A stretch of DNA of 39,302 nucleotides from Acidobacteriota bacterium (GCA_029557535.1 JAKQII010000355.1:1-39302); one strand, 5' to 3'. Shown: positions 1 to 39,302, numbered from the stretch's first letter. Program-made: numbers and translations. Notes: generated by a model from the letters alone, not told the origin.

Positions 1-913
1 TTTCGAGCTTTTCGCGGACGATCGGTGTGATCGAACCGTATCGCCAGACGGCACCTTTTTCCGAAAGTTTGCGAAGCAAGGAATCCATCGTTTCGCCGGA
101 CGGCACGGGATATTCGGGAAAGGTGTAGCCGACGTCGTCCATCGAGAAACTGATTCGCGCGGCGATCTCTTCGGTGCGTCCGACAGCTTCGGGAAAGTCG
201 CCGAACAGGCGGAGCATTTCTGCCGCGGATTTGATCCGGCGTTCGTCGTTTCGGGAAAGAAGGCGGCCGGCGTTGTCGATCGTTACGTGGTTCTTGATGC
301 ACGTGAAGACATCGAAGAGTTGGCGGTCGGCGCGGTTCGCGTAGTAGGCGCCGTTGCTAGCAAAAAGCGGAACGCGGAGCTTGTGCGCGTAGCTCACGAC
401 CGACTGGTTGAGGTCTTCCTGGTGACGAAGGTAATGGCGCTGAAGCTCGGCGTAGAGGCGTTCGCCGAAGACGTATTGAAGCCATGCCATCGCTTCGAGT
501 CCGCGGTGTTGCCTGATCTGCGAGTGCAAGAATCCGTCCTCGCCGCCGGTCAGGCAGATGAGGTCCTTCGAGTAGGTCTCGATATCCTCGCGAAAGGCGA
601 AATGCTCGCCCTTTTTGGCGCGGAGCTTGATCGTCGTGATCAGCTTGCAGAGGTTTTGGTAGCCGCGGATGGAGATCGGAAGGAGCGGCAGAAGACTCCC
701 GTCCTCCATCGTGATCTCTGCACCGACGATCGCCCTGAGTCCCTTTTCCTTGGCTTCGAGATGAAACCGGACGGCGCCCGAAACGGTGTCGCGGTCGAGC
801 AATCCGATGGTTCCGACGCCGAGCTGTTCGGCGGCGCCGACAATATCTTCCGGTAGCGATCCCGATGCCAGAAAGCTGAAGGCCGAGCGTGTGTGAAGTT
901 CGCAGAAAGACAT
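1..913 (-). CDS. dnaE2: Error-prone DNA polymerase III alpha subunit DnaE2 (ImuC), 5' part
   Basis: The minus-strand frame is open from the ATG at 913 to the window edge, giving about 304 residues of the N-terminus; the rest lies outside. It opens with a PHP-domain signature of C-family polymerases (CELHTRSAFSFL near residue 4), followed by GLLDRDTVSGAVRFH and AIVGAEI, the order seen in DnaE/DnaE2. DnaE2 is the catalytic polymerase of the ImuA-ImuB-ImuC mutasome, which makes mutagenic translesion synthesis after DNA damage. Its place downstream of imuA and imuB on the same strand supports DnaE2 over the replicative DnaE. A repeat-filled gap of about 355 bp separates it from imuB, so it may have its own promoter. 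The polymerase active site cannot be checked here. Confidence 0.88.
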   Translation of the reverse strand, partial: MSFCELHTRSAFSFLASGSLPEDIVGAAEQLGVGTIGLLDRDTVSGAVRFHLEAKEKGLRAIVGAEITMEDGSLLPLLPISIRGYQNLCKLITTIKLRAKKGEHFAFREDIETYSKDLICLTGGEDGFLHSQIRQHRGLEAMAWLQYVFGERLYAELQRHYLRHQEDLNQSVVSYAHKLRVPLFASNGAYYANRADRQLFDVFTCIKNHVTIDNAGRLLSRNDERRIKSAAEMLRLFGDFPEAVGRTEEIAARISFSMDDVGYTFPEYPVPSGETMDSLLRKLSEKGAVWRYGSITPIVREKLE

Positions 914-1268
914 TTCAAATTTCAGGATTTCAGGATCCGAGTACTCGTATGAGTTACGCCTTCGGGCGTGATCAATGTCGATATTCCAGATTCCAAGGAT
1001 TCCAAGGATGGTGAGCGTGCAGAGCACGCGTCGTTTCGATAGCACCATGTGGTGCGCAGCGAAACGTGGTGTGGAATCTGATCACGAGCGTGTGAAACAC
1101 GCGTCTCAGTTGCTCTTGGTTCGACATCGCGTGTTTCACACGCTCCGTGGACCGCGGTTCGTCCCAACACCAGGTTCGGCTTCGCCTTCACCTGGTGCTA
1201 TCGTCAAGGCGCGTACTCCGCACGCTGATTGACGATTCAATCGCAAATCCAAAATCGAAAATCGCAAA
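914..1268. repeat. Repeat-filled gap between imuB and dnaE2 with two REP-like hairpins
   Basis: No gene is supported here. Going right, it holds a short TTCCAAGGATTCC-type repeat (about 980-1010) and then two related hairpins in opposite orientation. The first has arms CACCATGT (1043-1050) and ACGTGGTG (1064-1071). The second has arms CACCAGGT (1168-1175) and ACCTGGTG (1190-1197). Between them are small palindromes of the GCGTGTGAAACACGC type (about 1088-1102, and its reverse near 1128-1142). A further copy of the hairpin family lies near 27128. The AAATCC-type low-complexity repeat closes the region at 1238-1268. This looks like a REP/BIME-like mosaic. Confidence 0.75.
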
Positions 1269-2519
1269 TCAATCATATTCTCCCGTGACGAACCAATCGT
1301 TGCCGGCCCGGGAGATCTGATATACGCCGCCGTTCTCGAGTTCGACGTCCCATTCCTCCGTTTTCCAGTTGGCGGCGTTCCACCACTGCGCGGACTGAAT
1401 CCAGATGCCGCCGTACTCGACCACCTTCCCCGAGAATTTCGCGGTGCGGATGTACATCAATCGCTTTTGACTGACGACGACTTCGGCCGCGAGCGGCGGA
1501 TCGAAATAGCTCAGATGGATGTGCGGCCGGATCTCCGCGGCGGTCTTCGACTCCGTCCCGGCCGGCAGTTTGTCGGCGTCGAGCGTGAACCCGCGGCTCA
1601 GCCTCTGATCGAGCACGACCGGGACGCCGGCGTTCTCGTCGCCGATCAGCTTCTTGATCTTTGTCACCGTCAGCAAAAGGTTTTCCGGCTCGAGGCTGGT
1701 CGTCGCGTACAGGCTCTTTTGCGCCGTTCGCGGTCGTGTGAAATGCGACGTCACCTCGACCGACGTTATGCCCTCGGGCGGCGGGTCGGAGTTGATGCGG
1801 AGACTGATGATCTTCGACCAGAACTTGATGTCGAGCGTCGGGAAAGAAACCTTGATCTCGTAGTCGCGCGTCGTGCCGCTCTCGAGCCCAAGCGTGATGC
1901 CGAGCCGCTCGGTCCGGAGTCCGTACCTGTCGGTCTCCTCGAAGACCCGTTCGAGTCCGTGGCGGACGATGAAGATCAGTTGCTCGAAATCGAGCACCGG
2001 AAAGTCGAGCGGGTAGCGCCAGTTGACGAATTCTTGCTTCAGGTTCGGGGTGAGGACGTACTTTCCCTTGTTGTTGACGAGATCGAGGACGGCGCGGAAT
2101 TCCGGGCCGTAGCGCGCGATCAGTTCATGTTCGGGAACTCGTTTGAGATCGCGGAGGCTCGCGAATCCGAGCGCACTGAACACGTCGAGCGTGTCGTTCT
2201 CGATTCCGAGCGAGCGAACCGGAAGCCGGTTCAGACGCTCGTCGGTGACGACCGCAGCGCCGCGCCGACTACGTGCCCGGAGCATTGCCGAAGCTGCATT
2301 TTCGGCGACGGCGACGTTGCCTTTGATGGCGGCAGCGGCGAGTGCTTCGGAGATCTTCGCGACGATCGCCTCCGGCGTCCCGATCAGCTTTTCGAGCCCG
2401 CTCGTTTCGAACAACACGCCGTCGCCGAGCCACTCGATACGGTAGGCGAAGCTTTCGGCGATCGCGACAAGGTCGGGCCTTTCGGAGTCGCTGATAATGC
2501 AGGCATAAAGTCTAGACAT
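1269..2519 (-). CDS. imuB: ImuB, Y-family polymerase-like mutasome protein
   Basis: A 416-residue protein starting MSRLYACI, as ImuB and Y-family proteins do at their first beta strand. ImuB is a catalytically dead Y-family relative that bridges ImuA, the beta clamp and DnaE2. Here the acidic residues that would bind metal are not evident, while the palm-like text GDGVLFETSGLEKLIG (about residues 33-48) and the helix-hairpin-helix-like stretch FASLRDLKRVPEHELIARYG are present. The C-terminal half is long and beta-rich, as in other ImuB proteins. Its start overlaps the 3' end of imuA by 8 nt, so translation is probably coupled. Identification rests on these features and on the imuA-imuB-dnaE2 gene order. 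Confidence 0.85.
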   Translation of the reverse strand: MSRLYACIISDSERPDLVAIAESFAYRIEWLGDGVLFETSGLEKLIGTPEAIVAKISEALAAAAIKGNVAVAENAASAMLRARSRRGAAVVTDERLNRLPVRSLGIENDTLDVFSALGFASLRDLKRVPEHELIARYGPEFRAVLDLVNNKGKYVLTPNLKQEFVNWRYPLDFPVLDFEQLIFIVRHGLERVFEETDRYGLRTERLGITLGLESGTTRDYEIKVSFPTLDIKFWSKIISLRINSDPPPEGITSVEVTSHFTRPRTAQKSLYATTSLEPENLLLTVTKIKKLIGDENAGVPVVLDQRLSRGFTLDADKLPAGTESKTAAEIRPHIHLSYFDPPLAAEVVVSQKRLMYIRTAKFSGKVVEYGGIWIQSAQWWNAANWKTEEWDVELENGGVYQISRAGNDWFVTGEYD

Positions 2520-3150
2520 AATTTTGCGTGATGCGCGTCATTACTGGCCTTGTCGACAGCGGTTTGCGGCTGTTGAGATCAATGAAAAACTCGCGCAAAA
2601 GCTTGAATCGTCCGAGTCCGTTCCAGACGGCACGCGCCCGCGAGACGGTGTAAGACTGGCTCGAGGCCGATCCGAGCAAAGGTTCGCGGACGGTGACGAT
2701 GAGAAGCGTTTGCCCGGTCCCGACGCCGGTCCGGAAGCGGTACCAGAACGAACTCGGAATCTGCACGAGCTGCCGGCGCGGGACGAAGTTCAGGTTCAGC
2801 CAGATCGCCCCGAAACCCTTCGCTTGGACGAGGTAGTCGGCGACGGTGAACGATTTTTCGATGTCGCCGCCGCATTTGATCCAGAGGACGTTCTCGAGCA
2901 GCAGGCCGTTGTCGCGTGCGGCCTCGGCATTGAAGCTGTCGGAGACGTCGACCACCGCGCAGATCTCGCCGCTGTGGGTCAGCGTCGCGAGGCACGCCAT
3001 CGCCAGCGCGGTCTTGCCCGAGCTCGCGGCGCCGCAGATTTCCGAGACGCCGCCGCGCTGCAGTCTGAGTCCGAATTGCTCGACGAACTCGCGGGAGACA
3101 CGATGTTCTTCCCGCAGTTGCGAGGCGCTTTTTACCAACGCTAGAGCCAT
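2512..3150 (-). CDS. imuA: ImuA, RecA-like ATPase-fold mutasome protein
   Basis: A 212-residue RecA-fold protein that stands in the ImuA (SulA/RecA-like) position before imuB. The P-loop GAASSGKT is near residues 40-47, and CAVVDVSDSFNAEAA follows as the next strand-helix of a RecA core. The open frame runs a further 47 codons upstream, but that extension translates the intergenic ATTCC repeat (GIFGIFGIWNLGI), so the start is placed at the ATG at 3150 (MALALVKSASQLREE). Its stop lies inside the start of imuB. In other bacteria ImuA forms the mutasome with ImuB and DnaE2 and is under LexA control; no LexA box can be pointed to here. Confidence 0.82.
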   Translation of the reverse strand: MALALVKSASQLREEHRVSREFVEQFGLRLQRGGVSEICGAASSGKTALAMACLATLTHSGEICAVVDVSDSFNAEAARDNGLLLENVLWIKCGGDIEKSFTVADYLVQAKGFGAIWLNLNFVPRRQLVQIPSSFWYRFRTGVGTGQTLLIVTVREPLLGSASSQSYTVSRARAVWNGLGRFKLLREFFIDLNSRKPLSTRPVMTRITQNYV

Positions 3151-3769
3151 GGTATTTCGGATCAGTATTCCAAGATTCCAGATTCCAAAGATTCCAAAGA
3201 TTCCAAGGATTACAGATTCCAGACCCCGAGACTTTGCGGTCTGACAATCAACCCACGCTTGGCGCGTGAAATTCCCGATCGCGCATCCCAAATCCGAATT
3301 TCAAAGACGGGAAATCCCCGCAGAAGAAGACCGGCGTACCCGAACCGATCTTCTTCCGGCGTGACGGCATGCCCTGCGCCGTACCAATTGGGAATGTGAT
3401 TCGAAGTCAGGTTGTGCGGACTCAGACGTCGCTCTCGCGACGTGCATTGTGAAATCCGCTTCGTCCGTGGATTGAAATCCACGGCTAAACTCAACTGCCG
3501 CTTCGCGGCTTAAACCAGTCCCCAATCCGTATTCCCAATTACGAAATGGTTTGCGCTCCGCGCTCATGCAAGCGGGACGCTCGCGCTCCAGTCAGTTCCG
3601 TGACCAGCCGCGTAAACGCGGAACTCCGAACCGGTGGCCCTCCGAACGTTCGCGCTCCGCGCTCATGCAAGCGGGACGCTCGTGCTCCAGTCCCGATCTC
3701 AGATCTCAGATCTCAAAAAGATCAATCCGAAATTCCCCAAGTCGCTAATCCCACTTTCCAGATCCGGGA
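3151..3769. repeat. Repeat-rich intergenic region upstream of imuA
   Basis: This stretch of about 620 bp has no convincing gene. It contains, in order: ATTCCAAAG-type repeats (3165-3222); a degraded AT/GC mosaic; a palindrome CCGTGGATT-GA-AATCCACGG (3465-3484); a second hairpin GCCGC-TTC-GCGGC (3497-3509); about 1.5 copies of a 98-99 bp GC-rich repeat (about 3551-3694); and a run of AGATCTC repeats (3697-3715). Several open frames cross it, but they translate repeat DNA and have no start-site support. The promoter of imuA must lie in this region, but none can be identified with confidence. Confidence 0.7.
3551..3694. repeat. 98-99 bp GC-rich repeat, first cluster
   Basis: The text GCTCATGCAAGCGGGACGCT occurs at 3562 and again at 3661, so the period is 99 bp. 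The unit contains the hairpin CCGCGTAAACGCGG followed by AACTCC. The same unit returns at 4497-4691. Arms and loop resemble the hairpin in the inverted-repeat element at 9163-9298, so these appear to be members of one REP-like family. Confidence 0.75.
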
Positions 3770-4276
3770 TCAGTCCAGATTCTCCCAATCGACCTTTTCT
3801 CCGCGCATCACCCGTTGCAACAGTTCCTTGAATTCCTTGTCCTCCCGGATTCTTTTCAGTCTCGACCGCTCGGTATCGGTCAGAAATTTCTGACCTTTGA
3901 TCGGGCTGCTCTTCAGTGACTCGAGCCAACCGCTTAGTTGTTTGGCGACTCCCTCGGCCCGCAGTTTGAGATTTGAAATTTCAGATTTGTGATTCGCAAA
4001 TCTCGGGACCCGCTCACACATGCAAAGCATCGACCGACTTTCTCCGGATGATCCCTTGGCAATGTAAAGAAAGCTGATCAATTCAGCTGTCGTTCCCCGC
4101 TCGAACCCTTCGGCGACGTTGTTCGAAACCGATATGGCCGCGCGCTGCAACTGACTCCTGACGTCGCCCAAACCGCGAAACAGGCTGTCGTTTTTCTCGA
4201 TGAATTCAAAGATCGCAAGCGCGAACTCAACTCCGGCATTCCAAACCGGAAGATCTTCAAAGCGTGAGTACTTCAT
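3770..4276 (-). CDS. Four-helix bundle protein (S23 / 23S rRNA intervening-sequence protein family)
   Basis: A 168-residue protein with the family signature RAAISVSNNVAEGFERG (residues 45-61) followed by ELISFLYIAKGSSGESRSML, which marks the bacterial four-helix bundle proteins first found in 23S rRNA intervening sequences and related to the Avd protein of diversity-generating retroelements. Family members are usually about 120 residues. This one is longer because residues about 92-105 (ANHKSEISNLK) are a translation of the genome's ATTTCAAATC-type intergenic repeat, and because there is a charged C-terminal tail. The cellular function of solo copies is not known. It lies between lexA and imuA on the same strand, but is isolated from both by repeat DNA. 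Confidence 0.8.
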   Translation of the reverse strand: MKYSRFEDLPVWNAGVEFALAIFEFIEKNDSLFRGLGDVRSQLQRAAISVSNNVAEGFERGTTAELISFLYIAKGSSGESRSMLCMCERVPRFANHKSEISNLKLRAEGVAKQLSGWLESLKSSPIKGQKFLTDTERSRLKRIREDKEFKELLQRVMRGEKVDWENLD

Positions 4277-4720
4277 TGTGTTTTCCCTCTAAAGTGAGTT
4301 TATGCCGGCCTTACGTTAGGCCCGCTGAGTTCAGGTCCGCCTGATTTCAAATTTCAAATCTGCAATTTCAAAGCCAATCCGAAATCCGCATTCCCAATTC
4401 CGAAATTGGATTGTGCTCCAGTCCCGATCTCGAAATTACCTGATTTCAAATCTCAAATTTCAGATCTCAAAAAGGCCAATCGGAAAGATCGGCAATCCGT
4501 GACCAGCCGCGTAAACGCGGAACTCCGAATCGGCGGCCTCCGAACGTTCGCGCTTTGCGCTCATGCAAGCGGGACGCTCGCGCTCCAGTCAGTTCCGTGA
4601 CCAGCCGCGTAAACGCGGAACTCCGAACCGGCGGCCTCCGAACGTTCGCGCTCCGCGCTCATGCAAGCGGGACGCTTGCGCTCCAGTCAATTCCCGCAAT
4701 CCCAAATCACAATTCCCAAA
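4277..4720. repeat. Repeat-rich intergenic region downstream of lexA
   Basis: About 440 bp without a gene. It begins with ATTTCAAATTTCAAATC-type low-complexity repeats (4345-4470) and continues with two tandem copies of the 98 bp GC-rich repeat (4497-4691). It ends with AATCCCAAATC-type repeats directly next to the lexA stop codon. The open frames here (Arg- and Ser-rich) are translations of the repeat and are not considered genes. Confidence 0.7.
4497..4691. repeat. 98 bp GC-rich tandem repeat, two copies
   Basis: GACCAGCCGCGTAAACGCGG starts at 4501 and again at 4599, a period of 98 bp. The two copies differ at only a few positions (for example TTTGCGC versus CTCCGCGC). Each unit contains a perfect hairpin CCGCG-TAAA-CGCGG. 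Together with the cluster at 3551-3694 this gives at least three near-identical copies within 1.2 kb. Confidence 0.8.
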
Positions 4721-5320
4721 TCAGAAATACCGGAGCAGTCCGACCACGACCCCTTGCACCGTGACGCGATCCGCATCGACAACGATCGTTCTGAACCGGC
4801 TGTTGGCCGGGATCAGATGGACCTTGTCACCGACAACCTTGAACGTTTTCACCGTCGCGTCGCGGCCGTCGACGAGCGCGACGACGATGTCGCCGTTGTT
4901 CGCCGTCGGCGTTGCCCGCACGACGATCCGGTCGCCCTCGACGATCTTCTCGTCGATCATGCTGTCGCCGATCACGCGCAGCGCAAAGTGATCGCTTCCC
5001 GGCCGCAGCATGTCGCGCGGAGCGTTAAGATATTCAGGCACGAGCACCGCCTCGATCGGGTTGCCGGCGGCGACCAGACCGAGCAGCGGAATCTGCACCG
5101 TCGACTCCGACTCGTCCGCGTCGTATTCGCCGGCGAGTTCCACGCCGCGCCATCCCTTTCGCCGCCTGATAAACCCTTCCGCCTCGAGCGCGTTCAGGTT
5201 CCGGTAAAGCGCCGATTTGGAGTTCAGCCCAAGCGCCTTCGTCATCTCATCGACCGTCGGCGACTCGCCATGGCGTTCGATTGTCTCCTTGATGAACTTG
5301 TACAGTTGCTTTTCTTTCAT
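4721..5320 (-). CDS. lexA: LexA repressor, SOS response regulator
   Basis: A 199-residue protein with an N-terminal winged helix (YKFIKETIERHGESPTVDEM then SKSALYRNLNALEAEGFI) and a C-terminal S24 self-cleavage domain. The scissile Ala-Gly is at 85-86 (GLVAAGNP), the catalytic serine at 120 (GDSMID) and the lysine at 158 (ATVKTF). LexA binds operators of damage genes and cleaves itself when RecA filaments form. An ATG ten codons further upstream (5350) is possible, but it falls at the predicted transcription start, so the ATG at 5320 (MKEKQLYKFI) is preferred. It is upstream of the imuA-imuB-dnaE2 group on the same strand but separated from it by over 1.5 kb. Confidence 0.92.
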   Translation of the reverse strand: MKEKQLYKFIKETIERHGESPTVDEMTKALGLNSKSALYRNLNALEAEGFIRRRKGWRGVELAGEYDADESESTVQIPLLGLVAAGNPIEAVLVPEYLNAPRDMLRPGSDHFALRVIGDSMIDEKIVEGDRIVVRATPTANNGDIVVALVDGRDATVKTFKVVGDKVHLIPANSRFRTIVVDADRVTVQGVVVGLLRYF

Positions 5321-5322
5321 CG

Positions 5323-5357
5323 TGGACCAAACTGGACTATTTTGGAACATTATGGAA
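5323..5357. promoter_or_regulatory. Candidate LexA operator: four TGGA repeats phased at 10 bp
   Basis: TGGA occurs at 5323, 5333, 5343 and 5353, exactly 10 bp apart, as TGGAC, TGGAC, TGGAA and TGGAA. The array lies between the lexA start codon and the -10 box and overlaps the predicted transcription start, where an autorepressor would bind. It is a direct-repeat, helically phased arrangement rather than the usual inverted repeat. The assignment to LexA is an inference. Confidence 0.5.
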
Positions 5358-5384
5358 TATAACAGGGATTGAGAGGAAAATCAA
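5356..5384 (-). promoter_or_regulatory. lexA promoter (-35 TTGATT, 17 bp, -10 TATATT)
   Basis: On the minus strand TTGATT (5384-5379) and TATATT (5361-5356) are separated by 17 bp, a standard housekeeping-sigma layout. Transcription would start near 5350, leaving a leader of about 30 nt before the ATG at 5320. The -10 box is next to the phased TGGA array. Confidence 0.6.
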
Positions 5385-5401
5385 GCAGAAAAGAAAAACT
5401 C

Positions 5402-5431
5402 TTGACATTCCGGCCAATGATTCAATAGAAT
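5402..5431 (+). promoter_or_regulatory. Promoter of the XRE/nucleotidyltransferase pair
   Basis: A consensus -35 TTGACA (5402-5407) and a -10 TAGAAT (5426-5431) are 18 bp apart. The region is much more AT-rich than its surroundings. Transcription would start near 5438, inside the palindrome at 5429-5450, so a bound regulator should block polymerase. Confidence 0.65.
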
Positions 5432-5450
5432 ATTACACATATGTAATATT
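5429..5450. promoter_or_regulatory. Palindromic operator, probably for the XRE regulator
   Basis: A perfect inverted repeat with 9 bp arms: AATATTACA, spacer CATA, TGTAATATT. It overlaps the -10 box and the predicted start of transcription and ends 15 bp before the XRE start codon. This is the classical site for autoregulation by a dimeric HTH antitoxin. Confidence 0.65.
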
Positions 5451-5465
5451 ATAATACACAAATAT

Positions 5466-6167
5466 ATGACCGGAGATGAGTTAAAAGAATATCGAGTGAA
5501 ATGCGGCCTCACGCAGAAACAAGCGTCGCAACGTCTGGGTGTATCACAAACCTGCCTTTCTTTAGTCGAAAGCAACAAGCGGCGTCTCACGGAGTCGCTG
5601 AAACAGAAGCTGGTTAAGAAGCTCAATGCAAGTCCGACAGAATTACCGGCCAGGTTCAAGGATTACAAAGTTGGCAAAGTATCCGATGAACGATTGACGG
5701 CGGAACTTGCACGACTGGGATATCCAGGCTTCTCTCACTGGAAGCCTTCCGGTCCGAAGAATCCAGCAGACGTTCTTCTTTCGGCTCTCAATTCCGCCAG
5801 CCGTGACGCCCGTTTGGTCGAGGCACTTCCTTGGTTGCTTTTCACGTTTCCGGAATTGGATTGGAGCAACGTCGTTAAGACAGCCAAGGTGTTTGATCTC
5901 CAGAATCGGCTGGGCTTTGTAACCAACGTCGCCAAGAGGATGGCCGAGCGGTGCGGAAATCACAATGCCGCGCTAATACTGGAATCAGTCGAAGCCAGAC
6001 TGGAAGGCTCAAAACTCGCAAAGGAAGAAACACTGTGCAAAGAAACAATGACGCGTGCTGAACGGGAGTGGCTAAAAACACAACGCCCCGAAGAAGCAAA
6101 ACACTGGAACCTCTTGACGGACCTTTCACCGCAGCACCTAAATCGGGATTATTATGCTACCACCTGA
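5466..6167 (+). CDS. XRE-family HTH protein, probable antitoxin/autoregulator
   Basis: A 233-residue protein with a clear N-terminal Cro/C1-type HTH (residues 4-55: LKEYRVKCGLTQKQASQRLG, then SQTCLSLVESNKRRLT). The remaining 170 residues are mostly helical and not recognised. The downstream nucleotidyltransferase gene overlaps its end by 14 nt, so the two are co-translated. Together with the palindromic operator this is the layout of a toxin-antitoxin pair in which the HTH protein neutralises the toxin and represses the promoter. There is no good Shine-Dalgarno before the ATG and the leader would be only about 28 nt. The AT-rich promoter hints at acquisition by transfer. Confidence 0.75.
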   Translation: MTGDELKEYRVKCGLTQKQASQRLGVSQTCLSLVESNKRRLTESLKQKLVKKLNASPTELPARFKDYKVGKVSDERLTAELARLGYPGFSHWKPSGPKNPADVLLSALNSASRDARLVEALPWLLFTFPELDWSNVVKTAKVFDLQNRLGFVTNVAKRMAERCGNHNAALILESVEARLEGSKLAKEETLCKETMTRAEREWLKTQRPEEAKHWNLLTDLSPQHLNRDYYATT

Positions 6168-6699
6168 ACCATGGTACGGATTCTTACGAGAAATTGACGC
6201 CTTTTTGAGTGAGGAGCACCACTTTCACTGTTTGGGAGGTTTTGTCGTGACGCAGGAATATGGCTCGGAACGGTCAACTTCTGACGTGGACTTTTTGACC
6301 CTCATCCAACGCAACGACGAACTCATTGAGTTTGCAGGACTCGGTTCAGATCTGTACAGAAGGCACAATATCTATCTGGATCCTGTCGGCGTCGCGATAA
6401 TTCCCGAAAACTATGCCGAGAGACTCAAAGAGATGTATCCAGGCTGCTTTGAGCGAATCCGCCTTTTTGCGATGGATCCCTATGACCTCATTCTCTCGAA
6501 GATCGAACGAAACATTAGCAGAGACCGCGAGGATGTCGAGTACCTCGCAAAAGCGCTCGCCCTGGACACGTCCGTTCTCGAAAACCGATATCACGACGAA
6601 GTGCGGTATCAAGTAAAGAACGAAGATCGCGAAGATCTCACTCTTCGACTTTGGATCAAAATGATCGAAGAAACCCGCCAGAAACATCTTGGCCAATGA
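6154..6699 (+). CDS. DUF6036-type nucleotidyltransferase, probable toxin
   Basis: A 181-residue protein of the minimal nucleotidyltransferase superfamily. The signature is GGFVVTQEYGSERSTSDVDF (residues 28-47): a GG pair, then a D-x-D pair that would bind metal. It is followed by DPYDLILSKIERNISRDREDVEYLA, the helical Lys/Arg-Asp block typical of the DUF6036/AbiEii-like families. Relatives include toxins that add nucleotides to tRNA acceptor ends (MenT) or modify proteins; the substrate here is unknown. It is translated from within the end of the XRE gene. Confidence in the fold is good; the toxin role is inferred from context. Confidence 0.72.
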   Translation: MLPPEPWYGFLREIDAFLSEEHHFHCLGGFVVTQEYGSERSTSDVDFLTLIQRNDELIEFAGLGSDLYRRHNIYLDPVGVAIIPENYAERLKEMYPGCFERIRLFAMDPYDLILSKIERNISRDREDVEYLAKALALDTSVLENRYHDEVRYQVKNEDREDLTLRLWIKMIEETRQKHLGQ

Positions 6700-6744
6700 G
6701 AACAACTCGAAATCTCCTAGTCCCTTGAAGTAAATCGCGACGGA

Positions 6745-7905
6745 CTACTTCGGACCGTCAACGACCATACCCACGATGCGGGGAATCGAATCGCGGGGCC
6801 GGAGCGTCGGGCCCGTCACGTTCCAGGCGGTGACAACAAAGACGATGTCGTATTCCGGCAGAACGATCGGAAACTGCCCGCCAAAACCGTTGCCGCTCCA
6901 GGCGGTGAACTTGTTGTCCTTGCCATACGGATAAAGCCACCATTTCAGGCCGTACTTTGCGTTGGGCCCAAGGTCCATGTGCGGCGATACCGAATCCTTG
7001 ACCCATTCCGGAGAAACGATCTGAGCTCCATTCCACTTGCCGCCGTTCAGAAAAAGCTGCCAAAGCTTGGCGACATCGCGCGGACGCATGTAAACCCCGC
7101 CCTCGGCGTCGACCAGCCCGCTTGGCGACCGCTTCCAAAAAAAATGCTTGATCCCGAGCGGGCCAAAAAGATTGCGGACCGCGTATTCCTCGATATCCAT
7201 TCCCGTGGCGACCCGAAAGACATGAGCCAATATCTGGGTCGCGCCGGAATTGTAGGCGAACGTGCTGCCCGGCTCATTTGCCATCGGCCGGTTGATCGTA
7301 TACTCGACCCAATCGGGCGACGCTTCCATTTGAGTGCCCGTATTGTTCGGGTCCGAGTACGGCAGGCCCTCGTTCCAGTCGAGGCCGGCAGACATCGTCA
7401 GCAAATGACGAATGGTCATGCGCCGCTTGCGATCGTCCACGTTTCGAAGTTTGGACTCATCGAAGTATTTCAGGACCGGGGTGTCGATCTCGGGGATGTC
7501 ACCGCGTTTTCTTGCGACGCCGAAGATGATCGAAGTGATCGTCTTCGAAACAGACTGCAGGCTATGCAGTTCTCCACGCTGATACCAGGGGTGCCACCAA
7601 GAGTTGTAATAGTTGTACGGACCGCTGATATCCCCCGCATTCAGCGGACTCTCTTTCTTGGCGTCTTCGCCATAGATCTTTGCGTAGTCGTGCTCGTAAC
7701 GCCTGTCAAAGACCAGCTTTCCGCGGCGGACAATCGTCAGGCCGTCGACATTTCCGAACTTCCCGGCGGCGATCTCAGAATCGAACTGCGAAAGAGCTTT
7801 TGCATCAAGCCCAACCGATTTCGCCGATGCGGTTGGCCAGTCGGATTGCTGCGCCTGAACGCCAAAGACAAAGAGCAAAATGCAAACGATCGTCTTTTTG
7901 GACAT
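6745..7905 (-). CDS. Secreted serine hydrolase, class C beta-lactamase / PBP4* family
   Basis: A 386-residue protein with a signal peptide (MSKKTIVCILLFVFGVQAQ). The family motifs are present: the nucleophile S118-V-S-K121 (S-x-x-K), Y218-N-S, and a late GNGFGG in place of the KTG/HxG box. The family includes esterases, D-amino-acid peptidases and beta-lactamases, so the substrate cannot be predicted. The start at 7905 is chosen because AGGAGA lies 9 nt upstream and the signal peptide begins there; the frame is open 22 codons further up. It is exported and probably periplasmic. It faces rarA head-to-head across a short gap and shows no operon partner. Confidence 0.82.
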   Translation of the reverse strand: MSKKTIVCILLFVFGVQAQQSDWPTASAKSVGLDAKALSQFDSEIAAGKFGNVDGLTIVRRGKLVFDRRYEHDYAKIYGEDAKKESPLNAGDISGPYNYYNSWWHPWYQRGELHSLQSVSKTITSIIFGVARKRGDIPEIDTPVLKYFDESKLRNVDDRKRRMTIRHLLTMSAGLDWNEGLPYSDPNNTGTQMEASPDWVEYTINRPMANEPGSTFAYNSGATQILAHVFRVATGMDIEEYAVRNLFGPLGIKHFFWKRSPSGLVDAEGGVYMRPRDVAKLWQLFLNGGKWNGAQIVSPEWVKDSVSPHMDLGPNAKYGLKWWLYPYGKDNKFTAWSGNGFGGQFPIVLPEYDIVFVVTAWNVTGPTLRPRDSIPRIVGMVVDGPK

Positions 7906-8039
7906 ATGAATCGATCTCCTGGTTTCATGTGAATAGGACGTGATTGTGACATCATCGAAACTTCCCCACAAACTGCGGCGAAAACGCGCTTCCAGGGAAT
8001 CATTTGCCCGAACGTTCAGTTCGGAACTAACATAAACGC

Positions 8040-9161
8040 ATGCAGCCGCTCGCAGACAGGATCAGGCCCGCGACGCTCGACGATTTCGTCGGCCAGCCGC
8101 ACCTTGTCGGCGAGGACAAGCCGCTGCGGCGCGCGATCGAGCAAAGGCACGTCTTCTCCTTCATTCTCTGGGGCGGCCCCGGCACCGGAAAGACCTCGCT
8201 CGCACGCATCTACGCGCACGCGCTCGACGCCGAATTTCACGAACTCTCAGCCGTTTCGGCCGGCAAGGATGCAATCCGCAAGATCGTCGAAACGCCATCG
8301 GCGCGACCGCGCGTACTGTTTCTGGACGAGATCCACCGGTTCAACAAGGCGCAGCAGGATTTCTTGCTTCCGTACGTCGAAAGCGGCGAACTGACGCTCG
8401 TCGGAGCGACGACCGAGAATCCGAGCTTTGAGGTGATCGCCGCGCTCTTGTCGCGGATGCGTGTTTTCGTGCTCAAGGAACACGGTCCAGAAGAGATGCG
8501 CCAGATCATCGGACGGACCGGCGTCGAAATGGATGAGGAAGCCCGCGAATGGCTCATCGAGATGGCCAACGGCGACGCGCGGCAGGTGGTGACGATGATC
8601 GAAAATACGATCCAACTTTATGATCAGGTCACCGTCGGGACGCTCAAGCAAGCGGCGCAGTCGTACCTTCGCTACGACAAGAAGGGCGAGGAGCATTACA
8701 ACACCATCAGCGCGTTCATCAAATCGATGCGCGCCAGCCAGCCGGACGCCGCGATGTATTATCTGGCGCGGATGATCGAGTCGGGCGAGGATCCGAAGTT
8801 CATCGCGCGGCGAATGGTGATCTTCGCGTCGGAAGACATCGGGCTCGCGGTGCCGACGGCGCTGGTAGTTGCCAACGCCGTGTTCCGCGCGGTCGAGACC
8901 GTCGGCATTCCCGAAGCGGCGATCAACCTCGCCCACGGCGTCGCGTATCTCGCCAACTGCAAAAAGGACCGCAGCGCCTACAACGCTCTGCGCGCCGCAT
9001 CGGAAGATGTGAAGAAGTTCGGAAATCTGCCGATTCCTTTGCAGATCCGAAACGCTCCGACGAAACTGATGAAAGAACTGAAATACGGCGAGAACTACGA
9101 TCCGTATACCGACGAAAGCCTTTTGCCCGAAAAGATCAAGGGCAAGAAATACCTTAAGTGA
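8040..9161 (+). CDS. rarA: Replication-associated recombination protein RarA (MgsA), AAA+ ATPase
   Basis: A 373-residue AAA+ protein of the RarA/MgsA/WRNIP1 family, which acts at stalled replication forks. Walker A is GGPGTGKT (45-52), Walker B is VLFLDEIHRF (92-101) and sensor 1 lies in LVGATTENPSFE. The C-terminal half has the family text AMYYLARMIESGEDPKFIARR and ends with YGENYDPYTDESLLPEKIKG. It is shorter than E. coli RarA (about 447 residues), so some C-terminal or linker sequence is missing. The start MQPLADRIRPATLDDFVGQ matches the family N-terminus. It stands alone and is followed by a repeat element. Confidence 0.92.
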   Translation: MQPLADRIRPATLDDFVGQPHLVGEDKPLRRAIEQRHVFSFILWGGPGTGKTSLARIYAHALDAEFHELSAVSAGKDAIRKIVETPSARPRVLFLDEIHRFNKAQQDFLLPYVESGELTLVGATTENPSFEVIAALLSRMRVFVLKEHGPEEMRQIIGRTGVEMDEEAREWLIEMANGDARQVVTMIENTIQLYDQVTVGTLKQAAQSYLRYDKKGEEHYNTISAFIKSMRASQPDAAMYYLARMIESGEDPKFIARRMVIFASEDIGLAVPTALVVANAVFRAVETVGIPEAAINLAHGVAYLANCKKDRSAYNALRAASEDVKKFGNLPIPLQIRNAPTKLMKELKYGENYDPYTDESLLPEKIKGKKYLK

Positions 9162-9162
9162 A

Positions 9163-9298
9163 TTTGGGAATTCGGATTTGGGATTGCGGATTTGAAAGCA
9201 GTTCAATCGTCAATTTTGAAATCCCGAAAGTTCGCGGACCGGGCCGCCTGAAGGCGGAACTCCAAACAAATCCGCAATCCCAAATCCCAATTCCCAAA
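9163..9298. repeat. Miniature element with 32 bp inverted repeats around a hairpin core
   Basis: The sequence at 9163-9194 and the reverse complement of 9267-9298 agree at 31 of 32 positions. The arms are made of the AATCCCAAATCC-type repeat that fills other gaps. The 72 bp centre carries the hairpin CCGCC-TGAA-GGCGG followed by AACTCC, related to the core of the 98 bp repeats. It begins directly after the rarA stop codon. It encodes nothing and looks like a MITE- or REP-like unit. The rest of the gap, to 9385, shows only a likely leader for the next gene (GGAGAACTAACAA before the ATG). Confidence 0.75.
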
Positions 9299-9385
9299 TG
9301 CGATGTCCTTTTTCGCGCGTCTCGTTCGTCATACTGCTGGAACCGCCGAGTGCGATCCGAAATAAACGACTAGGAGAACTAACAA

Positions 9386-9739
9386 ATGCCTGATTACATG
9401 CTGATCCTTCATGAATCGACTACGGGAGCGATGGAAATGTCGCCCGAAGAGATCGAAAAGATCATTTTCGAATACAAGTCGTGGAGCCGACGCGTGGCCG
9501 AAGCCGGAAAGCTTGTCGGTGGACAGAAACTGCGCGACGAAGGCGGACGCATCCTGACGAACGCAGACGGCGATTTTCGCGCCACCGACGGTCCGTTCGC
9601 CGAAGCGAAAGAGGTCATCGGCGGATTCTTTATGATCAAGGCCGCGGATTACGACGAAGCGGTCGAGATATCACGCACCTGCCCGCACCTGACCTACGGA
9701 GGACGAATTGAGCTCCGCGAGATCGAACCCACAGAGTGA
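9386..9739 (+). CDS. YciI/DGPF domain protein, partner of the ECF sigma factor
   Basis: A 117-residue dimeric alpha-beta barrel protein of the YCII family. It carries the DGPF signature as TDGPFAEAKEVIGGF (about residues 73-87). DGPF proteins are the conserved genomic partners of ECF42 sigma factors, and the downstream gene is such a factor. The gene ends 32 nt inside the sigma factor gene. A good ribosome binding site (AGGAGAA) precedes the ATG. The biochemical function is not known; a role in sensing or modulating the sigma factor is inferred only from the conserved pairing. Confidence 0.88.
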   Translation: MPDYMLILHESTTGAMEMSPEEIEKIIFEYKSWSRRVAEAGKLVGGQKLRDEGGRILTNADGDFRATDGPFAEAKEVIGGFFMIKAADYDEAVEISRTCPHLTYGGRIELREIEPTE

Positions 9740-10964
9740 TCCGGTCGCGAACGAATCGGTCGATCATCTTTTCCGGCGCAGTTCGGGGAAGATGACGGCC
9801 ATTCTCGCAAATTCGTTCGGACTCGAGAAGATCGATCTCATCGAAGACGCGATCCAGGATTCGATGATCAAGGCGCTCAGGGTCTGGCCCTTTCACGGCA
9901 TCCCGGACAAACCGGAGGCATGGCTGATCAAGGTCGCGCGAAATTCGCTGATCGACAAACTCCGGCGCGAGCAGAAATCCGACAGCTTCGATGATCTCGC
10001 TGTCGTTTCGAATGAGACCATCGATGTCCGGTTCAACGACGAACTCGCCGAAGACACCCTCCGCATGATGTTCGCCTGCTGCGATCCGCGGATCTCGCCT
10101 GACTCGCGGGTCGCGCTAACGCTAAGGGAAATCGGCGGCTTTTCGGTCATCGAGATCGCGGCCGCTTTTCTTGCCAAACCTGAAGCGATCGCAAAACTCT
10201 TGACGCGCGCCAAAGGCCGGCTGCGCGGAACGCGGCTCGGAATTCCGCCGCCGTCCGCAATTCCGGAACGGCTGGAAGCGGTGCTCAGAGCGGTCTACCT
10301 TATGTTCAGCGAGGGTTACAGCACCTCGCACGGTGAACTGCCGATTCGTAACGATCTGTGTTTTGAGGCGATAAGACTTGCCGAGATTCTCGCAAATCAT
10401 CCGGTCACGGGAGTTCCGAAAACACATGCGCTGCTCGCGCTCTTCTTCCTTCAAACCGCGAGACTGCCGTCCCGTTTCGACGAAAACGGCGATGTTCTGA
10501 GGTTGGACGAACAGGACCGATCGCGCTGGGATCAAAGGCTTTTGGCGGCGGGACTTCGGCAGCTCGCGAAATCGGCGTCCGGGAATGATTTGTCGCCCTA
10601 CCATGTCGAAGCCGAGATCGCTTCGATACACGCGGTGAGCGGTTCGTTTGACGGGACCGACTGGGTTCGGCTCGTCGAATGCTACGACCGCCTGCTTGAT
10701 TTCCGGCACTCGCCGATCGTCGCCCTGAACCGGGCGATCGCGATCTGGAAGGTCCACGGTCCGCGATCCGCGGTCGATCAACTGGAACCGCTTCGGGAAC
10801 CGCTGTCCGACTACGCGCATTTCCATATCACGCGAGGAGAATTTCTCCTTGAACTGAATCGGTCGGAAGAAGCCGAGACGGACTTTCGCCGGGCGTTGGA
10901 ATTGTGCCGAAGCACCGCCATGTTTCGTTTTCTTCGGCAGAGGCTCTCGGAGAAAACAAATTGA
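9708..10964 (+). CDS. ECF sigma factor of the ECF42 group with C-terminal TPR-like extension
   Basis: A 418-residue sigma-70 family protein. Region 2 spans roughly residues 20-90 (AIQDSMIKALRVWPFHGIPDKPEAWLIKVARN as split text) and region 4 includes LTLREIGGFSVIEIAAAFL. The remaining 230 residues hold VYLMFSEGYS and TPR-like helices (EAEIASIHA, ALNRAIAIWKVHGP, LELNRSEEAETDFRRAL), characteristic of ECF42. These factors lack a classical anti-sigma factor and rely on the C-terminal domain. The start is a TTG at 9708 with GGAGG five nt upstream, inside the DGPF gene, so the two are co-translated. Its likely targets are unknown; members of the gene family cluster that follows are candidates. Confidence 0.88.
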   Translation: MSSARSNPQSDPVANESVDHLFRRSSGKMTAILANSFGLEKIDLIEDAIQDSMIKALRVWPFHGIPDKPEAWLIKVARNSLIDKLRREQKSDSFDDLAVVSNETIDVRFNDELAEDTLRMMFACCDPRISPDSRVALTLREIGGFSVIEIAAAFLAKPEAIAKLLTRAKGRLRGTRLGIPPPSAIPERLEAVLRAVYLMFSEGYSTSHGELPIRNDLCFEAIRLAEILANHPVTGVPKTHALLALFFLQTARLPSRFDENGDVLRLDEQDRSRWDQRLLAAGLRQLAKSASGNDLSPYHVEAEIASIHAVSGSFDGTDWVRLVECYDRLLDFRHSPIVALNRAIAIWKVHGPRSAVDQLEPLREPLSDYAHFHITRGEFLLELNRSEEAETDFRRALELCRSTAMFRFLRQRLSEKTN

Positions 10965-10989
10965 CAAGCGCCTGTTCTTGGTATATTTT
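10961..10989 (+). promoter_or_regulatory. Promoter overlapping the sigma factor stop codon
   Basis: TTGACA (10961-10966) and TATTTT (10984-10989) are 17 bp apart. A TATATT at 10982 preceded by TGG is an alternative -10 at 15 bp. The -35 box includes the sigma factor's TGA stop. It would drive the membrane protein gene at 11053, with a leader of about 55 nt. Confidence 0.5.
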
Positions 10990-11052
10990 TCTGGCGTTAA
11001 GCCCACAATCAGCAGTTTCGCAGTTCGATCTCAAAACGAAGGAGGATTCGAA

Positions 11053-11484
11053 ATGATCACTCGACTTTTGGCCGCGGCCGTCGCCGGTGGCGTCGCCATG
11101 TTCGCATTCGGTTTTCTGATCTACGGACTGGTACTCGATCCGATGCTCATGCGTCCGAATATGAACGTTTATCCAGGTTTGGTGAACGATCCGCCGATGT
11201 TCGTGCCGCTCGCGCTTGGGAATCTTGTTTCCGGGTTCTTGTTGGCCTATATCTACGAGAAATGGGCCGGCATCCGAACGTTTGCCACGGGCGCTCAGGC
11301 AGGCGCTATCATCTGGTTCCTGTTTGCATTGAGTGTGCAATTAATGTTCATAGCGTTCATGAACTTGTCCAAGAACTACATTCCTCCGATTTCGGATGTG
11401 ATCGGTTCGACGGTTCTCGGAGGGATCTCCGGCGGGGTCGTCGGATTTGTTCTCGGCGTCATGCACAAACCGGCGGCGGAATAG
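11053..11484 (+). CDS. Small four-helix membrane protein
   Basis: A 143-residue protein with four predicted membrane segments, at residues about 3-25, 53-70, 85-107 and 118-138. The last has glycine-rich packing (GSTVLGGISGGVVGFVLG). The start at 11053 is set by GGAGG seven nt upstream; the frame extends further up but without support. It resembles the small membrane proteins at 12608 and 19288 in size and layout (membrane helix, extracellular loop, then three helices), so all three may be paralogues. I do not recognise a named family with confidence. It is the first gene after the sigma factor. Confidence 0.68.
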   Translation: MITRLLAAAVAGGVAMFAFGFLIYGLVLDPMLMRPNMNVYPGLVNDPPMFVPLALGNLVSGFLLAYIYEKWAGIRTFATGAQAGAIIWFLFALSVQLMFIAFMNLSKNYIPPISDVIGSTVLGGISGGVVGFVLGVMHKPAAE

Positions 11485-11561
11485 TCCCAAAAATCGGGTG
11501 GCATCGATCAGACCGCATAGTGTACCGCCGTTTCGGGCGGAATAGTTGGATTTTGCGAAAT

Positions 11562-11990
11562 ATGAAGAGTTTCAAGTTTTGGACAAAAGTTGCGGCCGTT
11601 TTGATGATAGTCACGGGCATTTTGCATGGGACGAGCCTGTTCGTCACAAGCCAGCCGCAGAACGACACCGAGCGGCAGATGCTCGATCTGATGACGAACT
11701 ACAGGATCGACGCGGGCGCCGGTTTTCATCCGAGTTTCTCGAACCTGTTTACCGCGCTCAGTTCGTGCTTCACGCTTCTTTGCGTGTTGGGTGGGATCAC
11801 GCTCTTTTATCTCTTGCGGAAACAGACCCCCGATGGGACGATGCGGGGTATTCTCAACATCGATCTCGTGATTTTCGGGATATGTTTCGCTGTGATGGGT
11901 TATTTTACGTTTCTTCCGCCGATCGCGTGCACGGCGCTGATTTTCGTATCACTGATTGCGGCGCGCCTGACGATCCCGGCGTCAAAATGA
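11562..11990 (+). CDS. Small membrane protein, LIC_13387-like
   Basis: A 142-residue protein with four hydrophobic segments (about 8-27, 61-85, 100-118 and 120-138). The first is followed by HGTSLF and the central loop contains NYRIDAGAGFHPSFSNLF. The layout is like the LIC_13387 family of small membrane proteins, but that match is from memory. The start MKSFKFWTKVAAVLM is chosen because it opens the first membrane helix; the frame is open far upstream, but that part is a shadow of the preceding gene. The function is unknown. Confidence 0.65.
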   Translation: MKSFKFWTKVAAVLMIVTGILHGTSLFVTSQPQNDTERQMLDLMTNYRIDAGAGFHPSFSNLFTALSSCFTLLCVLGGITLFYLLRKQTPDGTMRGILNIDLVIFGICFAVMGYFTFLPPIACTALIFVSLIAARLTIPASK

Positions 11991-12018
11991 TCGTCGTTTC
12001 CGAATGCGTTCGGTGCAG

Positions 12019-12468
12019 TCAGCTTGAGAATTGCCGGAGATGGTGGTCGATGTGTTTGTATTGCGTAACGCCCCATTCCCGTCCGGTTAGCCGACCGAAG
12101 AAGCCGTGGATATTGCCGTCGACGCCCTGTTCGCCGAGTGTATGAAAATCCACAACAAGCTTTCTGAGACGCAGTCGCGTCGGCTCGAACTCCGGGTCGT
12201 CCTTAATGATGAAATCAGGTCCGGTTGGAGCGCTTTTCGGGAACGGTTTTTCGCCGATAAAATCACTTCGAAACATCCAGCCGATGAGTTTTCCGAGCAT
12301 TCTCTGCGGCTGAGGGTTGATTCCCGCGGCCATTTCGAGCGCACGGGCGGTATGTTCGAGCATTTGCGAATGGGACATTTTTCCCCATTGGCGCTCGGCG
12401 TTGACGGAAAAGGCATCGAGACGCGAAAGGATCTCGTTGTAACCTTCGTCGTCGAAAATGGATTTCAT
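12019..12468 (-). CDS. DUF1569 domain protein (DinB-like fold)
   Basis: A 149-residue protein of the DUF1569 family, a branch of the DinB/YfiT four-helix metal-binding fold. The conserved histidines are visible in KMSHSQMLEHTARALEMA (residues 30-47) and in the C-terminal HIDHHLRQF. The middle text GWMFRSDFIGEKPFPKSAPTG is typical for the family. A good ribosome binding site (AAGGAAGG) precedes the ATG. It is the only minus-strand gene in this part of the cluster and converges on the membrane protein at 11562. The substrate is unknown; relatives include thiol transferases. Confidence 0.8.
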   Translation of the reverse strand: MKSIFDDEGYNEILSRLDAFSVNAERQWGKMSHSQMLEHTARALEMAAGINPQPQRMLGKLIGWMFRSDFIGEKPFPKSAPTGPDFIIKDDPEFEPTRLRLRKLVVDFHTLGEQGVDGNIHGFFGRLTGREWGVTQYKHIDHHLRQFSS

Positions 12469-12607
12469 GGGTGTACCCTTCCTTTGAAAAATTTGTATAG
12501 AAACTACGCCAAATCTTGAATTCTGTAAAGCGCCGGAAATTTAGGGTTCGTGCAAAATGTAATAACATGATGGCGCTCCAAACAAACGCAAACCAGGAGG
12601 ATTACCG

Positions 12608-13042
12608 ATGGCAAGAAATGTACTCGCCGTGATGATTGGTTACGTAAGCTATTTCGTAATGGTGTTTCTGACCTTCTCGGCACTTTATTTGCTTCTCGGT
12701 CCCGAGCAGACCTTTGTTCCAGGCAAATTCGACGTGACAATGACCTGGGTCGTCCCGAGCATCGCCTTGATGATCGTTTGCGGCTTGGCCGGCGGATTCA
12801 TCGCGGCGATAATCGGAACCGATTCGCGTGTCGGGACTGGGCTTGCGATCGCCATTTTGGTTCTTGGGATCGCGATGACTTTGCCGGAGATGCTTGCGCC
12901 GCCGCCAACCGGCGTTCGTGACCCGAACCTCGGCAATTGGGACGCGATGCTTCAGGCGCGAACGCCGATCTGGGTACTGATAGCGAATCCGGTGGTCGCG
13001 GCGCTCGGCGCGTTAGTTGGCACGAGCTTTCGTCGGAAGTAA
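12608..13042 (+). CDS. Small membrane protein, likely paralogue of the 11053 and 19288 genes
   Basis: A 144-residue protein starting MARNVLAVMIGYVSYFVMVF, close to the MVRNVLSVVLAFVIGG start of the 19288 gene. Four membrane segments are predicted, at about 5-29, 47-71, 76-93 and 120-140, with a proline-rich loop before the last (LAPPPTGVRDP). AGGAGG seven nt upstream marks the start. The function is unknown. The remnant MmcQ/YjbR gene begins at its stop codon. Confidence 0.68.
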   Translation: MARNVLAVMIGYVSYFVMVFLTFSALYLLLGPEQTFVPGKFDVTMTWVVPSIALMIVCGLAGGFIAAIIGTDSRVGTGLAIAILVLGIAMTLPEMLAPPPTGVRDPNLGNWDAMLQARTPIWVLIANPVVAALGALVGTSFRRK

Positions 13043-13385
13043 GACGTAGACCGCAAAGCTCAGAGATTTCTGTCGCGCGCTGCCCGGTAGCGCACAAGGA
13101 GGTCAGTTGGGGCAACGACCTGTGTTTTATGGTCGCCGGCAAGATGTTCTGCGTGACCGGTTTCGAGCCCGGCGCGGGCATTCTGTTAAGGTTCCGGACG
13201 AAGAGTTCGATGAAATGTGCGGGCTGCCCGGCGTCGCGCCGGCCCACTACGTCGGTCGCTACAAGTGGATAACCGGCGCCGAGCCGAATCGGTTCAGCGA
13301 CGAGGATCGGGAGCGAATGATCTCTCGAAGTTACGAAGTGATCGTCCCAAAGCTACCGAAAGGGCTGCGTCCGGCCTCGATTTGA
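13043..13385 (+). pseudogene. Frameshifted MmcQ/YjbR-family gene remnant
   Basis: MmcQ/YjbR proteins are small (about 115 residues) CyaY-like folds. Their characteristic text is present here but spread over three frames. DVDRKA comes first. RDFCRALPGSAQG follows in a second frame. EVSWGNDLCFMVAGKMFCVTGFEPGAG is in a third, and VKVPDEEFDEMCGLPGVAPAHYVGRYKW to the end is back in the second. No intact start codon is found: TAAGAC stands where ATGGAC would be expected. The changes are small indels in an otherwise well-preserved gene, so decay is recent or there are clustered sequencing errors. Confidence 0.72.
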
Positions 13386-13431
13386 AACGTAACGCCCGAA
13401 TGCGGCGTATCCGACTTGTTGGTTTTTCAGA

Positions 13432-14259
13432 ATGATCATCGAGACATACATTCCGGGTCCGCCACTCGACCGATTCGTCGAATTCATGATCTTTCATGAG
13501 TCGTACAATCCCGGCCACAACTGGGAGAGGTTCTTACCGGACGGAAACGTCGAACTCGTGATCGATCTTCACGACGAGCCGAAGTTCATCTTCGACAACG
13601 ACTTATTGATTGAGATCCAGGCGTGCCGGAAGATGTGGTTCTCAGGACTTCGAACCGAGCCGATCACCATCCCGACCGGCGGCGATGCGTCGATGATGGT
13701 CGTCAATTTCAGGCGCGGTATGGCTTATCCGTTTTTGCCGTTTCCGATGACTGAGATCGCGGATCGCGTCGTTGACGTCGAACTCGTCTGGGGTGACGCG
13801 TTCGACGAATTGCGGGAGAAGGTGATCGAACACCGACTTTCGCGCGAAAAGTTCTTATCGGCCGAGGCGTTTCTTGTACGGCATCTGACCTCGAAGATCG
13901 GGCTGAACCCTTGCGTTGAATTCGCTGTCGGAACGATCACGGACGCTCCTCATCGGACGTCGATGCGTGCCCTGAGCGAGAAGATCGGCTATTCGCAGAA
14001 GCACTTCATTTCGATGTTCAAACGACACGTTGGCGTGACTCCGAAGCAATACTTGAAACTTATGCGTTTTCAGCGTGCCGTGGGATTAATCGAATCGACG
14101 GAGATCAGGGATTGGTCCGATTTGTCTCTTAAGTGCGGATTCTTCGATCAGTCACATTTGATCAACGATTTCAAGACACTTTCGGGATTCACGCCCAAGG
14201 ACTATGCGCGTCGGCGCGGGAATTATCTGAACTACGTTCCCGTCCGCTCTGTCGAGTAA
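13432..14259 (+). CDS. AraC-family transcriptional regulator
   Basis: A 275-residue protein. The N-terminal half is a sensor domain of the DUF6597 type (PPLDRFVEFMIFHE, FLPDGNVELVIDL). The C-terminal AraC DNA-binding domain has two HTH motifs (MRALSEKIGYSQKHFISMFKR, and LSLKCGFFDQSHLINDF followed by SGFTPKDY). Such regulators often sit beside the single-domain stress proteins found here. The start ATG at 13432 fits the family N-terminus. Ligand and targets are unknown. The next gene begins 36 bp downstream on the same strand. Confidence 0.87.
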   Translation: MIIETYIPGPPLDRFVEFMIFHESYNPGHNWERFLPDGNVELVIDLHDEPKFIFDNDLLIEIQACRKMWFSGLRTEPITIPTGGDASMMVVNFRRGMAYPFLPFPMTEIADRVVDVELVWGDAFDELREKVIEHRLSREKFLSAEAFLVRHLTSKIGLNPCVEFAVGTITDAPHRTSMRALSEKIGYSQKHFISMFKRHVGVTPKQYLKLMRFQRAVGLIESTEIRDWSDLSLKCGFFDQSHLINDFKTLSGFTPKDYARRRGNYLNYVPVRSVE

Positions 14260-14295
14260 ATTTCTTCCAATAACAAGCGAAAATCAGGTGACATA

Positions 14296-14778
14296 ATGAA
14301 CCGCAAACTGATTGTCCTATTAATCGCGCTTCTGGCACTTTCCGGAACAGGCCAGGCACAAAAGGCGACGACGGAGTTTGACATGGTCCGCAGCATTCTC
14401 ACGGGTGACTGGAAAGTCGACGGAAAAGACGACTTCGAATCGTGGAATTACGCCGGGCAGAGTCTTACTGGCAGAGGTTTCAAGCTGAAGGACGGTGCGG
14501 AGGTCGTCACCGAACGACTCGAGATCCGGGAGATCGAAGGTAGCGTGTACTATCTTGCAACGGTCGCAAATCAGAACGACGGCGCGACCATTCGTTTCAG
14601 ATTGACGGAGTCGAGTCCGGACAGGTTGCAGTTTGAAAATCCGGATCACGATTTCCCAAAAAAACTGATCTACCGCCGAAACGGTCCGGACAAATTGTCC
14701 GTTGATGTGCTCGGAACCGGCGACAAGGGCTTCAAACTGGAGTTCGTAAAGCTGAAATCACCGAAGAAACCGGGGTGA
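14296..14778 (+). CDS. Secreted DUF6265-like protein
   Basis: A 160-residue protein with a signal peptide (MNRKLIVLLIALLALSGTGQAQ) and a mature part rich in beta strands. GDWKVDGKDDFESWNY near the mature N-terminus and FENPDHDFPKKLIYRR later are lipocalin-like features of the DUF6265 family. The function is unknown. It is probably exported. It follows the AraC gene closely and could be in one transcript with it. Confidence 0.72.
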   Translation: MNRKLIVLLIALLALSGTGQAQKATTEFDMVRSILTGDWKVDGKDDFESWNYAGQSLTGRGFKLKDGAEVVTERLEIREIEGSVYYLATVANQNDGATIRFRLTESSPDRLQFENPDHDFPKKLIYRRNGPDKLSVDVLGTGDKGFKLEFVKLKSPKKPG

Positions 14779-14814
14779 AACCAATCGGGGCTGAAAGCGT
14801 AGTACGTGAAAACA

Positions 14815-15171
14815 ATGTACGATCCGGTTCTTGAACAACGCGTCGCTGCGCGACTTGAAGCCGCCGGTGCCGCTTTTGAAAGAAAACGCATGTTCGGCGG
14901 GATTTGTTTTCTCGTCGATGACAAGATGTGCGTCGGCGTCCTGGACGAGACGCTGATGGTTCGATTCGATCCGGCGCTCAACGAACAGATCCTTGCGCGT
15001 GAGGACGTCCGCGAAATGGACTTTACGAAACGCGCAATGCGCGGTTTTGCGTTCGTCGACGGCGAATACATCGACGACGACCGGCGTCTTTCGTATTGGA
15101 TAGAACTTGCGCTCGACTACAATCCGCGCGCGAAACGGTCAGCGAAAAAGGAGAAAAAACGAAATGGATGA
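14815..15171 (+). CDS. TfoX N-terminal domain protein
   Basis: A 118-residue protein with the TfoX-N fold signature KRMFGGICFLVDDKMCVGVLDETLMVR (split by one strand-turn), followed by MRGFAFVDGEYIDDDRRLSYWIELALDY. TfoX-N domains occur in competence regulators but also as free-standing proteins of unknown role, as here; there is no C-terminal TfoX domain. An in-frame GTG nine nt upstream (14806) is an alternative start; neither has a strong ribosome binding site. The lysine-rich tail ends inside the next gene (8 nt overlap). Confidence 0.8.
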   Translation: MYDPVLEQRVAARLEAAGAAFERKRMFGGICFLVDDKMCVGVLDETLMVRFDPALNEQILAREDVREMDFTKRAMRGFAFVDGEYIDDDRRLSYWIELALDYNPRAKRSAKKEKKRNG

Positions 15172-15589
15172 AGGAAATCAGGGAATGCCGAAACACGGTC
15201 AGTTCTGCTGGACGGAAATCGCCGTCGGAGATCTGCCCGCGGCGCGCACGTTCTTCTCGAACGTCTTTGGCTGGCACATGCACGAGAGCCACGACCCGAA
15301 CCCGGCAATGGAATATCAGGAATACAGCGTCGGCGGCGGATATCCGATGGGCGGAATGTACCAGATCGATCCGAAGTTCTTCGGCGGGAACGCGCCGCCT
15401 CCGCACTTCAACAACTACATCGCCGTTGATGACGTCGACGCGACCGCAGCTCGGGCGGCCGAATTGGGTGCGACGATCCTCAACGGGCCGATGGACATCC
15501 CGAATGTCGGGAGATTCGCGGTCGTAAAGGATCCGGTCGGAGCGATGTTCGCGATCATCACCTTGAACGAAGGAGGGGCAAATGGCTGA
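15164..15589 (+). CDS. VOC superfamily protein 1 (glyoxalase/bleomycin-resistance fold)
   Basis: A 141-residue protein with paired beta-alpha-beta-beta-beta modules. GQFCWTEIAVGDLPAARTFFSNVFGWHM opens the first module and NNYIAVDDVDATAARAAELGATILNGP the second, followed by VKDPVGAMFAII. The ATG at 15164 has GGAG about 10 nt upstream and overlaps the TfoX-N gene. Its end overlaps the next VOC gene by 8 nt. VOC proteins include dioxygenases, glyoxalases and antibiotic-binding proteins; the substrate cannot be assigned. Confidence 0.85.
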   Translation: MDEGNQGMPKHGQFCWTEIAVGDLPAARTFFSNVFGWHMHESHDPNPAMEYQEYSVGGGYPMGGMYQIDPKFFGGNAPPPHFNNYIAVDDVDATAARAAELGATILNGPMDIPNVGRFAVVKDPVGAMFAIITLNEGGANG

Positions 15590-15989
15590 TTTCAATCCGG
15601 GAAAAAACGGTTCGGTCTGTTGGTACGAGCTGACGTCGCCAAACATCGACGCGGCAAAAGGATTTTACAAAGAACTGTTCGGGTGGAACCTTGAACAGAG
15701 CAAGCTTTCGCCGGTGGCGTACGACGAGATCCACATTGACGGATGTGCGATCGGCGGGATGATGAAGATCGACGAGAACTGGGGTCCGGAGTGGGAGAAG
15801 ATCCCATCCCATTGGATGACGTACATCAATGTCGATAACTGCGATGCGACCGTCGAAGCGATCAAGTCCAACGGCGGCGGTGTTTGCGTGCCGCCGTTCG
15901 ACGCGCCGAATGTTGGCCGGATCGCGGTGTGCAACGAACCTTCGGGTGCGACGTTTTCGATCATCCAGTTCGTTGCGCCCGAGGAGTGA
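15582..15989 (+). CDS. VOC superfamily protein 2
   Basis: A 135-residue protein, similar in order of motifs to the preceding gene: GSVCWYELTSPNIDAAKGFY, then GWNLEQ, MTYINVDNCDATVEAI, PPFDAPNVGRIAVCNEP, and FSIIQF. It is very probably a tandem duplicate of gene 15164. A GGAGG lies shortly before the ATG. It is part of a three-gene VOC run. Confidence 0.85.
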   Translation: MADFNPGKNGSVCWYELTSPNIDAAKGFYKELFGWNLEQSKLSPVAYDEIHIDGCAIGGMMKIDENWGPEWEKIPSHWMTYINVDNCDATVEAIKSNGGGVCVPPFDAPNVGRIAVCNEPSGATFSIIQFVAPEE

Positions 15990-15991
15990 TC

Positions 15992-16369
15992 ATGGACAAG
16001 ACTGCCAATGCGGTTAATTGGTTCGAAATACCGGCGACGGACATTCAACGTGCGAAGACGTTTTACGAAACGATCTTTCAGATAGAAATGCAGGCGACGC
16101 CGTTGCCGATGCTCTTCACGTTTCCGTACGAGCCCGGCAGCGGAAAGGCGAGCGGCGGTATCATGCAGCACGAGATGTACGTACCGTCGGAGGCGGGTGT
16201 GACGATCTATTTGAACGCAAATCCGGACATACAGGCGGTGATCGACCGGATCGAGCCGGCAGGCGGGCGGATCATCATTCCCAAAACGATGATCAGCCCC
16301 GAGATCGGATATATGTGTTTCTTCAAGGACACGGAAGGAAACCGGCTGGCGCTGATGGCGCAAGGATAA
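15992..16369 (+). CDS. VOC superfamily protein 3
   Basis: A 125-residue protein with the same fold: NAVNWFEIPATDIQRAKTFYE, SGGIMQHEMYVPSEAGVTIYLN, and IGYMCFFKDTEGNRLALMA. It begins two bases after the stop of VOC 2, with GAGGAG just before the ATG. It is the most diverged of the three tandem copies, with classic VOC C-terminal text (FKDTEGNRLAL). Its ligand is unknown. Confidence 0.85.
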   Translation: MDKTANAVNWFEIPATDIQRAKTFYETIFQIEMQATPLPMLFTFPYEPGSGKASGGIMQHEMYVPSEAGVTIYLNANPDIQAVIDRIEPAGGRIIIPKTMISPEIGYMCFFKDTEGNRLALMAQG

Positions 16370-16373
16370 CGAA

Positions 16374-16961
16374 ATGATGAAAGCCAAGACGGCCGACGAT
16401 TTTTTCGTGAATGCCGTTCAATACGGCGAGGAACTTGGCGCACTGCGCGAGATCGCCCTTTCGACGGGCCTGGTCGAAACCGTGAAATGGGGACACCCGG
16501 TCTATACATTCGACGGCAAGAACATTGTCGGGCTCGGGGGGTTCAAGAGTTATTTCGGTCTGTGGTTCTTTCAGGGTGCGCTTCTGAAGGATCCGGCGAA
16601 ACGGCTTGTCAATGCACAGGAAGGGGTGACGACCGCGCAGCGTCAGATGCGTTTCAGTTCGGCCGGGGAGATCGACCGCGGGCTGATCGTTTCCTACATC
16701 GAGGAAGCCGTCGCCAATGAGCGCGCCGGGAATAAGATCAAGCCGCGGAGCAAACCGCTTGTCGTTCCTTCGGAACTCCAGGCGGCCCTCGACTCGGATT
16801 CGTCGCTGGCCTCGGCATTCGACGGTCTTGGACTGACAAAGAAGCGTGATTATTGCGAATACATCGAGGTCGCGAAACGTGCCGAGACCAGACAACAACG
16901 ACTTGAAAAGATCATTCCGATGATCCGCGAAGGCCGCGGAATGAACGACAGGTACCGCTAA
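16374..16961 (+). CDS. YdeI/OmpD-associated family protein with DUF1801 domain
   Basis: A 195-residue protein. The first half is a DUF1801 (YdhG-like) domain with LVETVKWGHPVYTFDGKNIVGLGGFKSYFGLWFF as its conserved core. The second half holds the YdeI-type helical tail (LTKKRDYCEYIEVAKRAETRQQRLEKI). Family members are linked to envelope stress in enterobacteria, but the mechanism is unknown. The gene lies four bases after the VOC run and two bases before the next gene, so it is in the same operon. A second ATG follows immediately (16377). Confidence 0.82.
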   Translation: MMKAKTADDFFVNAVQYGEELGALREIALSTGLVETVKWGHPVYTFDGKNIVGLGGFKSYFGLWFFQGALLKDPAKRLVNAQEGVTTAQRQMRFSSAGEIDRGLIVSYIEEAVANERAGNKIKPRSKPLVVPSELQAALDSDSSLASAFDGLGLTKKRDYCEYIEVAKRAETRQQRLEKIIPMIREGRGMNDRYR

Positions 16962-16963
16962 TT

Positions 16964-17770
16964 ATGAATCGATTTTTGCTACTGATCTTGATCCTCGGGC
17001 TGGCCGCGACTTCTTTCGCCCAGTCGGCGAAAAAACCTGACGCAGTTGTCCGCGACTTCATTGCTGCGTTCAATGCACAGGACGTCGACCGAACGATCGC
17101 ACTGACGTCGAAGGACATGAAATGGTTCACGCTTTCCGGATCGACGATCATGACCGAGACCGCGAATCAGGACGAACTCCGGGCGTTCCTGGTCGCCTAT
17201 TTCAAATCCTGCCCGTCGTGCAAATCGAAAATATCGAATCTGATGGCTTCCGGCTCGAGGGTCTCCTTTACCGAGACCGCGTCGTGGAAGACGGACAAAG
17301 GCGTAGAGTTCAAGGACAATTACGCGGTTTACGAAGTCGAAAACGGGCTTATCGTTCGGGCGTATTATTATGAACAACCCGGTCCGAACGGCTACAACGA
17401 ACGTCTCGCGAAGAAGGTTGGCGCCGACGAGATGGGAATGAAAATGTACGTTTTTGTACTGCTCAAAACCGGGCCGAAAACCTACCCGAAAGAAGAACGC
17501 GATCGACTCGTCGCGGGTCATTTACAGAACATCGGCCGCCTCGCGAAGCAAGGAACTTTGGTTCTCGCCGGTCCGTTTGGCGAGAACGACGCGATCCGCG
17601 GCATCTACGTGTTCGATGTCCGCACCAAAGAGGAGGCAAAAAAGCTTGTCGAGACCGATCCGGCCGTGGCCGCCGGGGTTTTCGATTGCGAGTTCCGGCT
17701 TTGGTACGGGTCGGCCGGACTTTTGGGACTGAACGAGATTCACGAGGCGATCAGTAAGAAAAAGCTCTAA
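16964..17770 (+). CDS. Secreted fusion of a SnoaL/NTF2-like and a YciI-like domain
   Basis: A 268-residue protein. A signal peptide (residues 1-19) is followed by an NTF2/SnoaL-like cone (about 25-140: DAVVRDFIAAFNAQDVDRTIAL, YAVYEVENGLIVRAYYY). A YciI-like domain follows (about 165-255: MYVFVLLKTGP, HLQNIGRLAKQGTLVLAGPF, IYVFDVRTKEEAKKLVETDPAV). Both domains normally occur as separate cytoplasmic proteins; their fusion behind an export signal is unusual. The YciI part keeps the D-P-A pattern of the family. The stop codon overlaps the start of the next gene by one base (TAATG). Confidence 0.78.
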   Translation: MNRFLLLILILGLAATSFAQSAKKPDAVVRDFIAAFNAQDVDRTIALTSKDMKWFTLSGSTIMTETANQDELRAFLVAYFKSCPSCKSKISNLMASGSRVSFTETASWKTDKGVEFKDNYAVYEVENGLIVRAYYYEQPGPNGYNERLAKKVGADEMGMKMYVFVLLKTGPKTYPKEERDRLVAGHLQNIGRLAKQGTLVLAGPFGENDAIRGIYVFDVRTKEEAKKLVETDPAVAAGVFDCEFRLWYGSAGLLGLNEIHEAISKKKL

Positions 17771-18708
17771 TGCAAAAATGTATCGGAATCCTGACTTTGA
17801 TTGCGATCGTCGCGCTGACGGCGTGGTCGCAAACGAAGCAGATCGCGATCACTTTCGACGACCTGCCGATCTCGGGCCCGTCCGGCGACGCGCAGTCCCT
17901 GACGGCGGAGATCACCGCTGTGAACACGAAACTCCTGGCGGCGATCAAGCGCGAACGGATACCGGCGATCGGATTCGTGAACGAATCGCGGCTGTATGCC
18001 CGAGGCCAGACAGATGCCCGGATCGATGCTCTGCGGATGTGGATCGATGCCGGACTCGAACTCGGCAATCACACTTTCTCGCACATCTCGATCGATCAGA
18101 ACCCGATCGAGAGGTACGAGGAGGACGTAATTCGGGGTGAAACCGTCACGCGCATGCTGCTCGCCGAGAAGAAAATGCCGCTCAGGTATTTCCGGCATAC
18201 GCAGCTTCGTACCGGACCGACCGAAGATTATAGGAAAAAGCTCGCGGCGTTTCTCGAATCACGGGGCTACACCGTTGCGCCGGTGACGATCGACAACCAG
18301 GAATGGATCTTCGCCTCGATTTACGCTCGCGCGAAATCGAAAGGGGATTCGGCAACGATGAAAAAGGTCGGCGACGAGTATGTCGCGTACATGGAACGCG
18401 TCTTCGTCTTCTTCGAGAACCTGTCGAAGGAGACGTTCAAGCGGGACATTCCGCAGACCCTTTTGCTTCACGTCAATTCGTTGAACGCCGACTATTTCGA
18501 CCGGTTGGTCGGGATGATCAAAAAGCGCGGTTACGTTTTCGTGCCACTTGGGACGGCACTTCAAGATGCTGTCTACAGTCGGCCTGAAGTTCAGGCAAAC
18601 AAAGGGCTTTCGTGGATCCATCGGTGGCGGCTTGCCGACGGATTGGCACTTGAAGAAGAGCCGGCCGAACCGGGTTGGATCGGCGAATTGAATCGAAGCT
18701 ATCGTTAA
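17770..18708 (+). CDS. Polysaccharide deacetylase family protein (NodB fold), exported
   Basis: A 312-residue protein with a signal peptide (MQKCIGILTLIAIVALTAWSQ) and NodB-domain motifs: ITFDDLP (motif 1, catalytic Asp and metal Asp) and LGNHTFSH (motif 2, metal H-x3-H). A motif 3 arginine lies in LRYFRHTQL, and the C-terminal LLLHVNSLNADYFDRLV carries the late His. This suggests deacetylation of a cell-wall or capsular sugar outside the membrane. It is translationally coupled to the SnoaL-YciI fusion. Confidence 0.83.
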   Translation: MQKCIGILTLIAIVALTAWSQTKQIAITFDDLPISGPSGDAQSLTAEITAVNTKLLAAIKRERIPAIGFVNESRLYARGQTDARIDALRMWIDAGLELGNHTFSHISIDQNPIERYEEDVIRGETVTRMLLAEKKMPLRYFRHTQLRTGPTEDYRKKLAAFLESRGYTVAPVTIDNQEWIFASIYARAKSKGDSATMKKVGDEYVAYMERVFVFFENLSKETFKRDIPQTLLLHVNSLNADYFDRLVGMIKKRGYVFVPLGTALQDAVYSRPEVQANKGLSWIHRWRLADGLALEEEPAEPGWIGELNRSYR

Positions 18709-18734
18709 TAGAAAAAAACATCGGAGGAAACTGA

Positions 18735-19286
18735 ATGAAGATCTTGAAGATTTTGGGAGGTTTAGTGGTTTTGCTCGTGATCGCGGTTGTGGCGTTGATC
18801 TTTCTCTCGCCGACCGACTACAAGGTTGAACGCGAAGTGACGATCAACAAGCCGCGTACCGAGGTCTTCGCGTACGCGAAGATGATCAAGAACCAAAACG
18901 ACTGGGGTCCGTGGGTCAAGAAAGATCCGAATATCAAGCTGACCTACAAGGGCAACGACGGCGAACCAGGTTTCACGGTCGCTTGGGAAAGCGCAATGGA
19001 AGGCGTGGGAGTAGGCGAACAGGAGATCAAGAAGGTCGACGCCGATAAGCGGATCGATTCAGAACTCCGTTTCAAGAAGCCTTTCGAATCGACCAGCAAC
19101 GCATACATGACGATGGAAGATGCCGGTGCCGGGCAGACTAAGGTCAAGTGGGGAATGAGCGGCTCGATGCCCCGTCCGTTAAACCTGTTGCTCTTCGTCA
19201 TGGACATGGACAAGGAGGTTGGAAAGGACTTTGACGCCGGTCTTGCGAATCTGAAATCGATCGTTGAGAAAGGCGGAGGTAACTAA
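18735..19286 (+). CDS. SRPBCC family protein with N-terminal membrane anchor
   Basis: A 183-residue protein with one N-terminal membrane helix (about residues 5-24) followed by a START/polyketide-cyclase fold: YKVEREVTINKPRTEVFAYAK, NDWGPWVKKDP, TKVKWGMSGSM. The strand order and the helix at the end (DKEVGKDFDAGLANLKSIVE) fit the SRPBCC group of small lipid- or ligand-binding proteins. GGAGG precedes the ATG by about 8 nt. SRPBCC/AHSA1 genes are frequent companions of ECF sigma factors. Confidence 0.83.
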   Translation: MKILKILGGLVVLLVIAVVALIFLSPTDYKVEREVTINKPRTEVFAYAKMIKNQNDWGPWVKKDPNIKLTYKGNDGEPGFTVAWESAMEGVGVGEQEIKKVDADKRIDSELRFKKPFESTSNAYMTMEDAGAGQTKVKWGMSGSMPRPLNLLLFVMDMDKEVGKDFDAGLANLKSIVEKGGGN

Positions 19287-19287
19287 G

Positions 19288-19695
19288 ATGGTCCGGAATG
19301 TGTTGTCGGTAGTATTGGCGTTCGTAATCGGAGGTCTTGCGGTTTTTGCGGTTGAAAAGCTTGGTCATACCGTTTATCCGGTTCCTGCAGGGCTGGATCC
19401 GAACAATCTCGAAGGATTGGCCGAGTATGTAAAGACGATGCCGGTCGGAGCCTTACTGTTCGTGCTCGCAGCTCAATCCGCGGGTTCGTTGATCGGCGGT
19501 CTCGTCACGGGTTTCGTCTCGGTCGCCAAATTCCCGACCGCGATGATCTACGGCGTCCTCGCCCTGATCATGGCCGCGTTGAATGCGTTCGCTATCCCGC
19601 ATCCGATCTGGTTCACGATCGTGTCACTCGTACTGCCGATTCCGCTTGCCCTACTCGGATCGCGGATCGGTCGGACGCTCTGGGTGAAAACGTAG
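19288..19695 (+). CDS. Small membrane protein, paralogue of the 12608 gene
   Basis: A 135-residue protein with four predicted membrane helices (about 4-23, 53-78, 84-103 and 106-127). It starts one base after the SRPBCC stop codon. GGAGG at 19275-19279, 8 nt upstream, sets the start at 19288 rather than the TTG further up. The N-terminus (MVRNVLSVVLAF) matches MARNVLAVMIGY of the 12608 gene. The loop KLGHTVYPVPAGLDPNN is like that of other small Blastocatellia membrane proteins as I remember them. The function is unknown. Confidence 0.68.
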   Translation: MVRNVLSVVLAFVIGGLAVFAVEKLGHTVYPVPAGLDPNNLEGLAEYVKTMPVGALLFVLAAQSAGSLIGGLVTGFVSVAKFPTAMIYGVLALIMAALNAFAIPHPIWFTIVSLVLPIPLALLGSRIGRTLWVKT

Positions 19696-20058
19696 GTGGC
19701 GCGGATTCTGGGAATCGTTCCCGTGCTGCCGTCGCAGGACATCGCGCGTGACATTGAATGGTACCGGGAACGTGTCGGTTTCGCTACGGTCTGGTTCGAT
19801 TCGATGTACGCGGTTCTGCGTCGCGATGATTTCTGGCTGCACCTGCAGTGGCATGCCGACACGGACGACGACCCGCTGCTCGGCGGATCGGTTATCAGGA
19901 TATTTGTCGACGACATCGGACCTTGGTTCGAGGAGTTCGTCGGACGGGGAACAGTGACGAACGACAAACTTCGGCGCGACACTCCTTGGGGCACACACGA
20001 ATTTGGGTTTTTCGATCTCAATCAAAACGCTGTCTTTGTCGTGCAGGACGCGGCGTAG
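19696..20058 (+). CDS. VOC superfamily protein 4 (bleomycin-resistance-like)
   Basis: A 120-residue protein with a single-copy glyoxalase fold of the bleomycin-binding type: ILGIVPVLPSQDIARDIEWYRERVGF at the start, FWLHLQWHAD in the middle, and WGTHEFGFFDLNQNAVFV at the end. It starts with GTG at 19696, directly after the previous stop codon, so it belongs to the same transcript. It is not closely similar to the three tandem VOC genes. The ligand is unknown. Confidence 0.83.
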   Translation: MARILGIVPVLPSQDIARDIEWYRERVGFATVWFDSMYAVLRRDDFWLHLQWHADTDDDPLLGGSVIRIFVDDIGPWFEEFVGRGTVTNDKLRRDTPWGTHEFGFFDLNQNAVFVVQDAA

Positions 20059-20061
20059 ATC

Positions 20062-20604
20062 TCAGAGAATTTTGACGAGCGCTTCGCCGCGCAGTGAGAG
20101 TTTGTAGCCCGGGCGGAGCGACTCGGTGAGTCCAAGCGCTTTCAGGCGCCTCACTCGTGCCTTGAACTTCAGCTTCTCGAGTCCGAAATCATCAGCGAGG
20201 ACCTGCGCGTGAATGTTTGGGCGACGTCCGATCTCGCGCAGATATTCCGTTGCCCAATCACCCATCGCGAGTACTTTTTCTCTGATGCTTGCGAGTTCGA
20301 CCGCGTCGAGGTTCTGCCGCATCGCGACCCGCGGATCTTCACCGACGTACTTGACGGTGATGCGGTAAAAATCGCCTTTACGGTCGATCTCGCAAAGGTT
20401 GTCACGCGATCCGAGTCCCGCGTTGCGAATATCCTCGTCGGTTACCTGACCGCGATCGATCTGCTCGACGTTCTTGATCGCCAGCACTCCCTTTCGCGTA
20501 TTCAGCGTACCGCCGGCTTTCACTGTCGGACGTTTCCAGACGCGGAACACAACGGAGATCTCGCCGGCGATGATCCGATCAAGCGTGGCATTTTTAAGTA
20601 GCAT
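20062..20604 (-). CDS. Uncharacterised protein with ASCH/PUA-like N-terminus and winged-helix C-terminus
   Basis: A 180-residue protein. Residues about 1-100 read like an ASCH/PUA-type RNA- or nucleotide-binding barrel: LLKNATLDRIIAGEISVVFRVWKRP, then KGVLAIKNVEQI and GDFYRITVKYVGEDPRV. Residues 105-180 look like a winged helix (GDWATEYLREIGRRPNIHAQVLA, KARVRRLKALGLTESL). GAGGGAGAAAA precedes the ATG. It converges with the VOC gene and is divergent from the gene at 20705. The combination suggests an RNA- or DNA-binding role, which is an inference. Confidence 0.6.
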   Translation of the reverse strand: MLLKNATLDRIIAGEISVVFRVWKRPTVKAGGTLNTRKGVLAIKNVEQIDRGQVTDEDIRNAGLGSRDNLCEIDRKGDFYRITVKYVGEDPRVAMRQNLDAVELASIREKVLAMGDWATEYLREIGRRPNIHAQVLADDFGLEKLKFKARVRRLKALGLTESLRPGYKLSLRGEALVKIL

Positions 20605-20704
20605 TTTTCTCCCTCGCGTTTGAAAGACGATTGCGACAAACGCTAAGATTCTAGCAGGTTTCCTTTACGATCTGCCGACAGGATCGTGCCCCCCAATCAA
20701 AAAT

Positions 20705-21058
20705 ATGGCATCGACCGCTCTGACGATAATCAGCGACGGCGAGGGTAAAACCATCGCCAAATTCCTTCGGAAAAGCTTTGGGCATGTCTCCGGGTACAGC
20801 CACATGCTGCTCGCGTTTATGTCAGGCGCGGAGATCCGAACCGATCGTCCGCCCGACGCCAAAACCTACCACGCGATGGGCTTTTTGGCGGCTTCACTCA
20901 TCGCGCATCTGACGCCTTCGAACGGCGACACATTCCTTGTCCCCACGGATTCGGATGTTTCCGCCGACTTTACGTTCAATATTTTCGAAAGGGACGGCGT
21001 GATCATGGTTCGGTGCGAGGACAAAGCCGGAGTGATATTCGAGACGAGAGCGTCGTAA
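20705..21058 (+). CDS. Hypothetical protein, 117 residues
   Basis: The family is not recognised. The protein has no membrane segment; it has a GDGEGKTIAKFLRKSFGHVSGYSH N-terminus (read as two parts, TIISDGEGKT and SFGHVSGYSH) and a C-terminal half rich in acidic residues and beta strands (DSDVSADFTFNIFERDGVIMVRCED). Codon use is like that of its neighbours and the frame is closed by stops on both sides. No good ribosome binding site is seen. It is divergent from the ASCH-like gene across about 100 bp, which must contain both promoters. Confidence 0.5.
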   Translation: MASTALTIISDGEGKTIAKFLRKSFGHVSGYSHMLLAFMSGAEIRTDRPPDAKTYHAMGFLAASLIAHLTPSNGDTFLVPTDSDVSADFTFNIFERDGVIMVRCEDKAGVIFETRAS

Positions 21059-21300
21059 TTCCGAATTCAGGGTCTGAGAGCGTCGTTTTGGGCCATACGC
21101 ACCAAATCGGCGAGAGCCACGTTGCAGATCCTGATGCGTACGGAGAGTCCGATCTATCAATTCTCAAGTATCAAATATCAACTAACCGATAGTTGAAACG
21201 TGAGATTTGAGAATCGAAAGAGCGGCATCGCTTGCGACGTATCCGGCTATTCAACCCCTGACCCAAATCCGCAATCCGAATTCCCCAATCCGAAATGGCT
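21059..21300. repeat. Intergenic repeat mosaic
   Basis: No gene. It contains TATCAATTCTCAAGTATC-type repeats near 21157-21182 and a GAGCGG...GCGACGTATC piece at about 21220-21243. That piece resembles the tail of the REP-like element at 27172-27200. It ends with AATCCGCAATCCGAATTCC-type repeats (21266-21296). Confidence 0.6.
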
Positions 21301-21906
21301 TCACATCATCTCGAAATCGAGCTCGTCATCCGATTCTTCATCGACGTCCTCGTAGACGGCGGCGGCATCCTGGAATCCGACGAAATTGATGTTGGCCGGC
21401 GTCGTCAGGATCATGAACGGCTCACCCTCCGCGTTTGAAAGAAGGAAAGCTGTGTCGGGCATGATCCCGCCGCGATAGCTGAACTGAAACTTGTAGATCG
21501 CGCCTTCCGAAAGGCGATCGGCGATAGCGGCCGCGTCGTCGCCGGTCAGAGCATAAACCGACTTTACAAGGTGCGAGAGATAATCTTCGATCGTCGCCCG
21601 TTCGATGACTTTGATCGGAGCGTCAAACGACGACGGAACCGTCTCGAGCGGTTCTCCGTCCATCGAATAAGCCGTCAGCGAATCGCGTTTTATCGGGTCG
21701 TTGTCCAGCGAGAGTGTGGCGAAGGCAGTGCCGCCGATTCCGAACAGCGTTTGACCGTCGGCCGCAAGCGAGATCATTTCGGTCTTCTTTCCATCTTCGT
21801 CGAACGCCTCGATGGTCGTCGATCCGTATAGCTTTGAGCGGTCGACCTTTTCGATTCCGGCCGATAGCCCAGTTCCGTCAAATTCGAAAATCAGATTCCG
21901 CGCCAT
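21301..21906 (-). CDS. Unknown 201-residue protein coupled to a Panacea-domain gene
   Basis: The family is not recognised. The protein is soluble and acidic, starts MARNLIFEFDGTGL and is rich in short beta strands, with a helical segment at about 105-135 (ERATIEDYLSHLVKSVYALTGDD). It ends in a strongly acidic tail (EDVDEESDDELDFEMM). The start codon overlaps the stop of the upstream Panacea-domain gene by one base (TAATG), so it is made from the same message and probably in fixed ratio. By analogy with Panacea antitoxin operons it could be the partner or toxin, but it has no visible toxin motif and its size and acidity would also fit a regulator. Confidence 0.6.
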   Translation of the reverse strand: MARNLIFEFDGTGLSAGIEKVDRSKLYGSTTIEAFDEDGKKTEMISLAADGQTLFGIGGTAFATLSLDNDPIKRDSLTAYSMDGEPLETVPSSFDAPIKVIERATIEDYLSHLVKSVYALTGDDAAAIADRLSEGAIYKFQFSYRGGIMPDTAFLLSNAEGEPFMILTTPANINFVGFQDAAAVYEDVDEESDDELDFEMM

Positions 21907-22625
21907 TACCGCTTGTTTAATTCCGGCATGAACTTCGAATACGGATACGCGATCTCTTCGCCGGTCCGCGTGTCTTTCCAGGCGCGCTCCGCATGAGAGA
22001 TCTCGGAGATCTCTTCGGCGCTGAGTTTGCCGAATGCCGAAGCAACGGCCTCAAGTGTCTTGCGTTCGGAATCCGTCAGCAAATCCGGAAAACGTCCGGC
22101 GGCTCGGATCACTTCGCGCGCACCGTGCCGCGTCTCGACGGTGTCGATCGAAATCACGTCGTGCTGTTCCAGGTACGCGATAACATCTTCGTAGCCGTCT
22201 ACAACCGGGCCATACGGCAGATGACGGTACGTCGTGCCCGTGATCGACCGGCCGGTCGCTTTGTAATGGTAAAAATCGGAATAGAACGCGAGCTTGTTGA
22301 GCTTGGTACGCGTCATCATCTTCACGCCGGCACGCATGATGAAAAATAGCAGAACGGCCGAAAATTTCTCGAGCGAGAATTCACGGTAGCCGTTGAAGAC
22401 GCTGCCTTTGGGGAAAGTGTCGCGAAGCGCGATGTGAACCTTTGCCTGCGGATCAAACAGAGATTGATCAAGGTCGTCAATGAATTCGTCCACAAAGCGA
22501 TCGAACATCTCCACGAGCGCGGCGTCCATTTGTTCACGCGTCAAATTCTGTTCGTACTGTGTTTTGAAAAAACGAAGGAGGCCCGGCGTGTGTCGGGTCA
22601 GCCTTTTACGGATTCTCTCGTTCAT
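21906..22625 (-). CDS. Panacea/SocA-like (DUF4065) domain protein, possible antitoxin
   Basis: A 239-residue protein. The N-terminal 100 residues are helical and unrecognised. From about residue 105 the Panacea/SocA pattern is clear: MTRTKLNKLAFYSDFYHYKATG, then TGTTYRHLPYGPVVDGYEDVIAYLE, LLTDSERKTLEAVASAFG, SAEEISEISHAERAW. Panacea is a promiscuous neutralising domain of antitoxins, and SocA is a ClpX adaptor that delivers the SocB toxin. The start is placed at the second of two adjacent ATGs because GGAGG lies just upstream. The next gene is coupled by a TAATG overlap. Whether a toxin is present here is open. Confidence 0.75.
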   Translation of the reverse strand: MNERIRKRLTRHTPGLLRFFKTQYEQNLTREQMDAALVEMFDRFVDEFIDDLDQSLFDPQAKVHIALRDTFPKGSVFNGYREFSLEKFSAVLLFFIMRAGVKMMTRTKLNKLAFYSDFYHYKATGRSITGTTYRHLPYGPVVDGYEDVIAYLEQHDVISIDTVETRHGAREVIRAAGRFPDLLTDSERKTLEAVASAFGKLSAEEISEISHAERAWKDTRTGEEIAYPYSKFMPELNKR

Positions 22626-22678
22626 CATGCCTCCGCGACCAAAAGTCGGAACTGCATGATAGCACACGCCGCGATGGC

Positions 22679-22842
22679 AGATTCCAAGATTCCATGCGTT
22701 GCATTCCAAAATTTCAAGTCCGGGGATTTCGAACGTCGACGCTCGGCGCGAGTTCTTGAGGCGAACTGACAGCGTTGAATGTGCCGTCCGTTATCTTGGA
22801 ATGCGGAGTTTGGAATCCTGGAATGCAAAGCCTGGAATTCCG
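22679..22842. repeat. Inverted low-complexity repeat (ATTCCAAGATTCC type)
   Basis: Between the Panacea gene and the next minus-strand gene, ATTCC repeats (22679-22720) face TGGAATGC / TGGAATCC repeats in opposite orientation (22793-22842). The 70 bp centre is GC-rich and without a gene. The face-to-face layout is like that at 9163-9298. Confidence 0.6.
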
Positions 22843-22850
22843 GGCGCGGA

Positions 22851-23621
22851 TCACGAATAAATAAGCTCGTCCGCTTCGATGACGTGAGACGTCGGTGCGT
22901 TGAAATCACGCGGGATCTGCAGGAGGATCAGCGCCACGTTCGGATTGATCGGCAGGCTGTCGAGCCCGAGTTCGGTGCGGGCGATCAAGAACAGCCTCGA
23001 AACCCCGGCAGATTCCGCTTCGCCGATGATGTCCTGGACGAAGTCGTATTCAAGCTCGCAGGCCGGACGCCAGACGATCACGGGTGCGGAATCGATCAGC
23101 GCGTCGTACTCGAAGCCGTTGATCTCGCCCGGCTCCGCCGGAATCTTGAAGTAGTCGAGAAACGGATCGGCGATCGCCACGGGCTCTACGTTCGACGCTT
23201 CTTCGGCGATCGTGGGGGCAACCTCATGCGAGTCGTCGGCGCCGGCTGATGTCGGATCCGCAAATGCCGCCGAACAGAGCCGGTTGAATGCCGACACCGG
23301 CATTTTGCAGGTGACGCACGTGCCGTTCTCCGCGCGGCAGAAATAGCGTCCCTCAAAGGCGCTGAGCGCGGCCTCGATGTCCGCAAACTCCGCCGACCCG
23401 CGAATCTTCCGGTCAACCCTGACGAACGCGGCGCGATCGATCGGCGCGTCGGCGAGTCGGGAACCAAGAGTACCCAATTCCGATTCGGTAAGTTTGCCAA
23501 AGATTGACGTTACAAGCGGGAGCCAGATTCCGGAAGGATATGCGCCCGGCAAATCTACGGCAAAATAGTACCGAAGGAAACCGGCCTGATCGAATCCGTT
23601 TGGAACAGAAAACTTATCCAA
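22851..23621 (-). CDS. Unknown protein divergent from the ligase-primase operon
   Basis: A 256-residue protein, family not recognised. Residues 1-130 look folded (FDQAGFLRYYFAVDLPGAYPSG, FVRVDRKIRGSAEFADIEAALSAFEGRYFC) and contain CRAENGTCVTCKM, three close cysteines that may bind metal. A low-complexity acidic linker (about 145-165) follows, then a second part ending in VSRLFLIARTELGLDSLP and VALILLQIPRDF. The frame continues upstream to 23714, overlapping the divergent gene. TTG at 23621, with GGGAG four nt upstream, is therefore the preferred start. Its promoter shares about 70 bp with the ligase-primase operon, so joint regulation is possible. Confidence 0.58.
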   Translation of the reverse strand: MDKFSVPNGFDQAGFLRYYFAVDLPGAYPSGIWLPLVTSIFGKLTESELGTLGSRLADAPIDRAAFVRVDRKIRGSAEFADIEAALSAFEGRYFCRAENGTCVTCKMPVSAFNRLCSAAFADPTSAGADDSHEVAPTIAEEASNVEPVAIADPFLDYFKIPAEPGEINGFEYDALIDSAPVIVWRPACELEYDFVQDIIGEAESAGVSRLFLIARTELGLDSLPINPNVALILLQIPRDFNAPTSHVIEADELIYS

Positions 23622-23691
23622 AGCTCTCCCGGTTATGCTAGGATGAGAAGGCAAAAACGAGAGTAATTCAAAAGCATTTCGAACGCAAATT

Positions 23692-24408
23692 ATGCCTATC
23701 AATCTGGCAAACAAGAACCGTCGGGACGCGCGCGTGTCGCTGCTCGGCGTGCGTCCGAAACGCGACGTCCGGTGGCTCGACGAGAGCCGACGCGAGACAA
23801 GGACGGTGCGGCTTCTTCAATGTGACATCAAACACTCGACCGATAGTTTGCTCAAGGAATTCGAAGGCGACCTCGACGAACTCGGCCAGGCGATAATCGA
23901 GGCCGATCCTGAAATCGATCTCGAACAGTTCGGCAAACTTCTGACCGAGACGTCGCGTGTTTATGCCGTCGACGGCGAGATCGCGTATCACGTCGAAGAG
24001 TTTGAGGTCATCACCGATCCCGACGGCAATCTAAAGGAAAGGCGTCCCCGCAGGATCGAACCGCAAAACATAAATTCGGACGTTCCGTTGGTTTGGACGG
24101 GTAAATTCATTTCAAAGGCCGAAGCGGTCCGAAAGTTCGTCTTCACCGGGATGAAGCAGATCACGCACATCAACGGACTCACATACGACTTTCTTTACGA
24201 CATCGCCAAAGAACTCGACGAACGCGATTCGTTCATGCTGCTCGGCGCCGGCAAGGGAAACCAGCCGTTGATATTTCAGCGCGGCGGAAAGCCGTACCGC
24301 GGTTTCCTCGAGGGCCGCGTCGACGGCGAAAAGTATCTGTTGTTGCTTCATTTATCGAACATGGAATTTAAGGCTCCGAAGCCGAAAGCGGAGGAACCGG
24401 TCGAATGA
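23692..24408 (+). CDS. Unknown first gene of the ligase-primase operon
   Basis: A 238-residue soluble protein, family not recognised. The N-terminus is basic (NLANKNRRDARVSLLGVRPKR), which could bind nucleic acid. The centre has a long acidic helix (STDSLLKEFEGDLDELGQAIIEADPEID). The C-terminal half is the most protein-like part: VWTGKFISKAEAVRKFVFTG, HINGLTYDFLYDIAKELDERD, FMLLGAGKGNQPLIFQRGG and GEKYLLLLHLSNMEFK. Its stop overlaps the ligase start (ATGA), so it is a firm member of the operon. A role as a DNA-binding or structural partner of the ligase and primase is a guess from position. Confidence 0.65.
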   Translation: MPINLANKNRRDARVSLLGVRPKRDVRWLDESRRETRTVRLLQCDIKHSTDSLLKEFEGDLDELGQAIIEADPEIDLEQFGKLLTETSRVYAVDGEIAYHVEEFEVITDPDGNLKERRPRRIEPQNINSDVPLVWTGKFISKAEAVRKFVFTGMKQITHINGLTYDFLYDIAKELDERDSFMLLGAGKGNQPLIFQRGGKPYRGFLEGRVDGEKYLLLLHLSNMEFKAPKPKAEEPVE

Positions 24409-25871
24409 TCGCGCTCAACTACGACATCGCGCAGTTCACGCCGAAGATTGGCGGATACATGGTCGGACCGGCGACCGCGCTCGAGAATTTCAGTCTTCAG
24501 GTCAAGGCTCAGGACTTCAAACGCCGGATCAGCGGATTGCTTTATCCGACCAACGGCGACGAAATCGGCGAAAAGCTGTCGAAGAATGGAAAATACGTCG
24601 TCAGCCGGAAGATCGACGGCGAATTCTCGCTGCTCTGTTTCGACGAAGGAAAGGCGCTGACCGTCAATCCGGGCGGAACGGTTCGGGCGGGATTGCCATG
24701 CATCGCCGAGGCCGCCGAAACGCTGCGAGCATCCGGTGTCAGGTCGGCGCTGATCGCTTGCGAGTTGTTCCACCGCAAGCGCCGGGATGGCCGCGAACGC
24801 GTCCATGATGCGATCCGCGTCATCCGCAATCCGCGCGACGAAAATGAACTGAACGATATTTCACTGGCGCCGTTCGCGATCCTCGAATTGGACGGTTCGC
24901 TCCTGACGGATTGGGGTGCCGGACTTGAGAAACTCGCGAAGATCTTCGAGAACGGTTCACTCGTTAAGTCGGTCGAGTTTGAACGCGTCGAGTCGAACGG
25001 CGACGTGATTCGTCTCTACGACAAGTGGGTTCTGGACGAGAATTCAGAAGGTTTGGTCGTCTGGGGCGATCAGGGAGGCTGGAAGATCAAGCCTACCCAT
25101 ACGTTCGACACGGCGGTGATCGGCTTCAGCGAAAGCGTCGAGGATCGCAAGGGAATGCTTCATGATCTTCTGGTCGGTGTGAAGCGCCCGGACGAGACGT
25201 ACCACATTCTGACGCGCGTCGGCGGCGGATTCAGTGAAAAACAGCGGCGCGATCTGTTTGGTGAACTGAAGGAATCGGTTGCACCGTCGAACTACACCGA
25301 AGTGAATTCCGATCATGTCGCCTACGAAATGGTCCGACCGAAATACGTGATCGAGATGAAGTGTCTCGACATCATCTCTGAAAAGGCGCGCGGCGGCGAG
25401 ATCAACCGCATGGTCATCGATTGGCAGCCCGACGACGCCCGCTGGGTTGCCTGCCGCCGGCTTCCTTTTGTGAGTATCATTTCGCCTCAGTTTGTCCGAC
25501 TTCGCGAAGACAAGCGCGCCTCGCTCGCCGACATTCATATCCGCCAAATCGACAGCATTGTTCCCGTCCCGGACGTCGATCTCAAGGTTGAAGATATTCA
25601 ATTGCCGAAATCCGAGATCGTCGAACGGATCGTGTACGCGAAACAACAAGGCGACAAGAAGATGGTACGCAAGTTCATGTTGTGGAAGACGAACAAAGAA
25701 GCTTCGCGCGAGTATCTTCCGTTTATCGTCTACTACACCGACTTCAGTTCGGGTCGCGCCGAGCCGATCGCCCGCAATATCTTGCCCGCCAACACCGTCG
25801 AACAGGCGAACACGATGTTCGCCGAGATGATCGAGAAGAACGTGAAGAAAGGCTGGGAGAGAGTGGTTTGA
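24405..25871 (+). CDS. ATP-dependent DNA ligase with extra C-terminal domain
   Basis: A 488-residue nucleotidyltransferase-superfamily ligase. Motif I is SRKIDGE with the adenylated Lys69. The motif III glutamate is Glu120 (IACELF) and IIIa is FAILELDG (157-164). Motif IV is SEGLVVW (Glu215) and motif V is WKIKP (Lys227, Lys229). An OB-fold follows (DTAVIGFSESV, LTRVGGGFSEKQ, MVRPKYVIEMK), resembling DNA rather than RNA ligases. Residues from about 345 to the end form an additional domain I do not recognise (RLPFVSIISPQF, LPFIVYYTDFSSGRAEPIARNI). It seals nicks using ATP. The gene overlaps both neighbours by 4 nt, pairing it with a primase-polymerase as in LigD, although here the activities are on separate chains. 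Confidence 0.8.
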   Translation: MIALNYDIAQFTPKIGGYMVGPATALENFSLQVKAQDFKRRISGLLYPTNGDEIGEKLSKNGKYVVSRKIDGEFSLLCFDEGKALTVNPGGTVRAGLPCIAEAAETLRASGVRSALIACELFHRKRRDGRERVHDAIRVIRNPRDENELNDISLAPFAILELDGSLLTDWGAGLEKLAKIFENGSLVKSVEFERVESNGDVIRLYDKWVLDENSEGLVVWGDQGGWKIKPTHTFDTAVIGFSESVEDRKGMLHDLLVGVKRPDETYHILTRVGGGFSEKQRRDLFGELKESVAPSNYTEVNSDHVAYEMVRPKYVIEMKCLDIISEKARGGEINRMVIDWQPDDARWVACRRLPFVSIISPQFVRLREDKRASLADIHIRQIDSIVPVPDVDLKVEDIQLPKSEIVERIVYAKQQGDKKMVRKFMLWKTNKEASREYLPFIVYYTDFSSGRAEPIARNILPANTVEQANTMFAEMIEKNVKKGWERVV

Positions 25872-27028
25872 TCGACGAGATCTTCAACGATCCGCACCTT
25901 AAATGGATCGCCGCCGAATGGCGCGAGAACGCAGACCGCCTCGCCGATTGGGCGATGGAACGACTCGTCAACCGCTTCGACGTCTGGGGTCAATACACCG
26001 TCAAACAAACCGTCCTCGGACCAAAGGTCAGCGCCGTCACGCTTCCCGTCAAGGATCTTCGCGAACAGAAAAAAGACTTCGTGTCTCACGAAAAGCTCGT
26101 CCGGCATTTCAAGGGACTCAAGGCCGGACACCTCATCGGCCTCCATCTCGTTTCCGAAGAAGAAACCTGCAAGTGGTTCGCAATCGACCTCGACGTTCAC
26201 GATCCCGAGGATTTTCACGAGAAAACGCGCGTTAACTTTGCGGCCGCGAGCCAGTGGTTCAGGAAGATGCGCGGGGCAATGCTCGATCCATGTATTATCG
26301 ATTCGAACGGTTTTGGCGGCCTTCACGTCATTTGTCTTCTCGACCACCCGTATCCTTTGGCGGAGGTCTTCAAATATCTATCGGAGCTGACGTCGGACTG
26401 GAAATCGCTCGGTCTGGCGCAGGCGCCCGAACTCTTCCCGTCGTCCGAGCGGATCGAAGGCCTCGGAAAATGGCTTCGCATGCCCGGCCGGCATCACACG
26501 CACCAGCATTTTTCCAAGGTTTGGAGCGACGATGATCCCGAAGAGCCTTGGATCGAAGGAATTTCGGCGATTGAACATCTGATCTCGCTGCGGCCGATGC
26601 CGTTGCCGATGGCCGAGCGCCCGAAGCGGATTCGCGAGAAGCCAAAAGCTCGGCATCGCTCGGCCGTTTGCGTCGATCTCGACGCGGTGTTGGCAAAATA
26701 CAAAGGCTGGCGCGGACTCGAAAAGATAGGCGATCCGATCCCGGGAAGCCGTGAATTTCTGACGGAGATCAAAAAGAAGTTCCGGGTGATCATTTACACT
26801 TCGCGAATCAATCTCGAGCACATGCGGGTCGATGAGGTCGCACGGTTGCGGGCACACATCGAACATTGGCTCAATGAAAATGAACTGCCATTCGACGATG
26901 TTTTCACGGGATTCGGCAAGCCGCTCGCGGTGGCTTTCGTCGACGACCGCGCTGTTTCGTGCCGGCCGCAGGAAGACGAAGAAGCGTTTGAGAATGCTTT
27001 GAGGGAGATTGCGAAGTTGAAGTCGTGA
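25868..27028 (+). CDS. Archaeo-eukaryotic primase (TOTE-like AEP) fused to a HAD phosphatase domain
   Basis: A 386-residue protein with two domains. The AEP palm has the catalytic D-x-D at Asp107/Asp109 (FAIDLDVHD), the second motif SNGFGGLHVI with His153, and the third motif KWLRMPGRHH (201-210). These are the three motifs of primase-polymerases, closest in style to AEPs of the TOTE conflict group. Residues about 266-370 are a HAD hydrolase: VDLDAV (Asp270, Asp272), IIYTSR, Lys351 in GKP and FVDDRA. Such HADs could remove 3' or nucleotide phosphates. The start is TTG at 25868, with GGGAG eight nt upstream and overlapping the ligase stop as TTGA. Together with the ligase this suggests gap filling, end cleaning and sealing. 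Confidence 0.8.
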   Translation: MIDEIFNDPHLKWIAAEWRENADRLADWAMERLVNRFDVWGQYTVKQTVLGPKVSAVTLPVKDLREQKKDFVSHEKLVRHFKGLKAGHLIGLHLVSEEETCKWFAIDLDVHDPEDFHEKTRVNFAAASQWFRKMRGAMLDPCIIDSNGFGGLHVICLLDHPYPLAEVFKYLSELTSDWKSLGLAQAPELFPSSERIEGLGKWLRMPGRHHTHQHFSKVWSDDDPEEPWIEGISAIEHLISLRPMPLPMAERPKRIREKPKARHRSAVCVDLDAVLAKYKGWRGLEKIGDPIPGSREFLTEIKKKFRVIIYTSRINLEHMRVDEVARLRAHIEHWLNENELPFDDVFTGFGKPLAVAFVDDRAVSCRPQEDEEAFENALREIAKLKS

Positions 27029-27201
27029 GTCGCTCACGATGCGTGCTTCGCACGCTCGGGTTGATTTATCGATGGCGGTATTTGTCGCCAGACGTATTAG
27101 CGCGCGAAGTACGCGTATCGACGGTAGCACCAGGTGACGCCGTGAGGCGGAACCTGGTGATTGCGACATCAAGAGCGGAGCGTGCGCGAGCATGCGACGT
27201 A
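27029..27201. repeat. REP-like hairpin element, third copy
   Basis: After the primase stop comes a stretch of GCGTGCTTCGCACGC-type palindromes (about 27040-27056). It is followed by the hairpin CACCAGGT (27128-27135) ... ACCTGGTG (27152-27159), whose loop can also pair (CGCC/GGCG). The flanking text GACGGTAG and the reverse complement of the copy near 1168-1197 match well. It ends at the stop of the EVE gene, with GCGACGTATC. No gene is present. Confidence 0.72.
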
Positions 27202-27606
27202 TCAACCAGCCAACTTCTCGATCGCTTTGAATTCCTCGGGCGTGACCTTCGTGACCGATAATCTCCCTTGTTTGACGAGCATCATGTTCGCGAGTTCAGG
27301 AGTCGCTTTGATGACATCAAGTGACACCGCGTTCTTCACGGGGCCGACGCCTTCGATGTCGACACAGATCCACGCGTCGTCGTCCGCCGTCGGATCCGGA
27401 TACGCCTCGCGCACGACCGTCGCCTTTCCGACGACAGCTTTCACCGAACCGGAATGATAGAAGAAGACGTCGTCGCCGACCTTCATCTCGCGCAGGAAAT
27501 TCCGCGCCTGATAGTTGCGGACGCCCGTCCAGTCGGTCTTGCCGTCGCGCATCAGGTCCTCGAACGAGTACGAGGACGGTTCTTGTTTAACCAGCCAATA
27601 ATTCAT
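27202..27606 (-). CDS. EVE domain protein
   Basis: A 134-residue protein of the EVE family, PUA-like barrels thought to bind modified bases in DNA or RNA. The text is canonical: MNYWLVKQEPSSYSFEDL, WTGVRNYQARNFLREMKVGDDVFFYHS, VVGKATVVREAYPDPTADD, and a C-terminal helix TPEEFKAIEKLAG. EVE/YTH-like proteins recur near restriction and other defence genes, but house-keeping versions are common too. It converges with the ligase-primase operon, separated by a REP-like element. No Shine-Dalgarno is seen; the upstream DNA is a run of AGTAAAAAG repeats. Confidence 0.9.
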   Translation of the reverse strand: MNYWLVKQEPSSYSFEDLMRDGKTDWTGVRNYQARNFLREMKVGDDVFFYHSGSVKAVVGKATVVREAYPDPTADDDAWICVDIEGVGPVKNAVSLDVIKATPELANMMLVKQGRLSVTKVTPEEFKAIEKLAG

Positions 27607-27679
27607 AAGTAAAAAGTAAAAAGGAGAAAGTAAAAAAGCAATGGGTCAGGATCTTTGGTTGCACCTCTGACCGAACGGG

Positions 27680-28153
27680 CTACTCAAGAACTTCAAACTG
27701 CAAAACCGCAAAGAACAACTCCTCGTCGACTGCCTGAGTCGTATCTAGTTCTACTTTCTTCGGATACCCGAGTTTCGGATCATACTCAATTTCGCGCTTG
27801 TTCCACGACCACGTTTCCTTTTCCGTATTCTCGATATACGCGAAGATATCTTCGATAGTGTCGTATCTTTCGAACTTCAAACCACCATTTCTCAGGTCAA
27901 CTTCAGGATTGTTCACTGATTTGATCGATTCCGCGCTGCCTTCGCGCACGGTTATTACAAACTTGCCGTTCGGAGTCGCATGACCCGCTTTTTGCAGATC
28001 GACCGTCATTCTGTAGTTCGTGATCTTGCTCTCGCGCCATAACTGCCGATTGCGGTCGAGCTCGCTTTGCCGCAAAGTGCCGCACGAAAATTGAGCGATC
28101 ATAATCGCGATCAGCAGGAGTCCGCGCAGTATTCGTATTTGTTTCGTATTCAT
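27680..28153 (-). CDS. DUF6174-like lipoprotein next to an integron attC site
   Basis: A 157-residue protein with a lipoprotein signal (MNTKQIRILRGLLLIAIMIA then QFSC with the lipidated Cys). The mature part resembles DUF6174: LWRESKITNYRMTVDLQK, FVITVREGSAESIKSV, YDTIEDIFAYIENTE, and YDPKLGYPKKVELDTTQAVDEEL. It is probably anchored in a membrane facing the periplasm; the function is unknown. The start lies 26 bp after the R' end of the attC at 28178-28302, in the orientation expected for the next gene of a cassette array. No second attC is seen after its stop, so it may be a stranded cassette. Confidence 0.75.
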   Translation of the reverse strand: MNTKQIRILRGLLLIAIMIAQFSCGTLRQSELDRNRQLWRESKITNYRMTVDLQKAGHATPNGKFVITVREGSAESIKSVNNPEVDLRNGGLKFERYDTIEDIFAYIENTEKETWSWNKREIEYDPKLGYPKKVELDTTQAVDEELFFAVLQFEVLE

Positions 28154-28177
28154 TGCGTTCATCAAGAAATCAAAACG

Positions 28178-28302
28178 ATCTAACGCCAAGTTAACCGGCA
28201 GAGCGGAGGCGGCTTGTTGGCGCATCGCTTTTCAGCGGACGCAAAATATGCAAACCAACTGCTCCACCGCAAAACTGTTCGCGTTGAACGCGTCGTTAGA
28301 TC
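28178..28302 (-). other. Integron attC recombination site
   Basis: Read on the minus strand: R'' ATCTAAC (28301-28295), 5 bp, L'' GTTCAAC (28289-28283), an imperfect stem of about 85 bp, L' GGTTAAC (28196-28190), 5 bp, R' GTTAGAT (28184-28178). R'' and R' fit RYYYAAC and GTTRRRY, and CGATCTAACG/CGTTAGATCG is a perfect 10 bp inverted repeat. L'' has one extra base compared with L', the extrahelical base that orients attC sites. Central GCGGAGGCGG and CTCCACCGC can pair. No integrase gene is in the window. Confidence 0.8.
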
Positions 28303-28566
28303 GCGGTGCTGTCTCATCACGAATGCATATGACCACAACCCGCCCGGTGATAGGCGGACCTTTGATTCCCCGAATTCAAGAAATCAATTTCTGCAAAACC
28401 TCTTTGCTTCAGACATCTTCTTCCCAGATTTCTTCGCCATTAATCTCCTCGCAATCTAACTACTTACGATCCCGAACATCCCAGAATATGCTCTCTATTT
28501 CGCGTGTTATCCGGACTCCCGATCCCCGCAGTTATCGAAGGGTCCCAATCCGCAATCCCAAATGCG
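28303..28566. other. Gene-poor stretch between attC and the MoaD-like gene
   Basis: No convincing gene is present in these 264 bp. The last 30 bases next to the MoaD-like stop are AATCCGCAATCCC-type repeat. A GTTAGAT core (minus strand, 28460-28454) and an 18-codon frame with an AGGAG upstream (28384-28440, minus) could be traces of a minimal cassette preceding the attC, but both are too short to be trusted. Confidence 0.4.
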
Positions 28567-28830
28567 TTATCCTCCGCTGACTGCCGGGAAGATATCGACC
28601 GAAGTTGCGTTTTCGATCGCGTATGTAAGATCTTTGATTTTCCGCGCGTCGATGAAGATGTTCAGGTGTTCGCGGACGGCGCCGGTTTCGTCGACGATCA
28701 GGAACAACTCGCGCTCGGTCAGATTCGCGCGAAGGACGTCGCCGAGCGGTGCGGGATCGTCGAGCACGCATTCGATCGCCGATCTGCCGGCGAGTTCCTT
28801 GACCATCGCATGCAGAAAGATCGTCGCCAT
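28567..28830 (-). CDS. MoaD/ThiS-like sulfur-carrier protein
   Basis: An 87-residue beta-grasp protein: MATIFLHAMVKELAG at the start, LGDVLRANLTERELFLIVDETGAVREHLNIFID (split) in the middle, and the terminal AVSGG. The C-terminal Gly-Gly is the site where MoaD and ThiS are adenylated and charged with sulfur, so this is a real ubiquitin-like carrier. No molybdopterin or thiamine genes are nearby. The start codon overlaps the stop of the upstream Asp-box gene (TGATG), so the two are co-translated. The acceptor pathway is therefore unclear. Confidence 0.83.
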   Translation of the reverse strand: MATIFLHAMVKELAGRSAIECVLDDPAPLGDVLRANLTERELFLIVDETGAVREHLNIFIDARKIKDLTYAIENATSVDIFPAVSGG

Positions 28831-29870
28831 CACACCGTCCCGACACGGACCGACGTGATCCGCGGCAAGTGGTTGCCGAGGCACTCCCACGAATCGCCGT
28901 TGTCGCCTGAGAAATAAACGCTTCCGCCGGTCGTCCCGAACGCGACGCTGCCGTCGCTCGACGCGCCCATCGAATCGCGCAGGACGCAGTCGTAAACGTC
29001 CTTTTGCGGCAACCCATTCGACAAAGCTTCCCAATTTTCGCCGGCGTCGGTGCTGCGGTAAACGCGCATTCTGCCTTCCGGGAATACGCGTTCGGCATCG
29101 GCCTTGATCGGGATGATGAACATTCGGTCGGGACCGTTGGACGCGCAGGCGAAGCCGAAATCGGTCGGCAGTTTGTCCTTGCCGACGTTGATCCAGTTGT
29201 CGCCGCGGTCGTCGCTGCGATAGACGCCCCAGTGGTGCTGAAGAAAGAGCCGGTTCGGATTCGACGGATCGTACGCGATCTTGTGGACGCACTGGCCGAA
29301 TTCGGGTTCGGGATCCGGCAGGAACGGCGCGACGATGTTCTTGTTCGCCGCCGTCCAAGTCCCGCCACCGTCCGACGTCTTGTAGCAGCCGCCGGTCGAG
29401 GTCGCGACGACCCAATTGTTCTCGTCAATTGGCAGAACCGTGTGCATGCAAAGCCCGCCGAAGCCCGGTCCCCACTGCGCGCGGTGCGGATGGTTCCAGA
29501 GTCCTTCACACAGCTGCCAGGATTTGCCGCCGTCGTCGGATGTGAATAACGCCGAAGGCTCGACGCCCGCGAACAATCGATCACCGAGCGCCGTGATCTG
29601 CCAGATCTTTTTGAGCGCCGTTTCGGTCTCTTCGGGGAATTTGAGCGGATGCTCCATCGTTTCCCACGTCCGACCGCCATCTTCCGACCGGCAAAGCATC
29701 TGGCCCGTCCATTCTGTGAACGGCGCGGCCCAAAGTGACCCACCGATGAACTGCGTCGCGAAGACAGATTGCCCGTTGAACTGCGGTTCGCGGCAAGTCC
29801 AGCCGTCGCCGTTGCGATCAAAAATGAAGAGTCCCTTGAGCGTGCCGACAGCTATCGTGTTTGCAGACAT
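28830..29870 (-). CDS. Asp-box (BNR/VPS10-like) beta-propeller protein
   Basis: A 346-residue protein with six Asp-box motifs of the S-x-D-x-G-x-x-W type: SEDGGRTW, SDDGGKSW, TSDGGGTW, SDDRGDNW, STDAGENW and SGDNGDSW. They are spaced as in a six- or seven-bladed propeller. There is no signal peptide, so it is probably cytoplasmic, unlike true sialidases, and the sialidase catalytic arginines are not evident. The downstream MoaD-like gene is translationally coupled, so the propeller may be a partner or scaffold for the sulfur carrier. The start MSANTIAVGTLKGLFIF is the first blade strand. Confidence 0.83.
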   Translation of the reverse strand: MSANTIAVGTLKGLFIFDRNGDGWTCREPQFNGQSVFATQFIGGSLWAAPFTEWTGQMLCRSEDGGRTWETMEHPLKFPEETETALKKIWQITALGDRLFAGVEPSALFTSDDGGKSWQLCEGLWNHPHRAQWGPGFGGLCMHTVLPIDENNWVVATSTGGCYKTSDGGGTWTAANKNIVAPFLPDPEPEFGQCVHKIAYDPSNPNRLFLQHHWGVYRSDDRGDNWINVGKDKLPTDFGFACASNGPDRMFIIPIKADAERVFPEGRMRVYRSTDAGENWEALSNGLPQKDVYDCVLRDSMGASSDGSVAFGTTGGSVYFSGDNGDSWECLGNHLPRITSVRVGTV

Positions 29871-29897
29871 GGAAAATCACCGCCTATGATGAAAAAT

Positions 29898-30515
29898 ATG
29901 TGCGGAAGAATATCACAAAAAGGCCGTCGTGAGGATTTCAAAGAATTTATCTACAAATTCGATCCGCAGGAGGATCTTTTTCGGCCGAACATCAAACCGA
30001 CGCAGAATGTGCAGATCGTGATCAACGACGAAGACGACGACGCGCATACCGTCACGGCGCGCTGGTGGTTCCAGAAAGAAGGCGCGAAAGAGTTCAGTAC
30101 CGAGTACACGACGTTCAACGCCGCCGCCGAAAAGCTTGAGAAGAGCTTTCTATGGCGCGGCGCGTTCCACAAACGCCGCTGCATTGTTCCGGTGACGTCG
30201 TTCTACGAATGGAACGTCAAGGGCGAGCCGCCGCTCGACATCGGAATGCCCGTCCGCGATCAACCGTTCGCGCTCGCTGGATTGTGGAGCAATTTCTATC
30301 CGGAAGGCGAACATCAATTCTCGTTCACGATCATCACGACCGACCCGAACGATTTCATGAAGCCGATCCACCGCCGCATGCCGGTCGTCCTCGGCGGATT
30401 GAAAGATCAGGAGAAATGGCTGAAAAGCGGCGGGATCGAGATGCTGCTGCCCTACGAGGGCGAACTCACGGGCGAGAAACTGGGTCAGTCGCTTGAGAAG
30501 TTGTACCCGGCTTGA
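29898..30515 (+). CDS. SRAP protein (YedK/HMCES family), abasic-site crosslinking
   Basis: A 205-residue protein of the SOS-response-associated peptidase family, which covalently protects abasic sites in single-stranded DNA. The catalytic Cys must be residue 2, so the ATG at 29898 (MCGR) is chosen over in-frame ATGs at 29886 and 29889. Other active-site residues are visible: the Asn in FNAAAEK, the Glu in RRCIVPVTSFYEW and the His in KPIHRRMPVVL. The family acts at replication forks, fitting the repair-rich window. It is divergent from the Asp-box gene by only 27 bp. Confidence 0.92.
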   Translation: MCGRISQKGRREDFKEFIYKFDPQEDLFRPNIKPTQNVQIVINDEDDDAHTVTARWWFQKEGAKEFSTEYTTFNAAAEKLEKSFLWRGAFHKRRCIVPVTSFYEWNVKGEPPLDIGMPVRDQPFALAGLWSNFYPEGEHQFSFTIITTDPNDFMKPIHRRMPVVLGGLKDQEKWLKSGGIEMLLPYEGELTGEKLGQSLEKLYPA

Positions 30516-30651
30516 TTTCGGATTTGTAGGAGTCGAGCTCGGAAAAGCAAGCTTTTCCGCACATCCCGGCGGCAAGCCACAAGGTATTTCGGATTTCCGA
30601 TTTGGGATTTCGGAATTCGGATCTTAAATCTTGATTCTTGAATTTTGAATC
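30516..30651. repeat. Low-complexity intergenic repeat between SRAP and helicase genes
   Basis: Convergent gene ends are separated by repeat DNA: GATTTCGGATTTG at the SRAP stop and TTGGGATTTCGGAATTCGG / TCTTGATTCTTGAATTTTG-type repeats (30593-30655) at the helicase stop. A small hairpin GAAAAGC-AAGC-TTTTCC-like stretch lies near 30541-30558. No gene is present. It may serve as terminator DNA for both genes. Confidence 0.55.
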
Positions 30652-32766
30652 CTAATTCAGCAACTCCGGTCCTTTCTCCTCGATCGCAACCGGTGCGTCG
30701 AAGGACGGCGATTCTTCTTCGAGCGACCAGATCTCGAACAACGCAGGCGGGCATTCATGGATGAACCGCGACGGTTTCTGGAGCACAGTCTGACGGTTGT
30801 AATCGACGACCATCAGCGGGTACGTGAGATAAAGCTCGTTCTTCGCCCGCGTCAGCGCGACATACCAAAGTCGGCGCTCTTCCTCTTCGCTGTCGATCTC
30901 GCGCAAGGACCGCGGCGACGGGAACTTTCCCTCTGCGGTCCAGATCATGAACACGACGTTCCATTCCAAGCCCTTCGCCTGATGGACAGATGAAAGCGTC
31001 AGCAACTCGTCGGGTTCGCCGCCCTCGATCACGTCCTCAGCCGAGATCGCGGACGGTTCCTTGAAACGTTCCGTCGAAAGCAACGCGAGCTCTGAAAGGA
31101 ACGCCTCGGTCGTTTCGTACCGCGACGCATAAAGTGCGAGCTGCCGGATATCCTCGGCGCGCATCTCGGCATTTTCGAACGTCTCGATAAGGTATTGTTC
31201 GTAGCCCGAGGTGAGGACGAGCTCGATCTGTTTCGCGGGCTTGTCCCGGTTATCGTCCGAGACCAGTTTCTCGACGAGCGTCACGAATTCCTGCCATTGG
31301 GGTTTGGACTGCAGCTTTGCAGGAGCGACGAGATTTGCGATTTGCAATTTGCGATCTGCGATCGCCGTCGACTCTTGCCCCGAACCAAATCCGAGATCCG
31401 AATTCCCAAATCCGAAATTGGAGTAGATCTTGTTCGCTGTCGCCGGCCCGACGCCCGGGATCAGTTTCAAAATCCGCTTCCACGCCAGTTCGTCGCGCGG
31501 ATTCACGAGAATTCGCAGATAGGAAACGACGTCCTTGATATGTGCCTGCTCAAAGAACCTGACGCCTGATTGCACGCGGTACGGGATGTTGCGCCGAGTC
31601 AGTTCGAGCTGAAGTTCAAGGCAGTGATAGTGCGACCGGTAAAGCACCGCGATGTCTTCAAGCGAAGTTCCCTCGTCTCGCAGTTCGAGGATGCGCGCAG
31701 CGATGAATGCTGACTGTTGTTCGACGTCCGAGCACGGGATCAGCGCCGGCCCAAAACCGCGCGATTTCCGAACGGCCTTGAGCATCTTCGGAAATTGCCG
31801 CCGGTTGTGCGCGATCGACGTGTTCGCGAGGCCGAGAATTTCCGGTGTCGAGCGATAGTTCGTCTCGAGCTTGTATGCGGTCGCGTCGGGATAACGTTCG
31901 GGGAACTCGTAAATATTCGTGAATTCGGCTCCGCGCCAGGCGAAAATGCTCTGCGCGTCGTCGCCGACGACCATCACGTTGCGGTGTTTGACCGCCAGAA
32001 GATCGATGATCCCGGCCTGCAGTTTGTTCGTGTCCTGATATTCGTCGACCAGAATGTGCTGGAACTGCTCGGCATAAATCTCGGCGATCTCCGGTCGTTC
32101 GATCAGGAGCCGTTTCCAGTTGAGCAGGAGGTCGTCGTAGTCCATCACGTTCCGCTGGCGTTTCCGGTCCTGAAAGTGAAGATCGATGAGCCTGATCTGG
32201 CCGGTCAGCGGTTCGAAATGCGGATACTTGCTGATGATGATGTCGGCGATCGGCTGATCGGTGTTGTTCGCGAACGAGATGATGTCCTGAATGACCTCAG
32301 CTTTCGGGAACCGCTTCGATTTCGTATCAACGCCGGTTTCGTCGATCGAGACATTGATCATGTCCTTCGCGTCCTCGGCATCGAGGATCGAGTAGTTGTT
32401 GGCGTAACCGATCGAAACAGCATGCTTGCGAAGTATCAGATTCGCGATGCGGTGGAACGTGCCGCCCCAGATCCGATGGACGTTCTGCGAGCCGGTAAGC
32501 TGTTCGACGCGGCGCAGCATCTCGCGCGCGGCCCGGTTCGTGAAGGTCGCCAGAAGGATGCGCTGCGGCGAAATACCGCGCTCGATCAGGTACGCGACCC
32601 GATAGGTGATCGTCCGCGTCTTTCCGGTGCCGGCACCGGCGACGACCAAGGCCGCTCCGGGTTTAGCCGTCACCACGCGAAACTGCTCCTCGTTCAGCTC
32701 TTCGCGATACCGCGTGAGCCGTTCGGGGAGCGAGTCATGGTCGCGCTTGATGACGTACTTTTTCAT
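30652..32766 (-). CDS. UvrD/PcrA-family superfamily 1 DNA helicase
   Basis: A 704-residue SF1A helicase: Q-motif LNEEQFRVV, Walker A VVAGAGTGKT (41-50), motif Ia LLATFTNRAAREM, motif II DEYQD (241-245), motif III VVGDDAQSIFAWRGA, motif IV LETNYRS, and later LTLSSVHQAKGLEWNVVFMIW and ERRLWYVALTRAK. UvrD/PcrA helicases unwind DNA in excision repair and remove RecA. An HhH-like GVGPATANKIY is followed at about residues 448-479 by FGFGNSDLGFGSGQ and IADRKLQIANL. Those are direct translations of the genome's intergenic repeat, inserted without breaking the frame. The insertion makes this copy longer than expected. The specific subgroup is uncertain. Confidence 0.9.
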   Translation of the reverse strand: MKKYVIKRDHDSLPERLTRYREELNEEQFRVVTAKPGAALVVAGAGTGKTRTITYRVAYLIERGISPQRILLATFTNRAAREMLRRVEQLTGSQNVHRIWGGTFHRIANLILRKHAVSIGYANNYSILDAEDAKDMINVSIDETGVDTKSKRFPKAEVIQDIISFANNTDQPIADIIISKYPHFEPLTGQIRLIDLHFQDRKRQRNVMDYDDLLLNWKRLLIERPEIAEIYAEQFQHILVDEYQDTNKLQAGIIDLLAVKHRNVMVVGDDAQSIFAWRGAEFTNIYEFPERYPDATAYKLETNYRSTPEILGLANTSIAHNRRQFPKMLKAVRKSRGFGPALIPCSDVEQQSAFIAARILELRDEGTSLEDIAVLYRSHYHCLELQLELTRRNIPYRVQSGVRFFEQAHIKDVVSYLRILVNPRDELAWKRILKLIPGVGPATANKIYSNFGFGNSDLGFGSGQESTAIADRKLQIANLVAPAKLQSKPQWQEFVTLVEKLVSDDNRDKPAKQIELVLTSGYEQYLIETFENAEMRAEDIRQLALYASRYETTEAFLSELALLSTERFKEPSAISAEDVIEGGEPDELLTLSSVHQAKGLEWNVVFMIWTAEGKFPSPRSLREIDSEEEERRLWYVALTRAKNELYLTYPLMVVDYNRQTVLQKPSRFIHECPPALFEIWSLEEESPSFDAPVAIEEKGPELLN

Positions 32767-33135
32767 CGATGAAACATCATATCATTCGGATTCAATATTC
32801 AAGGATTCAAGGATGGATCAAGATTCAAAATTACCGCAGCATTCTTGAATATTGATTCGCGTGAAATCGCGTTTTGTCCATCTTGCTTCTTTGCTGCAGC
32901 GTACGTGCTTTCAGTTGATAACGGCTAACGCGACGTTGATCGCGCATGGTATCGGACATTTCCGGTTTTCGACAGGCAAGCGATCTGGCGTATGCCGCGT
33001 CGAACCATGTCTTGCCGTTGCGATTGTTGGGTCGTGGAAAATTTGATTCTCGAGTATTGAACTTTGAAATTCGAACTTTGATATACTTGTCGAACTAAAT
33101 CGCAATTATTTGCTAGTTGAAAGGAACAAAGAATT
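32767..33135. other. Intergenic region upstream of ybaB with a possible degenerate attC
   Basis: About 370 bp without a gene. Near the helicase start there are ATTCAAGG-type repeats. From 32923 to 33032 lies a structure resembling a decayed attC. On the minus strand it reads ACCCAAC at one end and GATCAAC-GTCGC-GTTAGCC at the other, with CATGGT/ACCATG able to pair inside. The last 80 bp contain AACTTTGAAATTC repeats and a possible ybaB promoter (TTGAAC 33057, TATACT 33082, 19 bp apart). Confidence 0.45.
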
Positions 33136-33444
33136 ATGAAATTTCCAGGCGGATTCGACATGAATTCGATGATGAAACAAGCCCAGAAAATGCAGGAAGA
33201 AATGGGCAGGCAGATGAAATCGACGGTCGTTGACGCATCGGCCGGCGGCGGCGCCGTCGTCGTCAAGATGCGCGGCGATTTCGAGGTGATCGAACTGACG
33301 ATCTCGCCCGATCTCGTGAAGGACGGCGACGTCGAAATGATCCAGGACCTGACGATGGCCGCGCTTGGCGAAGCCCGTCGCAAGGTCGAAGAGAAACTCA
33401 AAGGACAGCTCGGCGGAATGCTGCCGCCGGGACTCGGATTCTAG
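33136..33444 (+). CDS. ybaB: YbaB/EbfC nucleoid-associated protein
   Basis: A 102-residue YbaB/EbfC family DNA-binding protein, beginning MKFPGGFDMNSMMKQAQKMQEEM and ending GMLPPGLGF, with the conserved GGGAVVVKMRGDFEVIELTISPDLV core. It binds DNA as a dimer with tweezer-like helices. The ybaB-recR order is one of the most conserved pairs in bacteria; dnaX, often before it, is not here. AAGGA lies about 10 nt before the ATG. Confidence 0.93.
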   Translation: MKFPGGFDMNSMMKQAQKMQEEMGRQMKSTVVDASAGGGAVVVKMRGDFEVIELTISPDLVKDGDVEMIQDLTMAALGEARRKVEEKLKGQLGGMLPPGLGF

Positions 33445-33564
33445 ATTCTTGATTTTGGATTTTGGATTGGCCGAGTGCTTCGGAATCCGACATCCCTGAA
33501 TGATGATTTTGGACAGCGGATTGAGCTCAACGACTAACCCAAAATCCAAAATCGAAAATCCAAA
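33445..33564. repeat. Inverted low-complexity repeat between ybaB and recR
   Basis: GATTTTGGATTTTGGATTGG (33453-33472) faces CCAAAATCCAAAATCG-type repeat (33540-33563) in opposite orientation around a GC-rich centre. It splits a pair of genes that are usually adjacent. No gene or promoter was recognised in it. Confidence 0.65.
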
Positions 33565-34179
33565 ATGCTTGATTACAGCGAGCCGGTCGCGAAGCTGATC
33601 GACGAATTCAAACGCCTGCCGGGAATCGGCCACAAGAATGCCCAACGGTTGGCGTTTTTCATTTTGCGCCGCCCGAAAGAAGACGTCGAGCGGTTCGTCG
33701 AGGCTCTGCACGAGGTCAAAGAGCGAATTGTTTTTTGCAACGTCTGCAACAATCTCACGGACGTAAATCCCTGTCTTTATTGTACTTCGCCGGCGCGGGC
33801 GCGCGACGTGATCTGCATCGTCGAGGAACCTTACAATCTTGTCGCGATCGAAAAAACACGATCGTTCAAGGGTCTTTACCACATTCTTCACGGCGCGCTT
33901 TCGCCGATCCGCGGCGTTGGACCCGACGAATTGATGCTCGCGAACCTGTTTCCGCGTCTGAGTCCCGAAAATAATGAAGGCGTGGAAGTTGCCGAGGTCA
34001 TCGTCGCAACCAATCCGACGACCGAGGGCGAGGCGACGGCGAATTACATCGCGCGGTTGCTGAAGCCGCTCGGCATTCGCGTCACGCGCATCGCGATGGG
34101 AATGCCGGTCGGTAGCGACTTGGAATTCGTCGACGAAGTGACGATGGACAAAGCGCTCACGAACAGGCATGAGATCTGA
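33565..34179 (+). CDS. recR: Recombination mediator protein RecR
   Basis: A 204-residue RecR: HhH at [20 protein letters not shown], a C4 zinc finger (CNVCNN ... CLYC, residues 57-72), then a Toprim domain ([16 protein letters not shown], and later [18 protein letters not shown]). RecR with RecF/RecO loads RecA onto SSB-coated gaps and the length matches the family. The start ([22 protein letters not shown]) matches the family N-terminus and follows the AAATCCAAAAT repeat directly, so the ribosome binding site is weak. Confidence 0.95.
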
Positions 34180-34285
34180 GAAGTCCGGCCGAGCCTGCGA
34201 TCTCAAAATCCTAATCATAGCTGACCGTAAGAGGCCAATGGGTAATAGCTACCATTTCATTGCTTCTAACTATTACTTATTGCGG

Positions 34286-35182
34286 TTAGCGTGAGCCGGA
34301 TTGCTTCATGAACTTTTCGAACGGCGGCATCGCGCCCGATCGCGATGCGACAAACGAGCCGACGCGGTTTGCGAATTCGCTGATCGTTCCCAGCGGCCAA
34401 TTTCGCAGCAAGCCGTGCGTCATCGCGGCGGTGAATGCGTCGCCGGCCCCGATCGTGTCGGCGACCTCCGTTGATATTCCACGGTGCTCGTCCATTCTGC
34501 GCGAGGTCACAAGCAGGCTTCCGCGCGAGCCTCTCGTGACGCAAAGCAGGCTCAAGTCGAACTTGGCGCGAAGCATTGACGCCATCGCGTTTTCATCGCT
34601 TCCGACGATCCCGAACATGGCGCATACGACGGGCAGTTCGTCGTTATTGAGCTTTGCGACATTCGCCGCGCCGAGCGATGCGCGGAGTACTTCCGGATCA
34701 AAGAAATCGCACCGAAGATTAACATCAAAGACGCGGAGTGCGTCCGGACGGGTCTGCGACAGAAAGGACCTGATCGTGTTTCCGGAGGCCGTGCTTCGCT
34801 GCGCGAGTGATCCGAAGCAAACCGCGTCCGCTTCGCCTGCGGCGGCCTGCCATTCGTTCGAAAATTCAAGTCGATCCCAAGCGACGTCGGGGACGATCTC
34901 GTATTTCGGCTGGTCACCGTTAAACGTCACGATCACGCTACCGGTCGGGTGTTCAGGATCGGACTGGATCAGGTCCGTTCCGACGCCGCGTGAGCGGATC
35001 AGATCGATCGCCTCGCGCCCTTCGGAATCCTCGCCGACGCGGCTCGCGACCGAACCTCGGTCACCGAGCTGCGTCGCGACGTAAGCGAAGTTCGCCGGTG
35101 CGCCGCCGAGTTGTTTCCCCGATGGAAGCAAGTCCCAGAGAATCTCTCCGAGTCCGACGATTTTGAACCGATTACCGTTCAC
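34286..35182 (-). CDS. PfkB-family carbohydrate kinase, fructokinase-like
   Basis: A ribokinase-fold sugar kinase of 298 residues from the proposed GTG start. GLGEILWDLLPSGKQLGGAPANFAYVATQLG is the family N-terminus (split here), VTFNGDQPKYEIV a strand of the lid, and DTIGAGDAFTAAMTHGLL the PfkB signature with the catalytic Asp. The sugar is probably fructose or a related ketose. The start is uncertain: TTG at 35200 and GTG at 35182 are both open; the GTG is chosen because family members begin a few residues before KIVGLGE. It is divergent from the hydroxyproline operon by about 100 bp. Confidence 0.85.
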   Translation of the reverse strand: MNGNRFKIVGLGEILWDLLPSGKQLGGAPANFAYVATQLGDRGSVASRVGEDSEGREAIDLIRSRGVGTDLIQSDPEHPTGSVIVTFNGDQPKYEIVPDVAWDRLEFSNEWQAAAGEADAVCFGSLAQRSTASGNTIRSFLSQTRPDALRVFDVNLRCDFFDPEVLRASLGAANVAKLNNDELPVVCAMFGIVGSDENAMASMLRAKFDLSLLCVTRGSRGSLLVTSRRMDEHRGISTEVADTIGAGDAFTAAMTHGLLRNWPLGTISEFANRVGSFVASRSGAMPPFEKFMKQSGSR

Positions 35183-35275
35183 TCCGACTAATTCCCGCAA
35201 ATGTATTGATAGGCCAAGTCGGCGTCAATGTCGATTGCAGACGGACCGTAAGCCTACCGAACACCCGATTTCGGT

Positions 35276-35281
35276 TATAAT
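35276..35281 (+). promoter_or_regulatory. -10 box of the hydroxyproline operon, near-leaderless start
   Basis: A consensus TATAAT lies only 8 bp before the ATG at 35290. Transcription would start at about 35287-35289, so the message would be leaderless or nearly so; no Shine-Dalgarno is present. No convincing -35 box is visible at 16-18 bp spacing, suggesting an activator-dependent promoter. Confidence 0.5.
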
Positions 35282-35289
35282 GTGCGGCA

Positions 35290-36234
35290 ATGGAAGAAGC
35301 AGCAAAAACGCTCCGTGTGATCGATTCGCACACGGCCGGCGAACCGACGCGGGTGGTCATCGAGGGCTTTCCGGATCTCGGTTCGGGGCCGATGGCAGAA
35401 CGCCGTGAACGATTTCGAACCGACTTCGATCGACTGCGCAACGCCGTCGTCAACGAACCGCGCGGGCATTCGGCAATCGTCGGCGCGTTGCTCTGCGAGC
35501 CGCACGATCCGGCGTGCGACGCGGGCGTGATCTTCTTCAACAACGTCGGCTATCTCAACATGTGCGGACACGGAACGATCGGGCTTGTCCGGACCCTCGA
35601 ATTTCTCGGACGAATCGGGCCGGGCACGGTCCGGATCGAAAGCCCGGTCGGGATCGTCGAAGCCGAATTGGAAACGGACGGACATGTCACGTTGGCAAAT
35701 GTTCCGAGTTACCGCTTCGCGAAGGAATCATCGGTGGAAGTTTCGGGTTTTGGAAGCGTGACCGGCGACATCGCTTGGGGCGGCAACTGGTTCTTCCTGA
35801 TCGAAAGGCATGATCTTGCAATCGAACTCGCGAACCTCGATCAGTTGATGACTTTCGCATCCGCGGTCAAGGATGCGCTGGCCGCGAGCGGGATAACCGG
35901 CGAAAACGGCGCTGAGATCGATCACGTTGAACTTTTTGCCAAATCTTCGACCGCCGACAGCCGGAACTTTGTTTTGTGCCCGGGAAACGAATACGACCGC
36001 TCGCCGTGCGGAACGGGAACGAGCGCGAAGCTTGCGTGCCTCGTCGCCGACGGCAAGATCGCGGAAGGCGACGTCTGGCGTCAAGAGAGCGTCATCGGAA
36101 GCATGTTCGAAGGAAGCGTCGGACTAGTCGACGGGAAGATCATTCCGCGAATCCGCGGGACTGCGTACGTAACCGCCGATATCAAACTCATTCTCGATTC
36201 CGATGATCCGTTCCGTTTCGGGATCGGCGCTTGA
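35290..36234 (+). CDS. lhpA: 4-hydroxyproline 2-epimerase (proline racemase family)
   Basis: A 314-residue member of the proline racemase family. The two catalytic positions are both Cys: Cys92 in MCGHGTIG and Cys240 in [10 protein letters not shown], which fits 4-hydroxyproline 2-epimerase rather than the dehydratase branch (where one is Thr). It converts trans-4-hydroxy-L-proline to cis-4-hydroxy-D-proline, the first step of the bacterial pathway. The following genes encode the next enzymes. The ATG at 35290 follows a TATAAT box by 8 bp. The gene symbol follows the Pseudomonas nomenclature. Confidence 0.9.
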
Positions 36235-36237
36235 CCG

Positions 36238-37353
36238 ATGAGCCAATCACGAACATACGACTGCGTCGTCGTCGGAGCCGGGATCGTCGGCGCGGCCTGC
36301 GCAATGCACCTGGCCCGGGACGGATTTTCAGTGACGATCGTCGATGAACGCGGCGTCGCGACGGGGACGACCGCCGCCGGCATGGGCCACATCGTCGTCA
36401 TGGACGATTCCGACGCCCAGTTCGCGTTGACCGAATACTCGCAGCGGCTTTGGGACGAATTCGCTTTAACGCTGCCGGCGGATTGCGACCACGAGAACTG
36501 CGGAACGATCTGGGTCGCGGCGGACGGCGAAGAACTCGCCGAAGCGAGGCGCAAGCACGATTTCTACAAAACCCGCGGCGTAAGATCGGAAATGCTTGAC
36601 GAAAAGACACTCCGCGAAGCCGAACCGAACCTCCGCGAAGGGCTCGCGGGCGGTCTGCTCGTTCCCGGCGACAGCGTCGTCTATCAACCGCGCGCGGCGG
36701 CCGAGTTCGTTGATGACGCAATCCGGAACGGCGCGGAAACGATCTTCGGCAGACGCGTCGTGATGGTCACGAACGGCGGGATCGAGTTCGAAAACGGCGA
36801 TCGGATCAACGCCGGAAATGTCGTCGTTGCCGCCGGTATCGGAAGCTGCGACCTTGTCGCCGGCGTCAGGATCAGGCGAAAGAAGGGCCATCTCGTGATC
36901 ACAGAACGTTATCCGGATTTCGTTAGTCATCAGATCGTTGAACTCGGCTATCTCAAATCCGCGCATTCGAGCGCTTTGGATTCGGTCGCGTTCAACGTCC
37001 AACCGCGGGCGACCGAGCAGGTTCTGATCGGCTCGTCGCGGCAATACGACATCGATGATCCGGCGGTCGACTACGAGATCCTCGGACGCATGACGCGGCG
37101 CGCGTTCGAATACATGCCGGCGCTCGCGAACCTGGCCGCGGTCCGCGTCTGGACCGGATTCCGGCCCGCGACCGACGACAATCTGCCGCTGATCGGACGC
37201 CACCCGGAGATGCCGAACGTCTTTCTCGCCGCCGGACATGAAGGACTCGGGATTACGACTTCGGCCGGGACGGCGGCGATCATCGCCGACCTGATCGCCG
37301 GTCACGAACCCGCGATCGATGCGTCGCCGTACGATCCTGCGCGGATTTTCTGA
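36238..37353 (+). CDS. FAD-dependent D-hydroxyproline dehydrogenase, DadA-like subunit
   Basis: A 371-residue FAD-dependent oxidoreductase of the DAO/DadA family. The N-terminal Rossmann motif is CVVVGAGIVGAACAMHLARDG with VTIVDE 24 residues later. The C-terminal flavin-binding stretch is GFRPATDDNLPLIGRH ... AGHEGLGITTSAGTAAI. In the pathway it oxidises cis-4-hydroxy-D-proline to pyrroline-4-hydroxy-2-carboxylate, as part of a heteromeric enzyme with the next two genes (LhpB/E/F-type). It starts three bases after the epimerase and overlaps the next gene by one base (TGATG). Confidence 0.87.
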   Translation: MSQSRTYDCVVVGAGIVGAACAMHLARDGFSVTIVDERGVATGTTAAGMGHIVVMDDSDAQFALTEYSQRLWDEFALTLPADCDHENCGTIWVAADGEELAEARRKHDFYKTRGVRSEMLDEKTLREAEPNLREGLAGGLLVPGDSVVYQPRAAAEFVDDAIRNGAETIFGRRVVMVTNGGIEFENGDRINAGNVVVAAGIGSCDLVAGVRIRRKKGHLVITERYPDFVSHQIVELGYLKSAHSSALDSVAFNVQPRATEQVLIGSSRQYDIDDPAVDYEILGRMTRRAFEYMPALANLAAVRVWTGFRPATDDNLPLIGRHPEMPNVFLAAGHEGLGITTSAGTAAIIADLIAGHEPAIDASPYDPARIF

Positions 37354-37586
37354 TGAAACTGCTGATCGACAACGAGGAATTCAACGTTCCGGCGGGCACG
37401 ACCGTGGCGGCGGCGGTGATGCTCGTGGATCGTCCTTCATTCAGGCGATCGGTTTCGGGCGAACCGCGATTCCCGCTCTGCGGAATGGGAATCTGCTTCG
37501 AATGCCGCGTCACGATCGATCGCGTCGCGCACCAACGCAGTTGCCAGATCGAGGTCCGCGAAGGGATGGTGATCGAAACGGAATGA
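37353..37586 (+). CDS. Small [2Fe-2S] subunit of the hydroxyproline dehydrogenase
   Basis: A 77-residue ferredoxin-like protein of the HcnA/SoxA-delta type. It has the cysteine cluster CGMGICFECRVTID (C-x4-C-x2-C) and a fourth Cys in RSCQIEVREGM. Such small subunits pass electrons from the FAD subunit to the large NAD(P)-fold subunit. It overlaps the upstream gene by one base and the downstream gene by four (ATGA), so the three subunits are made in step. Confidence 0.87.
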   Translation: MKLLIDNEEFNVPAGTTVAAAVMLVDRPSFRRSVSGEPRFPLCGMGICFECRVTIDRVAHQRSCQIEVREGMVIETE

Positions 37587-38833
37587 GCGAATCGATCAAA
37601 GCTGAGGTCGTCATCGTCGGCGCCGGGCCGGCCGGGCTCTGCGCCGCCACGGGGCCGGTCGTCGCTTCCCGCTCGGTCGTTTTGATCGACGATAATCCGC
37701 GACCCGGCGGTCAGATTTGGCGCGCCGAGAAAGGTCGTACTGAAGACTTAGCGGGTCGCATGATCCATAAACTTTCGGAACACGAGAATTTTCGCCGGAT
37801 GCCGGGAACGCATGTGTTTGGAATCGACGGGAATTCGCTGCTTTGCGAGTCTCCGGGCGGCGACGTCCGCGTCGAATTCGAGAAACTGATAATCGCCACC
37901 GGAGCCCGCGAACTGCTTCTGCCGTTCCCCGGCTGGACGCTTCCAAACGTCTTCGGCGCCGGCGGTCTGCAGGCGTTGGTCAAGGGCGGACTCGACGTTT
38001 CCGGAAAACGGATCGTGATCGCCGGAACCGGTCCGCTGCTCCTGGCTGTCGCGTATTATCTGAGATCAAAAGGCGCGAACGTCGTGCTGATCGCCGAACA
38101 GGCGCCGCGATCGAGAATCTTGCGGTTTGGACTCGGACTTTGGCGATCGCCGTTAAAGCTTGTGGAGGCTGTTTGGTATTCCGCTAAGCTGCTGACGACG
38201 AGGTCCGTTTATGATTCGTACGTCGTCCGCGCCGAGGGCGACGAGCGGCTGCGATCGGTGACGGTCCGCATCGGCGCAAAGACTGAAACGATCGAATGCG
38301 ACATGCTCGGCGTGGGATTTCATCTCGTCCCGAACACGGAACTCGCGGAACTGCTCGGATGCGAGATTAGGAACGGCGCGGTCGTTGTCGACGAATTCCA
38401 ACGGACAACCGTCGAGAACGTCTGGTGCGCCGGCGAGCCGACGGGGATCAGCGGTTTGGAAAGTTCGCTATTGGAAGGAACGATTGCGGGAAGTTCAGCT
38501 ATGGGTGCGCCGGATTCAGGCCGCTTTCTTCGTCGGAATCGGCGTATTCGACGCATCGCCGACAGAATGAATCGCTGTTATGAATTGCGTGAGGAACTAC
38601 GCCGTCTCGCAGACAATGCCACGATCGTCTGCCGGTGCGAGGATGCGACATTCGGCGAGATGTCGAAGTTCGACGGCTTTCGCGCCGCGAAGCTCCAGAC
38701 ACGTTGCGGAATGGGCGCTTGCCGCGGCCGGATCTGCGGTTCGGCGTCGCGGTTTTTGTTCGGCTGGGAAGCGGATTCCGCGCGCCCGCCGATCTTCCCG
38801 GTGCGCGTTTCGAGTCTCGCGGGTGAAGACTAA
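37583..38833 (+). CDS. FAD/NAD(P)-binding oxidoreductase subunit with C-terminal BFD-like [2Fe-2S] domain
   Basis: A 416-residue protein of the HcnB/SoxA-alpha type. It has an N-terminal FAD motif VVIVGAGPAGLCAA, PRPGGQIWR, a second dinucleotide motif IVIAGTGPLLLAVAYYL, and VWCAGEPTGISG near the end of the flavin domain. The C-terminus carries CRCED and later CGMGACRGRIC, the four cysteines of a BFD-like cluster. It is the alpha subunit of the D-hydroxyproline dehydrogenase. The frame is open upstream, but ATG at 37583 overlapping the previous stop is the natural start. Confidence 0.88.
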   Translation: MSESIKAEVVIVGAGPAGLCAATGPVVASRSVVLIDDNPRPGGQIWRAEKGRTEDLAGRMIHKLSEHENFRRMPGTHVFGIDGNSLLCESPGGDVRVEFEKLIIATGARELLLPFPGWTLPNVFGAGGLQALVKGGLDVSGKRIVIAGTGPLLLAVAYYLRSKGANVVLIAEQAPRSRILRFGLGLWRSPLKLVEAVWYSAKLLTTRSVYDSYVVRAEGDERLRSVTVRIGAKTETIECDMLGVGFHLVPNTELAELLGCEIRNGAVVVDEFQRTTVENVWCAGEPTGISGLESSLLEGTIAGSSAMGAPDSGRFLRRNRRIRRIADRMNRCYELREELRRLADNATIVCRCEDATFGEMSKFDGFRAAKLQTRCGMGACRGRICGSASRFLFGWEADSARPPIFPVRVSSLAGED

Positions 38834-38856
38834 GTGTGGAATAATTAGCAAACAAT

Positions 38857-39302
38857 ATGATTGAAACCATGAACTGGCACGGCGTAATGCCGGCGATCAC
38901 GACCTGCTTCGACGAGGAGCTCGAAATTGACCATGATTTCACCGCGAAGCATGTCAAATGGCTTGTTGATAACGGCTGCACGGGGATTGTCTGCAACGGC
39001 AGTCTCGGCGAGGGCGCGGCGCTTTCCTTGGATGAGAAAATCGAGCTTTGGGAGACATGCGTCGCTGCGGTTGGCGATCGGGTCCCGATCGTCGCGGCGA
39101 TTGCCGCGTATTCGACCGCAGACGCAGTCGATCAAGCCTGCGCCGCCCATGAATTCGGCTGCGTGGGCCTGATGGTATTGCCGCCGTACGTCTACCGCGG
39201 TGACTGGCGCGAGATGAAGTTTCACATCGGCGAAGTATTCAGGTCGACGCCCCTGTCGTGCATGCTTTACAACAATCCGATCGCCTACGGAACCGATTTT
39301 CT
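38857..39302 (+). CDS. Dihydrodipicolinate synthase family protein, probable pyrroline-4-hydroxy-2-carboxylate deaminase (5' part)
   Basis: The last gene is cut by the window end after about 148 residues. It has a DapA/NAL-type barrel start: WHGVMPAITTCFDEELEID, GCTGIVCNGSLGEGAALS (the substrate-carboxylate loop), VPIVAAIAAYST, VGLMVLPPYVY, and MLYNNPIAYG with the active-site Tyr. In hydroxyproline operons this family is LhpC, the deaminase that follows the dehydrogenase. ATG at 38857 or 38869 (MNWHGVMP) are both possible; the second fits relatives better. The Schiff-base lysine is beyond the window. Confidence 0.83.
   Translation, partial: MIETMNWHGVMPAITTCFDEELEIDHDFTAKHVKWLVDNGCTGIVCNGSLGEGAALSLDEKIELWETCVAAVGDRVPIVAAIAAYSTADAVDQACAAHEFGCVGLMVLPPYVYRGDWREMKFHIGEVFRSTPLSCMLYNNPIAYGTDF

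Follow-up and report, generated by a model that had tools for sequence, protein, structure and literature searches.

Results

Organization of the locus

The window analyzed here is a stretch of 39,302 nucleotides from an Acidobacteriota bacterium (GCA_029557535.1 JAKQII010000355.1:1-39302). It encodes two small proteins with a predicted Ku fold, P0006 and P0001, together with the ATP-dependent DNA ligase P0002 and P0003, a fusion of an AEP primase-polymerase and a HAD phosphatase (Table 1). The 4-nt overlaps that an initial annotation had placed between P0001, P0002 and P0003 are intact at those positions in the window sequence, with ATGA at the first junction and TTGA at the second. The TTG start of P0003 aligns with the starts of its homologues. 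P0006 is divergent from P0001, and a Panacea-family gene (P0005) and an unknown gene lie between them. The stop codon of P0005 overlaps the start of P0006 as TAATG. The P0006 and P0001 families are divergent too in locus L027, from a Pyrinomonadaceae bin, and in loci L022 and L045 a P0005 homologue comes after P0003. P0005 has probably been inserted between the two divergent genes of the core.

Table 1. Genes and features of the locus, with window coordinates and the evidence for each assignment
Feature	Position	Strand	Evidence
P0006, first predicted Ku-fold subunit, 201 aa	21301..21906	-	AF2 model, Foldseek/VIA, co-occurrence
P0006 acidic C-terminal tail ...DELDFEMM-COOH, proposed docking peptide	21304..21327	-	Low pLDDT, conservation
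P0005, Panacea (SocA-like) protein, possible accessory	21906..22709	-	PF13274, E 3.9e-21
P0001, second predicted Ku-fold subunit, 238 aa	23692..24408	+	AF2 model, Foldseek/VIA
P0002, ATP-dependent DNA ligase, 488 aa	24405..25871	+	Pfam, PDB profile matches, motifs
P0002 OB domain with motif VI R367-x-D369-K370	25146..25514	+	PF04679, residues 248-370
P0002 unnamed C-terminal domain, about residues 395-488	25587..25868	+	Invariant basic/Trp residues
P0003, AEP primase-polymerase fused to HAD phosphatase, 386 aa	25868..27028	+	PF22548, 7nqd and 1xpj alignments
P0003 AEP domain	26048..26533	+	Pfam match, residues 61-222
P0003 HAD domain	26654..27025	+	PDB profile match

Predicted structures of P0006 and P0001

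Ku is a ring that holds broken DNA ends. The pattern of strands and helices in the P0006 and P0001 alignments hinted at this protein. AF2 models were built from alignments of 66 (P0006) and 72 (P0001) sequences and have mean pLDDT values of 82.6 and 84.1, respectively. In Foldseek searches against the PDB, Ku accounted for 50 of the 50 listed matches for each model. The best match was B. subtilis Ku for P0006 (E 1.8e-5, probability 1.00) and M. tuberculosis Ku for P0001 (E 1.3e-5, probability 1.00); for both proteins human Ku70/Ku80 come after bacterial Ku among the listed matches. VIA-align superimposed P0006 on B. subtilis Ku with a Z-score of 11.0 (158 residues aligned, rmsd 6.8) and P0001 on M. 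tuberculosis Ku with a Z-score of 12.4 (120 residues aligned, rmsd 3.3). The Z-score of P0001 against Ku80 is about 12. In the Foldseek superpositions the TM-scores to Ku are modest, about 0.35-0.46, with rmsd values mostly of 7-12 Å, and model confidence is low across part of the would-be DNA-encircling bridge region in both proteins. The highest-scoring VIA rows other than Ku are SPOC domains and INTS13/14, which have the same kind of barrel. A SPOC domain reaches a Z-score of 11.5 against P0001, near the 12.4 of Ku, so the fold alone cannot tell SPOC from Ku.

Sequence comparisons gave no corresponding link. The Pfam search at E<=1 returned no match to the Ku profile PF02735 for P0001, P0006 or 12 members of each family. 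P0001 had no sequence match in Pfam, NCBIfam or a PDB profile search, and the same methods connected P0006 to no Ku. In hhalign comparisons, both families scored no better against the Ku alignment than against shuffled Ku. A sequence relation between P0006 and P0001 (p 0.018) was rejected, as it lies inside the range of shuffled controls, and weak matches of the two proteins to PUA_4, CRR7 and PDC-S05 were set aside as chance. Ku membership by sequence is thus without support, and our claim is one drawn from the predicted folds: P0006 and P0001 would have a Ku fold and, judging by their context, a Ku-like role, while not being members of PF02735. The initial annotation saw no Ku in the window, a statement that the predicted folds of both proteins do not support; the fold search it proposed for the 238-residue P0001 is one of the two that returned Ku. 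It also described P0001 and the ligase tail as unrecognised, and indeed no sequence match names either.

P0006 ends in a conserved acidic tail. The model has pLDDT values below 50 at residues 185-192 and 199-201, and the last eight residues, at the very C-terminus after a disordered linker, follow the pattern D/E-D/E-hydrophobic-D-F-x-M/L-hydrophobic (DDhDFxMh-COOH). Phenylalanine occupies position -4 in all 66 homologues, aspartate position -5 in 60, and methionine or leucine position -2 in 63. We infer from this conservation that the tail may be an end-anchored docking peptide.

The ligase and the primase-HAD protein

P0002 has the features of an ATP-dependent DNA ligase, namely nucleotidyltransferase motifs I, III, IV and V, an OB domain and motif VI. 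The nucleotidyltransferase residues that had been pointed out earlier (K69-D71-G72, E120, E215, K227 and K229) do not vary across 75 homologues, and neither does motif VI. Pfam detects the OB domain in P0002 with an E-value of 9e-10; among family members, DNA_ligase_A_C (OB) was found in 12/12 and DNA_ligase_A_M in 11/12. A PDB profile search returned solved DNA ligases at E 1e-18. The genome of the window has no match to any other ATP-dependent ligase. The C-terminal domain contains seven residues that are invariant in the 75 homologues (R408, K413, R422, K423, K431, R451 and W484) and had no match in a PDB sequence search. WGR is a domain that binds DNA breaks. The hhalign comparison of the ligase C-terminus with WGR exceeded 100 of 100 shuffles, with a probability of just 9-23%, over the last 36 columns only and with no Pfam WGR match.

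The AEP and HAD motifs noted earlier in P0003 are likewise there. The AEP domain matches AEP-TOTE (PF22548) above the cut-off (E 5.5e-7) and contains all three prim-pol motifs (hhhDhD, sxH and hE/D). D107/D109, H153 and E188 are conserved and align with the metal-binding residues of the CRISPR-associated prim-pol (CAPP) 7nqd. The HAD region contains D270-x-D272, T-S-R, K351 (GKP) and D359-D360, and aligns with 1xpj in a PDB sequence search (E 1.9e-6). Its NCBIfam match is under the cut-off, and residues 259-346 match a phage polynucleotide kinase family (E 9e-4).

Conservation of the gene cluster

Full-length ligases of the P0002 type were found in 12 of 396 sampled Acidobacteriota genomes; three further rows of this search were short matches to other ligases and were left out. 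The same 12 genomes came up when the P0006 and P0001 families were used as profile queries. Inspection of 11 of the 12 loci located P0001 in 11/11, with a P0006 relative directly upstream of it in 11/11, and P0003 in 6/11.

A scan of public genome contigs with an alignment profile yielded 111 ligase relatives, of which 80 were kept; with the window added, the collection comprises 81 loci. An earlier scan with a single protein as the query had given no match. The hosts belong to Acidobacteriota, Planctomycetota, Verrucomicrobiota, Myxococcota (including Nannocystis isolates), Gamma- and Alphaproteobacteria, Bacteroidota and others. All three families are present in 67 of the 81 loci, the window counted, and 64 of these 67 complete loci have the order P0006-P0001-P0002 on one strand. 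Measurable gaps between the triad genes are mostly 100 nt or shorter (56/65 and 62/75). Fourteen loci, several of them contig ends, have no P0006 relative nearby, and for 10 of the 14 one was found elsewhere in the genome. The pairwise distances within the three families co-vary (Mantel r 0.76-0.83, with 0 of 999 permutations as high), a pattern that would fit joint inheritance and to which shared species history also contributes. Because the triad recurs across phyla, the gene association is more than chance.

The conserved unit is therefore P0006, P0001 and the ligase, and the primase-HAD protein P0003 is a frequent accessory. The initial annotation had taken P0001, P0002 and P0003 as the unit. 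Its pairing of P0001 with the ligase is kept in the homologous loci, but the primase-HAD gene occurs in only about one third of them, on the downstream side of the core in Acidobacteriota and on its upstream side in proteobacteria, whereas P0006-P0001-ligase is nearly constant. Judging by these opposite positions, the AEP-HAD gene seems to have become associated with the core on more than one occasion. P0006, the most conserved partner, sits outside the interval marked at the outset.

Other genes adjoin the core in particular lineages. A gene of the exonuclease/endonuclease/phosphatase (EEP) family follows the ligase in eight marine gamma- or alphaproteobacterial loci. RecBC adjoins the core in locus L082, and in L043, from a different phylum, the neighbour is an AddAB-like pair.

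Classical Ku in genomes with the triad

No classical Ku was found in the genome of the window, which is 98% complete. In the phylum sample it was present in 0 of the 12 triad genomes versus 127 of 396 overall (Fisher p 0.011, a value weakened by related genomes). It was absent from 42 of 50 other triad genomes and occurred together with the triad in 8 of the 50, mostly Nannocystis and relatives. Strict mutual exclusion of the triad and classical Ku is ruled out by these eight genomes.

Discussion

A putative end-joining pathway

We propose that the locus encodes NHEJ-type joining of DNA double-strand breaks by a two-subunit Ku and a ligase of its own, independent of LigD and with optional gap-filling, phosphatase and nuclease partners. 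We put the probability of this reading at roughly three in four. It is based on gene co-occurrence, catalytic motifs and predicted folds; in particular, end joining is suggested because the Ku-fold pair is obligately partnered by a complete ATP-dependent DNA ligase, often together with a polymerase-phosphatase. The steps of the pathway can be put forward on the same basis. P0006 and P0001, two divergent subunits, would most likely pair as one ring on DNA ends, a design comparable to Ku70/Ku80. The pair would then recruit the dedicated ligase, probably through the acidic tail of P0006 and the basic C-terminal domain of P0002, which is rich in invariant arginine, lysine and tryptophan and could be the natural receptor for the tail. 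When needed, the AEP domain of P0003 may fill gaps and its HAD domain may remove a blocking terminal phosphate, so that P0003 would do what LigD does with its polymerase and phosphoesterase domains, or what PNKP does. Marine gamma- and alphaproteobacteria would add the EEP-family protein to the pathway. End binding, heterodimer formation, tail docking and the order of the steps are all conditional parts of this model.

The barrel fold of P0006 and P0001 could also serve a different purpose. SPOC and INTS13/14 barrels do not bind DNA ends, and the two proteins might likewise form a scaffold of this type that holds the ligase and polymerase for nick or gap repair and does not encircle ends. The Z-scores of SPOC domains against P0001 (10.7-11.5) and of INTS13/14 against both proteins (about 9-10) are compatible with such a scaffold, as are the reduced confidence in the bridge regions and the sequence searches that found no link to Ku. 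We nevertheless consider it unlikely, since Ku fills the listed Foldseek matches of each protein, almost all of the Ku core is covered in the alignments with bacterial Ku (158 of about 227 residues) and the pair is constantly found with an ATP-dependent ligase and the accessory AEP. SPOC, INTS13 and INTS14 share the barrel with P0006 and P0001 but are eukaryotic adaptors in transcription or RNA processing, whereas a DNA ligase accompanies the P0006 and P0001 families.

Two further readings start from the enzymes. In an anti-phage or other mobile conflict system resembling TOTE or CRISPR-associated prim-pol loci, the match of the AEP to AEP-TOTE and CAPP, the sporadic distribution and the Panacea protein that adjoins it in two lineages would be expected. 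Such a system is improbable, however, as strict co-occurrence is with the ligase and not with the AEP. PADLOC gave no match for P0001, P0002 or P0005 and weak ones only for P0006 and P0003. The labelled neighbours scanned include no TOTE ATPase, helicase or nuclease and no CRISPR component, the neighbours of the AEP being the core triad. A plasmid, phage or viral origin was also rejected: searches of the plasmid, phage and viral collections did not find P0001, and the ligase had a single match among viral contigs, weak and partial, to a protein outside the family. Still less probable is an RNA-repair cassette in which the ligase seals RNA, the HAD domain trims phosphates and the AEP adds nucleotides. 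Pfam does match RNA_ligase in 4 of 12 ligase members, at up to 1e-5, but DNA_ligase_A_M and DNA_ligase_A_C match with far better E-values, most PDB profile matches are to DNA ligases while those to mRNA capping enzymes do no better than E 0.35, and both the Ku-fold partners and the RecBC/AddAB-like neighbours argue for DNA.

Comparison with known systems

The proposed end-joining pathway resembles the Ku-LigD systems of Mycobacterium and Bacillus in that a Ku-fold end binder (predicted here), an ATP-dependent ligase, an AEP and an end-trimming enzyme are coded together. Bacterial Ku is reported to act as a homodimer together with LigD (PMC12784961). Here, in contrast, two different Ku-fold proteins are predicted next to the ligase, both outside PF02735. 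LigD is a fusion of polymerase, phosphoesterase and ligase, whereas in the window ligase, polymerase and phosphatase are divided between separate chains, in keeping with the split LigD-like role that the initial annotation had suggested for them. The ligase carries an unnamed C-terminal domain, and HAD replaces the phosphoesterase, for which Pfam and NCBIfam gave no match in the window proteins.

Eukaryotic NHEJ (Ku70/Ku80, Lig4, Pol mu/lambda and PNKP) likewise has two distinct Ku subunits, a free-standing ATP-dependent ligase, a separate polymerase and a HAD-type phosphatase. Unlike in that system, neither predicted Ku subunit has a vWA domain, the polymerase is an AEP instead of an X-family enzyme, no XRCC4 or XLF was recognised and the Ku parts are without sequence similarity. 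The AEP of P0003 shares the catalytic D-D, H and E positions with CAPP (7nqd) and the TOTE AEP (PF22548), but it is fused to HAD, and its genomic link is to the Ku-ligase core instead of components of CRISPR or TOTE systems.

We lean slightly towards a broader proposal, that these loci constitute a separate NHEJ lineage spread over many phyla: an obligate two-subunit Ku missed by sequence searches would work with its own ligase family, independently of LigD and as a counterpart of Ku70/Ku80-Lig4, in genomes thought to lack NHEJ. We found no earlier description of such a system in the open-access literature, and a prior description elsewhere is possible. Surveys of bacterial NHEJ score Ku by sequence, and the accessible parts of two of them do not mention the P0006 and P0001 families (PMC7719229; PMC11936186). 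If the proposal is right, lineages scored as NHEJ-negative own an end-joining pathway through a Ku pair invisible to such surveys. It would also provide a bacterial two-subunit Ku for comparison with Ku70/Ku80 and offer small components from which a minimal end-joining system could be built.

More than one Ku gene in a bacterium is known from some Streptomyces, which have multiple classical ku genes (PMC5124664). In one of the loci collected here, L066, the P0001 relative is fused to a SAM domain.

Neighbours and variants of the proposed Ku-ligase core

The core, composed of the two predicted Ku-fold genes P0006 and P0001 and the ligase gene, lies divergent from helicase-nuclease pairs at loci from two different phyla, a RecBC pair in L082 (2043-8626) and an AddAB-like pair in L043 (2132-8526). 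Two genes of DNA-repair families are found near the system in the window; no relative of the SRAP gene was found at the other loci. The small protein encoded at 27202-27606 on the minus strand resembles an EVE/PUA-like domain and is a candidate member of that group.

Other genes near the system in the window
Feature	Position	Strand	Remark
P0005 and P0004	21906-23714	minus	separate the two Ku-fold genes
Small protein gene	27202-27606	minus
SRAP-domain gene	29769-30515	+	DNA-repair family
UvrD-type helicase gene	30652-32766	minus	DNA-repair family

P0005, a Panacea/SocA-like protein, is coupled to P0006 by TAATG in the window, with the unknown 287-aa gene P0004 upstream; in L022 and L045, a P0005 relative follows the primase-HAD gene.

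The P0001-family protein of L066 (8663-9985) carries a C-terminal SAM domain, and further gammaproteobacterial members are likewise long. The core order is rearranged in L075 (9980-14559), where the ligase gene comes first and four small genes separate it from the relatives of P0006 and P0001, which are accompanied by a DUF2779 protein. Since the L090 ligase is split across two overlapping frames (793-2251), it is either frameshifted or reflects a sequencing error. L072 has a partial second P0006-family copy (134-529) upstream of the full one.
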